64,000 nucleotides of DNA from Candidatus Thiodictyon syntrophicum (lineage in GTDB: Bacteria; Pseudomonadota; Gammaproteobacteria; Chromatiales; Chromatiaceae), in contig NZ_CP020370.1 in NCBI RefSeq assembly GCF_002813775.1, positions 1,083,501 through 1,147,500 on the forward strand, read 5' to 3'. A program made the position numbers and the translations under genes. Numbering within the stretch: position 1 is the first letter of the stretch; every line of letters begins with the position of its first letter. The notes under the pieces are model-generated. The model saw only the letters and a list, made by a program, of their open reading frames with translations. It did no database searches and was not told the origin of the DNA. Positions 1 to 64,000 of the stretch are shown here, piece after piece.

Positions 1-2682
1 GATGATCGTCTTGCGGACGTTGTTGATGATCCCCTCGGCGATGGCGTTCCGGGAGAGCTTGCCGGTCGCGTTGAGCTTCCTGGCGATGGCGTCGTGAATG
101 CCGGTCTCGATGATCATTTCGACCAGGGAATAGTCGTCCAGGGTCCCTTGCGCGGCGGCCGGATCGGCCTGGATGTAGGTGTTGATGAGGTGGCGCATGT
201 CGCCCTCGAAGGGCTTGGTGTCCAGCTCCTCACCCGAGTGGTGCTTAATGGCGGCGCGGATGTCGCTATAGAGATCGGCCTCAGCCTGCAAGGTAACTGC
301 CTCGGCGTCCATATAGCCCGCCTCGGTCAGGTATTGCGCGATGGCGGCAAAGGCGCGCACGAAGGCGGCGACCGCCTTATAGAACGCCACCCGCAACGGC
401 TCGGTCTCGCCAAGTGCCGCGGGATTGGCCGCGTCCCCGCAAAAATACCGCAGGAATTGCTCGACCTCACGCGGCGCTGTGACCGGTTCGCAGAGATAGC
501 GCAGCGCCTCACGGGCCTCCTCCAGCCGATTTCTGCCCTCCTCCAGCCAGTCCTTGAGATGTACATTGTTGTCGCCGCCGCTGCCCTGGTCCGGGTCCAG
601 CTCGTCCGAGCTATAGACGGCGATGGCCTGCTGCACGTCCCCGAACAGTTCCTTGAAGTCGACGATATAGCCGTAGTCCTTGTCGTCCCCATCGAGCCGG
701 TTGGTCCGGCAGATGGCCTGGAACAGGTTGTGGTCGCGCAGTTCCTCGTTGTCGAGATAGATGCAGGTGCAGCTCGGTGCGTCGAAGCCCGTCAACAGCT
801 TGCTCACCACGATCAAGAGCTTGAGGTTCGCCGGCTCCGCGACGAAGCGGCGCTTGATCTCCTCCTCATAGGTCTTGGCCTTGGTCTTATCGGGCTTCGC
901 CACGATGTCTTGTAAGAGCGCAGTATAGGTATCGAACTTGTAGCGCTCGTCGCTGTCCCGTGGGTCACGGGAGATGGCGTTGTGGTTCGGCTCGAAGGAT
1001 GTGATGATCCCGCAGTAGCGACCGAAGCTTTTGTTCTGGAACAGCCGGAAATAGTGGCAGGCGTCGTAGATCGAGGCGGTCACCAGGATGGCCGTGCCGC
1101 GGTCGTTGTTGAGGCGGGGCTTCAGGCTGAAGTCCTCGATGATGCTGGCGATGATGCGCTCTTTGCGCTCCCCCGAGCTCATCAGATCTTCCATCGTCGC
1201 CCACAGCTTGCGCAACACCGCCTTTTGGAAATTGTTGAGCGTCTTGGTATGCTGCTCAAACCACTGATCGATGGCCGTCTGCGAGCCGAGCCGTTGCGGC
1301 ACGTCGCGGGCCTCGTATTTGAGGTCGAGCACCACTTTGTCGGCCACCGCCTGGTGAAATTTATAGGTGTGGATGTAGGTGCCGAAGACATCGCGTGTCA
1401 TCCGCCGGTCCTTGCGCAACAGGGGCGTACCGGTGAAACCGATGAAGATCGCGTCCTTGAGCCAGCGCTTCATCTGCGTGTTCATGTCGCCACCCTGGGT
1501 GCGGTGGCATTCATCCACGAAGACGTAGAAGCGACCATGGATGGGCGGCGCCGGACCCTTCAGGTCGGCCGGATCGAACTTGTGGATGAGGGCGCACAGG
1601 AGGCGCGGCGTGGGCGATCCCAGCTTCTCGACGAACTCCGCCCGCGAGCCGATGCGCGGCGAGGGCGAGTCGGCGCCGATGACCCCGGCGCTCTTCATCA
1701 CCCCCTCGATTTGCTTGTCCAACTCGTCGCGGTCGGTAATGATGAGGATACGCGCATCGGGGTCGTGCTCCAGCAGCCACTTGGCGATGAGCACCATCAG
1801 GATGCTCTTGCCGCTGCCCTGGGTGTGCCAGATGACACCGCCCTCGCCTTGGCCGATCCGCTCCTGCGCCGCCTTGACGCCCTGGAACTGGTGCGGACGC
1901 GGCACCTTCTTGTGGCCCGCGTCGAAGATGACGAAGTTGTGGATCAGGTCGAGCAACCGGGTCTGGTTGCAGAGTTGCGCGAGCGGCCGATCGAGCAGCG
2001 CACCGGCCGCGAGTGCCGTGCCCGCCTCGGGGGCGGCCTCGTCCTTCCACCGGACGAAGAACTGCTCCGGCGTCCCCGTGGTGCCGTAGCGCAGGCCCTG
2101 CGAGTCGCTGCCCGCCAGCAGCAATTGCACGGTGCTGAAAAAGCCCTGATTGAAGATCGGCTCCTGATTGGTTATGAGCTGGCGCACGCCGTCGGCCACC
2201 TCCACGGAACTGCGCTTGAGCTCGATCATCGCGACGGCGATGCCGTTGATATAGAGCACCAGGTCCGGGCGCCGCTCATAGCCGCCCTTGAGCGTCACCT
2301 CCTCGGCCAGCCCAAAGTCGTTATTCTCCGGGTGATCCCAGTCGATCAGGTGCACGGTATCGAAAGCCTGGCCGGCGACGATCTGCACTTGCACCCCGTA
2401 ACGCAGCAATTGATAGGTGCGCAGGTTGGCCTGATAGAGCGTGATGCCCGTGACATCCGCGGCCAGCTCCAGCTTGCGCAGGGCGGCACAGATATGCGCG
2501 TCGGAATAGCCGCGCCTCATGAGGTTTGCGCGCAGCAGCGCTGTCTCAATGGGGCGGTTATTGTGCCGCTTGCTCCAGTCGCTGAGGTAGCTGAAACCCA
2601 GTCCACCGCGCTCGATCGGCTTGGTAAACAGGGCGATCACGCGGTTCTGGGTGCGGCGTTCGGAGCGGGCTTGTTCAGACAT
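1..2682 (-). CDS. hsdR: Type I restriction enzyme R subunit, partial (C-terminus off the left edge)
   Basis: ATP-dependent translocase and nuclease subunit of a type I restriction complex; it works with the HsdM and HsdS encoded upstream. The frame stays open for 894 codons from ATG 2682 to base 1, so roughly the last hundred residues are missing. Near residues 139-156 lies the PD-(D/E)XK nuclease signature ([19 protein letters not shown]). A Walker A motif (HTQGSGKS) and a DECH-type box ([13 protein letters not shown]) mark the superfamily 2 helicase core, followed by FIGFTGTPL. It is the last gene of the minus-strand locus hsdM, DUF1016, hsdS, rhuM, hsdR, 78 bases after rhuM. The family assignment is secure; activity depends on a working HsdS, and the copy here is frameshifted. 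Confidence 0.95.
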
Positions 2683-2760
2683 CGGAATCTCCCTGGGAAA
2701 CGAGCCATACCCTCCTGATGAGGCGTAGCGGTGGTAGCGGATTGGATACGGGGAGCCTGC

Positions 2761-3810
2761 TCATGACCTCGGCGGCTTCGATGGTCTTGGCCTTGACAGC
2801 TTCTTCACCGCCTTCGCTGCCTGCTCAAACTCTGCGTCCACGCGCTGCGGCTGCGCATCCAGTAACCGACGATAGCGCACATACTCCAACTCGGCCTTTG
2901 CCCTGGCGGATTCGGCGGAAATCGTGCCCGCGTGATTCAGCAGTTCGCGGCCGGAGATCTTCAGAAACTCATCCAGTTTCGAGACCCAGTCCCGCATGGT
3001 CATCGGCCTGCGTTCCAGCGCCTGCAACTCCGCATATTCGAGGTAGAGATTCACGATGCGGTTCAACACCTGCAGTTCGTCCTCCGTGAGGAAATTCTTG
3101 GCCACGGCCACGTCATCCTTGCGCACGATGCCGCCGGGCCGTGTCGCTTGCAGGCCCATAAAGGGCTTCGCCGCATCCGCGCGCTCGGCGATCACCTCGG
3201 CAGCCGTGTGACCGTGGGTCGCCCAGTGCATCTTGTTCTGCACCGTGGCGAAGAAGCGCTGCGAGGTCTCGTCGTCGGGCGTGTAGTCCACGCTGGTCGC
3301 GTAAATGTCCAGGACCTTCTGATAAAATCGCCGTTCGGACGAGCGAATGTCCCGAATACGTTCCAGCAGCTCGTCGAAGTAGTCCTGCTGACCCTTGCCC
3401 GGCGGGTTCTTGAGCCGCTCGTCATCCATGGCGAAGCCCTTCACCAGATAGTCGCCCAAGCGCGCCGTCGCCCATTGGCGGAACTGGGTACCGCGATGGC
3501 TGCGCACCCGGAAGCCCACGGCCAGAATGGCCTCCAGCCGGTAATGGCGCAGGCTCCGTGTCACCTCCCGGCCACCTTCGACCCGAACTTGTAAGTAATC
3601 CTTACAGGTTGCCTCCACCGCCAGTTCGCCTTCGGCAAAGATGGCCTTCAGATGCAGCGTTACGTTCTGGGGCGTGGTCTGGAACAGTTCGGCGATCTGC
3701 GCCTGCGTCAACCACAAGGTATCGTTCTCCAACCGGCACTGGATGCGTGTGCGCCCGTCCTCCGTCTGGTAGAGCAGGATTTCGGATTGCGGCAAGGGTT
3801 CGTCGCTCAT
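2761..3810 (-). CDS. rhuM: RhuM-family protein
   Basis: A 349-residue protein of the RhuM ('virulence protein') family, whose biochemical role is unknown. The N-terminal part (about residues 25-110) has a helix-turn-helix-like stretch (LTQAQIAELFQTTPQNVTLH) followed by the family's conserved block around YRLEAILAVGFRVRSHRGTQ. The C-terminal half is helical and charged. Its ATG overlaps the hsdS stop by 4 bases (ATGA), so the genes are translationally coupled. RhuM genes are often found inside type I restriction operons, as here, but a role in restriction is inference. Full length, no sign of decay. Confidence 0.88.
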   Translation of the reverse strand: MSDEPLPQSEILLYQTEDGRTRIQCRLENDTLWLTQAQIAELFQTTPQNVTLHLKAIFAEGELAVEATCKDYLQVRVEGGREVTRSLRHYRLEAILAVGFRVRSHRGTQFRQWATARLGDYLVKGFAMDDERLKNPPGKGQQDYFDELLERIRDIRSSERRFYQKVLDIYATSVDYTPDDETSQRFFATVQNKMHWATHGHTAAEVIAERADAAKPFMGLQATRPGGIVRKDDVAVAKNFLTEDELQVLNRIVNLYLEYAELQALERRPMTMRDWVSKLDEFLKISGRELLNHAGTISAESARAKAELEYVRYRRLLDAQPQRVDAEFEQAAKAVKKLSRPRPSKPPRS

Positions 3811-5113
3811 TCCTTCACCTGCGCGTGCACCGCGTCTTTGGGTGCGACCAATCGCGTGCGGCCGGTGAGCAGTTCCTGCATCATGGCCTGCTTGAGGGCG
3901 CGGGTCTTGGTGCGGCGGGACTCCAGTGCCGCGAGCTCGGCGTCCATGTCGGCGAGGACGGCGGCGATGGCCGTTTGTTCGTCTTTAGTCGGAGGGAGTC
4001 GCATCTCGAATGTTTGGAAAGTCGGAAGGCGTAGAGAGTCAACTGTCGCCTTAACGGTGTTCTGCATGGCCCATACGCCGAAGTGCATTGCCATGTAAAG
4101 ATAAACGAACTTCGCTGAGACCTCTGGTTCGAACTGAGTGATGGCGTAAACGCGCTGATGCACGTCGAAGCGCCCCCTAATGTAGTGGAAGATGCTCCCG
4201 ATTCGGCCTTCCCCAGGTACAAGGATAGCCTCACAGTCATGGGAATATGTATCAATCCGCTCAATGACGTCGGAGCGCACGAAAAACGGATACTTTCCGC
4301 CCTCGATTTTGTCCTCGTTGTTTCGGCTTCCGGTCTTGATGTGCGCAACGTTGCCCAAACAATTTACTTCCCAGGCGCCGTGGAATCCGGGCAGGCGGGT
4401 TCGGCCGGTGAGGAGTTGCTGCATCGCGGCCTGTTTGAGGTTGCGCTTCTTGGCAACGAGTCGGTCCAGCCCGCCCAGCAGCGCATCCACATCACCCAAG
4501 GCCATCGCGATAGCTTCTTGCTCGGCAAGGGGGGGAGAGCGACAGGTAGCTGGCCAATAGCCGTCTTGTTGATCGTGGCCAAGTTTGTTGTCTGCTTCCC
4601 AGCCACAAGGAAATAGCGTCGCGCTTGAGTGCCGCCGGTCCAAATATTCAAATATTCATGTGATAGAGTCGGCCGGCATCGGACAACAAACACATGGTTC
4701 TGGTGAACGCATGGGCTGAGCTCGCCATGCCAACAAGACCCGCGCCCCAACTTGTCGAGGTCTCCCCCTTCATTCATCAATACGTCCCCGGGCAGGACGG
4801 CGTAGCGCGCGATGTCGTTACGCGACACCTCAATCTCGCTCATCTCCGTGAGATCCAAGAAACCATCTTGAACATTTGCCACTCGAAGATAATGCACAAG
4901 GATCGGATCGGGAACCGAAACATTAGCGTTCTTCGCAATACCTGACCTGATTTCAGCAACATTGCAAAGGGGCATTACCTCCCAATCAACCGGAAGCACG
5001 CCGGCAGCCGTCTGCTTGTAACCATGCGGAATCAATGGAGAATCGAGAGTGGGTAATTGAGAACGATTATGGCGATGATTTTCCATTTTCAATTCTCCAT
5101 TCTCCATTATCAT
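3807..5113 (-). pseudogene. hsdS: Type I restriction specificity subunit HsdS, split by a frameshift at a C7 tract
   Basis: DNA-recognition subunit of the type I complex, with two target-recognition domains each followed by a conserved helix. The first half reads from ATG 5113 (ATG 5086 is also possible) to ...QLPVALPPL. The second half continues in another frame as LAEQEAIAMALGDVDALLGG and ends at 3807 after a second TRD and the helix QTAIAAVLADMDAELAALES. The break is exactly at seven C residues on the coding strand (4529-4535); eight would restore ALPPLAEQEA. It could be a decayed gene, a phase-variable gene caught in the off state, or a sequencing error. The start overlaps the DUF1016 gene. 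GC content is visibly lower than in the neighbours, as is usual for TRDs. Confidence 0.88.
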
Positions 5114-6137
5114 CAAGCCCCGCTCCCTCCGCAGCCTCAACCAGCGTCCGCTCCAACTCCCGCCGCAGCTCCTCGCGTTCGGGCAGGTAGAGCTGATATT
5201 TCTGCACGAAAAGCTGACTGTTCATTTGGTAGGTAGCATACTCGACCAACAGCTCGTCTTTGTCGCGGGTAAGGATAATACCGATGGGCGGGTTGTCGCC
5301 CTCGGTGTTTTCCTCCGCAGCGAAATAACCCAGGTAGAGATTCATCTGGCCGATGTCGTGGTGCTCGACTTCGTCAATCTTGAGGTCGATGAGGACGAAG
5401 CAGCGTAAGATGCGGTGGTAGAAGACCAGATCGACGCGGTAGTGGCGGTTGTTGATCGTAATACGGTATTGCCTGCCGACGAAGGTGAAGCCTTTCCCCA
5501 ACTCCAGTAAAAAAGGCTGCAAGTGGTCGCACAGCAGGGTTTCAAGGTGGGTTTCCGAGGGGCGATAGGGCTCGGGTATCTTCAGAAACTCAAAGACGTA
5601 GGGCTCGCGCAGGAGATCGGCGGGCTGCTCGATGACCTGGCCTTCGTTCGCCAGTTGCAGAATGCCGGCCTTGTCTTTGCTGACCGCAAGTCGCAAGAAC
5701 AAGGAGGCGCTCTTTTGCCGCTTCAGTTCCGGGACCGACCAACGTTCGGCGATGGCCTGCCGTTCGTAAAACTGGCGTTCAAGCTCGTCGTCCAGCTTGA
5801 GGAGTTCCACATAGTGCGACCAACTCAATTGGTGAGAAGGCTTCTGACTTATTGGATAACGTAGGTACAGCAGCCGCATGTACACGAGGTTGCTGCGGCT
5901 GAAGCCCTTGCCGTGACGCACCCCAAGGTCGCGCGCCAATTGGCTCAACAAGGCCCGGCCGTACTCGGCTCGAATATTTCCTGCTTGCTCATATTCGACG
6001 ATGTACCGCCCGACCCGCCAATAGGTGTCGAGGAGATGTACGTTGACGGCCTGTACCGCCTGAACCCGGCCGTGGGTATAGGTATCCGAGATCTGTTCCA
6101 GGAGATGTCGGTAGCCATCGCTTCGGGCTAAGTCCAT
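5067..6137 (-). CDS. DUF1016 / YhcG-type PD-(D/E)XK nuclease domain protein
   Basis: A 356-residue member of the YhcG/DUF1016 family. The N-terminal domain (about 1-165) carries HLLDTYWRVGRYIVEYEQ and the GKGFSRSNL motif. The C-terminal PD-(D/E)XK fold shows YRVDLVFYHRILRCFVLIDL followed by K, with the catalytic acidic residues and lysine in place. Such proteins occur inside type I restriction loci; the function is unproven, probably nucleic-acid cleavage. The start overlaps the end of hsdM by 10 bases, and the 3' end overlaps hsdS. The last residues (NGEWRIENGKSSP) are encoded by a short GGAGAAT/GGAAAAT tandem-word repeat around 5040-5110, so the C-terminus has probably been extended by repeat DNA. 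Confidence 0.9.
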   Translation of the reverse strand: MDLARSDGYRHLLEQISDTYTHGRVQAVQAVNVHLLDTYWRVGRYIVEYEQAGNIRAEYGRALLSQLARDLGVRHGKGFSRSNLVYMRLLYLRYPISQKPSHQLSWSHYVELLKLDDELERQFYERQAIAERWSVPELKRQKSASLFLRLAVSKDKAGILQLANEGQVIEQPADLLREPYVFEFLKIPEPYRPSETHLETLLCDHLQPFLLELGKGFTFVGRQYRITINNRHYRVDLVFYHRILRCFVLIDLKIDEVEHHDIGQMNLYLGYFAAEENTEGDNPPIGIILTRDKDELLVEYATYQMNSQLFVQKYQLYLPEREELRRELERTLVEAAEGAGLDDNGEWRIENGKSSP

Positions 6138-8608
6138 GACGCCCCCATTCGCCTGAGATGTTCATCGACCCGCTCGGCAAGTGTCGCCACTTCGTCGATG
6201 ATTTGGGGCAGCGGTTCCGCGTAGCGTTCAGCCAACTCCCGGATGCGCCCGGTAAGTGTCTGCGACACGCGCTCCAACTCGCCCTGGACGGCCGCATCGA
6301 TCCGCGCCATCCATTTGTCGTCCACCACCAGCGCCTTGATCTCGGCCTCGCTGAGCTTGGGATACTTGGCATCGATCTTCTTGTCCAGTGCCTCCTGGGC
6401 TGCCTTGCGCTTGGCCTTGGTCTCGCCCTGGCGATCCAGCAGGTCCGCGTAGGCCGCAAGCGCTTCCCGCTCCTCCGCGTATAGCGGGTCCTTGCCGATC
6501 TCTTTCAGCCGCGCCTTCACGGCCTTGGCGGTGATCTTCTGCCGGTCAGCCTCGCCCTCGACGACCTCGGCGAGCAGCCCGTCCTCGCCGCCCTGCTCCT
6601 CGCGCTGTTCATCGAGTGCCTGCTCCAGCCGAGCGAGTTCGTTGTCGAGCGCTTCGATGGCATCGCGCTCGGCGACAAAGTAGTGGGCGACCAGGATGGT
6701 CGCGGGGATCAGGTCGGATTTGAAGCGGCGCCGGCCCTTCAGGTAGTCGTGCGGCTCGGGCCAGACCAGCTTGTTGTCGCGGTTCCTGACCTGGACGACC
6801 TCACGGGGGTGCGCGCCCTCGATCCAGCCGTCGACGGCGATCAGATAGGTGTCGTCCTGCATGGCCTCGGCCCAGTAGTCCAGCAGGTGCTGATAGACGT
6901 CGTAGGCGTCCAGCAGCGGGGCCTGGCGGAAGGCGGCGAGCAGGTCCTCGGCGATGCGCTCGATCAGGGCCTTGGGGTGGCCGTCGATGCCGAATGCCAT
7001 GAGCCGTGTGGTCGTGGATGTGCGCCACTCGGTAAAGAGCCCGGTCGCGGTCGTGTTGAAGGCGGTGAACTCGGGGTGCCCGAGGATGGCCGGCTTGACC
7101 TCCGGCAAGGGGCGCCGCAGGCGCGCATAGCCGGGGCGGCCGGCGGACTCAAAGAGTGCGGCACGCCCGCCCGGGAGGACCTGCCAGTAGTCGGCCAGCG
7201 CATCGAGGTCGCGCTCCGGGATGCCGCCGGCCAGGTGGGCGGTGATGTCGTGCAGGTCCTCCGGCTCCGCGCTGTCGATATAGCGCGGCAGGTTGAGGTT
7301 ATAGTCGTTGGCGGTGCTGCCGATCTCGGCGAAGGGCACCAGGCGGGCATAGCGCGGGGTCTCGGTCTGCCGGTTGAAGGTGTCGATGATCCGGTGGATG
7401 TCCTGCTCGCGCAGTCGATTCTTGTTGCCGTCCTTGATGAAGCCTTTGGAGGCGTCGATCATGAAGACGCCCCGGCGGGCGGCGGCGTTCTCCTTGTCGA
7501 GCACCAGGATGCAGGCGGGGATGCCGGTACCATAAAACAGATTGGCGGGCAGGCCGATGATGCCCTTCAGGATACCGGAGCGCACCAGTTGCCGGCGGAT
7601 GACGCCCTCGGCATTGCCGCGGAAGAGCACGCCATGGGGCAGGATGCAGGCGCCCCGGCCTGTGCCCTTCAGCGAGCGGATGATGTGCAGCAGATAGGCA
7701 TAGTCGCCCTGTTTGGTCGGCGGCTCGCCCCAGGCAAAGCGCTGGTAGGGGTCGTCGGCGGCAGCGACGCCGGTGCTCCAGGTCTTGTCGGAGAAGGGCG
7801 GATTGGCGACGACATAGTCGTAGGTACGCAGGCGTTCGCCGTCCTTGAACTTGGGCGCGGCGAGGGTGTCGCCGCAGAGGATGGTCGCGGTCGGGAAGTC
7901 GTGCACGATCATGTTCATGCGGGCCAGGCCCGCGGTGGTCACGTCCTTCTCCTGGCCCTTGATGGTGATGCGCTTACCGGCTTCGGCGGCGACCTTGAGC
8001 AGCAGTGAGCCTGAGCCGCAGGTGGGGTCATAGGCGGTGGTCGAGGCCCGGGCGTTGTATGGCCCGATGCCGATGACCTTGGCGATGACACGGCTGACCT
8101 CGGAGGGGGTATAGAACTGGCCCTTGCTCTTGCCGCTTTGCGTTGCGAAGTGACGCATCAGGTATTCGTAGGCGTCGCCCAGGATGTCGTCGTGCTCGGC
8201 GCGGTGCTGCGAGAAGTCGAGCTCGGGCTTCTGAAAGATGCCGATGAGGTTCGACAGTCGCTCGACCATCGCCTGGCCTTCGCCGAGCTTGTTGGGGTCG
8301 TTGAAGTCGGGGAAGTCGCTCTTCGACAGGCGGGCGTTGGCTTCCACCAGGGGGGTGATGATGTGCTTGTTGATCCGGTCGCCGATGTCGCTCTTGCCCT
8401 TGAGGGCGATCATGTCCCTGAAGCTCGCGCCCTTGGGGATGTTGACGGGCGGGGCGAAGTCGTCGCTGTCGGCGTACTTGTCGCTGACGTACTTGATGAA
8501 CAGCATGAACAGGACGTAGTCCTTGTACTGACTGGCATCCATGCCGCCGCGCAGTTCGTCGCACGAGGCCCAGAGGGAGGAGTAGAGATCGGATTTCTTG
8601 AGGGCCAT
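6128..8608 (-). CDS. hsdM: Type I N6-adenine DNA methyltransferase subunit HsdM
   Basis: Modification subunit: transfers methyl from SAM to adenine N6 in the sequence chosen by HsdS. The start is ATG 8608, giving MALKKSDLYSSLWASCDELR; further upstream codons do not resemble the family. The SAM-binding motif DPTCGSG is at residues 194-200 and the catalytic NPPF at 269-272. At 826 residues it is much longer than the usual roughly 500. The C-terminal third (about 640-826) is charged and predicted coiled coil (EEQGGEDGLLAEVVEGEADR region). It is the first gene of the minus-strand locus. The long tail may mediate subunit contacts; that is inference. Confidence 0.95.
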   Translation of the reverse strand: MALKKSDLYSSLWASCDELRGGMDASQYKDYVLFMLFIKYVSDKYADSDDFAPPVNIPKGASFRDMIALKGKSDIGDRINKHIITPLVEANARLSKSDFPDFNDPNKLGEGQAMVERLSNLIGIFQKPELDFSQHRAEHDDILGDAYEYLMRHFATQSGKSKGQFYTPSEVSRVIAKVIGIGPYNARASTTAYDPTCGSGSLLLKVAAEAGKRITIKGQEKDVTTAGLARMNMIVHDFPTATILCGDTLAAPKFKDGERLRTYDYVVANPPFSDKTWSTGVAAADDPYQRFAWGEPPTKQGDYAYLLHIIRSLKGTGRGACILPHGVLFRGNAEGVIRRQLVRSGILKGIIGLPANLFYGTGIPACILVLDKENAAARRGVFMIDASKGFIKDGNKNRLREQDIHRIIDTFNRQTETPRYARLVPFAEIGSTANDYNLNLPRYIDSAEPEDLHDITAHLAGGIPERDLDALADYWQVLPGGRAALFESAGRPGYARLRRPLPEVKPAILGHPEFTAFNTTATGLFTEWRTSTTTRLMAFGIDGHPKALIERIAEDLLAAFRQAPLLDAYDVYQHLLDYWAEAMQDDTYLIAVDGWIEGAHPREVVQVRNRDNKLVWPEPHDYLKGRRRFKSDLIPATILVAHYFVAERDAIEALDNELARLEQALDEQREEQGGEDGLLAEVVEGEADRQKITAKAVKARLKEIGKDPLYAEEREALAAYADLLDRQGETKAKRKAAQEALDKKIDAKYPKLSEAEIKALVVDDKWMARIDAAVQGELERVSQTLTGRIRELAERYAEPLPQIIDEVATLAERVDEHLRRMGASWT

Positions 8609-8845
8609 GGTGCGATTCAGTCGTGCTGGTCTAGAGGGTCCGCAGCGGCCCCGGATCAAGGCCCGCACCGGTGCGCCGACGGCGCGAGGCGGGCGGGCGG
8701 CGCCCCGTCAGGTCGGGCGCGGTGCGCAAGATCGGCGTGGACGTCGTGGCCCGCTGCTCGGCGGTCATGCGGGGAGGCTACGGCAATATAGCGTAAAGCG
8801 CGTGCGCGTCGGTCAGATCGGACGGAACGACATGCGGACCCGGAA
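8609..8845. other. Intergenic region upstream of hsdM
   Basis: About 240 bases between the hsdM start and the tRNA terminator. No convincing gene is seen on either strand. It should contain the hsdM promoter, but no clear -35/-10 pair could be picked out. Confidence 0.4.
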
Positions 8846-8881
8846 ACACCGACGGCGCCATCCGGATGGCGCCGTCGGTGT
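8846..8881 (-). terminator. Perfect 36-bp palindrome, likely tRNA-Arg terminator
   Basis: The 36 bases form a perfect inverted repeat centred on TCCGGA, with 18-base arms starting ACACCGACGGCGCCATCC. It lies 16 bases past the CCA end of the minus-strand tRNA. In the transcript the stem is followed only by TTTCC, so the U tract is weak, but the stem is very strong. Confidence 0.75.
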
Positions 8882-8897
8882 GATTCAGAGAGGAATT

Positions 8898-8974
8898 TGG
8901 CGCGCCCGACAGGATTCGAACCTGTGACCCCAGCCTTCGGAGGGCTGTACTCTATCCATCTGAGCTACGGGCGC
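8898..8974 (-). tRNA. tRNA-Arg (anticodon CCG)
   Basis: On the minus strand the sequence folds as a full cloverleaf. It has acceptor GCGCCCG/CGGGCGC, D arm GCTC...GAGT, anticodon stem CAGCC/GGCTG with loop CTCCGAA (anticodon CCG), a 5-base variable loop, and T arm ACAGG-TTCGAAT-CCTGT. The discriminator is G and the 3' CCA is encoded (8898-8900). It reads CGG arginine codons. It stands alone, with a palindromic terminator directly after it. Confidence 0.96.
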
Positions 8975-9172
8975 TTGTGACTCGATTGACCCTCAAGGTC
9001 GTAAGTCGCGGCGTTGGCGAGGGACCCTTGCGGTCTGCTCTACGCGACTTGTAAGGATACAGGGGCCGGGGCGGTGCGTCCATATCCGCGTGGCGGACGC
9101 CGCCGGGGGCCGGGCGGGCGGACCAGGGCCGGCCCGTCCGGCCGGAGACCCTGAGGGTCGCGCAGCGACGCG

Positions 9173-9246
9173 GTGGGAGCGGCTTCAGCCGCGACGCGAC
9201 CTCGCAGGCTGCCGCGTAGTCTCGTCGCGGCTGAAGCCGCTCCCAC
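9173..9246. repeat. Intergenic inverted repeat with 24-base arms
   Basis: Two perfect 24-base arms (9173-9196 and 9223-9246), beginning GTGGGAGCGGCTTCAGCC, surround a 26-base loop. It lies just past the 3' end of the rep gene. The form is that of a REP-like hairpin; no other copy was noticed in this window. Confidence 0.8.
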
Positions 9247-9332
9247 GGGGACCCGCGGGTTCCGGGCGACGGACCACTCTTCGCGGCCCACCGGCTGAAG
9301 CCTCGGCCTCCGGTGGGGGGGACCGCGGGAGG

Positions 9333-11333
9333 CTAGCCCAGGATGCCGCGCAGGTTGGCCAGATGCGCCAGGCCGCGGGCGCGGCCGGCGGCGGGGTCGG
9401 CCGCGCGCTGGTCGTCGCGCTCCAGGGCGCCCTCGGGCAGTTCGGCGAGGAAGCGGCTGGGTTCGGTCTGGATCAACTCACCGAAGAGTTTGCGGCGCCG
9501 CGCATAGCTGAAGGTCAGGGCGCGCCGCGCCCGGGTGATGCCGACATAGGCCAGGCGGCGTTCCTCCTCGATGCTGTCCTCCTCGATGCTGGTGCGGTGG
9601 GGCAGGATCTCCTCCTCCATGCCGACCAGGAAGACCTGGGGGAACTCCAGCCCCTTGGCGGCGTGCAGGGTCATCAGGTGGACGCGGTCGCCGCCGGTCT
9701 CCTCGTCCTGGCGGTCGAGTACGTCCATCAGGGTCAGGTGGCTGACCATCTCGCCCAGGGTCTTGGCCTGGTGGTTACCCTTGTTCAGGCTGCCGAGCCA
9801 TTCGATCAGGTCGTGGACGTTGTCCATGCGCCGGTCGGCCACCGCCTGGCTCGAGGCGTTCTCGCGCAGCCAGCCCGGGTAGTCGATGGCCTCGGCCAAG
9901 GCGCGCACGGCGGTGACCGGGTCGGCCGCGGCGCGTTCGGCGAAGGTGCCCATCAGGTCGGTGAAGGCCTGGAGCCGCTCGCGTTGGCGCTCCGCCAGGT
10001 GCTCACCCAGGCCCAGTTCCCCGCAGGCGGCGAGCAGGCCGACCCCGCGCCCACGGGCATAGGTTGCGAGGTGCTCCAGGGTGGTGGGGCCGATCTCGCG
10101 GCGCGGGGTGTTGACCACCCGCAGGAAGGCGGCGTCGTCCTGCGGATTGGCGAGCAGCCGCAGATAGGCCATCAGGTCCTTGACCTCGGTGCGGGAAAAA
10201 TAGGAGGTCCCGCCGCTCAGGAAATAGGGGATGCTGTGCTCGCGCAGGGCCTTCTCGAAGGGGCGCGCCTGGTGGTTGCCGCGATAGAGGATGGCGATGT
10301 CGCCGAAGGGGACGCCGTCGGTGAACTTGCAGTGGAGGATTTCGGAGACGACGCGCTCGGCCTCGTGGGCCTCGTCGCGGCAGCTCAGGACGCGCGGGGC
10401 CTCGCCGGGGCCGTGGTCGCACCACAGGCGCTTCTCGAAGACGTGGGGGTTGTGCTTGATCAGGTGGTTGGCCAGCGCGAGGATGCGCGCGCTGGAGCGG
10501 TAATTCTGCTCCAGGATGATGACCTTGAGCGTCGGGTAGTCATCCTTGAGACGGGCCAGGTTCTCGGGCCGGGCGCCGCGCCAGGCGTAAATGGACTGGT
10601 CGTCGTCGCCCACTACGGTGAAGGCGCCGCGGGGGCCGGCGAGTTGGCGCACCAGTTCATACTGGGCGCCATTGGTGTCCTGGTACTCGTCCACCAGGAG
10701 ATAGCGGATGCGCCCCTGCCAGCGCTCCAGGACCTCCGGGTGGGTGGCGAAGAGGCGTGCCGGTCCCAGGATCAGTTCGTCGAAGTCCACCGCGTTGTAG
10801 GCGCGCAGGCTGCGCTCATAGTCGGCATAGAGCCCGGCGAGTTGGGCCTCGAAGGCGTCCACGGCGAGCAAGCGGGCCTGATCCGGGTCGATCAGGTCGT
10901 TCTTCCACGCCGAGATCCGGTGCGCCACGGCCGCCGGGTTGAAGGCGTCCGCGTTGGGGATGCCGCGCAGGTGCTCCTTGACCAGCGATTCGCTGTCCTG
11001 GCCGTCCAGCAGGGAGAAGCCGGGGCGCAGGCCGACCGCGCTGTGCTCGCGGCGCAGGATGTCGAGCCCCAGGGTGTGAAAGGTCGATACCCGCAGGCCC
11101 CGGCTGTCGCGGCCTTTGAGTTCCTTCAAGGCGCGCTCGCGCATCTCGCGCGCCGCCTTGTTGGTGAAGGTGACGGCGCCGATGTGGCGGGGCGCGATGC
11201 CGCAGGTACCGATCAGGTGGGCGATCTTGCGGGTGATGACCCGGGTCTTGCCGGAGCCGGCACCGGCCAGGACCAGCAGGGGGCCGGCGGTGTAGCGCAC
11301 GGCCTCGGTTTGGTTGGGGTTGAGGCCGTTCAT
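9333..11333 (-). CDS. rep: ATP-dependent DNA helicase Rep (UvrD/Rep family)
   Basis: A 3'-5' superfamily 1A helicase that helps replication forks past protein blocks. The start ATG 11333 gives MNGLNPNQTEAVRYTAGPLL, the usual Rep N-terminus. The Walker A AGAGSGKT is near residue 24, the Walker B-type box LVDEYQDTNGAQ near 215, followed by GDDDQSIYAWRGA, QNYRS and, near the C-terminus, LAYVGITRAR. Its 666 residues match E. coli Rep (673), and Rep rather than UvrD or PcrA is favoured by the overall pattern. Single gene, separated from its neighbours by repeats. Confidence 0.93.
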   Translation of the reverse strand: MNGLNPNQTEAVRYTAGPLLVLAGAGSGKTRVITRKIAHLIGTCGIAPRHIGAVTFTNKAAREMRERALKELKGRDSRGLRVSTFHTLGLDILRREHSAVGLRPGFSLLDGQDSESLVKEHLRGIPNADAFNPAAVAHRISAWKNDLIDPDQARLLAVDAFEAQLAGLYADYERSLRAYNAVDFDELILGPARLFATHPEVLERWQGRIRYLLVDEYQDTNGAQYELVRQLAGPRGAFTVVGDDDQSIYAWRGARPENLARLKDDYPTLKVIILEQNYRSSARILALANHLIKHNPHVFEKRLWCDHGPGEAPRVLSCRDEAHEAERVVSEILHCKFTDGVPFGDIAILYRGNHQARPFEKALREHSIPYFLSGGTSYFSRTEVKDLMAYLRLLANPQDDAAFLRVVNTPRREIGPTTLEHLATYARGRGVGLLAACGELGLGEHLAERQRERLQAFTDLMGTFAERAAADPVTAVRALAEAIDYPGWLRENASSQAVADRRMDNVHDLIEWLGSLNKGNHQAKTLGEMVSHLTLMDVLDRQDEETGGDRVHLMTLHAAKGLEFPQVFLVGMEEEILPHRTSIEEDSIEEERRLAYVGITRARRALTFSYARRRKLFGELIQTEPSRFLAELPEGALERDDQRAADPAAGRARGLAHLANLRGILG

Positions 11334-11560
11334 GGCACCGCGCAAAGGGGAGGGAGAGGGCTCGATTATCCGGGAAAGGGCAGCCGGGCGGAAGCGACCG
11401 GGCGCGCCCACGCGCTGTATCAGGCGTCCGCTTCACTGCCGTCAACTGAAGCCGCGCTCGCGGCCCAGGCCGCCTGCCACTGGAGTCCAAGGCTTAACCC
11501 GGTGGTGGGCGCCTGCTGGGGGTGCCCGCCAATACGGCCCCAAGGGCAGACCCGCGACAC

Positions 11561-12460
11561 TCAGCCCCGGTTCGCCAGTTCCGCCTTGAGGCGCGCCAGC
11601 GCGTCCTCGGCTTGGGCGCGCGCCGCCTCGGCGGCTTCCCGGGCCGCGATGGCCTGCTGCATGCCTTGCTCGGCCACGGCCCGCGCCTGTGCCTCGGCTT
11701 GCGCCTGCGCCTGCGCTTGCTGCATGGCCGCCGCCGCCCGTTCCTCGGCCTCACGCCAGCCGGGCAGCACGAACTGTGCGTAGACGGGGTCGTGGCGCAT
11801 GGCCTCGGGGCTGGGCTGGGTCAGCAGGTCGTCCAGACGGAACTGGAACCCCGGCAGGACGCGGGAGCCGATCACCCCGGCCACGGGCACGATGGGCACA
11901 TAGATCCCGGCGGCCGTACGGGCGTAGAAGACCTGACGCTCGGGCTCGCGGTGCAGGATGTAATACTCAGACACGCCGCCGGCCGCGTACTCGGCCCGCT
12001 TGGTGACCGCGTCCCGCGCGATGCCGCGACGATCCTTGTCCGACAGGGCCTCGATACAGAGATCGAAGACCCCGCGGTAAGATGCGTCCAGCGGCTGGAG
12101 CGGCACCGGATTGCCGTCGCGCAGGACGCCCAAGTCCGGCTTGCGGATGACGGTGCCGGTTGGCAAGGCCAGCCGGAAGCCCATCTCCAGGGCCACCATC
12201 CGCGCGCCGGGGCGGGCGCGCAGGAAGTGCCGCAGCAACTCGGTGAACCAGGCATAGACGAGAAAGGTCCCATAGTCGGACACCGGCTTTTCCTCCAGGC
12301 GACCGTTGTTCCACTCGTAATGGACGTCTGACTCGAAGTAATAGTCGCGCCAGTACTCCTCCTCGGTGACCTCGCGGCCGTCTTGAGAGACCGGCTCGCT
12401 CACCAGCGGCATCGCCGGTGGCCGGCGCACTCTGGCTCGGGCGCTGGTAGTCCTGGGCAT
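11561..12460 (-). CDS. Uma2-family (DUF820) PD-(D/E)XK endonuclease-like protein
   Basis: A 299-residue Uma2-family protein. The nuclease-like core spans about residues 30-220, with KPDLGVL (107-113), CIEALSDKDRR (136-145) and YAAGGVSEYYILHRE, matching the family's acidic/lysine pattern. Residues about 240-299 form an Ala/Gln/Glu-rich coiled coil (QQAQAQAQAEAQARAVAEQG). ATG 12460 is chosen; an internal ATG near codon 17 is possible. Uma2 proteins are numerous in cyanobacteria and purple sulfur bacteria, and their cellular role is unknown. It stands alone. Confidence 0.88.
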   Translation of the reverse strand: MPRTTSARARVRRPPAMPLVSEPVSQDGREVTEEEYWRDYYFESDVHYEWNNGRLEEKPVSDYGTFLVYAWFTELLRHFLRARPGARMVALEMGFRLALPTGTVIRKPDLGVLRDGNPVPLQPLDASYRGVFDLCIEALSDKDRRGIARDAVTKRAEYAAGGVSEYYILHREPERQVFYARTAAGIYVPIVPVAGVIGSRVLPGFQFRLDDLLTQPSPEAMRHDPVYAQFVLPGWREAEERAAAAMQQAQAQAQAEAQARAVAEQGMQQAIAAREAAEAARAQAEDALARLKAELANRG

Positions 12461-12978
12461 GGGTCGACCTCGCGACAGTTGGTGGCGGGACTGGTCAAAG
12501 GTTAGCACTTCCGGGCGCGGGTGCAGCCGACAGTCGTCGCACTCGTTCGCAAGGTCCCCCTGGGAACACGGTCCGCGAAGCCCCGCTTCGCGCGTACTCC
12601 GAGTCCGGAAGCAGGGCTTCCGTGATCTGATTCGCCAGAGCATGACGAAGGCGGTGAGTTGCAGGGTCCGCTCCAGCGTCTTGAAGATCTGGTCGAGCCG
12701 GCCGCGGTACCGGTCGCAGGCCGGGGCGACCTGCCGCAGGCGGGCCCGGGCATCCATCCCGTCCGGAACTTCAGGCGTCGGTCGGCAAACCCCGGCAGCC
12801 ACACACATCCCGGAAACCGTTCCGGACAGGCCCATACCCCGTCCGGCGTGGGCTGCATGGGGGAAACTTGCAGTGGCATCAGGCCAGAGAAACGGCGCCC
12901 GGGAACGCGCCGTTTCTATCCGCGGCCGTTCGTAATACCATGGCGGTCTCCTCCGCCCACGGTGACGCCGAGCACTCG
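12461..12978. other. Long intergenic region between Uma2 gene and DUF2782 gene
   Basis: About 520 bases with no supported gene. The minus strand encodes an open stretch with fragments such as RLDQIFKTLERTLQLTAFVM, which could be the remains of a transposase or of an upstream extension of the Uma2 gene. I could not assign it to a family. The promoter for the DUF2782 gene should lie near the right end. Confidence 0.35.
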
Positions 12979-13347
12979 ATGAAGTTTTTTGCCGCCCCTG
13001 CCTTGCTGCTCCTGGCCTGCGCGCTCCCCGTGCTGGCAGAAGACCCGCCGCCGCCGCCGGCCACCCCCCCCGCGCCCGGCGCGGGCGGATTCCTGGAGTC
13101 GCCGTCGGTGGCTCCCTCGCCCGTGACCGGGGACCCGGTCGAGCCCGAGATCACCATCCGGGAGGGTGCGAACGAGACCATCTACGAGTACCGGGTGCGC
13201 GGCCGGCTCTACATGACCAAGATCCAGCCCCAGATCGGCCCGGCCTATTACCTGATCGACAGCAACGGGGACGGGTCCCTGGACCAGCGCAGCAGCATTC
13301 CGATGGACATCAACGTCAATCAGTGGCTGCTGTTTTCCTGGGACTGA
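12979..13347 (+). CDS. DUF2782 exported protein
   Basis: A 122-residue protein. The signal peptide (MKFFAAPALLLLACALPVLA) is followed by a proline-rich linker. The DUF2782 core begins around EITIREGANETIYEYRVRGR and ends with DSNGDGSLDQRSS...NQWLLFSWD. The start ATG 12979 is set by the signal peptide. DUF2782 genes commonly sit near polA in gammaproteobacteria, as here. The function is unknown; probably periplasmic. Confidence 0.85.
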   Translation: MKFFAAPALLLLACALPVLAEDPPPPPATPPAPGAGGFLESPSVAPSPVTGDPVEPEITIREGANETIYEYRVRGRLYMTKIQPQIGPAYYLIDSNGDGSLDQRSSIPMDINVNQWLLFSWD

Positions 13348-13484
13348 CCGCAGCCGCCTGGTGCGCACGGCGCACCCTACGCCTGAGCGCCGGTGCGACC
13401 GCGCCCGGCACACCGGCGGGGCGGCGATGGTCTGCCACCCGCACTCCAGGACCCTGGCCTGGCAACGCGGGTGGTCCGGTCAGC

Positions 13485-13880
13485 CTAGTCGTGCAAGCGC
13501 GCCAGCGCGGGAGCCGTCGCGGCGGCGGCGCGGCCCAGGGTCGGCGGCGGGGACATCAGGGGCTCCAGTTGCGTCAGCATCGCGTCCAGCGCGCGATCCA
13601 ACCCCAGGTCCAGCTCCGGCTGGACCTCACGGAATTTGACCCCGACGCCGGCGGGGCTGCGGTGTACCACCGCCGCCTCCAGGCGCCACGGCTTCCCCAC
13701 ACACTCCATTTCCAACTCGACCCGGGTGCCGACGGGCAGGGTCAGGTTGCGTACATTGAGATACATCCCCTGAGTCGACAGGCTGCGTCCACGCGCCGTG
13801 AAAAATCGCCGGCCGTGGTACAGGATTTGCACCTCGATGTCGATCGGGTGTCTGACAGGGTCGTGGCGCTCGGCCATCAT
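13485..13880 (-). CDS. PilZ-domain protein
   Basis: A 131-residue cytoplasmic protein made of a single PilZ-type domain (about 5-100), a potential cyclic-di-GMP receptor. It shows RHPIDIEVQILYHGRRF and RSLSTQGMYLNVRNL. The second is a variant of the (D/N)xSxxG ligand motif, and the RxxxR motif is not canonical, so c-di-GMP binding is uncertain. A good ribosome-binding site (AGGAGG) precedes ATG 13880. It is monocistronic, convergent with the DUF2782 gene. Confidence 0.82.
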   Translation of the reverse strand: MMAERHDPVRHPIDIEVQILYHGRRFFTARGRSLSTQGMYLNVRNLTLPVGTRVELEMECVGKPWRLEAAVVHRSPAGVGVKFREVQPELDLGLDRALDAMLTQLEPLMSPPPTLGRAAAATAPALARLHD

Positions 13881-13926
13881 GGTTTGCTCCTCCTTTGGTT
13901 TATCGACGTTCTTTATTATGTTAGGA

Positions 13927-13955
13927 ACAATAGTTCATCGCGTGGTTGAATTCAA
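13927..13955 (-). promoter_or_regulatory. Candidate sigma-70 promoter for the PilZ gene
   Basis: On the minus strand TTGAAT (13950-13955) and TATTGT (13927-13932) are separated by 17 bases in a locally AT-rich stretch, about 45 bases upstream of ATG 13880. Each box matches 4 of 6 consensus bases. Confidence 0.4.
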
Positions 13956-14011
13956 ATGACAATCGTGTGAACCGGACCTCCCGACCGGGACGGCGGCTGC
14001 AAGCGACGCGC

Positions 14012-14050
14012 AAAAAGAAACCCCGAAGGTCCGGGGGTGGGCTTTCGGGG
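14012..14050 (-). terminator. Rho-independent terminator downstream of polA
   Basis: The minus strand reads CCCCGAA, a GC-rich loop, then TTCGGGG followed by TTTCTTTTT. It lies about 150 bases past the polA stop and is the only obvious terminator for it. Confidence 0.8.
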
Positions 14051-14201
14051 TAATTGCTTCCCCGGCTGGGATGGCCGGGGACAAGGGAGCCGCACGGGGG
14101 GGAGGATCGGCGGCTCCGAGCAGAGGAGACTTGCTATATCAGAGTTTCACGGTCGGAAAAAGTTCCGAGACCGGATCCGACCGTTCGTCGGCGCCACGGG
14201 G

Positions 14202-16907
14202 TCAGTGGGCCTGATCCCAGTCGGCGCCGACACCGAGGTCCACCACCAGCGGGACCGCCAACTCCGCCGCCCGCTCCATGTCGCCGCGGATGCGCCCGCG
14301 GACCGCGTCCACGGCTTCGGCGACGACCTCGAAGACCAACTCGTCGTGGACCTGCATGATCATGCGCACGGGCGGGCGCTCCTGCTCGATCCACCCATCC
14401 AGGCTGATCATGGCCCGCTTGATGATGTCGGCCGCCGTGCCCTGCATGGGGGCATTGATGGCGGTGCGCTCGGCGGCGGCGCGGCGCGCCTGGTTGCTGT
14501 GGCCGATGTCCGTGAGATAGAGGCGGCGGCCGAACAGGGTCTCCACGTAGCGGTCCTCGCGGGCCTGGGCGCGGATGCGGTCCATGAAGGCGCGCACCCC
14601 GGGGTAGCGGGCAAAATAACGATCGACATACTCCTGGGCCGCCCCCCGGTCGATGCCGAGTTGACGGGCCAGGCCGAAGGCCGACATGCCGTAGATGAGC
14701 CCGAAGTTGATGGCCTTGGCGGAGCGGCGCTGCTCGGTGGTGACGGCCTCCGGGCTGAGCCCCAGGACCTCGGCGGCGGTCGCCCGGTGGATGTCCTGGC
14801 CGCTCGCGAAGGCGGCCAGCAGGCGCTCGTCGCCGGAGAGGTGGGCCATGATGCGCAGCTCGATCTGGGAATAGTCGGCGGCCAGGATGCGGTACCCGGG
14901 CGCGGCGACGAAGGCCTGACGGATGCGCCGCCCCTCCTCGGTGCGGATGGGGATATTCTGCAGATTGGGGTCGCTGGAGGAGAGCCGACCGGTGGCGGCG
15001 ACCGCCTGGTGATAGGAGGTGTGGACCCGCCCGGTGTCCGGGTTGATCATCTTGGGGAGCTTGTCGGTGTAGGTGGAGCGCAGCTTCGACAGCCCCCGGT
15101 GCTCCAGGATCAGCCGCGGCAGCGCATGGCCCTGGTCGGCGAGCTGCGCCAGGACCTCCTCCGCGGTCGAGGGCGCGCCGGTGGGGGTCTTGACCAGCAC
15201 CGGCAGCCCCAGTTCCTGGAAGAAGATCTCACCGATCTGCTTGGGAGAACCCAGGTTGAAGCGGCGCCCGGCGGTGTCATAGGCCTGCTGCTCGAGGTCG
15301 TGGATGCGCTGGGCCAGTTCCCCACTCTGCACCGCCAGCAGGTTGGGGTCGATGCGCACGCCGGTGCGCTCCATGCGCGAGAGGACCGGCACCAGCGGCA
15401 TCTCGAACGCCTGGTAGAGCGCCGCCAGCCGACCGGTGGCCTGCAGGCGCGGCCACAGGCTTTGGTGCAGGCGCAGGGTGATATCGGCGTCCTCGGCCGC
15501 GTAGTGGGCCGCGGGCTCCAGCGGGACCTGGTCGAAGGTGATCTGTTTGGCCCCCTTGCCGGCGATGTCCTCGAAGTGGACGGTGTCATAGTCCAGGTAT
15601 TTCTTGGCCAGGGAGTCCATGTCGTGACGGCTGGCGGTGCTGTCGAGCACATAGCTCTCCAGCATGGTGTCGTGGGCGATGCCGCGCAGGGTCACGCCAT
15701 GGCGGGCGAGCACGCTCATGTCGTACTTGAGGTTCTGGCCGACCTTGGCGCGGGACTGGTCCTCCAGGAGCGGTTGCAGGCGGGCCAACACCGTCGCGCG
15801 GCTGAGCTGGTCGGGGGCCCCGGGGTAGCAGTGGGCGACCGGCACATAGGCGGCGCGGCCGGCCGCTACCGCGAAGGAGACGCCGACCAGGTCCGCGCTC
15901 ATGTAGTCGAGCCCGGTGGTCTCGGTGTCGAAGGCGAAGAGGTCGGCGGACTCCAGGCGGGCGACCCAGTCCGCGAAGGCGTCCGCGGTCAGGACCAGAT
16001 CGTAGTCGGCGGCCGGGCGACTGGCGGGCGGCGCAGTGGGCAGGACCCCAGCCGCGTCATCCAGGGTGGCGAGCAGGCGCCGGGCCTCCAGACGCTCATA
16101 CCAGTGGCGCAGGGCGACTGTGTCCGGTGCCGCGGGGATCAGGTCCCGGGGCCCCAGGTCGAGCGCCACATCCCGCTTGATCGTGGTCAATTGGCGGGCG
16201 AGCGGGAGTTGCCCGAGCGCGGCACGCAGATGCTCCCCGACCTTGCCCGTGATCCGCCCGGCGTTGGCGACGACCCCGTCCAGGTCGCCGTACTCCTTGA
16301 GCCACTTGGCCGCCGTCTTCTCGCCGCACTTGGGCACCCCGGGGACGTTGTCCGCCGCATCGCCCACGAGGCTCAGATAATCGACGATAAGCCCCGGTGG
16401 TACGCCGAACTTGGCGCTGACCCCATCCGGGTCGAGCAGGGTATCGGTCATGGTGTTGACCAGGGTCACATGGTCATCCACCAGTTGGGCCATATCCTTG
16501 TCCGCGGTGGAGATCAGGGTCCGCAGGCCCTGCGCGGCGGCGCTGGTGGCCAGGGTGCCGATCACGTCATCGGCCTCCACCCCCGGGATCACCAGCAGCG
16601 GCAGGCCCATGGCGCGGATCACCTCCTGCAGGGGCGCAATCTGCGCGCGCAGGTCCGCAGGCATGGGCGGGCGAGTGGCCTTGTAGGCGGGATAGAGGGC
16701 GTCGCGGAAGGTCGGACCCGCGGCGTCGAAGACCACCCCGATAAAGTCGGGCTGGTGCTGCTCGATCAGTTTGCGCAGCATGGCGAGGACCCCTATCAGG
16801 GCGCCGGTTGGCTCGCCCTGGGAGTTGGTCAACTTCGGGAGCGCGTGATAGGCGCGGAACAGATAGCCTGAACCGTCGACCAGAATCAGTGGATACTTGG
16901 CAGCCAT
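14202..16907 (-). CDS. polA: DNA polymerase I
   Basis: Polymerase for Okazaki fragment processing and repair, with all three classical domains. The 5' nuclease is at about 1-300 (ILVDGSGYLFRAYHALP at the N-terminus; GVEADDVIGTLA). The 3'-5' proofreading exonuclease is intact (FAFDTETTGLDYM with its D and E). The family A polymerase has motif A DYSQIELRIMAHLSGDE, motif B KAINFGLIYGMSAFG and motif C QVHDELVFEV. The start ATG 16907 gives MAAKYPLILVDGSGYLFRAY; upstream codons lack similarity. It has 901 residues, close to E. coli (928). Confidence 0.97.
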   Translation of the reverse strand: MAAKYPLILVDGSGYLFRAYHALPKLTNSQGEPTGALIGVLAMLRKLIEQHQPDFIGVVFDAAGPTFRDALYPAYKATRPPMPADLRAQIAPLQEVIRAMGLPLLVIPGVEADDVIGTLATSAAAQGLRTLISTADKDMAQLVDDHVTLVNTMTDTLLDPDGVSAKFGVPPGLIVDYLSLVGDAADNVPGVPKCGEKTAAKWLKEYGDLDGVVANAGRITGKVGEHLRAALGQLPLARQLTTIKRDVALDLGPRDLIPAAPDTVALRHWYERLEARRLLATLDDAAGVLPTAPPASRPAADYDLVLTADAFADWVARLESADLFAFDTETTGLDYMSADLVGVSFAVAAGRAAYVPVAHCYPGAPDQLSRATVLARLQPLLEDQSRAKVGQNLKYDMSVLARHGVTLRGIAHDTMLESYVLDSTASRHDMDSLAKKYLDYDTVHFEDIAGKGAKQITFDQVPLEPAAHYAAEDADITLRLHQSLWPRLQATGRLAALYQAFEMPLVPVLSRMERTGVRIDPNLLAVQSGELAQRIHDLEQQAYDTAGRRFNLGSPKQIGEIFFQELGLPVLVKTPTGAPSTAEEVLAQLADQGHALPRLILEHRGLSKLRSTYTDKLPKMINPDTGRVHTSYHQAVAATGRLSSSDPNLQNIPIRTEEGRRIRQAFVAAPGYRILAADYSQIELRIMAHLSGDERLLAAFASGQDIHRATAAEVLGLSPEAVTTEQRRSAKAINFGLIYGMSAFGLARQLGIDRGAAQEYVDRYFARYPGVRAFMDRIRAQAREDRYVETLFGRRLYLTDIGHSNQARRAAAERTAINAPMQGTAADIIKRAMISLDGWIEQERPPVRMIMQVHDELVFEVVAEAVDAVRGRIRGDMERAAELAVPLVVDLGVGADWDQAH

Positions 16908-16972
16908 GGGCGGTCTCGTCGCAGGGAGAGGGGCAGGGCAGGGGGAAGGCAACGGTAGCACGGCGGCGCCGG

Positions 16973-17446
16973 CTAATTGAGGCCGCTGTCCGGGGGCGCG
17001 GGCGGGTCGCCCGTCGGCTCCTCGATCAGGAGCCGGACCGGGGCCAACTCCCGGTAGAGGATCGGCAGCGGCGCCCGGGCGCTCAGGGTGAGTATCCGGG
17101 TGCCCGAGGGATAGATGAGGTGATAGGTCTGGTAGAGGTGCAAGGGTCCTGGGCGGCCGATCAGTTCAAGGATCTGCGATAGCGGCGTGGGCGCCGCGCC
17201 GACCAGCGGGATCAGGGTCGTATCGATCACGAGCCCGTCGGGCCGCAGCATGGCCGTGGGCGCGGCCAACTCGGATCGGTACAGGAACAAGGGATACAGC
17301 AGGCGCTTGAGGCCAGGATTCAGGATCAGTCCGACCTGATCGTCGCCGACCAGCCAGCGCATCCCGGCGGCGGGGTCCCCAAGGCTGCGGTGTTCCCCAA
17401 AGGCTTGGGCCCAGCCGCGAAAAAAGGCGGCGTAACGTTGGATCAT
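16973..17446 (-). CDS. Hypothetical protein, unrecognised family
   Basis: A protein of about 157 residues from ATG 17446 (an alternative start 81 bases upstream gives 184). No signal peptide or transmembrane helix stands out. The composition is ordinary and the codon use resembles that of the neighbours, so it is likely real. It ends 66 bases before the polA start, on the same strand, and may share its transcript. I do not recognise a domain. A distant chorismate-lyase-like fold was considered, but no motif supports it. Confidence 0.55.
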   Translation of the reverse strand: MIQRYAAFFRGWAQAFGEHRSLGDPAAGMRWLVGDDQVGLILNPGLKRLLYPLFLYRSELAAPTAMLRPDGLVIDTTLIPLVGAAPTPLSQILELIGRPGPLHLYQTYHLIYPSGTRILTLSARAPLPILYRELAPVRLLIEEPTGDPPAPPDSGLN

Positions 17447-17673
17447 GCGCTCGGCGGTCACGGTCGCCCCAGGGGTTGGCTGTCTTGACGAGAGTATGGG
17501 CCAGGACGGACACAATTTCCGCGACATCCGCCCGCGCAGCGGGGCGTCCCCGCCAGGTAAGATGCGGGACTGCCCGCAGATCTGCGGAATCCAGAACCAG
17601 GCAACACTCCCGCGGGGAATTGCGGCCTAACATCGTCACTAATGTCTCATATCCGATCCCAGACTGGCCCCCG

Positions 17674-19194
17674 ATGCGCGCCCCCCTTCTCCTACTGATC
17701 CTGGCGGTCGTGTCGGCATCCGCCGGCGCCGCCGCCCCGGACGCGGTCCCCGACGGCGCGGCCGGCACTGCGACGCCCGCCGGGCGGCGCGTGCCCACCG
17801 ACGGGTTCTGGTCGGATGAGCCGCAACTGCAGATCATCAGCGCCACCCTGGAGCCGAAGACGCGACGCCTGACCATTATCGGTGAGAACTTCGGCGGCCA
17901 TCGCCTGCCCACGGTCAAGCTGGACGCGGCGGTCCTGAGCATCGCCAACGCCACCGAGACCCGCCTGGTGACCGACCCCCTGTCGGCCGACCAGGCCAGC
18001 ATCGGCACCCATCTGCTGACGGTGATCGCCGGCAATGACCGCACCCGCTTCGCTGTCTACACACTGGTCATAGGCCCGCCGCCCGGCCCCGGTACCGGCG
18101 ACAACGGCGGCGCCCCCCGCCCGGCCGGCCCCGCGTCCAATCAGGTTCAGGTCATCGACCGCGGCGGCGACGTCGGCTGGTCGACGTCCATCGCGGTGGG
18201 CGCCGACGGCAACCCCCTGATCCTGTATCTCGACTACACCAATCGGGACCTGAAGCTCGCGCGCTGTCGGGACCCCTCCTGTACCAGTGCCGCCCTGCGG
18301 GCCATGGATACCGAAGGGGATGTGGGGTGGTCCAACGCCCTGATCGTCGGCGCCGACGGCCTGCCGCGCATGAGTTATTTCGACAACACCCGCAAGGACC
18401 TCAAATTCATCCGGTGCGAGGACCCCGAGTGCCTGACCTTCAAGGCGCAGACGATCGATACCGAGGGCCAGGTCGGACAGCATACGTCGCTGCTTCTGGG
18501 GCGTGACGGTCTGCCTGTCATCAGTTATTACGACAAGACGCGGGGCGATCTGAAGGTGGCCCATTGCCTCGACCAGGATTGCGCCGCGTTCGAGCGCGCC
18601 ACGGTCGACAGCGTGGGCAATGTCGGCTGGTACACCAGCATCGCACTGGGTGCCGACGGCAATCCGGTCATCAGCTATTTCGACGTGACCCGGCGCGACC
18701 TCAAGTTCGCCCGCTGCACCAGCCCGTCCTGTGCCTCCGCCCGGGTGACGGCCGTGGATATGGGCGGTGTGGGCCTGGGGACTGATATCGTGGTCCCCGA
18801 CGACGGTCTGCCCCTCATCGCCTACTGGGACTTTTTCAACGACAACCTCAAGCTCGCCCGCTGCACCGACGCCGACTGCACCAAGGCCGAACTGGCGGTC
18901 ATCGACGGCGGCGGCTCGGTCGGCTCCAACGCGGCCATGGCCTTAGGCACCGACGGCAATCCCGTCATCAGCTATCACGACCACACCCACAGCAAACTCA
19001 AGATCGCCCATTGCAGCGACCGCGCCTGCACCAACGTACGCCTCACGGCACCCGATGCCAACGGCTCCGTGGGCTGGCATACGAGCATCGCCATCGGAGC
19101 GGACGGACTACCCATCGTCAGTTACTACGACGAGACCAATGGGGATCTAAAATTCCTGCACTGCGGTGATCCCGCGTGCAGCCTGGTTGAATAG
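17674..19194 (+). CDS. Exported protein: TIG-like domain plus seven ~49-residue repeats (propeller-like)
   Basis: A 506-residue secreted or periplasmic protein of unknown function. Residues 1-21 are a signal peptide (MRAPLLLLILAVVSASAGAA). About 50-145 resembles an IPT/TIG beta-sandwich (LTIIGENFGG...). Then come seven tandem repeats of 48-50 residues with the pattern GxVGWxTSIAxGADGxPxIS, YxDxTxxDLKxAxC and a second Cys five residues later, ending near D. Each repeat carries two cysteines, with one exchange pattern per repeat. Seven copies fits a seven-bladed beta-propeller, but this is inferred from count and spacing only. The start is set by the signal peptide. Monocistronic; no partner genes. 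Confidence 0.8.
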   Translation: MRAPLLLLILAVVSASAGAAAPDAVPDGAAGTATPAGRRVPTDGFWSDEPQLQIISATLEPKTRRLTIIGENFGGHRLPTVKLDAAVLSIANATETRLVTDPLSADQASIGTHLLTVIAGNDRTRFAVYTLVIGPPPGPGTGDNGGAPRPAGPASNQVQVIDRGGDVGWSTSIAVGADGNPLILYLDYTNRDLKLARCRDPSCTSAALRAMDTEGDVGWSNALIVGADGLPRMSYFDNTRKDLKFIRCEDPECLTFKAQTIDTEGQVGQHTSLLLGRDGLPVISYYDKTRGDLKVAHCLDQDCAAFERATVDSVGNVGWYTSIALGADGNPVISYFDVTRRDLKFARCTSPSCASARVTAVDMGGVGLGTDIVVPDDGLPLIAYWDFFNDNLKLARCTDADCTKAELAVIDGGGSVGSNAAMALGTDGNPVISYHDHTHSKLKIAHCSDRACTNVRLTAPDANGSVGWHTSIAIGADGLPIVSYYDETNGDLKFLHCGDPACSLVE

Positions 19195-19206
19195 TCCGCG
19201 CCGGTC

Positions 19207-19641
19207 TCACCTCCTCCAGACCGGGCAGTTGCGCTGGATATCAGCCCTGACGACATCGAGATGCTCTTGCTTGATTTGAGTGGGACGGATTGGATCGAAC
19301 GATTCAAACGGGGTGCCGAAATGCGTGACCAGGTTGGCGTAAACAATAATCTTCAGTGCGGAGAGCGCCGGCTGGGCCAGGAAGAGTACCGTCAGACGCT
19401 CTTCGCGATTGTTTTCAAACGCACGCCCGGGGCGGATGCGACGGGCAATCACCTGGTAGTCGTCTTGCGACGCGATCTGGTAGCCGCGCGAGACGATGGC
19501 GTTCGTCACGAGCTCACGCGCACAGTCGCGCCGGATGTGAGCCACCGTGATTTCCAGATTCCCGGATGACGTATCAGCCGGCGGGCCTCCCGCGCAAGCG
19601 CTGAGGAGTACAACGCAAAGCATGCACAGCGCGCGTTTCAT
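19207..19641 (-). CDS. Putative lipoprotein
   Basis: A 144-residue protein with a lipoprotein signal peptide (MKRALCMLCVVLLSACAGG; lipobox LSAC). The remaining part (NLEITVAHIRRDCARELVTN ...) matches no family I know. It starts 13 bases after the metF stop on the same strand and so is probably co-transcribed with metF. Convergent with the propeller-like gene, 12 bases apart. Confidence 0.7.
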   Translation of the reverse strand: MKRALCMLCVVLLSACAGGPPADTSSGNLEITVAHIRRDCARELVTNAIVSRGYQIASQDDYQVIARRIRPGRAFENNREERLTVLFLAQPALSALKIIVYANLVTHFGTPFESFDPIRPTQIKQEHLDVVRADIQRNCPVWRR

Positions 19642-19654
19642 GTCTCACCCGCCC

Positions 19655-20512
19655 TCAGGTCGACAGGCCGAGGTCCGCCCACAGGCGCAACGTCGGGCCG
19701 GACTGGTTCATGGTGTAGAAGTGCAGTCCCGGGGCACCGCCGTCGAGCAGGTTCCGGCAGAGGCGCAGTACGACCTCGTGGCCGAAGGCGCGCAGGGACT
19801 CCAGGTCGTCCCCGTAGCCTTCCAGCCGCCGCCGCGCCCAGCGTGGAATCTCGGCCCCGCAGGCGTCGGAAAAACGGGCCAACTGGGTGTAGTTGGTGAT
19901 GGGCATGATGCCGGGGACGATGGGGATCTCCACCCCCAGCGTGCGGGCGGCATCGACGAAGCCGAAGTAGGCGTCGGCGTTGTAGAAGTACTGGGTGATG
20001 GCGGAGTCGGCCCCAGCCTGTACCTTGCGCTTGAAATTCTCCAGATCCCGCGCCGGATTGGGGGCCTGGGGGTGGTACTCGGGGTAGGCGGCGACCTCGA
20101 TATGGAAATCGGCGGCGTGCTCGGCGCGGATGAACTCGACCAGTTCATTGGCATACCGGAAGGCGCCGGCGGACCCGGTCCCGGTGCCGGAGGGCAGATC
20201 CCCGCGCAGGGCGACGATCCGGTGGATGCCCTGGGCGCCGTAGCCCGCGAGCAGGGCGCGGACCTCATCGGGGTTGGAGCCGATGCAGGCAAGGTGCGGG
20301 GCGGTGTCGAGACCCTGGCGGCGCAGCCAGGCGACGGTCTCGAAGGTGCCCGCGCGGGTCGAGCCCCCCGCACCGGAGGTGACCGAGAAGAACTCCGGCG
20401 CGACGGCCGCGAGCTCGGCGATGACGGTCTTGAGCTTCGCGCTTCCCTCCGGCGTCTTGGGGGGGAAGAGTTCAAAGCTGAAGGCGGGTCGGTGTTGATC
20501 AGTGGCGTTCAT
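19655..20512 (-). CDS. metF: 5,10-methylenetetrahydrofolate reductase
   Basis: FAD-dependent reduction of methylene-THF to methyl-THF, the methyl donor for methionine synthase. It has 285 residues, normal for the family. The N-terminus carries FSFELFPPKTPEG with the catalytic Glu, then FFSVTSGAGGSTR, HLACIG, and RGDLP. It lies downstream of ahcY on the same strand, separated by a palindromic repeat, and continues the methyl-cycle group metK-ahcY-metF. Confidence 0.95.
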   Translation of the reverse strand: MNATDQHRPAFSFELFPPKTPEGSAKLKTVIAELAAVAPEFFSVTSGAGGSTRAGTFETVAWLRRQGLDTAPHLACIGSNPDEVRALLAGYGAQGIHRIVALRGDLPSGTGTGSAGAFRYANELVEFIRAEHAADFHIEVAAYPEYHPQAPNPARDLENFKRKVQAGADSAITQYFYNADAYFGFVDAARTLGVEIPIVPGIMPITNYTQLARFSDACGAEIPRWARRRLEGYGDDLESLRAFGHEVVLRLCRNLLDGGAPGLHFYTMNQSGPTLRLWADLGLST

Positions 20513-20571
20513 GCTGGTATTGCCCTGGGCCAGATTCCGGCCTCCCGGCCGGAGTCACGGTAGCGTTTGCC

Positions 20572-20733
20572 TACCGACCCCAACGGGGTCGAACCTACCA
20601 GCCCAGGGCCAGGCCCTGGGATAGCGTCGTTTAATCGGCATGGCCCTGAACGGGCGTGACATACGGACCCAGAGCCTTATGTCACGCCCTTGCAGGGCTT
20701 AAGCAGGTCGCGAGACAGGGCGCAGCGCCCTGT
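20572..20733. repeat. Multi-hairpin intergenic repeat, copy 1
   Basis: Modules in order: GACCCCAACGGGGTC; CAGCCCAGGGCCAGGCCCTGGG; a pair of facing GGGCGTGACAT / ATGTCACGCCC blocks; and a terminal hairpin ACAGGGCG-CAG-CGCCCTGT that runs to the ahcY stop. The same modules recur at 31171, 32494, 45101 and 62315. The last hairpin may serve as the ahcY terminator. Confidence 0.8.
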
Positions 20734-22139
20734 CAGTAGCGGTAATGGTCGGGCTTATAAGGCCCATCCACCGCTACACCGATATAGTCCGCCTGGGTGC
20801 GGGTCAGGGTGGTGAGATGCACCCCGATCTTGCCGATGTGCAGGCGCGCGACCTCTTCATCCAGGGTCTTGGGCAGGATATAGACCCCGATCGGGTACTT
20901 GGCCGTGTGGGCATAGATCTCGATCTGGGCCAGCACCTGGTTGGTGAAGCTCGCGGACATGACGAAGCTCGGGTGGCCGGTGGCGCAGCCCAGGTTTACC
21001 AGACGCCCTTGAGCGAGCAGAATGATCCGCTTGCCGTCGGGAAAGATGACGTGATCGACCTGGGGCTTGATCTCTTCCCACTGGTACTTGCTGAGGCCGG
21101 CCACGTCGATCTCATTGTCGAAATGACCGATGTTGCAGACGATGGCCTGGTCCTTCATGGCGGCCATGTGGTCATGCGTGATGATCCGCAGGTTACCGGT
21201 GGCGGTGACGAAGATGTCCGCCAGCGGCGCCGCCTCCTCCATGGTCACGACCCGGAAGCCCTCCATCGCCGCCTGCAGGGCGCAGATGGGATCGATCTCG
21301 GAGACCCAGACGGTGGCGCCCAGGCCGCGCAGTGATTGGGCGCAGCCCTTGCCCACATCGCCGTAGCCGCAGACCATGCCGATCTTGCCGGCGATCATGA
21401 CATCGGTGGCGCGCTTGATACCGTCCACCAATGACTCGCGGCAGCCGTAGAGGTTGTCGAACTTGGACTTGGTGACCGAGTCGTTCACGTTCATGCCGGG
21501 GAACAGCAGGGTCCCGGCAGTGGCCATCTCATAGAGACGGTGCACGCCGGTGGTGGTCTCCTCGGTGACCCCCTTGATGCCCGCCGCGGCCTTGTGCCAA
21601 TGCTCGGGGTCCCGCTCGAAGGTACGCGCGAGCAGGCCCAGGATGGCGGTCCATTCCTCGTTGTCGTCTGCCGTGGGGGCGGGGACCGCGCCGGCCTTCT
21701 CATACTCCACGCCCTTGTGGACCAGGAGCGTCGCGTCGCCGCCGTCGTCCAGGATCATGTTGGGCCCGGCGCCGTCGGGCCAGTTGAGGGCCTGCTCCGT
21801 GCACCACCAGTATTCTTCCAGGGTCTCGCCCTTCCAGGCATAGACCGGGATGCCGACGGCCGCGATGGCGGCGGCGGCGTGGTCTTGGGTCGAGAAGATG
21901 TTGCAGGAGGCCCAGCGGACCTGGGCGCCCAGTGCCGCCAGGGTCTCGATCAGGACCGCGGTCTGGATGGTCATGTGCAGGCTGCCGGTTACCCGGGCGC
22001 CGGCCAGCGGTTTGGTCGTACCGAACTTCTTGCGCAGGGCCATCAGGCCCGGCATCTCGGTCTCGGCGATGCGGATTTCTTTGCGGCCCCAGTCGGCCAG
22101 GGACATATCCGCCACTTTGTAGTCGGTGAACTCACTCAT
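20733..22139 (-). CDS. ahcY: Adenosylhomocysteinase (SAH hydrolase)
   Basis: NAD-dependent reversible hydrolysis of S-adenosylhomocysteine to adenosine and homocysteine. It has 468 residues from ATG 22139 ([20 protein letters not shown]). Visible signatures: [14 protein letters not shown], the NAD-binding [19 protein letters not shown], and the C-terminal [11 protein letters not shown]. The gene sits directly behind an SAH riboswitch, with metK upstream and metF downstream, a coherent methyl-cycle set. Confidence 0.97.
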
Positions 22140-22165
22140 GGGTTTAGCTCCGGAGTTAAACGTGA

Positions 22166-22255
22166 GTGAGCGCCGTTGTGAGGTCGACCCGGCCACCGAG
22201 CCTGGCCTGGGGCGCCCCCACGATCGTGGGTCCCCCAGGTCGCAACGCTCCTCGG
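22166..22255 (-). promoter_or_regulatory. SAH riboswitch upstream of ahcY
   Basis: The minus strand starts CCGAGGAGCGTTGCGACC. It has an internal hairpin (CCTGGGG...CCCCAGG with CCCACGATCGTGGG inside), then CCAGGCTCGG closing P1 (CCGAG 22255-22251 with CTCGG 22200-22196). Downstream, GCGCTCAC (around 22166-22173) pairs with GAGCG (22246-22250) as the pseudoknot. This is the consensus layout of the SAH riboswitch, an 'on' switch for SAH recycling in proteobacteria. The ahcY Shine-Dalgarno GGAG (22151-22154) lies just beyond. Confidence 0.93.
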
Positions 22256-22281
22256 TAGCGAGGTTTTGGAAAGACGATTCA

Positions 22282-22434
22282 GCCGCAAATGAACGCAAAT
22301 TGACGCAAATCAATACGGTGGACGCGGCTCGCTGGAGAGATTGGCCCCGGCTCGGCGGGTCGGGAGGTCCGGGTCAGGCCGTCAGCGACCGGGTATCATC
22401 CTCCTCATTTGCGTCCATTTGCGTCATTTGCGGC
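22282..22434. repeat. Inverted repeat built from GCAAAT words
   Basis: The left arm (22282-22314) repeats CGCAAAT/ACGCAAAT words; the right arm (22407-22434) is their reverse complement (ATTTGCGTCCATTTGCG...). The GC-rich spacer is about 90 bases. It lies between the metK stop and the SAH riboswitch. Similar two-armed word repeats with other words occur at 28233, 45499, 53418 and 62584. Confidence 0.8.
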
Positions 22435-22442
22435 AATATTTC

Positions 22443-23633
22443 TTAGATGCCGGCCGCCGCGCGCAGGGCCGCGGCCTTGTCGGTGCGCTCCCAGGTGAAG
22501 CCCGGTTCGCTGCGCCCGAAGTGGCCGTAGGCGGCCGTCGTGCGGTACTTGATCAGGTCCTTGTCGCCGAGATTCAACATGCGGATGATCCCGTAGGGCC
22601 GCAGGTCGAAGTGCTCGCGGATCAGCTCGATGATCCGGTGCTCGCTGACGTTGGCGGTGCCGAAGGTGTCGATCGACACGGAGGTCGGCTCGGCCACCCC
22701 GATCGCGTAGGAGACCTGGATCTCCAGCTTGTCCGCCAGGCCCGCGGCGACGACATTCTTGGCCACGTAGCGCCCGGCATAGGCGGCGGAACGGTCCACC
22801 TTGGACGGGTCCTTGCCGGAGAAGGCGCCGCCCCCGTGACGGGCCATGCCGCCGTAGGTGTCGACGATGATCTTGCGCCCGGTCAAGCCGCAGTCACCCA
22901 CGGGGCCGCCGATCACGAACTTGCCGGTGGGGTTGATGTGGTAGCGGGTATCGGCCTTGAGCCAACCGGTCGCGCCCAGCACGGGCTTGATGATCTCCTC
23001 CATCACCGCCTCTTGCAGCGTGGTGAGGCTCACGTCCGGGCTGTGCTGGGTGGAGAGTACCACCGCCTGGATCGCCACCGGCCGATCATCCTCGTAGCGG
23101 AAGGTGATCTGCGACTTGGCGTCCGGGCGCAGCCAGGGCAGGGTGCCGTTCTTGCGCACCTCGGCCTGCCGCTTGCAGAGCCGGTGGGCATAATCGATCG
23201 GGGCCGGCATCAGGAGATCCGTCTCGTTGGTGGCGTAGCCGAACATCAGCCCCTGGTCGCCGGCCCCCTGCGCCTCCTCGGTCTCCCGGTTCACGCCCAT
23301 GTCGATGTCGCGGGACTGCTCGCCCAAGGCTACCAGCACACCGCAGGTGTGACCGTCGAAGCCGACCTCCGAGTTGTCGTAGCCGATCTCGTTGACCACC
23401 TGGCGCACGACCCGCTCGTAGTCGATCTTGAGATCCGCGTCCGTGAGGGTGATCTCCCCCGCCAGCATGACGAAGCCGGTCTTCACCAGGGTCTCGCAGG
23501 CCACCCGCGCCTTGGTGTGGTTAGGGTCGCGACGGTAGATCTCGTCCAACACGGCATCGGAGATCTGATCCGCCATCTTGTCCGGATGGCCCTCGGAAAC
23601 TGACTCGGAGGTGAAGATATAGTCTTTGCTCAT
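22443..23633 (-). CDS. metK: S-adenosylmethionine synthase
   Basis: Makes SAM from ATP and methionine. It has 396 residues from ATG 23633 ([20 protein letters not shown]), the typical start. Signatures [15 protein letters not shown] and [19 protein letters not shown] are present. It is upstream of ahcY on the same strand, with a repeat and the riboswitch between them, so ahcY can be regulated separately. Confidence 0.97.
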
Positions 23634-24180
23634 GACCTTGAAACTGGCGGTTGCGGCTGGGGTACGGTAGACCAAGCCGACTAGGATAACGATTCGTCGG
23701 CAGAGATCCTAGCCCCCAGCGACCGGGTATCGCGCCGTCGGCCGCGCACGCACGACCGCCCCCCCCGGTTTTGGTGAATCAACGCGGCGATCAAGCCGGT
23801 GCCGCGATGCCGTAACTTGTCGTCTGTTCGGCGCTTGACCGTTCGGCAAGCATCAGGTTCGGACCAAGGCGCAGCGACATGACCGCAGCACCGGGAGCTT
23901 TGCGGATGGCGAGGGGGACCGCAACGCCCCGGCGCGCGGGGCGCCGTCGAGGAGTCATAAGGATTGTTCTAAGTCGCGGATAAGTTTCCCTGATTAGTCG
24001 ATGCTTATGATTGTGTGCAATAATCCTCGTTTGCGCTGATGGGCGCAGCGCGGATCGCCCAAGACGTCGGCCGGCAACTCGTCGAGAAATCGATCGTATG
24101 TTGAATCCCGGTCGGCGGCTGGACGCCGGCGAGCCAAGCCCCTGACCCCGACCGCTAATCCCAGACCCCGGAGGTCCCAG
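23634..24180. other. Divergent intergenic region metK / thioredoxin-like gene
   Basis: About 550 bases. No coding sequence is supported on either strand; long open stretches here are GC-driven shadows. An AT-rich segment around 23955-24030 may carry promoters. No known RNA motif was recognised. Confidence 0.4.
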
Positions 24181-24738
24181 ATGGCATCGCTGCAAACCCC
24201 TGTCTGTGCGTTCGACACGCCGGCCCCGGACTTCTCCCTCCCCGGCGTGGACGGCCGGGTCTGGACCCGCGATCAGTGCCGTGGCGTGGGCGGACTGCTC
24301 GTGATGTTCATCTGCAACCATTGCCCCTACGTCAAGGCGGTGCGTGAACGACTCGTGCGCGACGTGAAGGACCTCCAGGCGCTTGGGATCGGCTGTGTCG
24401 CCATCATGTCCAACGATCCGGCTGACTATCCGGAGGACTCGTTCCAGGACATGCAGCGGGTGGCCCGCGAGTTCGGCTACCCCTTCCCCTACCTGTACGA
24501 CGAGACGCAAGGCGTCGCCCGCGCCTACGGGGCCGTCTGCACACCCGACTTTTTCGGCTACAACGCCGCACTCGGGCTCCAGTACCGTGGTCGGCTGGAC
24601 GAGAGCCGCAAGGAGGCGGCGGCGCCGGACGTGCGCCGCGACCTGTTCGAGGCGATGCGCGAGGTGGCACAGACCGGCCGCGGGCCGGCGGAGCAGGCCC
24701 CGAGCATGGGCTGTTCGATCAAGTGGCGGGCGGGCTGA
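24181..24738 (+). CDS. Thioredoxin-fold (AhpC/TSA-like) protein
   Basis: A 185-residue thioredoxin-family protein. Residues 8-30 ([17 protein letters not shown]) match the AhpC/TSA start, and the active site is [12 protein letters not shown] with a CxxC (C-N-H-C). This pattern belongs to a conserved group annotated 'thioredoxin family protein'. No signal peptide, so cytoplasmic redox function is likely; the substrate is unknown. It stands before tkt with a 330-base gap. Confidence 0.88.
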
Positions 24739-25069
24739 CCAGCGTCCGGTAAGCACGCCCGATCGATGGGGGCAGGACGGCCTCCGACTGATTCTCAGTA
24801 TCCGGCAATTGACAAGGCTCTCGCTTTGCGGGCATAAGCTCGCTTTGATTTTCGGGGGTACGCGCCCGGAATCCGGCCGGACGAGCGAGGCCCCGGAAAC
24901 GCACGGGCGGGCGGACCCTGACCAGGTGCGTTCCCGCGGTGGTGGAGACCCGCCACACCGTGCCCCCGGCAACCGCGCCACCGCGCACCGCAGTACCGCC
25001 GCCCGGTCTTGGACCGGTTCGCGGCGGATCGCGCAACATACTGGTCTTAAAAAATATTCAGGAGGGGCC
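24739..25069. other. Leader region upstream of tkt
   Basis: About 330 bases without a gene. The segment just before tkt is AT-rich (CTTAAAAAATATTCA) and ends in a strong GGAGGGG ribosome-binding site. A CbbR or other regulator site is possible but no motif was identified. Confidence 0.4.
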
Positions 25070-27076
25070 ATGTCCTCACGCAGAGAACTTGCCAACGCCA
25101 TCCGTGCACTGAGCATGGATGCAGTCCAGAAGGCCAACTCGGGCCACCCCGGGGCGCCCATGGGCATGGCCGACATCGCCGAGGTCCTGTGGAACGACTT
25201 CATGAAGCACAACCCGGGCAACCCCCACTGGGCGGACCGGGACCGCTTCGTGCTCTCCAACGGGCACGGCTCGATGTTGATCTACTCCCTGCTGCACCTG
25301 ACCGGGTACGACCTGGGGATCGAGGACCTGAAGCAGTTCCGCCAACTGCACTCCCGCACCCCGGGACACCCGGAGTACGGCTACGCGCCGGGGGTGGAGA
25401 CGACCACCGGCCCCCTGGGCCAGGGGATCACCAACGCGGTGGGCATGGCCCTGTCGGAGAAGGTCCTGGCCGCCCAGTTCAACCAGCCGGGTCATGAGAT
25501 CGTCGACCACCACACCTATGTGTTCCTGGGCGACGGCTGCCTGATGGAGGGGATCTCGCACGAGGCCTGCTCGCTCGCCGGCGCCCTGGGCTTGGGCAAG
25601 CTGATCGCGATCTACGACGACAACAACATCTCCATCGACGGCGAGGTGCGCGGGCACGGCAATACCCCGGGTTGGTTCCTGGACAACACCCCCAAGCGTT
25701 TCGAGGCCTACGGCTGGCACGTCATCCCCAAGGTGGACGGCCACAACGCCGAGGCGGTCAAGGCGGCCATCGAGGAGGCGCGCGCGGTCGAGGAGCGGCC
25801 CTCGCTCATCTGCTGCCAGACCATCATCGGCTTCGGCTCACCCAACAAAGAGGGCAAGGAGGAGTGCCACGGCGCGGCCCTGGGCGCGGAGGAGATCGTC
25901 CTGACGCGCGAGAAGCTGGGCTGGCCCTACCCGCCCTTCGAGATCCCGGCCGACATCTATGCCGGCTGGTCCGCCAAGGAGACCGGCGCCAGCGCCGAGG
26001 CGGCGTGGAGCGAACGCTTCGCCGCCTATGCCGCGGCCTATCCCGTCGCGGCCGCCGAGTTCAAGCGCCGCATGGCCGGCGAATTGCCGGCCAACTGGTC
26101 GGCCGACGCCGACGCCTTCGTCGACGCCGTGGTCGCCAAGGCCGAGACCATCGCCTCGCGCAAGGCGTCCCAGAATGCCCTGAACGGCTTCGGTCCCCTG
26201 TTGCCCGAGTTGCTGGGCGGCTCGGCGGATTTGGCAGGCTCCAACCTGACACTCTGGAAGGGGTGCAAGGGGATCGGTAAGGTCGAGACCGACGGCAACT
26301 ATGTCTACTACGGCGTGCGCGAGTTCGGCATGTCCGCCATCATGAACGGCATCGCCCTGCACGGGGGCTTCATCCCCTATGGCGCGACCTTCCTGATGTT
26401 CTCCGAGTATGCCCGCAATGCACTGCGCATGGCGGCCCTGATGAAGATCCGGACCATCTTCGTCTACACCCACGATTCCGTGGGCTTAGGCGAGGACGGC
26501 CCCACCCACCAGCCGGTGGAGCAGATCCCGACGCTGCGCATGATCCCCAACATGAGTGTCTGGCGCCCCTGCGACGCGGTGGAGTCGGCCGTGGCCTGGA
26601 AGCTCGCCATCGAGCGTGAGCACGGGCCCTCCTGCCTGATCTTCTCGCGCCAGAACTTAGCCCACATGCCCCGGACCCCGGACCAGCTCACCGCCATCGA
26701 GCGCGGCGGCTATGTGCTGCGCGATTGCGCCGGCACCCCGGACGCCATCATCATCGCCACCGGCTCCGAGGTGGAGTTGGCGATGAAGGCGGCCGAGGCC
26801 CTGACCGGCAAGGCGGTGCGCGTGGTCTCCATGCCCTCCACCGATACCTTCGACGCCCAGGATGCGGCCTACCGCGAATCCGTCCTGCCCCGCGCCGTGA
26901 CCGCGCGGGTGGCGGTGGAGGCCGCCGTCACCGCCGGCTGGTGGAAGTATGTGGGCACCAACGGGGCCGTGGTCGGCATCGACCGCTTCGGCGAGTCCGC
27001 CCCGGCCGGGGCCTTGATGAAGGAGTTCGGCTTCACCGTCGACCATGTAGTCGCCACGGTGAAGGGCGTCCTCTGA
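25070..27076 (+). CDS. tkt: Transketolase
   Basis: TPP-dependent transfer of two-carbon units in the Calvin cycle and pentose phosphate pathway. It has 668 residues. ATG 25070 follows GGAGGGG and gives [20 protein letters not shown]. Signatures: [14 protein letters not shown], the TPP motif [13 protein letters not shown], and [18 protein letters not shown]. First gene of the plus-strand carbon cluster tkt-gap-pgk-pyk-fba. Confidence 0.97.
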
Positions 27077-27141
27077 CAGCGCGCGGGGCCGCAGGGCCCC
27101 CGCCACCCATTCAAACCTCGCGCGCCCGCGCCGAGGCGTGA

Positions 27142-28170
<1,029 letters not shown>

Positions 28171-28232
28171 AGCGGTCGATGGCTGGTGGTCGGTGGGACC
28201 GTCCCACCAGCCACTAGTACCGCCAAGAGCCA

Positions 28233-28349
28233 AGAAATTGGACAGGATTAACAGGATTTTGCAGGATTAACAGGATAAATACGGCGCGACGTGCATCAAC
28301 AGCACATCCTGTAAATCCTGAGAAATCCTGTTAATCCTGTCTATTTCTC
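28233..28349. repeat. Inverted repeat built from ACAGGATTAACAGGAT words
   Basis: The left arm (28233-28276) has two tandem CAGGATTAACAGGAT words. The right arm (28306-28349) is the reverse complement (ATCCTGTTAATCCTGTC...). It lies between gap and pgk, after a GGCTGGTGG/CCACCAGCC hairpin that may end the gap transcript. Confidence 0.8.
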
Positions 28350-28476
28350 ACGCTCACGACTGATCTCGAATGGTATCGGGATTTGCACTTTACGGCACCA
28401 GCCACATCCAGAGTCCTCCGGAAAGCCCCGCGGTTTTCCCGACGGCTCTATTAACTACGCACGAGAGGGTTGCCCC

Positions 28477-29658
28477 ATGTCCTTCATCAAGCTCACCGAT
28501 CTCGACCTCGCCGGTAAACGGGTGCTGATCCGCTCGGATCTGAATGTCCCGGTCAAGAACGGCAAGGTCACCTCGGACGCGCGTATCAGCGCCTCCATGC
28601 CCACCTTCGAGCACTGCATCAAGGCCGGTGCCAAGGTGATGGTCATGTCCCACCTGGGGCGGCCGGAGGAGGGCGTCTTCTCCGAGGCCGACTCGCTCGC
28701 ACCGGTCGCCGCCGACCTGGCCGTCAAGCTGGGCCGCCCGGTGCGCCTGATCCGTGACTATTTCGAGAATACCCCGGTCATCGCCGACGGCGAACTGGTC
28801 CTGCTCGACAACGTCCGCTTCAACAAGGGCGAGGGCAAGGACAACGAGGAACTGGCCAAGAAATATGCCGCCCTGTGCGACGTCTTCGTGATGGACGCCT
28901 TCGGTACCGCCCACCGCGCCCAGGCGTCCACCCACGGCGTCGGCAAGTTCGCCCCCACCGCCTGTGCCGGCCTGCTGCTGGCCGCGGAACTGGACGCACT
29001 GAAGAAGGCACTGGCCAACCCGGCACGGCCCATGGTCGCCATCGTCGGCGGCTCCAAGGTCTCGACCAAGCTGACCGTGCTCGAGGCCCTGTCCGAGAAG
29101 GTGGACCAGCTCGTGGTCGGCGGCGGTATCGCCAACACCTTCCTGGCCGCCAGCGGACACGGTATCGGCAAGTCGCTGTGTGAGCAGGATCTGATCCCGA
29201 CCGCCAAGGCCCTGATGGCAAAGATGACCGCCCGCGGCGCGACCATCCCGATCGCGGTGGATGTCGTGACCGGCAAGAACTTCGCGGAGAGCGAGCCCGC
29301 CGTGGTCAAGGACGCAGGCTCCGTGGCCGACGACGACATGATCTTCGACATCGGCCCCAAGTCCGCCCAGCAGTTGGCCGATATCATCGCCAAGGCCGGC
29401 ACCATCGTGTGGAACGGCCCCGTCGGCGTCTTCGAGTTCGACCAGTTCGGCGGCGGCACCAAGACCGTCGCCATGGCCATCGCCAACGCCGCGGGCTTCA
29501 GCCTGGCAGGCGGCGGCGACACCATCGCGGCGATCCAGAAGTACGGCATCTACGACAAGATATCCTACATCTCCACGGCGGGCGGGGCCTTCCTGGAGTA
29601 TCTGGAGGGCAAGACCCTGCCGGCGGTCGCCATGCTCGAATCCCGCGCCAAGGGCTGA
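28477..29658 (+). CDS. pgk: Phosphoglycerate kinase
   Basis: Transfers phosphate between ATP and 3-phosphoglycerate. It has 393 residues. The N-terminal signature is [18 protein letters not shown]; also [25 protein letters not shown] and the C-terminal GGGDTIAAI. It starts at ATG 28477. pyk follows with only 2 bases between them. Confidence 0.97.
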
Positions 29659-29660
29659 GA

Positions 29661-31103
29661 ATGCCCAGACGTACCAAAATCGTCGCGACTCTAGGGCCCG
29701 CCACGGACACCCCGGCGGTGATGGATGCCATCATCGCCGCGGGCGTCGATGTGGTCCGGCTCAACCTGTCCCACGACACCCACGAGCGTCACCGCGAGCG
29801 GGTGCGCCTGGTGCGTGAGCGCGCCGGGGCCGCCGACCGGGAGATCGCCATCCTGCTGGACCTGCAGGGTCCCAAGATCCGCATCGGGCGCTTCACCGAT
29901 GGCGCCATCACCCTGACCAACGGCGACCCCTTCGCCATCGACGCCGCCTGCCCCCTGATGGACGGCGACTGGACCCAGGTCGGCACCACCTACCCAGAAC
30001 TGGCGGCCGACGTGCGTGCGGGTGACATCCTGCTGCTCGACGACGGGGCCATCGAACTGCTGGCCGACGCCGTGACCGACGGGCGCATCGACTGCACCGT
30101 CGTCGTCGGCGGCAAGCTCTCCAACAACAAGGGCATCAACAAGAAGGGCGGCGGACTCTCGGCCCCGGCCCTGACGGAGAAGGACAAGGAAGACATCCAA
30201 CTCGCCGCGGAACTGCAGACGGACTATCTCGCCGTCTCCTTCGTGCGCAGCGCCGCGGATGTCGAACTGGCCCGGGAACTGCTGCGCGCGGCCGGCGGCC
30301 GGGGCGGCATCGTCGCCAAGATCGAGCGGGCGGAGGCCCTGAACGCGGTCGATGAGATCATCGAGGCATCCGATGTGATCATGGTCGCCCGCGGCGACCT
30401 GGGTGTGGAAATCGGCGACGCCAAGCTCCCGGCGGTGCAAAAGCACCTGATCCATCGCGCCCGGGAACTCAACCGGGTGGTCATCACCGCCACCCAGATG
30501 ATGCAGTCCATGATCGACAACCCCATCCCGACCCGGGCCGAGGTGTTCGACGTGGCCAACGCCGTGCTCGACGGCACCGATGCCGTCATGCTCTCCGCCG
30601 AATCATCGGTCGGGCGCTTCCCGGCCCAGGTGGTGGAGGCGCTCGACCGCATCTGCAGCGAGGCGGAGCGGCAGGTCACCCGCTCGGGGCATCGCATCGA
30701 CTCCGTGTTCGGGCGGGTCGACGAGGCCATCGCCATGGCCTCCATGTATACCGCCAATCACCTGGGCGTGAAGGCGATCGCTGCCCTCACCAAGACCGGC
30801 TCCACGGTTCGCTGGATGTCCCGGATCAGCTCCGGCATCCCTATCTATGCAATGGCAGGCGCGCCCGAGACGCGCCGTAAGATGGCGATTTTCCGTGGGG
30901 TCTACCCGGTACAGTTCGACGCGTCGAGCAAGAACGTCCACGAGGTCAACATGGAGGTGGTCGAAGACCTCAAGCGGAGCGGCACCGTACAGGACGGCGA
31001 TCTGATCATCATCACCAAGGGAGATCGCTCCGGTGTCGAAGGCCAGACCAACATCATGAAGATTATGCGCGTCGGCGAGCACAAGCTCTTGGTGCACGAC
31101 TAG
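29661..31103 (+). CDS. pyk: Pyruvate kinase
   Basis: Converts phosphoenolpyruvate and ADP to pyruvate and ATP. It has 480 residues, starting MPRRTKIVATLGPATDTPAV at ATG 29661. Signatures: RLNLSHDTHERH, MVARGDLGVEIGDAKLP and MLSAESSVGRFP. The C-terminal allosteric domain is complete. Tightly coupled to pgk. Confidence 0.96.
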   Translation: MPRRTKIVATLGPATDTPAVMDAIIAAGVDVVRLNLSHDTHERHRERVRLVRERAGAADREIAILLDLQGPKIRIGRFTDGAITLTNGDPFAIDAACPLMDGDWTQVGTTYPELAADVRAGDILLLDDGAIELLADAVTDGRIDCTVVVGGKLSNNKGINKKGGGLSAPALTEKDKEDIQLAAELQTDYLAVSFVRSAADVELARELLRAAGGRGGIVAKIERAEALNAVDEIIEASDVIMVARGDLGVEIGDAKLPAVQKHLIHRARELNRVVITATQMMQSMIDNPIPTRAEVFDVANAVLDGTDAVMLSAESSVGRFPAQVVEALDRICSEAERQVTRSGHRIDSVFGRVDEAIAMASMYTANHLGVKAIAALTKTGSTVRWMSRISSGIPIYAMAGAPETRRKMAIFRGVYPVQFDASSKNVHEVNMEVVEDLKRSGTVQDGDLIIITKGDRSGVEGQTNIMKIMRVGEHKLLVHD

Positions 31104-31170
31104 GCCCCGGTGACATTCACGCCGGCCGACTGGTCGAACAGGCCAACGAGCCAACGAGCCATCAAGCGGT

Positions 31171-31268
31171 ATGACCCCAACGGGGTCATACATACCAGCC
31201 CAGGGCAACGCCCTGGGTAAGCGGTTAGGCCTATTGACTCAGCCCTGAAAGGGCGTGACATAAGATAT
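31171..31268. repeat. Multi-hairpin intergenic repeat, copy 2 (short)
   Basis: GACCCCAACGGGGTC, CAGCCCAGGGCAACGCCCTG..., then AGCCCTGAAAGGGCGTGACAT; the mirrored second half is missing. It lies between pyk and fba. Confidence 0.8.
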
Positions 31269-31327
31269 AGCGCACGCCATCCATCAACCACCATCACGAA
31301 CCCTGATCACACAACGAGGAGAACCCC

Positions 31328-32392
31328 ATGGCCTTGATTTCAATGCGTCAACTGCTGGACCACGCCGCCGAGCACGGCTACGGCGTCCCGGCCTTCAACG
31401 TCAATAACCTGGAGCAGATGCGCGCCATGATGCAGGCCGCCCACGAGACCGACTCCCCGGTCATCGTGCAGGCCAGCGCCGGCGCCCGCAAGTATGCCGG
31501 CGCCCCCTTCCTGCGCCACCTGATCCTGGCCGCCATCGAAGAGTGGCCGCATATCCCGGTGTGTATGCACCAGGACCACGGCACCTCCGCCGCCATCTGC
31601 CAGCGCTCCATCCAACTGGGCTTCTCCTCCGTCATGATGGACGGCTCACTGCAGGAAGACGGCAAGACCCCCGCCTCCTACGACTACAACGTGGACGTGA
31701 CCAAGACCGTGGTCGCCATGTCGCACGCCTGCGGCGTCTCGGTCGAGGGCGAACTGGGCTGTCTGGGATCGCTTGAAACCGGCCAGGCCGGCGAAGAAGA
31801 CGGCGTCGGCGCCGAGGGCACGCTGGACCACAGCCAGTTGCTCACCGACCCCGAGGAGGCCGCTGACTTCGTCGCCAAGACCAAGGTCGACGCGCTCGCC
31901 ATCGCCATCGGCACCTCCCACGGCGCCTACAAATTCACCCGCCCGCCCACGGGTGACATCCTGGCCATCCAGCGCATCAAGGAGATCAACGCCCGCATCC
32001 CCAACACCCACCTGGTCATGCACGGTTCTTCGTCCGTGCCCCAGGAGTGGCTCGCCATCATCAACAAGTTCGGCGGCGACATGGGCGAGACCTATGGCGT
32101 ACCGGTCGCCGAGATCGTCGAAGGCATCAAGCACGGCGTGCGCAAGATCAACATCGACACCGATCTGCGTATGGCCTCCACCGGCGCCATCCGCCAGTTC
32201 TTCGCCGAACACCCGAAGGAATTCGACCCCCGCAAGTACCTGGCCGTCGCCACCAAGGCCATGTACGGCATCTGCAAGGCCCGCTATGAAGCCTTCGGCA
32301 CCGCCGGCTGGGCCAGCAAGATCACGCCCCTGTCGCTGGAGGTCATGACCAACCGCTATGCCAAGGGCGAGTTGGACCCCAAGATCAACTAG
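31328..32392 (+). CDS. fba: Fructose-bisphosphate aldolase, class II (Calvin-cycle type)
   Basis: Zinc-dependent aldolase forming fructose-1,6-bisphosphate (and probably sedoheptulose-1,7-bisphosphate). It has 354 residues. Metal and substrate motifs: [36 protein letters not shown], and the late [11 protein letters not shown]. The RBS is GAGGAGAA. Last gene of the carbon cluster, closed by a strong terminator. Confidence 0.97.
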
Positions 32393-32393
32393 A

Positions 32394-32451
32394 CCTTTTT
32401 TCGGCTAGCGCCGAAAAAAGATGGGGGCGCCTGCGGGCGCCCTTTTTTTTG
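32394..32451 (+). terminator. Double terminator after fba
   Basis: First hairpin TTTTTTCGGCTAGCGCCGAA with flanking A/T runs (usable on both strands), then GGGCGCCTGCGGGCGCCC followed by eight T residues. A textbook rho-independent terminator starting right at the fba stop. Confidence 0.93.
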
Positions 32452-32493
32452 CTTGAGGGTCGCGTCCTGCGCTTGTGGCGCTGCTGCGGTTGC

Positions 32494-32690
32494 ATACCGA
32501 CCCCAACGGGGTCGAACATACCAGCCCAGGGCAACGCCCTGGGTTAGCGTTGTTTTTTTCGGTCTAGCCCTGAAAGGGCGTGACATAACGGCGGAATTGC
32601 CTATGTCACGCCCTTTCAGGGCTGGGGTCGGTTATCCCTCATACCCAGGGCGTTGCCCTGGGCTGATATATCGCGCCCCTTCGGGGCTTG
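32494..32690. repeat. Multi-hairpin intergenic repeat, copy 3 (full length)
   Basis: Complete mirror-symmetric version: GACCCCAACGGGGTC, CAGCCCAGGGCAACGCCCTG, CCCTGAAAGGGCGTGACATA, then the reverse ATGTCACGCCCTTTCAGGG, CCCAGGGCGTTGCCCTGGG and a final CGCCCCTTCGGGGC hairpin. About 197 bases. Confidence 0.85.
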
Positions 32691-32785
32691 AGCGGCGCAA
32701 GATCAGGCGAAATAAGGTACTGGCCGCTTGACCTCGAGGTGTGACACACTTTGCTGCGTCACGAAGCCATGACCGAGCGAGCACC

Positions 32786-33166
32786 ATGCAGCCCACCGCC
32801 GACAACACTCGACCGCCCTTCGACTTCAGCAAGCTCAAGGCCCGGTGGGCGCGGGAGCAGGCAGAAACCAGCGCCGAATCCAGTCGGCTGCGTGACCAAG
32901 TCAGCCGCGAAGTGCCGCCGATCCTGCGTCGCTACGGTGTGGGCCGCGCCTATTTGTTTGGCTCCATCGCCGAAGGTCGCGCCCATGCGCGCTCGGACGT
33001 CGACTTACTGGTCATGGATGTCCCCGCGGCGATCTACTGGGACCTGCGGCACGATCTGGAACAGGCCCTGGGCCGACCGCTGGACCTGCTGACCCAGGAC
33101 GATGACCCGGTGTTGGTCGGAAAGATCATCGCCCGCGGAGAGTTGATCGATGGCCCGCACCCCTGA
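32786..33166 (+). CDS. MNT-type nucleotidyltransferase antitoxin
   Basis: A 126-residue minimal nucleotidyltransferase. The signature LFGSIAEGRAHARSDVDLLV is the GSx10DxD motif of the MNT/MntA family. In the MntA-HepT system the antitoxin AMPylates its HEPN partner. It starts at ATG 32786 and overlaps the following HEPN gene by 17 bases, the usual two-gene arrangement. Confidence 0.88.
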   Translation: MQPTADNTRPPFDFSKLKARWAREQAETSAESSRLRDQVSREVPPILRRYGVGRAYLFGSIAEGRAHARSDVDLLVMDVPAAIYWDLRHDLEQALGRPLDLLTQDDDPVLVGKIIARGELIDGPHP

Positions 33167-33632
33167 ACTGCTGTGCGCCGATGTCCGCGACGAACTGGCC
33201 AAGATCGCGCGTCTGGAACAGATCTTCTCCAGCGCCGAACACTATCTGATCTGCGAGGCGCAGGCAGTGGGCGACTATGATCGCGGCGCCATCGGGTACC
33301 TGCTGCACAACTTCTACAACGGCTGCGAGAACATCTTTCGCGCCATTGCCGCCTATTTCGAGAACGACCTCGGCCGCGACACCTGGCACGCCGACCTGCT
33401 GCGACGCATGCGCCTTGCGGTCCCCGGCCATCGCCCGGCGGTCATTGACGACGAACTCTATCGCCTGCTGGACGACTTCCGCGCGTTTCGCCACGTCTTC
33501 CGCAATTGCTATACCTTTGAGCTCGACTGGGAGCGGGAGCGCCTGGTCGCCTCCCGCTTGCGGCGCGCCGCGGCCCTGCTGCATGAGCAGGTCAACGATT
33601 TCCTTGCCGGGATCGAGGGACTGGAACCCTGA
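33150..33632 (+). CDS. HEPN-domain (HepT-like) toxin
   Basis: A 160-residue helical protein, partner of the preceding MNT gene. The motif DDFRAFRHVFRNCYTFELDW is that of the HepT-like group, where the R...H pair forms the RNase site. The predicted role is an RNase toxin neutralised by the nucleotidyltransferase; toxicity is inferred from the family. It ends convergently with a truncated vapC. Confidence 0.87.
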   Translation: MARTPELLCADVRDELAKIARLEQIFSSAEHYLICEAQAVGDYDRGAIGYLLHNFYNGCENIFRAIAAYFENDLGRDTWHADLLRRMRLAVPGHRPAVIDDELYRLLDDFRAFRHVFRNCYTFELDWERERLVASRLRRAAALLHEQVNDFLAGIEGLEP

Positions 33633-33753
33633 CTCGACCCCGGACCGTCTCAGGATTCCGCACGCGCGATGTCCGTCTGGGAAAAGTCATCGCCTCGCGC
33701 TCAGGTTCCCTGAAGGTAATGGCCACGACAGCGGAGGTATCGACAACGATCAT
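33592..33753 (-). pseudogene. VapC-type PIN toxin, truncated to its N-terminus
   Basis: Starts MIVVDTSAVVAITFREPERE, the beginning of a PIN domain with the first catalytic Asp. After about 24 residues similarity ends, and the frame stops at 53 residues instead of about 130. Its ATG overlaps the antitoxin stop (ATGA), so it was once the toxin of that operon. Truncated at the junction with the HepT gene. Confidence 0.75.
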
Positions 33754-34151
33754 TGCGGCAGCCCGTGCTCGTCCCATGCGAGCGGGTCCCAGGCGTCCAC
33801 CCGGTCCGGAATCCGGTCGATCTGCGTCAGCAATGCCGCCATACGGCCAAAGGCTTCAATGTCCCCTTGCGCCTGGCTGATCAGAGCGTTGCCCTCTTTC
33901 AGCGGTGCGCCGGAGAGTGCCTGCGCCAGTTCTGCACGCAGGCGCGTATGGTCCTCGTCGAGGGCACGCAGCCGCTCAAAGAGGGCAATGTCGATGAGTG
34001 CCGCGACCCGCTTACCACTCTTCGTTATCACCACCGAGTCACCGCGGTACTGGATCTGGTCGAGCAACTCCCCGAGATTCTGCCGGACCATCATCGCCGG
34101 GGCCTCACGGACCATATCAATTACCTCAATCGCTGTGATTGCGCCAATCAT
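33750..34151 (-). CDS. Phd/YefM-type antitoxin with C-terminal extension
   Basis: A protein of about 133 residues. The Phd-like core is MMVRQNLGELLDQIQYRG and DSVVITKSGKRVAALIDIAL, preceded by about 17 residues and followed by a longer tail ending in DPLAWDEHGLPQ. It is the antitoxin of a now defective pair, because only the first residues of the PIN toxin remain. The start ATG 34151 is uncertain; a downstream ATG is possible. Confidence 0.8.
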   Translation of the reverse strand: MIGAITAIEVIDMVREAPAMMVRQNLGELLDQIQYRGDSVVITKSGKRVAALIDIALFERLRALDEDHTRLRAELAQALSGAPLKEGNALISQAQGDIEAFGRMAALLTQIDRIPDRVDAWDPLAWDEHGLPQ

Positions 34152-34340
34152 AGACGCCGCCTTACACCGGGGCAAGTGACGTACTGCGACCCCGGTCGCT
34201 CAAGCGGTGCCGCGCAGGTGGTCGCCCAACTGGAAACCGGATCGGCGCAGGGTTCGCGCCACGCGGCCTTTCTTGCCGACCGCAAGGCGCGGTGCTAACG
34301 TGCCATCGAACAGGGCGAAGACGCGAGACCGCTACGGGCC

Positions 34341-34480
34341 TCTCGTTCCCGCGCTCCAGCGTGGGAATGCCGCGCGGGCGCTCCGCGTCCCGTTTGGTTA
34401 CTGGACGCGGAGCGCCCGCTCTTGCTCCCCTGCTTCCGCGTGGGAGCAAGCAACGCTTAACTTAACGGCATTGGCTTGTA
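34341..34480. repeat. Intergenic repeat family 'TCTCGTTCCC', copy 1
   Basis: Begins TCTCGTTCCCGCGCTCC and holds an inverted pair GGGCGCTCCGCGTCC / GGACGCGGAGCGCCC. It ends with TTAACGGCATTGGCTTGTAG. A second copy lies at 57081-57220 with the same order of blocks, including the tail. Confidence 0.8.
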
Positions 34481-34615
34481 GCCTAGGTCCGGCAGTTGCT
34501 CACGCCAAGGCGCCAAGCTCGCCAAGAAATACAATAGGGTAGCTCCAGCACCCAGATCGCCCGCCGGGTGAATCGCTCGGCGAAAACTCAACCCAACGTT
34601 GTAAGGTAACCGTCC

Positions 34616-35053
34616 ATGCTGACCATTGTTGCCGTCAGGGCGATTCCCCCAGCGACCATTGAATTGGACCTCTCCGACGGGAAAACCCTGACCATTGATG
34701 CGACCGGGATCATCGGCTCCAGCGGCTACGAACCGCTGACTGCTCCCGACCAGTTTGCGGCTGTTGTCGTATCTGACTGGGGTCACGGCATCGAATGGCA
34801 AGCGATCGACCAGGGGCTCTCCATCGAGGCATTGATCCGCCTGGCTCGCGAGCAGTCCGGCACCGCCTTCCCCACGGCCGATTTCAATACCTGGATGAAG
34901 CGCAATGGACTCACGCTCACTACCGCCGCCCAAGCCCTGGGCCTCTCCCGCCGCACCATCATCTATTACAACACCGGCCAGAAGCCCATCCCCATCTATA
35001 TCGGATTAGCCTGCGAGGGATGGGAGGCACGCAACCGCCGCCAGGCCGCATAG
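34616..35053 (+). CDS. DUF2442-like protein with C-terminal helix-turn-helix
   Basis: A 145-residue protein. The N-terminal half (VAVRAIPPATIELDLSDGKT ... WGHGIEWQAIDQGLSIEALI) matches DUF2442. The C-terminal half (GLTLTTAAQALGLSRRTIIY) is a helix-turn-helix. DUF2442 proteins often act as antitoxins beside a DUF4160 toxin. No such partner is seen next to it, so it is an orphan or an independent regulator. Confidence 0.75.
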   Translation: MLTIVAVRAIPPATIELDLSDGKTLTIDATGIIGSSGYEPLTAPDQFAAVVVSDWGHGIEWQAIDQGLSIEALIRLAREQSGTAFPTADFNTWMKRNGLTLTTAAQALGLSRRTIIYYNTGQKPIPIYIGLACEGWEARNRRQAA

Positions 35054-35074
35054 ACCCGGCCCCTCCTGCTTTTC

Positions 35075-35425
35075 CTATGCGGCTTCCAGTACGCGCATTT
35101 CGATATGCAAGCCGGCCGCCGAAGCCATATTGACCAGGGCATCCAGACCGAACAGGTCGATCTTACCGCGCACCAGGTCCGAAACGCGAGGTTGCGTGAC
35201 ACCGAACAGCTTGGCGGCCTGCGCCTGACTCATGCCGGTGCGGGCAATATGTTCTTTCAAAGCCATCATCAGAGCCGAGCGGAGCTTCATGTTTTCGGCT
35301 TCCGCAGGGGTGTCCTCAATGGCATCCCATACGCTGGAAAATCGTTCCCTCGGCCAGTGATCTAAATGAGCCTCAGAATCGTTGATCTGTTGGAATTTCA
35401 GCGAGATAGAGTTAAAATGGCGCAT
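35075..35425 (-). CDS. HigA-like XRE antitoxin, 5' end replaced by IS sequence
   Basis: The core SSVWDAIEDTPAEAENMKLR ... SQAQAAKLFGVTQPRVSDLV is the helix-turn-helix antitoxin of HigB-type pairs. The IS1380-type element has inserted in codon 5, so the first 25 residues (MRHFNSISLKFQQINDSEAH...) are now encoded by the IS end in the same frame. The lost original start, MIKE, is still readable at 38189-38200. The protein may still be made, as a fusion, if the IS end provides a promoter. The core is intact. Confidence 0.83.
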   Translation of the reverse strand: MRHFNSISLKFQQINDSEAHLDHWPRERFSSVWDAIEDTPAEAENMKLRSALMMALKEHIARTGMSQAQAAKLFGVTQPRVSDLVRGKIDLFGLDALVNMASAAGLHIEMRVLEAA

Positions 35426-35673
35426 TCCTGAGACTCACTCCGCAGGTGACATGGTGCGACGGCTCATCATTGCGAAATCCGAGGCTGATTTTACTTCCCA
35501 CGCGGGATTGGGACTGATCGGGATGGCGATTAGTCAGCACACCGACCTGGCGAAAGATGCGACCGCAGCGGCGCCGGCCCGGAGCGATGCCATACCGCAT
35601 GTCAAGATCCTGACTAGCTACATCGGGCTGCTGTGTTTGGGCAAGAGCGATTTTGAAGCGATCACGGCGTTCC

Positions 35674-36836
35674 GGCACTGGTTCAGTTTGGTTCTTCCTT
35701 ATCCTTATGTTTTTGTAGTATTTTTATAACCTGGGCTGTCGAACTCTAAGGACCTCATCCCACGAGAGTCCCTGCTGGAGAATCCCCAGAGCCACCGCAG
35801 GAACCTGTTTTGTCGTGAAGTGGCTGCGAATAAAGTTATGGACAATCCACAACATATCCAATGTTCTTTGCAAACCAGAAATGCTCTTCGCGTACGTATT
35901 CGTTCGGCGGCGATAAGCAGAATTCTTTCGCCGAAATGAAGCGTTCGATGCTTCCAAATGATTAGCATGAATATCGGCTGGCGTCACATCTTGATCGGTT
36001 TCTGGATGCTCCGGATGAGGGGTTTCGTATTTGGGACGCGAGTGCCCCGTTCTATCAGTTCCTTTCCCTTTATTCTTAAGGCGCACCTTCACACCGCGAC
36101 GAAGCACTTTCGGTGGGCGGCCGCGTTTTCCGGTTCGCAATACTTCGTGGCAAATTTCAAACAGGAGATTGCCATACCGACGTTCCCCGTCGGTGACTAG
36201 AGTGACATCGCCAGTACGCAGGATGACATCTCTAAGTATTTGTATGGCATATGAAAATAGGCTGCGATCCTTTTTCCCGCACTGAAGCGCCCAGATAAAT
36301 CGACTTGCCCTTTCCATCAGTACGATCGTCCAGCCTTCACAATCCTCCGGGGGGACATTCCTATTCACTTTCGTATAAAGCTCATCACCTTCGATCAGTT
36401 GCTCAATAAAGGTGTGCGTCAGGGCATATATGACCAGCACATCCTTGCAATCGGCCAGGCGACGCTCCCATAGGAGCAACGTATTCTTCGCAATCGCGAA
36501 GGCCCGGCAGGCGGCGTTCAAGCCGATCCCCTCAGTGCGCGTTTTGAGCACTTGAATGATGAAGCTGGTCGGTTTCCTGAGCCCCTCGATAAGGGTGGCT
36601 TTGGTCTCGGAAAAGAGCCTATTGCAACTTTGACATCGCCACAGCAAACGCGTACCGTTATGACCGGTTTGATACGTCTTGTGATGCCGACAATTCTGTG
36701 AATTGCAATGAGGGCATGTCCATTGTCCGTTCAAGAAGTTCTCACTTATTCAAAAAGTGACGGAAACCCGCGCCGAACTAGATATATTACATATATTTCA
36801 ATGTCTTGTAAACAGGAATTAAACTGAACCAGTGCC
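35674..36836 (-). mobile_element. Low-GC insertion sequence nested in IS1380 copy 1
   Basis: 1163 bases bounded by inverted repeats GGCACTGGTTCAGTTT (left) and its complement at the right end, with one transposase. Base composition is strikingly AT-richer than the surroundings. Compared with copy 2, 10 target bases (GGCAGGACCC) between the flanks are absent and no target duplication is seen. Confidence 0.85.
35724..36734 (-). CDS. DDE transposase with zinc ribbon (IS1/IS6-like, family uncertain)
   Basis: A 336-residue transposase. The N-terminal zinc ribbon (CPHCNSQNCRHHKTYQ ... CQSCNRLF) is followed by a helix-turn-helix and a DDE core: EGDELYTKVNR, VTDGERRYGNL and HLEASNASFRRKNSAYRR. No ATG is available; a TTG at 36734 is the best start. 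The zinc ribbon plus compact DDE layout recalls single-ORF IS1 relatives, while the terminal repeat GGCACTG recalls IS6 ends; I cannot decide. Confidence 0.8.
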   Translation of the reverse strand: MNGQWTCPHCNSQNCRHHKTYQTGHNGTRLLWRCQSCNRLFSETKATLIEGLRKPTSFIIQVLKTRTEGIGLNAACRAFAIAKNTLLLWERRLADCKDVLVIYALTHTFIEQLIEGDELYTKVNRNVPPEDCEGWTIVLMERASRFIWALQCGKKDRSLFSYAIQILRDVILRTGDVTLVTDGERRYGNLLFEICHEVLRTGKRGRPPKVLRRGVKVRLKNKGKGTDRTGHSRPKYETPHPEHPETDQDVTPADIHANHLEASNASFRRKNSAYRRRTNTYAKSISGLQRTLDMLWIVHNFIRSHFTTKQVPAVALGILQQGLSWDEVLRVRQPRL

Positions 36837-38196
36837 GTATTTCGCTGAGGCGTTGGATGTCGACCAAGTTCCCTCGGCCGTCACGTTGCGCCAACGCCTT
36901 GATACCCACGCGGCGGCGCTCATGGCGCCGATCATCGAGGCATCCATCGCGTTTCTGCAGCGTATCGCGGCACCGATTACGCCCCTGGCCAATGGTCTGG
37001 TCGCACTGGATGCGGATGTCACCCCGTTGAACAACGCCAAGACCAAGAAAGAGGGGGTGTCGCGCACCTACAAGGGTGACGACGGGTTCGCCCCGATGGC
37101 CGCCTATCTGGGCCAGGAGGGGTACTGCTTGGAGTGGGAGTTGCGGGCCGGTAGCCAGCACTGCCAGAAGGACACCCCCGCGTTGCTGGAGCGGGTGCTG
37201 ACGCGGGCCCGCCGGCTGACCGCGCTGCCGTTGCTGCTGCGCCTGGACAGCGGCAATGACGCGCTCGACAACATCGCGACGGTCATCGCGCACAATGAGG
37301 CGCACCCGGACGCCGCCCCGGTGCACTACCTGATCAAGTGGAACCCGCGCCAAGAAAGTCCAACGCAGTGGCTGACTTACGCCGAGGAGTACGGCGACTG
37401 GAGCACGCCGCGCCCGGGTAAGCGGGTGGCCCTGTTCGAGGTGCGCGACACCCGCTTTCTGGACGGATACGAATACCCGCTGCGCCGCGTCATGCGCGTC
37501 ATCGAGTGCACCATCGACAAGCATGGTCAGCACCTCCTGATTCCCGACATTGAAATCGAAGGCTGGTGGAGCAGCCTGGAATTCGATGAGGAAACCATCA
37601 TTGCGCTCTATGCCGACCATGCCACCTCCGAACAATTCCACAGCGAATTTAAGACCGACCTGGACATTGAGCGACTCCCCTCAGGAAAGTTTGCGACCAA
37701 CGCACTGGTGTTAGCCTGTGCCGCATTCGCCTACAACATCCTGCGCTGGATCGGTCAGACCGGTCTCTTGGGCCCGGATGCCCCGCCCCGCCACCCGGCG
37801 AAGCGGCGACGCCTGCGCACCGTGATGCAGGAACTGATGTACGTTGCCGCCCGCCTGATCGTCACCGGCCGCCGCCTCAAACTGGCCTTCGGCTATGGTT
37901 GCCGGATCGTCCCTGTCTTCCGTCGCTTGTACGCCCAATTGGCCGGTCCCTAATCCCTGCGACGGATGCAGTGCGGCCCGCTTGCCGCCGTGCGATGCGC
38001 GCGGTGGACTCACCCTATTGGTTAACGTATGCGGTCGATCCCCGGCATGCGTCACTCCAGCTCAAAATTGACGCAGCGGCGACCCTCTCGCGACCGCTGG
38101 CCTACTGTTACGCCGCGAATCTCGACTCCAACCCCTTTGGTAGCCGTTTGTCGGAGTAGGGCACCGTACTAGTTCACGGATTCAGGCGTTCCTTAA

Positions 38197-38409
38197 TCAT
38201 AAATTCAGCTCTTTCAGCAACTTCCGGTAACGTTTCTCGGCTAAGTCCAGGTCCGGCTTGCTGGTCTTCTGCGTCTTCTTCTGGAAGCAGTGCAGCACAT
38301 AGACCGCGTCCGCGAGCTTCACCACATAGACGATCCGGAACGCGCCGGCAGCGTCCCGAACACGAATTTCCTGCACCCCAGGTCCGATAGTTGTTATCGG
38401 CTTCTATTG
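38197..38409 (-). pseudogene. HigB/RelE-type toxin remnant (C-terminal part)
   Basis: Reads KPITTIGPGVQEIRVRDAAG, FRIVYVVKLADAVYVLHCFQ, KKTQKTSKPDLDLAEKRYRK and LLKELNL, the phage Gp49/HigB-like toxin family. A TAG stands immediately upstream of KPI and the expected N-terminus is not recognisable in 38410-38513, so the gene is broken at its 5' side. Its TGA overlaps the original HigA ATG (ATGA) before the IS insertion. Confidence 0.75.
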
Positions 38410-38518
38410 TCTAAGCCCGGCGCCAGGCCATGGCCCTGGAGGCGGCTCGAGTGGCCAAAGCTGGCGCCTTGCTGTACGTCGCCAAACATATTTCCTAGCC
38501 GAACTATACAATATTTTC

Positions 38519-40204
38519 CCTCGGCCAGTGATCTAAATGAGCCGCGGAATCGTTGATCTGTTGGAATTTCAGCGAGATAGAGTTAAAATGGCGCATTCTT
38601 GAGACTCACTCCGCAGGTGACATGGTGCGACGGCTCATCATTGCGAAATCCGAGGCTGATTTTACTTCCCACGCGGGATTGGGACTGATCGGGATGGCGA
38701 TTAGTCAGCACACCGACCTAGCGAAAGATGCGACCGCAGCGGCGCCGGCCCGGAGCGATGCCATACCGCATGTGAAGATCCTGACTAGCTACATCGGGCT
38801 GCTGTGTTTGGGCAAGAGCGACTTTGAAGCGATCACGGCGTTCCGGCAGGACCCGTATTTCGCTGAGGCGTTGGGTGTCGACCAGGTTCCCTCGGCCGTC
38901 ACGTTGCGCCAGCGCCTTGATGCCCACGCGGCGGTGTTCATGGCGCCGATACTCGATGCATCCATCGCGTTTCTGCAGCGTATCGCGGCACCGATTACGC
39001 CGCTGGCCAATGGGCTGGTCGCGCTGGATGCGGATGTCACCCCGCTGAACAACGCCAAGACCAAGAAAGAGGGTGTCTCGCGCACCTACAAGGGTGACGA
39101 CGGGTTCGCCCCAATGGCGGCCTATCTTGGCCAAGAGGGGTACTGTTTGGAGTGGGAGTTGCGGGCGGGTAGCCAGCACTGCCAGAAGGACACCCCCGCG
39201 TTGCTGGAGCGGGTGCTGACGCGGGCCCGCCGACTGACCGCGCTGCCGTTGCTGCTGCGCCTGGACAGCGGCAATGACGCGCTCGACAACATCGCCACGG
39301 TCATTGCGCACAATGAGGCGCACCCGGACGCCGCCCCGGTGCACTACCTGATCAAGTGGAACCCGCGCCAAGAAAGTCCAACGCAGTGGCTGACTTACGC
39401 CGAGGAGTACGGCGACTGGAGCACGCCGCGCCCGGGTAAGCGCGTGGCCCTGTTCGAGGTGCGCGACACCCGCTTTTTGGACGGGTACGAGTACCCTCTG
39501 CGCCGCGTCATGCGCGTTATCGAGCGCACCATCGACAAGCATGGTCAGCACCTCCTGATTCCCGACATTGAAATCGAAGGCTGGTGGAGCAGCCTGGAAT
39601 TCGATGAAGAAACCATCATTGCGCTCTATGCCGACCATGCCACCTCCGAACAATTCCACAGCGAATTTAAGACCGACCTGGACATTGAGCGACTCCCCTC
39701 AGGAAAGTTTGTGACCAACGCACTGGTATTGGCCTGTGCCGCATTCGCCTACAACGTCCTGCGCTGGATCGGCCAGACCGGTCTCTTTGGGCCGGATGCC
39801 CCGCCCCGCCACCCGGCTAAGCGGCGACGCCTGCGCACCGTGATGCAGGAACTGATGTACGTTGCCGCCCGCCTGATCGTCACCGGCCGCCGCCTCAAAC
39901 TGGCCTTCGGCTATGGTTGCCGGATCGTCCCTGTCTTCCGTCGCTTGTACGCCCAATTGGCCGGTCCCTGATCCCTGCGACGAATGCAGTGCGGTCCGCT
40001 CGCCGCCGTGCTATGCGCACGGTGGACCCACCCTATTGGCTGGCGTATGCGGTCGGCCCCTGACATGCGTCTCCCCAGCTCAAAATTGCCGCACCGGCGA
40101 CCTTGTCGCGACCGCTAGCGCAGTTCTGCGCCACAAATCTCGACTCCAACCCCTTTGATAGCCGTGTGCCTGAGTACGGCACCGTATTAGTTCACGGATT
40201 CAGG
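38519..40204 (+). mobile_element. IS1380-type element, copy 2, intact
   Basis: 1686 bases. Terminal inverted repeats are imperfect (CCTCGGCCAGTGATCTAA / CCTGAATCCGTGAACTAA, 12 of 18). The 5-base target duplication TTTTC is at 38514-38518 and 40205-40209. It inserted 5 bases beyond the stop of the HTH gene at 40214. Nearly identical to copy 1, so recent transposition is likely. Confidence 0.92.
38622..39971 (+). CDS. IS1380-family transposase
   Basis: 449 residues from ATG 38622 (MVRRLIIAKSEADFTSHAGL). DDE signatures: LVALDADVTPLNNAKTKKEG, LLLRLDSGNDALDN, and FHSEFKTDLDIERLPSGKF with the final Glu. Complete, with no stop or frameshift. An in-frame TTG upstream would add 23 residues but is less likely. 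Confidence 0.92.
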   Translation: MVRRLIIAKSEADFTSHAGLGLIGMAISQHTDLAKDATAAAPARSDAIPHVKILTSYIGLLCLGKSDFEAITAFRQDPYFAEALGVDQVPSAVTLRQRLDAHAAVFMAPILDASIAFLQRIAAPITPLANGLVALDADVTPLNNAKTKKEGVSRTYKGDDGFAPMAAYLGQEGYCLEWELRAGSQHCQKDTPALLERVLTRARRLTALPLLLRLDSGNDALDNIATVIAHNEAHPDAAPVHYLIKWNPRQESPTQWLTYAEEYGDWSTPRPGKRVALFEVRDTRFLDGYEYPLRRVMRVIERTIDKHGQHLLIPDIEIEGWWSSLEFDEETIIALYADHATSEQFHSEFKTDLDIERLPSGKFVTNALVLACAAFAYNVLRWIGQTGLFGPDAPPRHPAKRRRLRTVMQELMYVAARLIVTGRRLKLAFGYGCRIVPVFRRLYAQLAGP

Positions 40205-40213
40205 TTTTCTATA

Positions 40214-40561
40214 TCATGCGGCTTGCAGCAGGAACTCGACTTTCACCGCGTCGAACGGGAACTCGATGCGGTCATCCGGTGCATGGCTCAATACCCCGGC
40301 TTTGAGTAGCGCGGTCACGTCGCGATGAACCGCCTTGGTGTCCCGCCCGACGCAGTGCGCGGCCTCCCGGATAGACACGGGGCCGGCGCCGCACAGCGCC
40401 TTGAGAAGCTCCCAGCGCCTTACGGTCAGCACCTCCCATAGCAGTTCGGGTGTCGCGAAAGCGATACGCGCCTCGGGCTGCGAACACCCCGTGTCCATTG
40501 CGCGCGCGGCCTCGGCCAGGGTTTCTTTGAGGGAGCGCACTTCAAGAATGACGGTTTTCAC
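40214..40561 (-). CDS. Helix-turn-helix regulator / putative antitoxin
   Basis: 115 residues from GTG 40561 (KTVILEVRSLKETLAEAARA). A winged-helix core follows: WELLKALCGAGPVSIREAAH and GRDTKAVHRDVTALLKAGVL, ending FPFDAVKVEFLLQAA. It overlaps the upstream DUF6516 gene by 20 bases; this two-gene arrangement is typical of DUF6516/HTH pairs thought to be toxin-antitoxin. The IS copy sits 5 bases past its stop and leaves it intact. Confidence 0.82.
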   Translation of the reverse strand: MKTVILEVRSLKETLAEAARAMDTGCSQPEARIAFATPELLWEVLTVRRWELLKALCGAGPVSIREAAHCVGRDTKAVHRDVTALLKAGVLSHAPDDRIEFPFDAVKVEFLLQAA

Positions 40562-40838
40562 GATTCCACCTCGCCACGTCGGCTTCAAAGTCGGACATCA
40601 GACGATCCGGTGTCAGAAAAACATAAGGCGCTTCGGCTGTTTCCGAGTGCCGATGGTCACCCTTTCCCCGTTCGTTGTCATAGCGCAGCACGCAGCGATC
40701 GTCAACGATGTACGCAAGCCGGTACTTGAAGCGATGCAACGATGGCGAAACCGGTATGGGAACTTGCCAGATGACTACCTCGACGAATGCGTCGGCAGCA
40801 ATGGCCACCCGGCGGCGAACGAGAGGCAAGGCCTTCAT
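40542..40838 (-). CDS. DUF6516-family protein (putative toxin)
   Basis: 98 residues from ATG 40838 (MKALPLVRRRVAIAADAFVE). The family pattern follows: VVIWQVPIPV, HRFKYRLAYIVDDRCVLRYD, NERGKGDHRH and LMSDFEADVARW. DUF6516 is annotated as a toxin-like family partnered with an HTH protein. Toxicity here is inference. Intact. Confidence 0.8.
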   Translation of the reverse strand: MKALPLVRRRVAIAADAFVEVVIWQVPIPVSPSLHRFKYRLAYIVDDRCVLRYDNERGKGDHRHSETAEAPYVFLTPDRLMSDFEADVARWNRENRHS

Positions 40839-40860
40839 CTTGGAAACCGTGGTCTGTCCC

Positions 40861-41148
40861 TCATTGCTGCGGCACGCCACGTCCAGTGAGGTACAGCCCA
40901 CCGATGTTGTATTGCGGGTCAGCATTGTCTTGGTCAGCGGCCTTGCGGTACCAAGCGGCGGCTTGGGCATAGTCCTGAGGTACGCCCTGCCCTTTGAGGT
41001 ACATCCAACCGAGTTTGGATTGCGCGTCAGCATCGCCTTGTTCGGCTTTCGCCAGTTTTTCTTCGATCATTCCAGCTGCGGACGGCTCCGCGGAAACTCC
41101 ACCGACGCCTAGCGCCGCACACAATAACAAAGCAGTAAAAGTCCGCAT
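40861..41148 (-). CDS. Sel1-repeat protein, short, possibly truncated
   Basis: 95 residues: signal peptide (MRTFTALLLCAALGVGGVSA), then Sel1 repeats AQSKLGWMYLKGQGVPQDYA and QYNIGGLYLTGRGVPQQ, ending abruptly inside a repeat. Sel1 proteins mediate protein interactions, usually with many more repeats, so the C-terminus was probably lost at the junction with the DUF6516 gene. Periplasmic if expressed. Confidence 0.7.
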   Translation of the reverse strand: MRTFTALLLCAALGVGGVSAEPSAAGMIEEKLAKAEQGDADAQSKLGWMYLKGQGVPQDYAQAAAWYRKAADQDNADPQYNIGGLYLTGRGVPQQ

Positions 41149-41202
41149 AATTGCCCCGCTGTTTCCGTTATCCCAACCACGGCGCTAAAAGAACAAAAAA
41201 CG

Positions 41203-43118
41203 GGCCTTGATCATAAATCCGGCCAAGACCTAGCGTAGGGCTTGGTTAACCCCCACTGGAGAGCGGCAGGACCCGCGAAATTGTGTACCCTTGGAAGTGC
41301 AAACAAACCGAGGGAGAAGCACGATGTTCGAAGGTCCTGCCGGGATCGACTTTAGCGCAGACATCGGGTCGACGCCATCGGGCGTGGTCCGGCGGTCGGC
41401 CGGCGGTGGGTCGTGAAGCACCGCTCGCGCCTGGAGCGAGCCGAACAGCGCGGGGCGGCCGTGGCCCGCTTGGCGACGGGGCAGCCGCAACGCCACGTCG
41501 CCGCCGAACTGGGCGTGGCGCGCAGCACCTTGCAGGACTGGTGCAAGCCGACCCCGGTCGGCGCGGCCCCGGCGGTGTTGGCGGCCTTCGTGGCGACCCC
41601 TGAGGGCGTGCAGTGGCTGCACCAAGTGGTGGTGGCGGCGCACTTCGTCATCACGCTGCACGGCGGTGCCGGGGTGCGGATGGTGTGTGAATTCTTGAAG
41701 TTGAGTGGGTTGTCGGCGTTCGTCGGCGCGAGCTATGGCACCCACCAGGCCCTCAATGCGGCCTTGGAGGAGATGGTGGTCGCCGTGGCGCGTGAGCAAC
41801 GGGCGGCGTTGGCGGTGGGCATGCCGCACCGCGCGATCACGGCGTGCGAGGATGAGACCTTTCATCCGCAGATTTTGTTGGTCATGTTGGAGCCGGTGTC
41901 GAACTTTCTGCTGCGCGAACAGTACGCCGCCGATCGCACGGCGGCCACCTGGACGCAGGCGTTGCGCGCGGGTCTGGACGGCTTGAACGTGACCGTGATC
42001 CAGGGCACCAGCGACGAGGCCACAGCGTTGCGCCGCCATATCCAGACGGATTGTGCGGCCCATCATTCCCCGGACCTGTTTCATGTGCAACAGGAGGTGT
42101 CCAAGGGCACCAGCCTACACTTGGTCCGCCACGTGAAACAGGCGGGCGCCAGCGTCGCGGCCGCCCAGACGTCGCTGGACGCTGAGCGGGCGACCGCGCA
42201 GGCCTATGACGCCCAATCCCCGCGTCCGCGCGGGCGCCCACCGGCGTTCGCGCCCCGCATTGAAGCCGCCCTGGCGGTCGTGGTGCAGGCCGAAGCCGAT
42301 CAGGTACAGGCGCAAGCGCGTCAGGCCGAGGCCCGTGAACTGGTGCGTGAGTTGGGGACCCTCTATCACCCCTATGAGTTGGAGCAGGGACAGGCGCAGC
42401 CCGTGGCGCGCATCGCGCAACGCTTTGCCGACGTGTGGACGCGGCTGCAACAGCTGGCCGACGCGGCCGATCTGCCAACGCGCGCCCGTGAGCGCCTGGC
42501 CAAGGCGCAGTGCCTGACGATTCAGTTCCTTGCCACCATTACCTTTTTCTTTGCGACCGTGCAGGCCAAGGTCGAGGCGCTGAATCTGCCGCCCGCCGTG
42601 GAACTGGCGTTGCTCACGCAGCTGATTCCGGCGCTCTACCTCGAGCGCGTCGCCAATCGCAGCACGCTCGCTGAACCGCGCCACCGTCTGCACGCCCTGA
42701 GCCGGCAGTTGCTCGAACCGCTGCGCCAACGCGATCATCCGCTCCAGGCCCTCCCAGAGGCCGAGCGCGCGCGCCTCGAACAGGTGGCCGGTGACTGCGC
42801 CGACCTGTTCCAGCGCAGCAGTTCCAGCGTGGAGGGGCGCAACGGCCAACTGTCCCTACATCACCATGGCCGACATCGCCTGAGCGACCGCAAGCTCGAG
42901 GCACTGACCGCCGTACATAACTTCCACCTCCGTCGCCCCGACGGGACCACTGCCGCTGAGCGCTTCTTCGGCCGGGCCCACGAAACGCTGTTCGCGCAGG
43001 TGCTCCAGCGCATGCCGTTGCCCCCGCCGCCAGCGCGCCGACGACCGCGCCCGCCCAAGCCGCCCGCGCTCCTGCCGGTAGCGGCGTAACGGGGGTGGCC
43101 GGAACGATGATCAAGGCC
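41203..43118 (+). mobile_element. DUF6399 transposon with 23-bp inverted repeats and 8-bp duplication
   Basis: 1916 bases. The left end starts GGCCTTGATCATAAATCC and the right end is the complement of GGCCTTGATCATCGTTCC; 20 of 23 bases match. Perfect 8-base target duplication AAAAAACG at 41195-41202 and 43119-43126. It contains a single transposase-like gene. The same termini bound the small elements at 44968 and 62122. Confidence 0.88.
41413..43089 (+). CDS. DUF6399-domain transposase, N-terminus apparently frameshifted
   Basis: 558 residues from GTG 41413. The N-terminal helix-turn-helix (GQPQRHVAAELGVARSTLQD) is followed by CEDETFHPQILLVMLEPVSN and DLFHVQQEVSKG as likely acidic catalytic positions. 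A coiled-coil insert lies at about 240-330, and the C-terminal DUF6399 block is HNFHLRRPDGTTAAERFF. A better start, ATG 41324 behind GGGAGAAG, gives FEGPAGIDFSADIGSTPSGV then stops at 41416. A one-base shift near 41395-41404 would join it as GRRWVVKHRSR, suggesting decay or frameshifting. Confidence 0.82.
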   Translation: MKHRSRLERAEQRGAAVARLATGQPQRHVAAELGVARSTLQDWCKPTPVGAAPAVLAAFVATPEGVQWLHQVVVAAHFVITLHGGAGVRMVCEFLKLSGLSAFVGASYGTHQALNAALEEMVVAVAREQRAALAVGMPHRAITACEDETFHPQILLVMLEPVSNFLLREQYAADRTAATWTQALRAGLDGLNVTVIQGTSDEATALRRHIQTDCAAHHSPDLFHVQQEVSKGTSLHLVRHVKQAGASVAAAQTSLDAERATAQAYDAQSPRPRGRPPAFAPRIEAALAVVVQAEADQVQAQARQAEARELVRELGTLYHPYELEQGQAQPVARIAQRFADVWTRLQQLADAADLPTRARERLAKAQCLTIQFLATITFFFATVQAKVEALNLPPAVELALLTQLIPALYLERVANRSTLAEPRHRLHALSRQLLEPLRQRDHPLQALPEAERARLEQVAGDCADLFQRSSSSVEGRNGQLSLHHHGRHRLSDRKLEALTAVHNFHLRRPDGTTAAERFFGRAHETLFAQVLQRMPLPPPPARRRPRPPKPPALLPVAA

Positions 43119-43208
43119 AAAAAACGCGGAGCGATTCGCACCTTTTGTTATTTAGTCACCGACTTGTAAAGCATTAACCTCGCTAATCCCAGCAGCCGCA
43201 CCATGGCT

Positions 43209-43451
43209 TCAAGGGCTTTGATGCGCAGACTCGATTGATCCGCCCCCATCATCTTTCCTACCGCCCTTCTTTGCCTGGCGTTCGGCAAGCAGCGACGCTC
43301 CTTTAATTTCCCATTCTTCCCAGCGTCGGGGGTCTTCGACTTGGGCAAGCCCGAGCAAGGCCCCGAGCAGCGCGGCCGGCTTGCGGGCAAGCTCCCCGGT
43401 CTTGGTGTCGAGCAGTCCGGCGAGACCCAGCAGCCCCGCGGCCTGGAACAT
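43209..43451 (-). CDS. TraD-like small conjugation/mobilisation protein
   Basis: 80 residues: LGLAGLLDTKTGELARKPAA, LLGALLGLAQVEDPRRWEEW, then a basic tail. The pattern resembles the small TraD-type proteins found beside relaxase genes. It directly follows a decayed mobilisation-type gene, and no relaxase is left in the window. Probably a relic; may or may not be expressed. Confidence 0.5.
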   Translation of the reverse strand: MFQAAGLLGLAGLLDTKTGELARKPAALLGALLGLAQVEDPRRWEEWEIKGASLLAERQAKKGGRKDDGGGSIESAHQSP

Positions 43452-43452
43452 C

Positions 43453-43946
43453 TTATGATCGCGGGCAGCCTTCGCCGATGCGGGGTCTTGAGTGACCAGC
43501 CGGAATTTCTCCTCGCTTTTCTGGCGTGTGGAGTTTACGCCCAGGCGCTTGGTCCGGGTAGCACCCGCCTTTCTCGATCCGCCAACCCGGCAGATCGCAC
43601 CGCGTCAGGATCTCGATGCTACCGGCCTGCGCAAGCTGGTAGGCCGCCTTCCCCTGCGGCGTGTTCGCCCAGGCCGCCGCCGCCGTCTCGTCCCGGGCCG
43701 CCGCGTACCCTCCACCAAGCCCGAGGCCCGGCCGACGCTCTCCATGTAGATCCCGAACCCCAGCGCGCACGCGATCAGCACCGCCATCGCCAGGGACAGA
43801 CCCACCCCCCAGCGCAGTTCACGGGTGCCGGCCACCTGATCCGCGACCCGGTGAGCCGCCGTCGCGACCGCTGCGGCAAGGTCTGCCTTGGCCGCTTGCG
43901 CCACCGCCTTCGCCGTGGCTTCCGCGGTCGCCTTGAACCCCGTCAA
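43453..43946 (-). pseudogene. Mobilisation-associated membrane protein, frameshifted remnant
   Basis: The first frame reads TGFKATAEATAKAVAQAAKA then the membrane segment GVGLSLAMAVLIACALGFGI. A second frame continues GGYAAARDETAAAAWANTPQ and GKAAYQLAQAGSIEILTRCD to LPGWRIEKGG. The join is near 43690-43730. This coiled-coil plus membrane helix plus WANTPQG-type tail occurs in plasmid mobilisation operons. A third frame upstream to about 44060 may hold its N-terminus. Confidence 0.6.
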
Positions 43947-44169
43947 GGTGTCCTTGGCCGCCTGTGCGATCTTCGCCGGGAACGGCTCTTGCTGCCCGGT
44001 GTTCCAGGGCCATCAAGACCTTCCACCGACTCGCGCAACTGCGAGGCGTTGTAAAGCCGGGAGTATGACCGAGGCTCAGGTCCGACTCAACCTCAACAAC
44101 CCCAATTTTCAGGAAAGTTCCAGCCAAGAACCTGTGCGACTACATTAACCTGGGATCGACGCGACTCCG

Positions 44170-44901
44170 TCAGTGTCGCAATTGGTGCGCCACCAATTCC
44201 CCGAGGGCCTTGGCGCCCGTGAACTCCACGGTCTTGTCGGTGTAATAGTTGGCCCGGGTGTACTGGTTGATGCCGACGGCGCGGGCGTCTTCCACCGTTG
44301 CCAGGACATAGGCGGGTTCCTGGCGCCGGGCGGCGTCGAGCCAGATGATCTCGGCCTCCATCAGGCGTTGCGCCGAGGTGGCGGCAATGACGATCAGCGG
44401 GACCCGGGAGAGAAGATAGACATCCGCTCGCAGGCTTTGACTCTCGTCAACCGGTACATCGAACCGCGCCTCGACACCGAGCGACGCCGCGGCGGCTTGG
44501 ACGACCTGGACCACACGTTCGCGGAAATCGGACATCGTCCGCGCCCGTCGCAGGCAGGCGAGTGCCATGACTTGGGACGAGGCCTCTGCGACCGCGAACG
44601 CCGCCTGCTCAAGGTGGGCGGCGCGCGTGGTCAGGGTCTCGCCGTCTTTCTCGACCTGGACCCCGAGGAGGATAGGGAAGGCGTCGAGCCGAGCCACTAC
44701 GGCTGGCGACTCGGGGTCAACGCCGGCGGCTGCAAGGCGGAACAGGGCTTCCCCGTTGTCATCGGCGCGCCACTGCATTCCCTCGCGGTGCGCAAAGATG
44801 ACCACTTGGTCGCCGTCGTCATAGCGCCATGGGGTAACGAGGCGCCCGTTGTCGTTGGTGCCGATCCAGTCGAAGCGCTTGCAGAGGTCGTTAGTATTCA
44901 T
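44170..44901 (-). CDS. DUF1828/DUF1829 domain protein
   Basis: 243 residues from ATG 44901 (MNTNDLCKRFDWIGTNDNGR). The N-terminal part (VTPWRYDDGDQVVIFAHREG, then WRADDNGEALFRLAAAG) matches DUF1828. The C-terminal part (VYLLSRVPLIVIAATSAQRL, INQYTRANYYTDKTVEF) matches DUF1829. The function is unknown; these domains occur in phage, TA and defence contexts. No partner gene is adjacent: a miniature element lies just upstream and decayed mob genes downstream. Confidence 0.72.
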   Translation of the reverse strand: MNTNDLCKRFDWIGTNDNGRLVTPWRYDDGDQVVIFAHREGMQWRADDNGEALFRLAAAGVDPESPAVVARLDAFPILLGVQVEKDGETLTTRAAHLEQAAFAVAEASSQVMALACLRRARTMSDFRERVVQVVQAAAASLGVEARFDVPVDESQSLRADVYLLSRVPLIVIAATSAQRLMEAEIIWLDAARRQEPAYVLATVEDARAVGINQYTRANYYTDKTVEFTGAKALGELVAHQLRH

Positions 44902-44967
44902 AGGAGTTGCTCGTCGTCTGGGGCGATGCACGTCCCGCAACGGACGCAAAGGTCGTTGACCAGGTGC

Positions 44968-45091
44968 GGCCTTGATCATCGTACGGGCCAGCGGCCAGCT
45001 TCTGGAGTTTAAGGCTTCAGCCTTGGTCCCGTACATCCAAGGCTGAAGCCTTGGACTCCGGCCCGGGGCGGCCGGAGCGATGATCAAGGCC
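44968..45091. mobile_element. Miniature inverted-repeat element, copy 1 (124 bp)
   Basis: The ends GGCCTTGATCATCGTACG and (complement) GGCCTTGATCATCGCTCC match the DUF6399 transposon ends. The interior is an inverted pair AAGGCTTCAGCCTTGG / CCAAGGCTGAAGCCTTGG. No coding capacity. The copy at 62122-62243 is the same element in the opposite orientation. Confidence 0.75.
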
Positions 45092-45100
45092 GCGATCTGT

Positions 45101-45329
45101 AACGCCCTTTCAGGGCTAAGACGATCTCTGCGGACGACCCAGGGCGTTGCCCTGGGCTGGTATGTGTGACCCCGTTGGGGTCAATGCTCCCGCCCGGACG
45201 CCTTGATCCCGCGCGGGGTGCCTGCGGCCGCCGCGACCCTTAAGCCCCGAAGGGGCGCGACATACCAGCCCTGGGCAACGCCCTGGGTGGTCGGTTGTAA
45301 AGGAGCCCAGCCCTGAAAGGGCGTGACAT
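45101..45329. repeat. Multi-hairpin intergenic repeat, copy 4 (inverted and expanded)
   Basis: Contains ACGCCCTTTCAGGGCTA, CCCAGGGCGTTGCCCTGGG, GACCCCGTTGGGGTC, then CCCCGAAGGGGCGCGACAT, CCCTGGGCAACGCCCTGGG and CAGCCCTGAAAGGGCGTGAC. Same modules as the other copies in a different order. Confidence 0.8.
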
Positions 45330-45498
45330 CCCCAGGCCGCAACGGGTTGCCGCTGAAGCCTTGGACTCCAGTCGCGGGTGCCGCGATGCCTCGCACGGTC
45401 GCGGAGCTTGGTGACGGGCGAACCGGGGGTCGGATGTCGGCGATCAAGCCGACACCGTCAGGAATCGAGGAGGCGGTTCAGCCTAAATCCGGGAATTG

Positions 45499-45629
45499 CT
45501 CACACAAAGACACAAAGAACACAAAGAAAAACAGATCATTGGAGGGGTTGGGCCGATCACCGTGCGGGTGACCTCCTCGACCCACATATCGCGTTGAAAA
45601 TCTTTGTGATCTTTGTGTCTCTGTGTGAG
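45499..45629. repeat. Inverted repeat built from ACAAAGACACAAAG words
   Basis: Left arm CTCACACAAAGACACAAAG... (45499-45530), right arm TCTTTGTGATCTTTGTGTC... (45601-45629), about 70 bases between. Upstream of the phosphoesterase gene. Confidence 0.75.
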
Positions 45630-45741
45630 AACTGCTCTTTCTGGGTTCAGAGGCTTAAACGGGATTTTCCCTCACGCGGGGCTTGCTTGCAGGCCGCCAG
45701 GTGCAGTGCTACCGTAAAGTCTTGACCCGGGAGGGCACTGT

Positions 45742-46707
45742 ATGGCATACGACCTCATCGGTGATATCCACGGCCAGGCGGACAAGCTCGAGGCATTGCT
45801 CGCCCGCCTGGGGTACCGGCAATCGCACGGCCTCTGGCGCCACCCGTCACGCACCGTCATCTTCCTGGGCGACTTCATCGACCGCGGCCCTGATCAGGTG
45901 CGCACCGTCACCATCGCCCGCCGGATGGTCGAGTCCGGCGCGGCCCTGGCCGTGATGGGCAACCACGAACTCAATGCCATCGCCTGGGCCACGCCCGACC
46001 CGCGGGGCAACGGCGACTTCCTGCGGCCCCATTTCCACCCCCTGCGGGGCCTCAAGAACCGCCGCCAGCACGCCCGCTTCCTGGACGAACTCGAACCGCG
46101 CCCGACCCTCTACCGTGAACTGATCCAGTGGTTCATGACGCTCCCGCTCTGGCTCGACCTGCCCGGTCTGCGGGCGGTACACGCCTGCTGGCATCCGCCG
46201 TTCATGGCCTGGCTGGAGCCCCACCTGACCGCGGATCGGCAACTGCGCCCGGAGATCCTGGCCGCCGCCACCACCGAGCCGACGGACGAGCATGAGCGGG
46301 ACAGCGCCCACCCCTCGCTCTTCAAGGCCGTCGAGGCACTCACCAAGGGCCTGGAGATCCCGCTGCCCCCGCGGCATTTCTTCGCGGATAAAGACCAATT
46401 CAAGCGCTATCGCGTCCGCGTGCGGTGGTGGGACCCCCAGGCCGACGATTATGCCAGCGCGGCGATGGTGGACGAGGCCACTCGGGAGCACCTGCCCCGC
46501 GACCCGCTCCCGGACCATGCGCGCATCGCCCCGCCAACCGATAAGCCGATCTTTTTCGGGCATTACTGGCTGACCGGTACGCCGCGGGTGCTGGCGCCGC
46601 ACGCCGCCTGTCTGGACTACAGCGCCGGGACGGACGGGGCGCTGGTGGCCTATCGGTGGGATGGGGAGGAGCGGCTGACGGATGCGGGGTTTGTCAGCGT
46701 GCCGTAG
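45742..46707 (+). CDS. Metallophosphoesterase (calcineurin-like)
   Basis: 321 residues. Metal-binding motifs in order: LIGDIHGQADK (near 5-15), FLGDFIDRGPD and VMGNHELNAIAW, then a late VHACWHPPF and FFGHYWLTG. Related to serine/threonine protein phosphatase and ApaH-like enzymes; the substrate is unknown. ATG 45742 follows GGGAGGG. Monocistronic. Confidence 0.9.
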   Translation: MAYDLIGDIHGQADKLEALLARLGYRQSHGLWRHPSRTVIFLGDFIDRGPDQVRTVTIARRMVESGAALAVMGNHELNAIAWATPDPRGNGDFLRPHFHPLRGLKNRRQHARFLDELEPRPTLYRELIQWFMTLPLWLDLPGLRAVHACWHPPFMAWLEPHLTADRQLRPEILAAATTEPTDEHERDSAHPSLFKAVEALTKGLEIPLPPRHFFADKDQFKRYRVRVRWWDPQADDYASAAMVDEATREHLPRDPLPDHARIAPPTDKPIFFGHYWLTGTPRVLAPHAACLDYSAGTDGALVAYRWDGEERLTDAGFVSVP

Positions 46708-46833
46708 CGCTAACGATGGGTTTCGCTGCGCTCTACCCATCCTACCCGTCGCTGACGCAGGCACCGCGGCGGTTATACTGCGCAGTCCCGCACCGAGCGG
46801 GTGCCCTGTCAAGAACCCAAGGCGGAATCCCCC

Positions 46834-47889
46834 ATGCCAGCCCAGACCCAGTCCACCCTCGCCGACCTCCTGCGCGAACGTATCCTGATCCTCGACGGCG
46901 CCATGGGCACCATGATCCAGCGCTACCAACTCGGCGAGGCGGACTACCGCGGCGAGCGCTTCAAGGACTGGCCATCGGATCTGAAGGGCAACAATGACCT
47001 GCTGGTGCTGACCAAGCCCGCGGTCATCCGCGAGATCCATGAGCAATACCTGGAGGCCGGGGCCGATATCCTGGAGACCAACACCTTCAACGGCAACCGG
47101 CTGTCCCAGGCGGACTACGGCCTGCAGGACTATGCCGCGGAGATCGACACCGCCGCCGCCCTGCTCGCCCGCGACTGCGCGGACCGCTACACGGCGCTCA
47201 CCCCGGATAAGCCGCGCTTCGTCGCCGGGGTCCTGGGCCCCACCAGCAAGACCGCGAGCATCTCCCCGGACGTGAATGACGCCGGTGCCCGCAACACCCA
47301 CTTCGATGAACTGGTGACCATCTATGCCGAGGCGACCCGCGCCCTGATCGCCGGGCGGGTGGACGCCATCCTGATCGAGACCATCTTCGATACACTCAAC
47401 GCCAAGGCGGCCGCCTTTGCCGTCGATCAGGTCTTCGAGGAGGACGCGGTGGTACTGCCGGTGATGATCTCCGGCACCATTACGGACGCCTCCGGGCGTA
47501 CCCTCTCGGGCCAGACGGTGGAGGCCTTCTACAACAGCCTGCGCCACGTCCGCCCGCTCTCCATCGGGCTCAACTGCGCGCTCGGCCCCGATGCGCTGCG
47601 GCCCCATGTGGAGGACCTGGCGGGGGTCAGCGAGTTCTATACGTCATTCCACCCCAACGCCGGCTTGCCAAATGAGATGGGTGAATACGACATGAACCCG
47701 GAGCAGATGGCCGAGCACGTCGCCGAGTGGGCCCAGGCGGGCTTCGTCAACATTGTCGGCGGCTGCTGCGGCAGCACCCCGGCGCACATCCGCGCCATCG
47801 CCGCCGCGGTCGCCGGCCAGGCGCCGCGCCAACCCCGGGAGAACGACCACCGGCTGCGGCTGTCGGGGCTGGAGGCATTCAACGCGTAG
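46834..47889 (+). CDS. Methionine synthase N-terminal homocysteine domain only (truncated MetH)
   Basis: 351 residues equal to the first module of cobalamin-dependent MetH. It starts [20 protein letters not shown] and carries the zinc cysteines in GLNCALG and [14 protein letters not shown]. It stops right after [12 protein letters not shown], the linker that normally leads to the methyl-THF domain. Downstream there is only a GTAGGGTCCGC repeat and no folate, B12 or activation module. It is either a decayed metH or a stand-alone homocysteine methyltransferase; the first is more likely because the break coincides with repeat DNA. Confidence 0.88.
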
Positions 47890-48015
47890 GGTCCGCTGCG
47901 CGGACCAGCAACCTCGCAGGTCGCGGAATGGCTGAGATGATGATCAAAGCCGATGCGGTGCGAACCCACGCACCGCGAGTGCCAGTCGCCGGAGCGATGA
48001 TCAACGCCTTAGACA
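47885..48015. repeat. GTAGGGTCCGC repeat plus transposon-end-like blocks
   Basis: GTAGGGTCCGCTGCGCGGAC at the metH break recurs at 53487-53520. It is followed by two direct blocks GATGATCAAAGCC (47937-47951) and CCGGAGCGATGATCAACGCC (47989-48008) resembling ends of the DUF6399 transposon family. Confidence 0.6.
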
Positions 48016-48038
48016 CACAGTGGAGTTGACTTGAATCC

Positions 48039-48395
48039 ATGGCGGAACATAGCCCTTTGGCAAAAAGCGAACGAGACGAGGCATTATCCGCCTTGGAGCG
48101 AGTCTTGCCCCAAATCTCCAAGGCATACCGGGAATGCTATTTGACCCAAGGACGAGGGGCGCTTCTTTTTCATGCGCATTCAGCAATAGTTGGATGCATA
48201 CCAACGGCACATGATTACAGGAGCAGGAAGGACCTTCTTGAAATATTTGACGACATAGACTCCATCGCCAATCTGACCGCGCTTGTGGACGAGTACGACC
48301 CGAGAAGAGAGGGGATATTGGTCCTGATGACCAGCGTCAACAATGAAACGTCATTTTTGACGGCGAAGCTGAAATCGCCCGTAAAGCACGCGTAG
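48039..48395 (+). CDS. Hypothetical protein, low-GC
   Basis: 118 residues (MAEHSPLAKSERDEALSALE...). No membrane or signal segment; charged and helical. Base composition is clearly AT-richer than the neighbours, suggesting horizontal acquisition. No family recognised, no clear ribosome-binding site. Flanked by repeats on the left and the ABC ATPase (opposite strand) on the right. Confidence 0.5.
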   Translation: MAEHSPLAKSERDEALSALERVLPQISKAYRECYLTQGRGALLFHAHSAIVGCIPTAHDYRSRKDLLEIFDDIDSIANLTALVDEYDPRREGILVLMTSVNNETSFLTAKLKSPVKHA

Positions 48396-48458
48396 GGCGA
48401 CGCTTTCGGGACCGCATTCCCAAGCGGAGCTTGGGTGCGAGTCAGGAATCCGGAGGAC

Positions 48459-49418
48459 TCAGGTCCGCAGTGAATGCCCCGTGAGTTTGAGAAAGACATC
48501 CTCCAGGTTAGGCACGTCCACCCGCAGTCCGGTCAGGTCGGCGCCGCTGCGCCCCAAGTCCAGCAGGGCGGTAGCGACGTCCTCCACCGGCAGTTCGATC
48601 TTGGCCCCGCGGGTCTCGGCCGTCTCCGGCAGTGACACGCCGTCCGGCCAGGCCTCCACCGGCAGCCGGATGATGGCGGCAGGGAAGTGTTCCCGGATCA
48701 GTGCGAGCGGCGCGCCCTGGGCGACGATGCGTCCGTGGTCGACGATGGCGACCTGGTCGCACAGGCGTTGCGCCTCCTCCATGTAGTGGGTGGTCAGCAC
48801 CACCGTCTTGCCCTGGCGGCGCACCGTTTCGATCAGATCCCAGAAGTTGCGCCGCGCCTGGGGGTCCAGGCCGGTGGTCGGCTCGTCGAGAAAGATCAGT
48901 TCCGGATCGCTGACCAGGGCGAGCGCAAGCAGCAGGCGCTGGCGCTGGCCGCCGGAGAGCACGCGCGTGTCGCGGTTCAGGATCTCGTCCAGGTTGCACA
49001 GGGCGATCAGCGCCGCCCGGTCCGCGTGGCGGCCGTAGAGGCTCGCGAAGGTCTGGAGACATTCCCCCACGGTCTGGAAGTCCTGGAGCGCGGTGGACTG
49101 GAACTGGACCCCGATCAGTTCCCGATACCCCTTGTCCAGGGGTCGGCCGCGAAACAGCACAAGGCCCGAGGTCGGCTGGTCGATCCCCTCCAGGATCTGG
49201 AGCGTCGTGGTCTTGCCGGCCCCGTTGGGACCGAGCAGGCCGAAACATTGGCCGGTCAAGACCTGGAAACTCAGGCCATCGACGGCCCGCACCCCGGGGA
49301 AGCTGCGCACCAGGGACTGGACGTCCAGGATTACGTTCAGATCAGGCGGCGTCGGCACCGAAACGGCGGAACCACTATCGCGTTCCGCCTGACCGTCCGG
49401 GGTTAACTTGTTGCGCAT
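48459..49418 (-). CDS. ABC-2-type transporter ATP-binding protein, no permease nearby
   Basis: 319 residues. Walker A GLLGPNGAGKTTTLQ, signature VLSGGQRQRLLLALALV, Walker B ELIFLDEPTTGLDPQ, and TTHYMEEAQRLCDQVAIVD, the pattern of multidrug/ABC-2 ATPases with a C-terminal regulatory part. It starts 12 bases after the membrane protein gene stop and is the last gene of the minus-strand hemerythrin operon. No ABC-2 permease flanks it, so it must pair with a distant permease or with the neighbouring membrane protein; the latter is speculation. Confidence 0.93.
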   Translation of the reverse strand: MRNKLTPDGQAERDSGSAVSVPTPPDLNVILDVQSLVRSFPGVRAVDGLSFQVLTGQCFGLLGPNGAGKTTTLQILEGIDQPTSGLVLFRGRPLDKGYRELIGVQFQSTALQDFQTVGECLQTFASLYGRHADRAALIALCNLDEILNRDTRVLSGGQRQRLLLALALVSDPELIFLDEPTTGLDPQARRNFWDLIETVRRQGKTVVLTTHYMEEAQRLCDQVAIVDHGRIVAQGAPLALIREHFPAAIIRLPVEAWPDGVSLPETAETRGAKIELPVEDVATALLDLGRSGADLTGLRVDVPNLEDVFLKLTGHSLRT

Positions 49419-49430
49419 CGAATGAAAGCC

Positions 49431-50702
49431 TCAGAAGCGGCGCGCAAGCGCCCGATAGCGTAGATAGCACGTAGTCACGAGCAGGCCCAGGTAGCCCGCG
49501 GAGACGGCGAGCGCCAGCCCGGCGAGCGGCGCCAGACCGCGGCCGGGGGCCAGGGTGGCGGCGACCAGCAGGCCGAGCGCAATGAGGTGCAGGCCCCAGT
49601 GGATGCGGGCGCGGCGCTCCGGGATGAAGGCGTGCATGTGCGGGATGCGCAGGTCGAAGCGGCGGGCCGCGAGCTGGCGCTGTTGCAGGTGGAACCAGGA
49701 CAGAAAGGGCATGATCTTGAACAACATGCCGCTCGGCAACCCGACGCCGACCCCGACCAGCAGCAGGACGCCGATGGTCTCGGCCCGGCCGCCGGTGAAC
49801 CACAGCAGGACCGCCGCGAGCACACAGGCCATGGCCAGGCGCCAGTGGAGCAGGGTGGCGTCCAGGATGGGGCGCTCGCGGCGGCGCTGCCGGTCGAGCG
49901 TCGTGAGGGCAAAGACCGCGAAGCAGGCCGCGACCAGGCCCAGGCCCCAGGTCGCCCGCTCCGCCTGGCCGGCCAGGGTCAGGACCGTGGCCGCGACCAG
50001 GCCCCCGGCCGCCAGCGGGGCCGACCAGGACCGCAGCCAGCCGGGATAGGCCGGCGTGACATGGAACATGGGCACTACCTGATAGCCCACCCCCATCAGG
50101 ATCAGCCCGGCCCAGCCCAGCAGCCCCCAGCCGAGGTGCAGGTCCACCCAGCCCGGGAGCCCGGGCAGGCGCAACCAGCCGAGCAGTGCCGCCGACAACA
50201 TCAACCCCAGCACGACGGTAACGGCGAGGGCGCCCAGGCCGAGCCCCATGGCCCGGCGCGTGTCCACGCTGCCCCGGCCGCGGCTGAGCGCGACGGCGAC
50301 CGCCCCGGCGAGCAGGGTGAGCCCGGCGGCGGCGCCCAGCGCGCCGACCCCCAATGCCAGACCCCAACCCAGCGCGAGCCCGGCGCACAGCAGCGCGGTG
50401 CCCGTCGCCAGCAGGGCCTGGGCGGCACGCCCCACCGGGACCACCCGCGGCACCGGCGCCCCGGCCAGGACCGGCGGCAGTTGCAGCAGGGCGCCGCACA
50501 GGATTTGGCTCAGAAAGCCCAGCGCGATCAGGTGGGCCAGGGCCAGGGCCGCCGGTGTCCAGCGCGCGGCGAGCGCGCCTTCCCCCTGCCAGGCAAGCAG
50601 GAGCCCAGCGGCCACCGCGAAGGGCGGGGCACCGAGGAAGAAGGCGAAGGGTACGGTCAGCGGCGGGGCCTGATCCAGACGCAGGCCCGCGGTATTCAGC
50701 AT
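49431..50702 (-). CDS. Polytopic membrane protein, heme-copper-oxidase subunit I / NnrS-like
   Basis: 423 residues with about twelve hydrophobic helices. Histidines appear in membrane contexts typical of the HCO-like/NnrS-like group: ALAHLIALGFLSQILCGALL, DLHLGWGLLGWAGLILMG and YQVVPMFHVTPAY. The catalytic copper-histidine set of true oxidases is not evident. Such proteins occur beside hemerythrin and DUF2249 genes in NO/oxygen-responsive clusters. It overlaps the DUF2249 gene by 7 bases; the ABC ATPase follows. Confidence 0.75.
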   Translation of the reverse strand: MLNTAGLRLDQAPPLTVPFAFFLGAPPFAVAAGLLLAWQGEGALAARWTPAALALAHLIALGFLSQILCGALLQLPPVLAGAPVPRVVPVGRAAQALLATGTALLCAGLALGWGLALGVGALGAAAGLTLLAGAVAVALSRGRGSVDTRRAMGLGLGALAVTVVLGLMLSAALLGWLRLPGLPGWVDLHLGWGLLGWAGLILMGVGYQVVPMFHVTPAYPGWLRSWSAPLAAGGLVAATVLTLAGQAERATWGLGLVAACFAVFALTTLDRQRRRERPILDATLLHWRLAMACVLAAVLLWFTGGRAETIGVLLLVGVGVGLPSGMLFKIMPFLSWFHLQQRQLAARRFDLRIPHMHAFIPERRARIHWGLHLIALGLLVAATLAPGRGLAPLAGLALAVSAGYLGLLVTTCYLRYRALARRF

Positions 50703-50953
50703 GGGGGGTTCCAGGACAGCTCGGCGCGGGTCGGCGGCGCCCCGCTGTCCCAGATCAGGATCTCGAAATGACCCTCCCGGCCCCGCACGCGCCAGGAATA
50801 GCCCATGGTCTGGAGCATGTCATAGAGTGGAAAGGGCTCCCGGCGGTGCAGGACCCAGAGCCGCCCGCCGTTCGGCAGGGCCGTCAGGGCGTCCAGGACC
50901 CGCTCCAGGGGTTCCGGCGGGGGCAGGGTGCGGACATCCAGGACCTGGGCCAT
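50696..50953 (-). CDS. DUF2249 protein (TusA-like fold)
   Basis: 85 residues from ATG 50953 (MAQVLDVRTLPPPEPLERVL). The domain continues LTALPNGGRLWVLHRREPFP, LYDMLQTMGYSWRV and FEILIWD. DUF2249 is a small TusA-like domain that often accompanies hemerythrin and denitrification genes. It begins 7 bases past the hemerythrin stop and overlaps the next gene, so an operon is clear. Molecular role unknown. Confidence 0.85.
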   Translation of the reverse strand: MAQVLDVRTLPPPEPLERVLDALTALPNGGRLWVLHRREPFPLYDMLQTMGYSWRVRGREGHFEILIWDSGAPPTRAELSWNPPC

Positions 50954-50960
50954 GACGCGC

Positions 50961-51398
50961 TCAGTCCCCGGCCAGCAGGGCGGCAATGGCCGCACCGCGT
51001 TCGGGCAGCGCCCCGTCGGCCATGGGGTAGAGCACGCCCTCTTCCTTGTAGTTGTGCTGTTGCACCAGAAGGTGCAGCGTCTCCAGGACGCCGAGGGCGT
51101 CGGCCTGGGCGCGCTCCGCGGCCGCCTGGTGCAGGTCCGTCAGCAGTGCCCGCAGTTGGGCGTGCTCGGCGACCATGATCTCGATGGGGTTCTCGGCTAC
51201 CCGGAAGACCTGCGCCAGTTCCGGAAACAGGATGCCCTCTTCCAGGGCGAAGTGGTGCTCCATGGCGGCCCCCAGGTCCGCGACCGCCGTCGCCGCGGCC
51301 GGCCAGTCGCCCGCGGCGACCCGGCGCTCGGCCTGCGCCAACAGGCGGTCGCAGCGGTGGTGGTCCTGCGTGAAGGAATCGGTGATGGCAGTTGTCAT
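50961..51398 (-). CDS. Hemerythrin-domain protein
   Basis: 145 residues, a single HHE cation-binding domain. Diiron ligand motifs: QDHHRCDRLLAQAE, EHHFALEEGILFPEL, VAEHAQLRALL and QQHNYKEEGVLYPMAD. Predicted to bind O2 or NO or to sense redox state. First gene of the operon hemerythrin, DUF2249, HCO-like, ABC ATPase. No FNR-like TTGAT-N4-ATCAA site was seen in the 150 bases upstream. Confidence 0.92.
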   Translation of the reverse strand: MTTAITDSFTQDHHRCDRLLAQAERRVAAGDWPAAATAVADLGAAMEHHFALEEGILFPELAQVFRVAENPIEIMVAEHAQLRALLTDLHQAAAERAQADALGVLETLHLLVQQHNYKEEGVLYPMADGALPERGAAIAALLAGD

Positions 51399-51548
51399 GG
51401 CTAAGCAGATTTGGGGTGGCTCGCGTCGGTTTCAATTGTGTGTGGCCCGGCCCGACGGCGCCTTGATCTGGATGACTGCGCTTTCTTGGATCGATGATCG
51501 GCCCGCCGTGGCTGGACCTCGGGCGCTGGACGGTCCGCGCAGCGGACC

Positions 51549-52094
51549 CTACGGGCGCAGCAGATGCTCGCGATAATGCCGCAGTTCCGCGATGGACTCA
51601 CGGATGTCGTCGAGTGCCTGGTGCTTGGACGCCTTCTTGAAGCTCGCCGCCACCGTCGGCGCCCACCGCAGGGCCAGGATCTTGAGCGTGCTCACGTCGA
51701 GGTTGCGATAGTGGCAGTAGGCGTCCAACTCGGGCATGAAGCGGGCGAGGAAACGCCGGTCCTGGCAGATGCTGTTGCCGCACAGGGGCGAGGCCCCGGC
51801 CGGCACCCAGTCGGCCAGGAAGGCCAGGGTCGCGGCCTGCGCGGCGGCGGCGTCCGTCACCGAGGCACGCACCCGCGCGCTGAGACCCGAGTCGCCGTGG
51901 TGGGTGCGGTTCCACTCGTCCATCCCGGCCAGGACCGCGTCCGGCTGGTGGACGGCGAGCACCGGGCCCTCCGCCAGAATGGTCAGGTCCTGGTCGGTCA
52001 CCACGGTGGCGATCTCCAGGATGTGGTCGGTGAAGGGGTCGAGGCCGGTCATTTCGAGATCCAGCCAGATCAGGTTCTGTTCGCTCTTGGGCAT
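51549..52094 (-). CDS. orn: Oligoribonuclease
   Basis: DEDDh 3'-5' exonuclease that degrades 2-5-mer RNA and pGpG, essential in many gammaproteobacteria. It has 181 residues, exactly the usual length, from ATG 52094 ([20 protein letters not shown]). Motif Exo [14 protein letters not shown], Exo [20 protein letters not shown], Exo [17 protein letters not shown]. Divergent from rsgA, the usual neighbour. Confidence 0.97.
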
Positions 52095-52224
52095 GTCGCG
52101 AGTCCATATCAGTCGCCGCGGTCGGCGGCAAATCGTCATCAGCCGCGCAGTCTAGCAGCCCAGCGCCGTGCAGCGCGCCCGGGCAGTCTCTACAATGCAG
52201 TGACACACCCACGGAATCCGACTC

Positions 52225-52356
52225 ATGATCCAACCCCCGCTGCGCCTCGCCCTGTCCTTCGCGCCGGCCGGCACCCACGCCGCCCCCCTGGCCGCGGCGC
52301 CACCCGCCAGGGAGACACCGGACGCCCAGTCCCTCTGCCGCCATATCAAGCCCTGA
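52225..52356 (+). CDS. Possible small protein (43 aa) upstream of rsgA
   Basis: ATG 52225 (MIQPPLRLALSFAPAGTHAA...) to TGA 52356, six bases before rsgA. Proline/alanine-rich, no recognised family. Could be a leader or chance; GC-rich DNA gives many such frames. Confidence 0.2.
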   Translation: MIQPPLRLALSFAPAGTHAAPLAAAPPARETPDAQSLCRHIKP

Positions 52357-52362
52357 GCGCCG

Positions 52363-53388
52363 ATGACTAGGCGGCGCCTGTCCGAACGTCAGCTCGAGCG
52401 GATCCAGACCATCCAGGAGCGCCGCCGCCAACGCCTGGCGGACCGGGCGGAGAATGCGCTCGCGGCGCTCGATGAGGAGGAACCGGATGCACTCGGGCCC
52501 CAGGCCGGGCGGGTGGTGGTCCGCCACGGGGCCAACCTGGCGGTGGAGGACCCGCGCGGCCAGGTCCACCACTGCCTGGCGCGCCGACATATCGGGCACC
52601 CGGTGTGCGGTGACCAGGTGGTGTGGCAGGCCACGGCCGATGGGCAGGGGGTGGTCACCGCCATCCAACCCAGGGGGATGGTCCTGAGCCGCCCGGATTA
52701 CAGCGGGCGCGACAAGCCGCTCGCGGCCAACCTCACCCGCCTGGTGGTCCTGATCGCCCCGGAACCGGACCCGAGCGGCTATCTGGTGGACCAATACCTG
52801 GCGGCGGCGGAGCTGATCGGGGTCCAGGCACTGATCGTCGCCAACAAGATGGACCTACTGGATACCGCGGGGGAGGCGGCCTTCCGGGCCCGGTTCGCCC
52901 ACTACCCGGCGATCGGCTACGAAACTCTCTGGACCAGCCTGCGCCGCCCCGCGACCCTGGTCACCCTGATCGCCGCCCTGGCCGGTGAGACCAGCATCCT
53001 GGTCGGCCAGTCCGGGGTCGGCAAGTCGTCGCTGGTCAACACCCTGCTGCCGGACCTGGAGGTCCAGATCGGGCGCCTGTCCCGCGCCACCGGGCTGGGC
53101 CGTCACACCACCTCCACCGCCACCTGCTACCGCCTGATCGGCGGCGGCTCGCTGATCGACTCACCGGGGGTGCGCAGCTTCCGCCTGGGCGCCATCGACC
53201 GGGAGACGCTGCAACGCGGCTTCCGCGAATTCGGCCCCCACCTGGGTCACTGCCGCTTCGGCGACTGTCGGCACGACCGGGAGCCCGGCTGTGCCATTCG
53301 CGCGGCGGTCGACGCGGGGCAGATCGCGCCGGAGCGGCTTGCCAATTTTCATCATCTGGCGGCGGGGCTGGGGCCGACCTGGGGCTGA
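52363..53388 (+). CDS. rsgA: Ribosome small-subunit GTPase A
   Basis: Circularly permuted GTPase that checks maturation of the 30S subunit. 341 residues. OB-fold N-terminus, G4 VANKMD, G1 LVGQSGVGKSSLVN, G2 region GRHTTSTATCY and G3 IDSPGVRSF. The C-terminal zinc motif is CRFGDCRHDREPGCAI. ATG 52363. Divergent from orn. Confidence 0.96.
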   Translation: MTRRRLSERQLERIQTIQERRRQRLADRAENALAALDEEEPDALGPQAGRVVVRHGANLAVEDPRGQVHHCLARRHIGHPVCGDQVVWQATADGQGVVTAIQPRGMVLSRPDYSGRDKPLAANLTRLVVLIAPEPDPSGYLVDQYLAAAELIGVQALIVANKMDLLDTAGEAAFRARFAHYPAIGYETLWTSLRRPATLVTLIAALAGETSILVGQSGVGKSSLVNTLLPDLEVQIGRLSRATGLGRHTTSTATCYRLIGGGSLIDSPGVRSFRLGAIDRETLQRGFREFGPHLGHCRFGDCRHDREPGCAIRAAVDAGQIAPERLANFHHLAAGLGPTWG

Positions 53389-53417
53389 GTCATACCTGAC
53401 GCTATAATAATGAAGAG

Positions 53418-53695
53418 TTCTCTCACGGGGACACGGAGAAAGAATTTCTCTCACGGAGACACAAAGACACGGAGAAAGAAGCAGGCCGTAGGGTCCGCTG
53501 TGCGGACCAGTGACCTCGCCGTTGGCTGATAGGTCGCGACTATGCTCAAGGCCAACGCCCGCTTTGACCGCGCCGTTGCAGAGGGCGTATCCGACCTGTT
53601 ACCGGCATTGGTTCGCGCCTCTGACCTATGACCTGAAACGCAGTTGTCAGATGCCTTTTTTTCCGGTCTCCGTGCCTCCGCGTCGCCGTGAGAGG
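53418..53695. repeat. Two-armed word repeat (CACGGAGACACAAAG) enclosing a GTAGGGTCCGC block
   Basis: Left arm of CTCACGGGGACACGGAG-type words (53418-53480), right arm TCTCCGTGCCTCCGCGTCGC (53667-53686). Between them sits GTAGGGTCCGCTGTGCGGAC (53489-53508), the same block as at the metH break. Lies between rsgA and the next IS. Confidence 0.7.
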
Positions 53696-53703
53696 ATTCA
53701 AGA

Positions 53704-55431
53704 CTCGACTTTGGCCATTTTAGGCGCATCCGCTCATCGTGCCAGCCGCGACCGGCAATCGCGGGGCCAGGGTCCGCACGGCGGACCCTGGGGGACCACG
53801 GAGCCAACCCGTCAGGCCCGCTCCGCGGCCCCGGCGCGGCGGCGCGGCACGCCGCGCGACGCGGCTCAGGCGGTCGCGGCCAGTTGCGCGAGCACGCGCT
53901 CCCAGGCGGGGCGGGAAATTACCACCTGATCCTGATCCGCAAGCGAGTTGACGTAATTCCCCTCGGCCCAGATGGTGCGGCGCACCAGCGCCAGGCAATC
54001 GGAAAAGGTGGCCTGCGGCTTGAAGTACCAAGCGGTCGAGCGCGGCAAGGACGCCCAGTGCTCACGCAGCCGATGCACCATCAAGCAGACGATGGAAAAC
54101 AGCGCCAGCAATGCCGGCGTGGTGCGGGCGATGGCCTTGGCGGCCCATTGGCGCTGGGTCTCGACGCCCAGGTGGCGACGGACCTCGGCGAAGGTGACTT
54201 CGATCGACCAGCGCAAGACGAACCATTCGATGACGCGTACCGACGGCACGGTCAGGTCAGTGGTGAAGAACGCCTCGGCGGCCAGCGGGTCGGCCGGATC
54301 GACGACCAATACCCAGCGGATCGGCAGGGGCGGCCACCCCGGGGTATGCCAGAGACAGACCCCGCTGAGCAGACGCAGCGTCTTGGTCTCGCCGCGATAC
54401 CACTGAACCGTGGTCTCGGTGCCGTGCGTACGCGCCTCCTCCAGGCGTGTGGCCAACTTGGCCAGGGGTGGGCCTTTCTTCGGCTTGGGGCCACGCCGTC
54501 CCGGCGGCACCGGTGCGGGCGGCCCGAACAAGCGTGCATCCAGGCGCAGGCGCGAAATCAGGGCCGCCTGCGCGCTGAGGCACTCCCAGCCCAGGCGCAC
54601 ACAGGAGTAGCTGCCGTCCCCAACGAGGACCCAGCGGCGGCGCGTGAGCCCGCGCGCCACCAGCCGGACCATGACGAGGGTCCAGTCGATCACGGTCCGA
54701 TGGGCCTTGCCAGCCGCGACGTTGGCCCGTTGCGAGGGCGCCAGCAACGTCAGGAACGGCAATGCCCAGGGCCGCCGACTCCACGGCAAGGGGACGATCA
54801 ACGCCATGCAGATCCATTGCAGGCCCAGACAGGTCACCACGCGACTTTTGCTCGAGCGCACGGCATCGCGGTACATCCCCTTGGCAGCAATGCGCGCGCC
54901 CTTGCGCCGCTCCAGGGTCTCGTCCACGACGATCAGCAACGGCCAGCCGGGCGGCAGCAGCGCGATCAGCAGCCCCAGCAGGATCTGCGACCCCTGCACC
55001 CCCGACCAGCGCCCGCGACTCAGCACCCGGTGGTAACGCTCGAACCGGGGCGCGTGCCCCAGCCCCATGACCCGCAGGGCCGCGGCCACCGTGCGCGGGC
55101 CTTGGGCCAGCAACGTGCCGGTCAACAAGACCTGCACATGGCGCCAGGTCGGCGCGGTGAACAGCGGCGCAAAGGGCAGCAAAGTCGGTACAATCGAGGC
55201 GGGCAGGTGGGGCATCAGGAGGTACGTCCGGTGTCTTGGTCGACCTCGGAACATACACTGTTGGTGCCCCGCCTGCCTTCCCCCTGCGTGTCCCCGCGTG
55301 CCACGGCCACGGGCGGATGCTGGCTGGCCGCGACGATCGGCCGCCGCAGCCCCCGCTCAGCACACGCTTCGCCACCACCGCGGCGTCACGCGCGGGGCCG
55401 TCGCCCAACTGCAAAAATGGCCAAAGTCGAG
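53704..55431 (-). mobile_element. Complete insertion sequence (IS4/IS701-like)
   Basis: 1728 bases with terminal inverted repeats CTCGACTTTGGCCATTTT and complement. Probable 6-base target duplication TCAAGA at 53698-53703 and 55432-55437. One transposase gene inside. Inserted just upstream of the EVE gene. Confidence 0.85.
53866..55215 (-). CDS. DDE transposase, IS4/IS701-like
   Basis: 449 residues from ATG 55215 (MPHLPASIVPTLLPFAPLFT). Catalytic blocks: IVVDETLERRKGARI, WVLVGDGSYSCVRL and WSIEVTFAEVRRHLGVETQR (Y/W-R-E signature). The group is close to IS701-type transposases; the exact family is not certain. No frameshift, so it may be active. Confidence 0.88.
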   Translation of the reverse strand: MPHLPASIVPTLLPFAPLFTAPTWRHVQVLLTGTLLAQGPRTVAAALRVMGLGHAPRFERYHRVLSRGRWSGVQGSQILLGLLIALLPPGWPLLIVVDETLERRKGARIAAKGMYRDAVRSSKSRVVTCLGLQWICMALIVPLPWSRRPWALPFLTLLAPSQRANVAAGKAHRTVIDWTLVMVRLVARGLTRRRWVLVGDGSYSCVRLGWECLSAQAALISRLRLDARLFGPPAPVPPGRRGPKPKKGPPLAKLATRLEEARTHGTETTVQWYRGETKTLRLLSGVCLWHTPGWPPLPIRWVLVVDPADPLAAEAFFTTDLTVPSVRVIEWFVLRWSIEVTFAEVRRHLGVETQRQWAAKAIARTTPALLALFSIVCLMVHRLREHWASLPRSTAWYFKPQATFSDCLALVRRTIWAEGNYVNSLADQDQVVISRPAWERVLAQLAATA

Positions 55432-55477
55432 TCAAGAGGCTCACACGGCAATACTCATCCAACCATCCGGGGCAACC

Positions 55478-55951
55478 ATGGCCTACTGGCTCTTCAAGTC
55501 CGAACCGGACGCCTTCAGCATCGAGGATCTCAAGGCCAAAGGGGCCGCGGGTGAGCCCTGGGACGGGGTGCGCAACTATCAGGCGCGCAATATGATACGC
55601 GATCAGATGCGCATCGGTGACGGGGTGCTGTTCTATCACTCCAACTGTGCCGAGCCCGGGGTGGTGGGCTTGGCCGAAGTCGCAAGCCAGGCCTACCCGG
55701 ACGCCACCGCCTTCGACCCGCAGGCGAAATACTGTGACCCCAAGAGCGACCCGGAACGGCCGCGCTGGTACCTGGTCGAGTTGCGCTATGTCCGTCACCT
55801 CAGGGGCCCCATCCCGCTGCGCGAGATCAAGCTACACGCGGACGGACCGCTCGCCGACATGCCCCTGGTGCGCCGGGGCAACCGGCTCTCGGTGATGCCG
55901 GTGACGCCGGCCCAGTGGGATTTTATCCTGGGGCTGGAGGCGGCTCAGTAA
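55478..55951 (+). CDS. EVE-domain protein
   Basis: 157 residues, a single EVE (PUA-like) domain. It starts MAYWLFKSEPDAFSIEDLKA and includes WDGVRNYQARNMIRDQMRIG, GVLFYHSNC, GVVGLAEVASQAYPD and a late WYLVELRYV. EVE domains bind modified bases in RNA or DNA. The ATG is 41 bases past the IS target duplication, so the native promoter may be displaced. Confidence 0.93.
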   Translation: MAYWLFKSEPDAFSIEDLKAKGAAGEPWDGVRNYQARNMIRDQMRIGDGVLFYHSNCAEPGVVGLAEVASQAYPDATAFDPQAKYCDPKSDPERPRWYLVELRYVRHLRGPIPLREIKLHADGPLADMPLVRRGNRLSVMPVTPAQWDFILGLEAAQ

Positions 55952-56222
55952 TTGGGGTACGCGGCACAGAGGTCGGGAACCCTGCGTGAACGCCTGGAGG
56001 TGCTGGACTGCGCCGTCGCGCTGAACGACTGCAACCTGGGTCCGGTCCCCCTGTTCCGCCTCGATCCCGGGGGTGGACGCCACCGTCGCCTGCGAACGGG
56101 AAACCAACGACCGGCTACCGCACGGAACTGGACCGGCACAATGCCTACACTTGTCGCAGGAGTTGGAGGCCCGCCGACAGATCGCGGCCGACCAGTTGAA
56201 TTCAGACACTTTGCCGTTCAGG

Positions 56223-56975
56223 ATGGCCGATCATATGACTTACAGCATCGAGATTTTTCTGGCCGCCCATCAGGCCATGACCACGGGGGTGGACATGATC
56301 CCGCGCAGCGCCAACGACAAGGAGTATTTCGCGCAAGACTGGTTCGCCGCCCGCGTCGCCGCGCTCGGGTTGCCGCTGCACCCGCAGGGCCGCGTCGGCG
56401 ATCCGGACCTCTGGGTCGGTGACGACACCCAGGCACCCGTCGAGGGCTACGAGATCAAGTCGATGGCCTTGAGGAATGGCCGACCCGCCCGCAAGGACTA
56501 CGACTCCAGGAGCATCAACCCGGCGGAGCCCAAGGACGACCGGGACTGTTTCCTGGTCTTCCTCCTCTATACCGGCAGCGGCGGAAAACCGCGGCCGATC
56601 CATTCACTCTGCATCGCCCACCGGGACCTGATCAATACCGATCAGGGGGGCGCCGCCTCCCATATCGAAGAAAAAATCGAGGGCTTCGGCTCTTACGGGG
56701 ACGGCGCCATTCGCAGCCGCAAGCAGCACCGTTTCCCTTCCCCCTTCACCCTGGACCCGACCGGCCTCGGGCGCTGCCGCCTCATTCTGCCGGCCGAATG
56801 GGCGCCGGCCGACGCCCGCCTGGTCCAGGTGGGAACCCTGGAGCGCAGCATCGCCTACACCAGGCTCGACGCCTACTCCATCGACCTGGGCGGCAATACC
56901 CGGCCGACGCCGCACGCCGCCCCCCGGCTCGATGCGGGCCAGGTGCGCCGGTTTCAGGTATTTGAACAGCCCTGA
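56223..56975 (+). CDS. Putative PD-(D/E)XK nuclease-like protein
   Basis: 250 residues from ATG 56223 (alternative ATG 56235). Near residues 50-75 lies GDPDLWVGDD followed by VEGYEIKSMALRNGR, a possible D...ExK nuclease signature as in restriction endonucleases. The rest (ETHL-like tail absent) matches no named family that I recognise. No methyltransferase is adjacent. The 270 bases upstream (55952-56222) contain GC-rich open frames without recognisable content, possibly a decayed gene. Confidence 0.55.
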   Translation: MADHMTYSIEIFLAAHQAMTTGVDMIPRSANDKEYFAQDWFAARVAALGLPLHPQGRVGDPDLWVGDDTQAPVEGYEIKSMALRNGRPARKDYDSRSINPAEPKDDRDCFLVFLLYTGSGGKPRPIHSLCIAHRDLINTDQGGAASHIEEKIEGFGSYGDGAIRSRKQHRFPSPFTLDPTGLGRCRLILPAEWAPADARLVQVGTLERSIAYTRLDAYSIDLGGNTRPTPHAAPRLDAGQVRRFQVFEQP

Positions 56976-57080
56976 GGAACGGTTCACTAACAAGTAAAAT
57001 AAGCTCCTTAGGGAATGCTCGTCGCGTCGTTGTCGTCGTTGTTGTCGTGATCGAGGTTATCGTAGCGCCCCGGATTCGCG

Positions 57081-57220
57081 TCTCGTTCCCACGCTCCTGC
57101 GTGGGAATGCCGGGCGGGCGCTCCGCGTCCGGTCTTGGCACTGAACGCGGAGCGCCCGCCCTTGCTCCCACGCAGGAGCGCGGGAGCCAGCGTGGCCTAA
57201 CTCAACGGCATTGGGCTGGA
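57081..57220. repeat. Intergenic repeat family 'TCTCGTTCCC', copy 2
   Basis: Same order of blocks as 34341-34480: TCTCGTTCCCACGCTCC, inverted GGGCGCTCCGCGTCC / GAACGCGGAGCGCCC, tail TAACTCAACGGCATTGGGCT. Ends at the stop of the pRiA4b-type gene. Confidence 0.8.
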
Positions 57221-57224
57221 GCCC

Positions 57225-57788
57225 TCACCGGCAATATTCAAGCAGCAGCGCATTGACCTCGTCGACCTCGAACGCCTGGGGGTCGAATTCGCCCCCGATC
57301 CATTCCTTGTACTCTTCGTGCTCCGGGTGTGTCGGATCGCCCAGTGCCGCAATGAATCCATAGTAACCGGGAATGCCCCCGACGTCTTCCGGCGGACAGG
57401 CGCCCTTGCCCTTGATGCAGCACGGCAGGGTTGCGGCCGGGTCGCCGGGCAGGATCTTCTCCAGCGATATTTTATGCTCCCAACTATCGCCGAAATCGTA
57501 TTCGTAGATGATCGACTCTTTCTCGTTCCTGAGAAGCTGGTTAAGCTTATAGCGTCGCTCATCCAGGATTTCCATGAAATCAGAATGAGGGTCCGGCGTG
57601 CCATAGTAAACCCGGCCGACACGGAACTGATGTAAATGGGAGTCGGTCCACCCCATGACGATCTGGATGACCTGATGGAACTTCGGCAGCGGCACCGCGC
57701 CGTCGATGAGCACGCGGCGCCAGATCGGCGGCTTTGCGCCATCAAGGCCGATCTTGATCTGATAGATTGCTTGAGCGCTTTTTGCCAT
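57225..57788 (-). CDS. Plasmid pRiA4b ORF-3 family protein
   Basis: 187 residues from ATG 57788 (MAKSAQAIYQIKIGLDGAKP). Family signature PPIWRRVLIDGAVPLPKFHQ, MGWTDSHLHQFRV, YEYDFGDSWEHKI, and the late PPEDVGGIPGYYGFIAALGD. Function unknown; common on plasmids and in mobile islands. Precedes hsdR on the same strand by 38 bases (downstream of it). Confidence 0.9.
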   Translation of the reverse strand: MAKSAQAIYQIKIGLDGAKPPIWRRVLIDGAVPLPKFHQVIQIVMGWTDSHLHQFRVGRVYYGTPDPHSDFMEILDERRYKLNQLLRNEKESIIYEYDFGDSWEHKISLEKILPGDPAATLPCCIKGKGACPPEDVGGIPGYYGFIAALGDPTHPEHEEYKEWIGGEFDPQAFEVDEVNALLLEYCR

Positions 57789-57826
57789 GTTTCTTGCTCC
57801 CGATGATGACTGAGTTGCGACCAATG

Positions 57827-60826
57827 TCAAACCGTTCTCTGGCTGCCGGGTTGGTAAGTCGCCGCGAACACGCTTTCCGACAGCCAGTCCCGGAATTGAT
57901 CATCGTCCTGAAACCTCTTGAACAGATCCTGGTGGTCGGTGAACATCCCCAGGATCACCTGACGCAGGGCGGAATCGTGTTCGATCCGGGCCTTATCCCG
58001 GTTCGCGTGATGCATGGCGTTGCGGTAAGCGCTATTGCCTGCAACGTAGGCGGGTATTTCTTCCGCAATCACCTTTGCGATCCGGTCGCGGTCCACCCAG
58101 GCGATGTTACCCCAGCGCTCGTTGAACTCGCGCAGGATCCTGCTCAGCCGCTCTAATTCAGGCTCCGGCTTGCGGCCGCCGCCCCGCTCGTTATAGGGGT
58201 CCAGGGTCCCGTCGATGTCTTCAAGCCGCAGCGATAAGGTGGCCTGCTTTTCGGAGCGATAACTGTCCATGTCCACCGCCGCCAGGATCTCTGTCCCTTG
58301 GTCGTCATCACGCGGAGCCGGCAGCCGCGGCACCAGCAGGTGCAGGAAGATGGAGAGCTTCTCCCAAGAGGCGCGACTGAAGGGCAGGATGGCCGAGAGG
58401 AAGCCGTAGGTCCGCAGAAACGCCTTGGCCTTGCCCTTGAAGTCGATTTGGGCATCGGCGTCCAGGTCCACTTGGTAGCGCGCGCGACAGCGATCCAGGA
58501 TGGGGTCCAGCCGGTCGCGCCGGGCATTCGCCAGATAGCGTGTCACCAGTTCATCGATCTCATCCTGGGTGTAGACCTGATGGCGGTCCAGGTCCGCCTG
58601 GAGGTCGTGCAGCCGATTCGGGTCCGTGCCCCCACTCAGGATGGTGGTGCGGTAATAGGGCTGGAAGGCGGCCTGGATGGTATCGGCGTCGTTGTAGAAG
58701 TCCAGGACACCGGTGTTGAGCTTGCCCGGGCAGGCGCGATTGAGGCGCGAGAGTGTCTGCACCGCCTTGATACCCGCCAGTTCCTTGTCGACATACATGG
58801 TGTGCAGCAGCGGCTCATCGTAGCCGGTCTGGAACTTCTCGGCGACGATCAGAAACCGATAGGGATGCTCCCGTACCTTGAAGCGTATCTGGTTGGACGG
58901 AAAACCGTTGATACCTGACTCCGTGACCTTTTTTTCCTGGTATTGGGGCTCCCCGGAAAAGGCCAGGATCGCCTTATAGGGGCTCCTGCGGTCGATCAGA
59001 TAGGCGCTCACGGCATAGTAATAGTCGATGGCCCGGGCGATCCCGGCCGTGACGATCATGGCCCGCGCCTTCCCGCCGAGTTTGCGTCGCGCAATGACCT
59101 GATCGAGGAAGTGATCGACCATGATCTCCGCCTTGATGCGGATGGCGTGGTCATGGCCTTCCACATAGCGCCGGAGCTTCTTCAGTGCCTCCTTCTTGTC
59201 GAAGAGCGGGTCTTCCTCCAGGGTGGCGGCCAGCCGGTAGAAGCTCGGCACCGGGGTATAGTTCGCCAGCACGTCCATGATAAAGCGCTCCTCAATGGCC
59301 TGCTTCATCGTGTAGCTGTGGAAGGGCTCGAAGCATTCCTTGCCGTCCCTCATCACGCGCTTACCGAAGACCTGGGCGGTCTTGGGTTTGGGCGTGGCGG
59401 TGAATGCGAAATAGCTCGCATTCGCCAGCATCTTGCCCGACTCCATCAGGCGGTTGATGGCGTCCTCCATGGTCTCGCCCGCGACCTCCTCCCCGTCGGG
59501 GGACAGCGCCATGTTCATCTGTGTCGCCGCCCGCCCACCCTGACTGGAATGGGCCTCGTCGATCAGGATGGCGAAGCGTCGGCCGCGGTGTTCGGCGCCG
59601 AGCTCGGCCACGATGACCGGAAACTTCTGCACCGTGCTGACGATGATCCGCTTGCCGCTCGCGATGAAGCGCCGCAGGTCCCCGCCGTGCCGCGCGTGTC
59701 CGAGGATCGACGACACCTGAGTGAATTGCCGGAGCGTATCCCGGATCTGCCGGTCCAAGAGGGTCCGGTCCGTCACCACCACCACCGAATCGAACAGCGG
59801 CGCGCCCTCGACCTCCAACTCGCTGAGCTGGTGGGCCGCCCAGGCGATGGAGTTGGACTTGCCGCTGCCGCGCGAGTGCTGGACCAGATAGCGATGCCCC
59901 ACCCCCCGGGTGCGCACATCCGCGAGCAGTGCGCGGACCACGGTAAGCTGTTGATAGCGTGGGAATATCTGCTTGCGGTGCCACTTGCCCGTCCGTTCGT
60001 CCTCCTCCTCCACGATCTGGGCATAGTGTTCCAGGATGTCGGTCAGGCTGGCCCGGGTCAGCACGTTCCGCCACAGATAGTCGGTCTTGATCCCCAGGGG
60101 ATTGGGCGGGTTGCCCGCACCGTCCTGCCAACCCTTGTTGAAGGGCAGGAACCAGGAGTCCTTGCCCTTCAGTTCGGTGCAGAATTGCACGTCTTGGTCG
60201 TCCACCGCCAGGTGCACCAGGCAGCGGCCGAACTGGAACAGCCGCTCCGCCGGGTCCCGCCGGGTCTGGTATTGCTCGACCGCGTCCGCCGTGTTCTGTT
60301 TGGTGAGGCTGTTCTTCAACTCGAAGGTCACCAACGGCAGGCCGTTGATGAAGAGCACCAGATCCAGGGCCAGACGGATGGCATTGGTGCTGTAGCGCAG
60401 TTGCCGGGTGACGGTGAAGCGGTTGGCCGCGAACCGGGCGACCGCCTGCGTGTTGTCCGGCGATGGCGTCACGAAGTAAAGCTCCACCTTCTGGGATTTG
60501 TGATGGATGCCCCGGCGCAGGATATCCACGACGCCACGCTTGGCGATCTCCCCGGTGAGCCACGCAAGAAATTGGACCCGCTCCGGACCCGGGGCGGCGA
60601 TACCCAGTTGCGCGAGCACCTTGGGTTGGGTCTCGGACAGGAAGGCCAGCAGTTGCCTGAGGTCGAGTGCGTGCTCGCGGTCGAAGTCAGCGGCATCGCC
60701 CAGCAGGTAGCCGCCTCCGCCGTAGGTGCCGCGGACATCCTGGGCGTCCCGGGAACTGGGTTGCTGCCCGGTCAGGAACTCGACGATGAGCGACTCGAGA
60801 CCTCGTTCAGTGGTGTCCGTCGCCAT
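57827..60826 (-). CDS. hsdR: Type I restriction enzyme R subunit (second system)
   Basis: 999 residues, full length, from ATG 60826. The nuclease motif is LVLFINGLPLVTFELKNS (near 180). Walker A QHSRGSGKSNSIAWA (near 325), DEAH-type ILIDEAHSSQGGRA, FAFTATPKPKT, and a C-terminal helical domain for binding HsdM/S. It is distinct from the first HsdR in sequence and belongs with the partial hsdS at the right edge; hsdM must lie outside the window. A TA-like module and repeats separate R from S. Confidence 0.96.
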   Translation of the reverse strand: MATDTTERGLESLIVEFLTGQQPSSRDAQDVRGTYGGGGYLLGDAADFDREHALDLRQLLAFLSETQPKVLAQLGIAAPGPERVQFLAWLTGEIAKRGVVDILRRGIHHKSQKVELYFVTPSPDNTQAVARFAANRFTVTRQLRYSTNAIRLALDLVLFINGLPLVTFELKNSLTKQNTADAVEQYQTRRDPAERLFQFGRCLVHLAVDDQDVQFCTELKGKDSWFLPFNKGWQDGAGNPPNPLGIKTDYLWRNVLTRASLTDILEHYAQIVEEEDERTGKWHRKQIFPRYQQLTVVRALLADVRTRGVGHRYLVQHSRGSGKSNSIAWAAHQLSELEVEGAPLFDSVVVVTDRTLLDRQIRDTLRQFTQVSSILGHARHGGDLRRFIASGKRIIVSTVQKFPVIVAELGAEHRGRRFAILIDEAHSSQGGRAATQMNMALSPDGEEVAGETMEDAINRLMESGKMLANASYFAFTATPKPKTAQVFGKRVMRDGKECFEPFHSYTMKQAIEERFIMDVLANYTPVPSFYRLAATLEEDPLFDKKEALKKLRRYVEGHDHAIRIKAEIMVDHFLDQVIARRKLGGKARAMIVTAGIARAIDYYYAVSAYLIDRRSPYKAILAFSGEPQYQEKKVTESGINGFPSNQIRFKVREHPYRFLIVAEKFQTGYDEPLLHTMYVDKELAGIKAVQTLSRLNRACPGKLNTGVLDFYNDADTIQAAFQPYYRTTILSGGTDPNRLHDLQADLDRHQVYTQDEIDELVTRYLANARRDRLDPILDRCRARYQVDLDADAQIDFKGKAKAFLRTYGFLSAILPFSRASWEKLSIFLHLLVPRLPAPRDDDQGTEILAAVDMDSYRSEKQATLSLRLEDIDGTLDPYNERGGGRKPEPELERLSRILREFNERWGNIAWVDRDRIAKVIAEEIPAYVAGNSAYRNAMHHANRDKARIEHDSALRQVILGMFTDHQDLFKRFQDDDQFRDWLSESVFAATYQPGSQRTV

Positions 60827-61161
60827 GGTGCCCCCTCCGGTCTACCCGTGATTATGTACACATCAAATGCCGATCGGCCTGGCGTTCAGGCATAACAGCT
60901 TATGTCAGTTGATTTTTTCCCCGACGGAAAATCAGTTTTCGGCGGCCCGGGAGCGTTGCGTCAAATACCCGTCAAATGTGGATGCGCTGCCCCTGCCGCG
61001 TCGAAACGGGGCGCCAGCCACTGATAATACTCGGTTGCTCGTTCCCAAACTCTGAGGCTGGTCAAGTAGTCCCGGATCTGAAAACCCTGGGTTGGACCGA
61101 CTGGCTGACAGCACACAAGCGTGTCTACAATAGGGTACCTAAATTTACCCCGGAGTAGGCC
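60827..61161. other. Intergenic region upstream of second hsdR and TA module
   Basis: About 335 bases between two divergent genes. No gene supported. AT-rich stretches around 60850-60915 and 61125-61150 (TACAATAGGGTACCTAAATT) are plausible promoter areas; no firm box assignment. Confidence 0.4.
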
Positions 61162-61425
61162 ATGGACTTTGTAACCGTACGCGAGTTGCGGTCCGCGTCC
61201 GCCAAGGTGTGGGAACGGCTCGAGGCGGGCCAGGACCTGATCGTGACCCGTAACGGCCGGCCCTTTGCCCTCTTGGTGCATACGGCACCCGCGGAAATCG
61301 ACGCAAAGCTCGCGGCTTTGCGGCCAGTCGGTCAGGCTGATGGGGCACGCTGCCGCGGCAGTTTTTCGCTGGCACTGCTGGCCCCGGACCTGGAGTGTGA
61401 CGATGCGCTGTTCGCTCGCGACTGA
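61162..61425 (+). CDS. Phd/YefM-type antitoxin
   Basis: 87 residues (MDFVTVRELRSASAKVWERL). The Phd N-terminal fold continues EAGQDLIVTRNGRPFALLVH. The C-terminal toxin-binding tail is present. First of three tightly packed genes; two bases separate it from the PIN gene. Confidence 0.85.
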   Translation: MDFVTVRELRSASAKVWERLEAGQDLIVTRNGRPFALLVHTAPAEIDAKLAALRPVGQADGARCRGSFSLALLAPDLECDDALFARD

Positions 61426-61427
61426 CC

Positions 61428-61850
61428 ATGCGGATCGTTCTGGACACCTCGGTCTTGGTCGCTGCGGCGCGCTCGCGGCAGGGTGCGAGCTATGCCCTCG
61501 TGTCGTCCATTCCCAGTCCGCGTTTCGAGATTTGCCTGTCGGTGAGCCTTTACCTGGAATGGCAAGCCGTGCTGACGCGACCGCAACACCTGCCTCCCGG
61601 AATGACATCAGGTGACGCCATGGGACTGCTCCGTTATCTGGCCGCTCAAGCCCACCTGCAGGACATTCATTTCCTCTGGCGGCCCTGTTTGCGTGACCCG
61701 GACGACGACATGGTTCTCGAACTCGCCGTCGCGGCCCGTTGTCCCTATATTGTCACCCATAACATCGCTGACTTTCGCAACGCTGCCAACTTCGGGGTTG
61801 CGCCAATCAGGCCCGGCGATTTCCTCCACCTGCTAAGGAGCGCATCATGA
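61428..61850 (+). CDS. PIN-domain toxin
   Basis: 140 residues of the 'putative toxin, PIN family' group. It starts MRIVLDTSVLVAAARSRQGA with the first acidic residue (D6), then YLEWQAVL, DPDDDMVLELAVAA and VTHNIADFRN, completing the acidic RNase site. Predicted RNA-cleaving toxin neutralised by a flanking antitoxin. Overlaps the following gene by 4 bases (ATGA). Confidence 0.88.
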   Translation: MRIVLDTSVLVAAARSRQGASYALVSSIPSPRFEICLSVSLYLEWQAVLTRPQHLPPGMTSGDAMGLLRYLAAQAHLQDIHFLWRPCLRDPDDDMVLELAVAARCPYIVTHNIADFRNAANFGVAPIRPGDFLHLLRSAS

Positions 61851-62122
61851 CCTCCCTCACGATCAGCATCCCTGACTCCTTGCACAAGAGCATACAAGCA
61901 ATGGCCCTCAAGGAGGGGATTTCAGTCAATCAATTCATTGCCAGCGCGGCCGGTGAGAAAATGGCATCGCTGTTGACGCTCGATTATCTGCGTCAAGAGG
62001 CGGCAGTCGGCCGGCGCGATGACTTCGAGCGTTTTCTTGCGGCGGTTCCGGACCGAGCAGCGGACCCTGGTGATGAACTCGGAACGGCATTGCCCAAGAG
62101 TGTTGGGGCCACGCCCGACTAG
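61847..62122 (+). CDS. RHH / HicB-like antitoxin
   Basis: 91 residues. N-terminal ribbon-helix-helix pattern SLTISIPDSLHKSIQAMALK and EGISVNQFIASAAGEKMA. Coupled to the PIN gene by ATGA overlap. As the second potential antitoxin in the module it could be the partner of the PIN toxin or a transcriptional repressor. Its TAG stop overlaps the start of a miniature element, so the C-terminal end may be recent. Confidence 0.85.
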   Translation: MTSLTISIPDSLHKSIQAMALKEGISVNQFIASAAGEKMASLLTLDYLRQEAAVGRRDDFERFLAAVPDRAADPGDELGTALPKSVGATPD

Positions 62123-62243
62123 GCCCTGATCATCGTTTCGGCCGCCCCGGGCCGGAGTCCAAGGCTTCAGCCTTGGATGTATAGAACCAAGGCTGAAGCC
62201 TTGGACTCCAGAAGGTGGCCGCGCCGGAACGATGATCAAAGCC
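62122..62243. mobile_element. Miniature inverted-repeat element, copy 2 (122 bp)
   Basis: Ends GGCCCTGATCATCGTTTC and complement of GGCTTTGATCATCGTTCC. Interior CCAAGGCTTCAGCCTTGG / CCAAGGCTGAAGCCTTGG. Its left half is the reverse complement of the right half of the 44968 copy, including CCGCCCCGGGCCGG. Flanks CCCGACTA and TCCGAGTA agree at 6 of 8 positions, a possible worn 8-base duplication. Confidence 0.75.
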
Positions 62244-62314
62244 TCCGAGTAGCCGCTCCGCCGGTATGAAGGGCGGTTTCACGGTCTGCTCCCGGACGAT
62301 GGGTCTTGCGTCCC

Positions 62315-62506
62315 GACCCCAACGGGGTCACACATACCAGCCCAGGGCCGCGCCCTGGGTATAGGCGTAACGGCGGCTAGCCCTGAAAGGGCGTGACATC
62401 AGGACATCCGCCGTTATGTCACGCCCTTTCAGGGCTAGGCCGATTAAAAAGCGCGGTCCCAGGGTGTTGCGCATTAAGCTGGTATGTCACGCCCCTTCGG
62501 GGCTTG
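62315..62506. repeat. Multi-hairpin intergenic repeat, copy 5 (full length)
   Basis: GACCCCAACGGGGTC, CAGCCCAGGGCCGCGCCCTG, GCCCTGAAAGGGCGTGACAT, then ATGTCACGCCCTTTCAGGGC, a degenerate CCCAGGGTGTTGC block and CGCCCCTTCGGGGC. Same mirror order as the copy at 32494. Confidence 0.85.
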
Positions 62507-62583
62507 GGCGGGTCACACCAAGAAAGCTTGGCACCTTCGCGTGACAACTGCGCTTTCTAGGCTAATCGTGCAAGAAAAACTCA

Positions 62584-62721
62584 TTTCACGCAAAGACGCA
62601 AAGACGCAAAGATATCCAATGCTATATGTCTGACGAACGGCCTACCTGCCGGGTTGCGGGATCATCGCTTTCAACGTTCTTTCTTCTTTGCGTTCTTTGC
62701 GTTCTTGGCGTCTTTGCGTGA
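62584..62721. repeat. Inverted repeat built from CGCAAAGA words
   Basis: Left arm TTTCACGCAAAGACGCAAAG... (62584-62613), right arm TTCTTTGCGTTCTTTGCG...CTTTGCGTGA (62683-62721). Lies just past the stop of hsdS. Confidence 0.8.
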
Positions 62722-62739
62722 CCAATAGCCGGATTCAGG

Positions 62740-64000
62740 TCAATCCTGGCCGTCATCGTCCAGGGACTCGGCGGCCTCCAGCAGATCGGCGTCGTCGGCA
62801 TCGTCCAGCCCCGCCTCCGGGTCCTCGGCATCCGCGTCCGGCAGGGGCGGGAGCGAGACGCCGCGCACGTCGAGTTGACCGGTGACCACGTCCGCGACCA
62901 GGCGGGTGCGGTATTCGCGCAGGAGGGAGATTTCCCTGTCGGCACGGGCCTTTGCTTCGTCGAGTGGCGCAACTGCATCGGTAATGGCGGAAACGATCGC
63001 CAACTGTTCGTCACGCGGGGGAAGGGCAAGGACATAGTTCTTGATGGTCGAGACGTTCACATGAGGCGCCGTGGCACCGATCATGTCCGCTGCCGCTTGA
63101 GAATAGACCTCCGGACAGTTGAGTAGCCACATGACATAGCCGCTCGAATGCTCCGGTACGATGCGAAAGACCATCATTCGTTGCGATATACAAAGCTCCA
63201 CGTCTTCGGGAACCAGCGCGGCAATACCGTAGCGTTCACCTTCGCGACTATACAGGATATCGCCGGCTCTCGGCACCAGCCGGGCTGTCCAAAGTCGATA
63301 TTGGGCTTCCGAGATGCGCCGCGCTGATGCCATTCTTACGCGCCCCGGCTCGATATCCGCCGTGCGAATCGCGGCATAGGGCGCGCCGTCCACATACACA
63401 GGGGTTGCATGAAGGCAGTCAACGATATCCGAAGCCACGAACTTGAGCCGCGATAACTGCCAATGCCTTGGCACCTCCCCAAGCCAATGGAATCCCGATG
63501 GCTTGAGACGGACGCCTGGGTCGAGACCGCGGGTCACGGTGCGGTGGATGATGGCCTGTTTCTGCTCTTCCATCAGCCCAATAAGCCGCCGCTTGCTGCG
63601 AATAGCACGATTGATCCTGCGGTCGAAATCAGTTAGGAACGCGCCGATTTGCCGCTGCTCGGCGACCGGCGGGATAAGCGCCGGTATACGCTTCATTCCT
63701 GAAATGGAAAGATCCCATTGACCTATTCTAACGCCATCTGAAGCGCGCCCAAAGAAAGACACATAGGGCCTACTTCGCAGTAGCCGACTGGAAAAATCTC
63801 GCTCCTGTATGTCGAGTGTAAAAACAAAATACGCGGGACTAACGATACCGTGCCATTGGGAAATTCCCATCGACCCCTGCCACGCTTTCATCTTGTTTAT
63901 TACCAGATCACCGGGTTGGACAACTTTGTAACTGGAAAGGTCTTCGGGAATGAAGTTGTGGTTTTCATGCTCGCGCAATTGTGAGCGAAGCACGACGCCT
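62740..64000 (-). CDS. hsdS: Type I restriction specificity subunit HsdS, partial (N-terminus off the right edge)
   Basis: The frame is open from 64000 to the stop at 62740, about 420 residues. It holds the end of the first TRD (SYKVVQPGDLVINKMKAWQG), the first conserved helix (PPVAEQRQIGAFLTDFDRRI), a second TRD (YAAIRTADIEPGRVRMASAR) and the second helix (LPPRDEQLAIVSAITDAVAP). The tail is acidic (ADAEDPEAGLDDADDADLLE). Intact as far as visible. Pairs with the hsdR at 57827. Confidence 0.93.
   Translation of the reverse strand, partial: GVVLRSQLREHENHNFIPEDLSSYKVVQPGDLVINKMKAWQGSMGISQWHGIVSPAYFVFTLDIQERDFSSRLLRSRPYVSFFGRASDGVRIGQWDLSISGMKRIPALIPPVAEQRQIGAFLTDFDRRINRAIRSKRRLIGLMEEQKQAIIHRTVTRGLDPGVRLKPSGFHWLGEVPRHWQLSRLKFVASDIVDCLHATPVYVDGAPYAAIRTADIEPGRVRMASARRISEAQYRLWTARLVPRAGDILYSREGERYGIAALVPEDVELCISQRMMVFRIVPEHSSGYVMWLLNCPEVYSQAAADMIGATAPHVNVSTIKNYVLALPPRDEQLAIVSAITDAVAPLDEAKARADREISLLREYRTRLVADVVTGQLDVRGVSLPPLPDADAEDPEAGLDDADDADLLEAAESLDDDGQD

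Follow-up and report, generated by a model that had tools for sequence, protein, structure and literature searches.

Bacterial MITEs are short, non-coding and multi-copy, with matched ends, and derive from a parent insertion sequence, as exemplified by MITEAba12 (PMC6382973). The small elements considered below resemble MITEAba12 in these respects. They differ from it in that their parent encodes an uncharacterised DUF, and in that a single kind of end is common to numerous unrelated interiors within one genome. QMITE2 of Coxiella burnetii, as portrayed in passages of PMC5896051, is a MITE of 150-190 bp with duplications of 7-11 bp and a GTAG REP inside, its short copies being essentially REPs. 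It is of a similar kind to the Thiodictyon MITEs, some of which also have duplications and REPs inside. QMITE2 has one REP type, however, and those passages name no parent transposase, whereas here there are six interior families with at least four members each, a parent transposon, and a cargo that is tied to a RAYT. REPs and REPINs along with RAYTs (PMC3733652 and PMC3116915) are resembled in the GTAG- and CGTC-type palindromes of the interiors, as assigned by sequence only, and in one interior that is the REP of the RAYT it flanks. The outer boundaries, duplications and empty sites here nevertheless belong to a DDE-type transposon rather than to a RAYT.

The window, that is, the whole analysed stretch of 64,000 nucleotides from Candidatus Thiodictyon syntrophicum, carries one such parent along with two small elements and remnants of ends. 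Very probably the whole is best explained by a DUF6399 DDE-type transposase, by MITEs which it moves in trans, and by REPs as passengers. The features are as follows.

41195-41202, no strand: target duplication, left copy, 8 bp, AAAAAACG (sequence reading)
41203-43118, plus: autonomous DUF6399 insertion sequence, 1916 bp, joined elsewhere in the genome by 11 more group-1 copies, of which 10 are full and 1 is truncated
41203-41225, plus: left terminal inverted repeat, GGCCTTGATCATAAATCCGGCCA (end comparison)
41324-41416, plus: leader ORF of 30 codons, beginning MFEGPAGIDFSADIG, its TGA overlapping the transposase GTG (GTGA)
41413-43089, plus: putative DUF6399 transposase, 558 aa from GTG (Pfam PF19936, E=5.8e-59; alignment; structure model)
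43096-43118, minus: right terminal inverted repeat, GGCCTTGATCATCGTTCCGGCCA as read on the minus strand (end comparison)
43119-43126, no strand: target duplication, right copy, 8 bp, AAAAAACG (sequence reading)
44968-45091, plus: 124-bp MITE of the CAAGGCTTCAGCCTTGG family, without 8-bp duplication, abutting a GCGATCTGT(C/A)ACGCCCTTTCAGGGCT repeat
45004-45059, no strand: palindromic interior of the preceding MITE, its arms at 45004-45026 and 45037-45059
47930-47951, minus: possibly a degenerate unpaired end, 5 of its 22 positions mismatched, close to what chance gives
47987-48008, minus: degenerate unpaired end, 3 of its 22 positions mismatched
62122-62243, minus: 122-bp MITE, an oppositely oriented member of the CAAGGCTTCAGCCTTGG family, with CCCGACTA and TCCGAGTA as its flanking 8-mers, which match at 6/8

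The sequence-only reading had given the transposon two 23-bp ends and an 8-bp duplication, AAAAAACG, and these are indeed present. The single end sequence that it supplied, GGCCTTGATCATCGTTCC, belongs to just one side, the right; on the left the sequence is GGCCTTGATCATAAATCC, and the two 23-bp ends therefore are 87% complementary, not identical. This group-1 element exists as 12 near-identical copies in the genome, 11 of them full, with a perfect 8-bp target duplication at nine of those 11. Group 2 shows instead, as judged by eye, a 9-bp duplication at two of its three copies in this genome. Read from its letters, 41203-43118 is a real insertion sequence. Among 17 transposon entries from relatives, six have an exact 8-bp duplication, including one from Planctomycetota (L094) with a 43% identical protein, and eight are without a duplication. 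The stop-start overlap of leader and transposase, to go by ORF offsets, recurs in group 2 (L072) as well as in L088/L130, L089, L090/L115 and L104. The leader is fused in frame to the transposase in L086, L087 and L109, and the overlap arrangement was not seen in L107 or L110-L113.

DUF6399, filed as a protein of unknown function, looks like the enzyme by which this transposon jumps. Its N-terminus is HTH-like and its core RNase H-like, with D147, D201 and E474 being the putative catalytic residues; across an alignment of 16 chosen DUF6399 proteins, D147, D201, E202, D221, H224 and E474 are invariant. An AlphaFold2 model (pLDDT 81.9, pTM 0.72) has RNase H-like strand order, with predicted strands at 140-147, 156-160, 165-170, 193-200 and 217-220, and a long helical insertion. 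Residues 203-209, 211-214 and 470-482 are modelled at pLDDT below 50, and the predicted active-site geometry therefore is not secured. The protein nonetheless combines, by prediction, the two features by which a DDE transposase is recognised, i.e., an RNase H-like fold and three conserved acidic residues. The best PDB neighbour of the model is the transposase of ISCth4 (6xgw, 6xgx, 6xg8), which we take to be of the IS256 family, though this match is weak (E 0.033, probability 0.94, TM 0.22-0.32), with no structural match in the PDB at E 0.001 or better. IS256 transposases have a DDE core with a helical insertion, as in the DUF6399 model, and that family duplicates targets of a size similar to the DUF6399 transposon's. 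DUF6399 differs in that no IS256/Mutator profile in Pfam or NCBIfam matches it at E up to 1. A sequence-profile search of the PDB gave no more than a weak match over residues 11-45 (E 0.0032).

Of 146 genomes sampled from the bacterium's own taxonomic family, 26 carry DUF6399, this one included and 25 of them above the curated cut-off, and the protein also reaches Planctomycetota and cyanobacterial plasmids. No mention of DUF6399 was found in the literature searched. The transposon's end sequence led to no description of the element there, the matches to its letters being unrelated by title, and the element is undescribed, among the matches listed, in literature on REPINs, MITEs and RAYTs together, on Chromatiaceae MITEs, on IS families and on short-transposon length. 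What is provided here is a likely function for a Pfam family of unknown function, along with exact ends and a duplication size.

Turning to the small elements, a 22-mer of the end, allowing at most 3 mismatches, has 410 matches over the whole genome versus 1 for the reversed pattern. In 2.464 Mb, or 32% of the genome, the ends form 63 short inverted pairs, while a reversed control over the same sequence has 0. Flanking 8-mers match at 7 or 8 positions in 30 of those pairs, as compared with a shuffled mean of 0.57 and maximum of 5, and duplications at small elements elsewhere are thereby borne out; the other 33 pairs, both window copies among them, are without a 7/8 duplication. Copies with such duplications include seven of the 124/125-bp family, three and three of 145 bp, and six of the 178-bp family. 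In relatives (L162-L186, counted without the nested alternative of L173), 14 of 26 small elements have an exact 8-bp duplication and one an exact 9-bp duplication. Empty sites, contiguous in sister genomes, were found among the matches listed for two of 10 loci queried, a set from outside the window's MITEs: C1:2127002 (in G142 and G107) and C1:3573114 (in G107). At the level of families, that is, the ends match those of an autonomous element resident alongside them, the duplications are of the parent's length, and empty sites exist.

The ends, furthermore, stay matched to DUF6399 transposons elsewhere. Over 12 genomes, transposon and miniature-element ends covary, agreeing at 7.12 of 10 inner-end positions versus 6.08 when permuted (p 0.0006), with matching being poor, 4-5 of 10, in the exceptions G023 and G028. 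DUF6399 transposons whose proteins are as little as about 40% identical are still bounded by this motif. On the other side, sister genome G107, a draft of about 910 contigs, has 234 end matches and no DUF6399 match. Together, copies, duplications, pairs versus control, empty sites and end covariation support viewing the short end pairs as MITEs of a DDE-type DUF6399 transposase, the layout of autonomous element plus MITEs that had been proposed. Neither of the two outcomes that the sequence-only reading had named as refuting this layout was found. These boundaries and matches are evident from sequence comparison, and from them we infer transposition of both the DUF6399 element and its MITEs. 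Simple internal deletion of the resident transposon would not, by sequence, have produced the main MITE family: this has right-type ends on both sides, where group-1 transposons have unlike ends, and an interior unrelated to the transposon's. The same ends also enclose numerous other interiors. One 124-bp MITE of this genome (C1:4085247) carries group-2 ends, AAATCCGCCC, its flanks matching at only 2/8, i.e., without duplication. A plasmid search with the 124-bp element, from which records of this genome possibly were left out, gave no match.

As to mechanism, the DUF6399 transposase would recognise ends reading GGCCTTGATCAT-NNNN-CCGGCC, and its joining of these to a target site would involve an 8-bp stagger (9-bp in group 2). 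The elements at 44968-45091 and 62122-62243, like other small elements, would be non-coding DNA with the same ends, mobilised in trans; both this and catalysis by the DUF6399 protein we infer. In this genus the enclosed DNA is usually one of several unrelated palindromes, and, as some of these also are free REP-type repeats and one is the REP pair of a RAYT, the transposase would carry REP-type repeats as passengers. Bringing two close ends together may be what the palindromes do, a role that an IHF-bent centre may take in other genera.

The two window MITEs are present as had been read, sharing the palindrome CAAGGCTTCAGCCTTGG, and 62122-62243 indeed lies in the opposite orientation (89% match that way versus 75% otherwise). 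Neither has a perfect duplication, their flanking 8-mers matching at 1/8 (44968-45091) and 6/8 (62122-62243). Partial ends claimed for 47937-48008 correspond to two degenerate ends, though not to an inverted pair, as both are on the minus strand. Over 864 kb, matches with 3 mismatches, as at 47987-48008, number 18 versus 0 in a reversed control, and those with 5, as at 47930-47951, 19 versus 12. The copy at 44968-45091 was probably placed by recombination or duplication involving the neighbouring repeat, rather than by independent insertion: it has no duplication, and the GCGATCTGT(C/A)ACGCCCTTTCAGGGCT repeat adjoins it and three others among the 30 copies listed, these four (L031, L032, L034 and L039) having the same GCGATCTGT...CCCTTTCAGGGCT repeat at the terminus while their other sides differ. 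A duplication could, however, also have been lost by mutation, or through insertion beside a repeat hotspot.

The sequence-only reading had missed that a whole range of unrelated palindromes, several of them also free-standing REP-like repeats, lie between ends of a single type. Three cargos occur alone in 43/77, 72/118 and 47/70 of motif matches. Such independence, along with a 63-bp element that has a perfect duplication and looks, to the eye, like the 135-bp family minus the palindrome (as does a 77-bp form, without duplication), would fit the palindromes being later REP insertions into existing short MITEs, mobile with a REP on board by accident rather than being helped by it. The short forms could equally be palindrome deletions, however, and the CGTC-type palindrome GTCGCGGCC... 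is rarely alone (4/32); of its other 28 occurrences, 15 fall inside paired elements and 13 lie no more than 200 bp from an unpaired end. The 124/125-, 145- and 178-bp families, moreover, each have several duplication-bearing copies of nearly one length, and the loaded form is therefore one that spread. Later insertion has, on balance, slightly less than an even chance of being correct.

The cargo of the 178-bp family, ACTGGGAGCGCCGCACCCCAGTGCGGCG, flanks a Y1-transposase gene on both sides (L080) and is the REP pair belonging to that RAYT, which this genome itself encodes. Palindromic interiors, a high copy number, an abundance of lone ends (over 1.664 Mb, 99 unpaired among 191, where a reversed control gave 9 ends) and this RAYT-associated cargo might suggest that the small elements are REPINs moved by an IS200-like RAYT, the DUF6399 transposon having merely taken REP sequence as its ends, but that is highly improbable and, for the outer ends, largely refuted by the 8-bp duplications and empty sites at the outer boundaries, by the motif's bounding of diverged DUF6399 transposons, and by end pairs bracketing, within about 1.5 kb, none of 11 Y1 loci. 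The RAYT was rejected as mover of the outer ends on this last count; near one Y1 locus, at a distance of about 1.1 kb, there is one exact core of the end.

With the trans-mobilising DUF6399 transposase retained as the preferred reading, a broader proposal is that such transposons are a general vehicle for REP palindromes lacking a transposase of their own, an extruded hairpin drawing the close ends together, or, in lineages whose cargo is not palindromic, an IHF bend at the centre answering the same difficulty of short DNA, and element length being set by transpososome geometry, not ancestry. This is speculative and rather unlikely; if true, any palindrome between two such ends would become mobile via hairpin extrusion.

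Length periodicity is a feature of the eliminated sequences of Paramecium, an analogy for phasing of element lengths. In this genome the unit lengths of duplication-bearing elements (by family and mode) are 63, 113, 124, 129, 134.5, 135, 144, 145, 145, 178 and 209, with Rayleigh R of 0.71 at 10.5 bp. The associated p is 0.002 if the period is fixed in advance, 0.03 scanning 9-12, and 0.04 scanning 5-20, the best period then being 5.4. Helical phasing is not claimed. Against it are a 96-bp element with a perfect duplication, forms of 166, 173, 185 and 206 bp (duplications mostly unverified, one 185-bp form matching at 1/8), and, in other genera, a class of 131-133 bp. Paramecium eliminated sequences are the subject of PMC3464196.

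In those other genera, MITEs of 131-133 bp have an IHF-like site in place of the palindrome cargo. An alignment of 11 of them with a 125-bp and a 124-bp element (G015, G122 and G128 left out) reveals shared asymmetric ends and a central motif common to most. They therefore look like one old lineage; independent convergence on one length was set aside on the same grounds. Those of G081, G049, G098 and G028 resemble their own genome's transposon only over the outer ~24-35 bp, and the G015 and G128 elements, at 132 bp, have a palindromic interior without the IHF-like site. The IHF consensus is WATCAANNNNTTR. Its core, at one mismatch, is absent from all 14 families of the Thiodictyon genome (one representative each) and present in 10 of 16 elements of relatives, where its position is fixed at 58-60 or, depending on orientation, 72-73. 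Per-element shuffles are no more than mildly significant for these ten (0 to 0.13), and the fixed position amid diverged interiors is the better evidence for a candidate IHF-like site.

Inverted pairs of DUF6399-transposon-type ends 50-400 bp apart, i.e., candidate small elements, number 63 in 2.464 Mb of the Thiodictyon syntrophicum genome versus none in a reversed control, which by extrapolation would be about 200 small elements per genome. The right-end 22-mer, with up to three mismatches, matches that genome 410 times versus once with the pattern reversed, and BLAST locates the window's 124-bp MITE at 77 or more places there, palindromic copies being counted in both orientations, with 40 of 377 first-look candidates scored. 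The corresponding features of the window are these:

41203-43118, forward strand: DUF6399 transposon
41324-41416: leader ORF, 30 codons, its TGA overlapping the transposase start (GTGA in this copy)
44968-45091: MITE, 124 bp
62122-62243: MITE, 122 bp, opposite orientation
45098-45328 and 62310-62500: dispersed repeat ACGCCCTTTCAGGGCT with CCAGGGCGTTGCCCTGGG arms

Flanking 8-mers are alike at seven or eight positions in 30 of the 63 pairs, versus a mean of 0.57 pairs and a maximum of five with left flanks set against shuffled right flanks (2000 shuffles); exact adjacent 8- or 9-bp repeats surround 24 pairs. In relatives, 14 of 26 small elements (L162-L186, leaving out a nested alternative of L173) display an exact 8-bp duplication and one an exact 9-bp duplication. 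Eleven further rows (L267-L276) include an 8-bp duplication in L270 and a 9-bp one in L274 (own genome), with no duplication in the remaining nine.

Empty sites were sought by comparing the joined flanks of ten insertions, i.e., the window transposon plus nine MITEs elsewhere, with eight genomes of the genus. Junction-spanning matches, among those listed, were found for two loci: C1:2127002 (125-bp element), empty in sister genomes G142 and G107, and C1:3573114 (178-bp element), empty in G107. As read by letter, all three sites possess a single target 8-mer and no element, with two, one, and zero substitutions, respectively. At C1:2127002 both relatives have 10 additional bases about 60 bp leftward; at C1:3573114 the element's host sequence is a GGTCCGC REP (palindromic repeat), G107 having a further 39 bp of repeat immediately upstream. 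For the remaining eight loci, one of them the window transposon, the matches listed in relatives reached one flank only, covered repeat sequence only, or were absent.

The sequence-only reading had the window's MITEs carrying almost the transposon's ends, and small-element inner ends are closer to transposons of their own genome than to those of other genomes. That is, agreement over end positions 13-22 is 7.12 of 10 versus a permuted mean of 6.08 (p 0.0006; 12 genomes, own genus entered once), and 7.40 versus 6.39 over all 16 genomes, with none of 5000 permutations reaching the observed value, as based on end lists compiled by hand, some MITE ends of some genomes being left out. The match is poor in genomes G023 and G028.

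Replicons of 6,837,296, 484,824, and 416,864 bp are described for strain Cad16T (PMC5944118), and in the searched text of that article neither 'insertion sequence' nor any word starting with 'transpos' or 'mobile' occurs. The window protein matches DUF6399 (PF19936; E 5.8e-59), as found at 15 places in this genome. Twelve of these (group 1; 11 full, one truncated), including the window copy, are >99.8% identical over their aligned length, and three (group 2) have boundaries in common with group 1 at 73% DNA identity. Nine of the 11 full copies in group 1 are flanked by perfect 8-bp duplications. L066 and L060 are the exceptions, and L060 has its right flank in common with L064, which indicates recombination. 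Two of the three group-2 copies have 9-bp duplications, as judged by eye. Among 17 transposon entries from relatives, six have an exact 8-bp duplication (L087, L109, L094, L104, L105, L107), three match at 7/8 (L090, L115, L111), and eight have none. L095 (Planctomycetota) is of the same end type and lacks a duplication. L087 and L109 appear to be a single insertion, and L090 and L115 again are alike.

Residues D147, D201, E202, D221, F223, H224, and E474 are invariant across 16 aligned DUF6399 proteins, mostly full-length ones picked from fetched loci. The predicted structure of the window protein (pLDDT 81.9, pTM 0.72) contains RNase H-like strands, with D147 ending the first, D201 directly following the fourth, and about 250 mostly helical residues between that fourth-strand region and E474. 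D221-x-x-H224 is similar to the C/D(2)H signature of hAT, Mutator, and IS256-like transposases. With Foldseek the top neighbour is ISCth4, with no match at E 0.001 or better. ORF offsets indicate the leader/transposase overlap also in group-2, L088/L130, L089, L090/L115, and L104 elements. L086, L087, and L109 have an in-frame fusion of leader and transposase, and L107 and L110-L113 have another arrangement. We infer translational coupling of leader and transposase, with either coupling or frameshift control being possible roles for this conserved ORF.

Interiors of the 63 pairs fall into 14 groups, six with at least four members and eight single.

Interior motifs, main element lengths (a few members of most groups differing in length), and occurrences of the motif alone, i.e., outside paired elements and >200 bp from any lone end.
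CAAGGCTTCAGCCTTGG; 124/125 bp; 43/77
GGTCCGCACAGCGGACC; 135 and 144 bp; 72/118
GTCGCGGCCTGGGGGCCGC; 134-136 bp; 4/32
GAGGTCGAGGCTTTAGCC; 144-146 bp; 5/22
GTAGGGTGCGCCGCGCGCACC; 145 bp; 9/16
GGGAGCGCCGCACCCCAGTGC; 178 bp; 47/70

GTAG-tagged and CGTC-tagged palindromes constitute the two large REP super-families (PMC3733652), among which, by their sequence, the interior palindromes may be placed. In L080 (C1:2219407-2222658) the GGGAGCG repeat lies on either side of a RAYT-like (REP-associated Y1 transposase) gene ending at 1839, the arms on its two sides being 92-100% complementary. What the 178-bp elements enclose between DUF6399 ends is thus the REP pair of a RAYT. QMITE2, a MITE enclosing a GTAG REP, is a precedent (PMC5896051). 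Several ACTGGGAGCGCCGCACCCCAGTGCGGCG repeats lie around the L080 gene (a REPtron), three units about 78 bp apart being located downstream.

Elements of 131-133 bp from other genera (L162-L186) would represent an old MITE lineage common to several genera of the family, its centre having an IHF-like site whose position is fixed. Those aligned share asymmetric ends, CCAAnACC on one side and GGTGG on the other, and most have a central AATCAGnnnCTTR motif; in 10 of the 16 elements examined for it, this motif departs from the IHF consensus at a single position. None of 14 own-genome families has an IHF-like site, most instead having palindromes, and the window MITE copy has a single-stranded DNA fold z of -9.95. 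Hypothetically, either hairpin or IHF bend could bring the ends of a short element together.

As to the window's own MITEs, 44968-45091 lacks a target duplication and adjoins a second repeat which three other MITE copies adjoin as well, and it therefore may have been placed by recombination. The 62122-62243 copy, its flanking 8-mers alike at 6/8, looks like an old insertion. The ACGCCCTTTCAGGGCT repeat has 35 motif matches in 2.464 Mb, none within paired elements, and directly adjoins four of 30 MITE copies listed. Elsewhere, a MITE of 125 bp flanked by a perfect 8-bp duplication (L219, C2:53443-53567) splits a reading frame which, by eye from separate flank translations, resembles that of a Phd/YefM-type antitoxin.

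Of 146 family genomes, 26 have DUF6399, and, with at most nine candidates scored per genome, so do 11 of 398 phylum genomes (own genome counted; eight above cut-off). End matches with up to three mismatches occur in 55 of the 146, peaking at 153 to 410 per genome in six genomes of the genus. Among 210 family genomes, 26 have perfect-end pairs of 104-134 bp, versus zero control matches, and 11 have pairs of 135-195 bp. G107, a fragmentary assembly, has end pairs and no DUF6399 match. Two cyanobacterial plasmids, NC_019737.1 and NZ_CP071718.1, encode DUF6399 relatives of about 30% identity, annotated 'DUF6399 domain-containing protein'.
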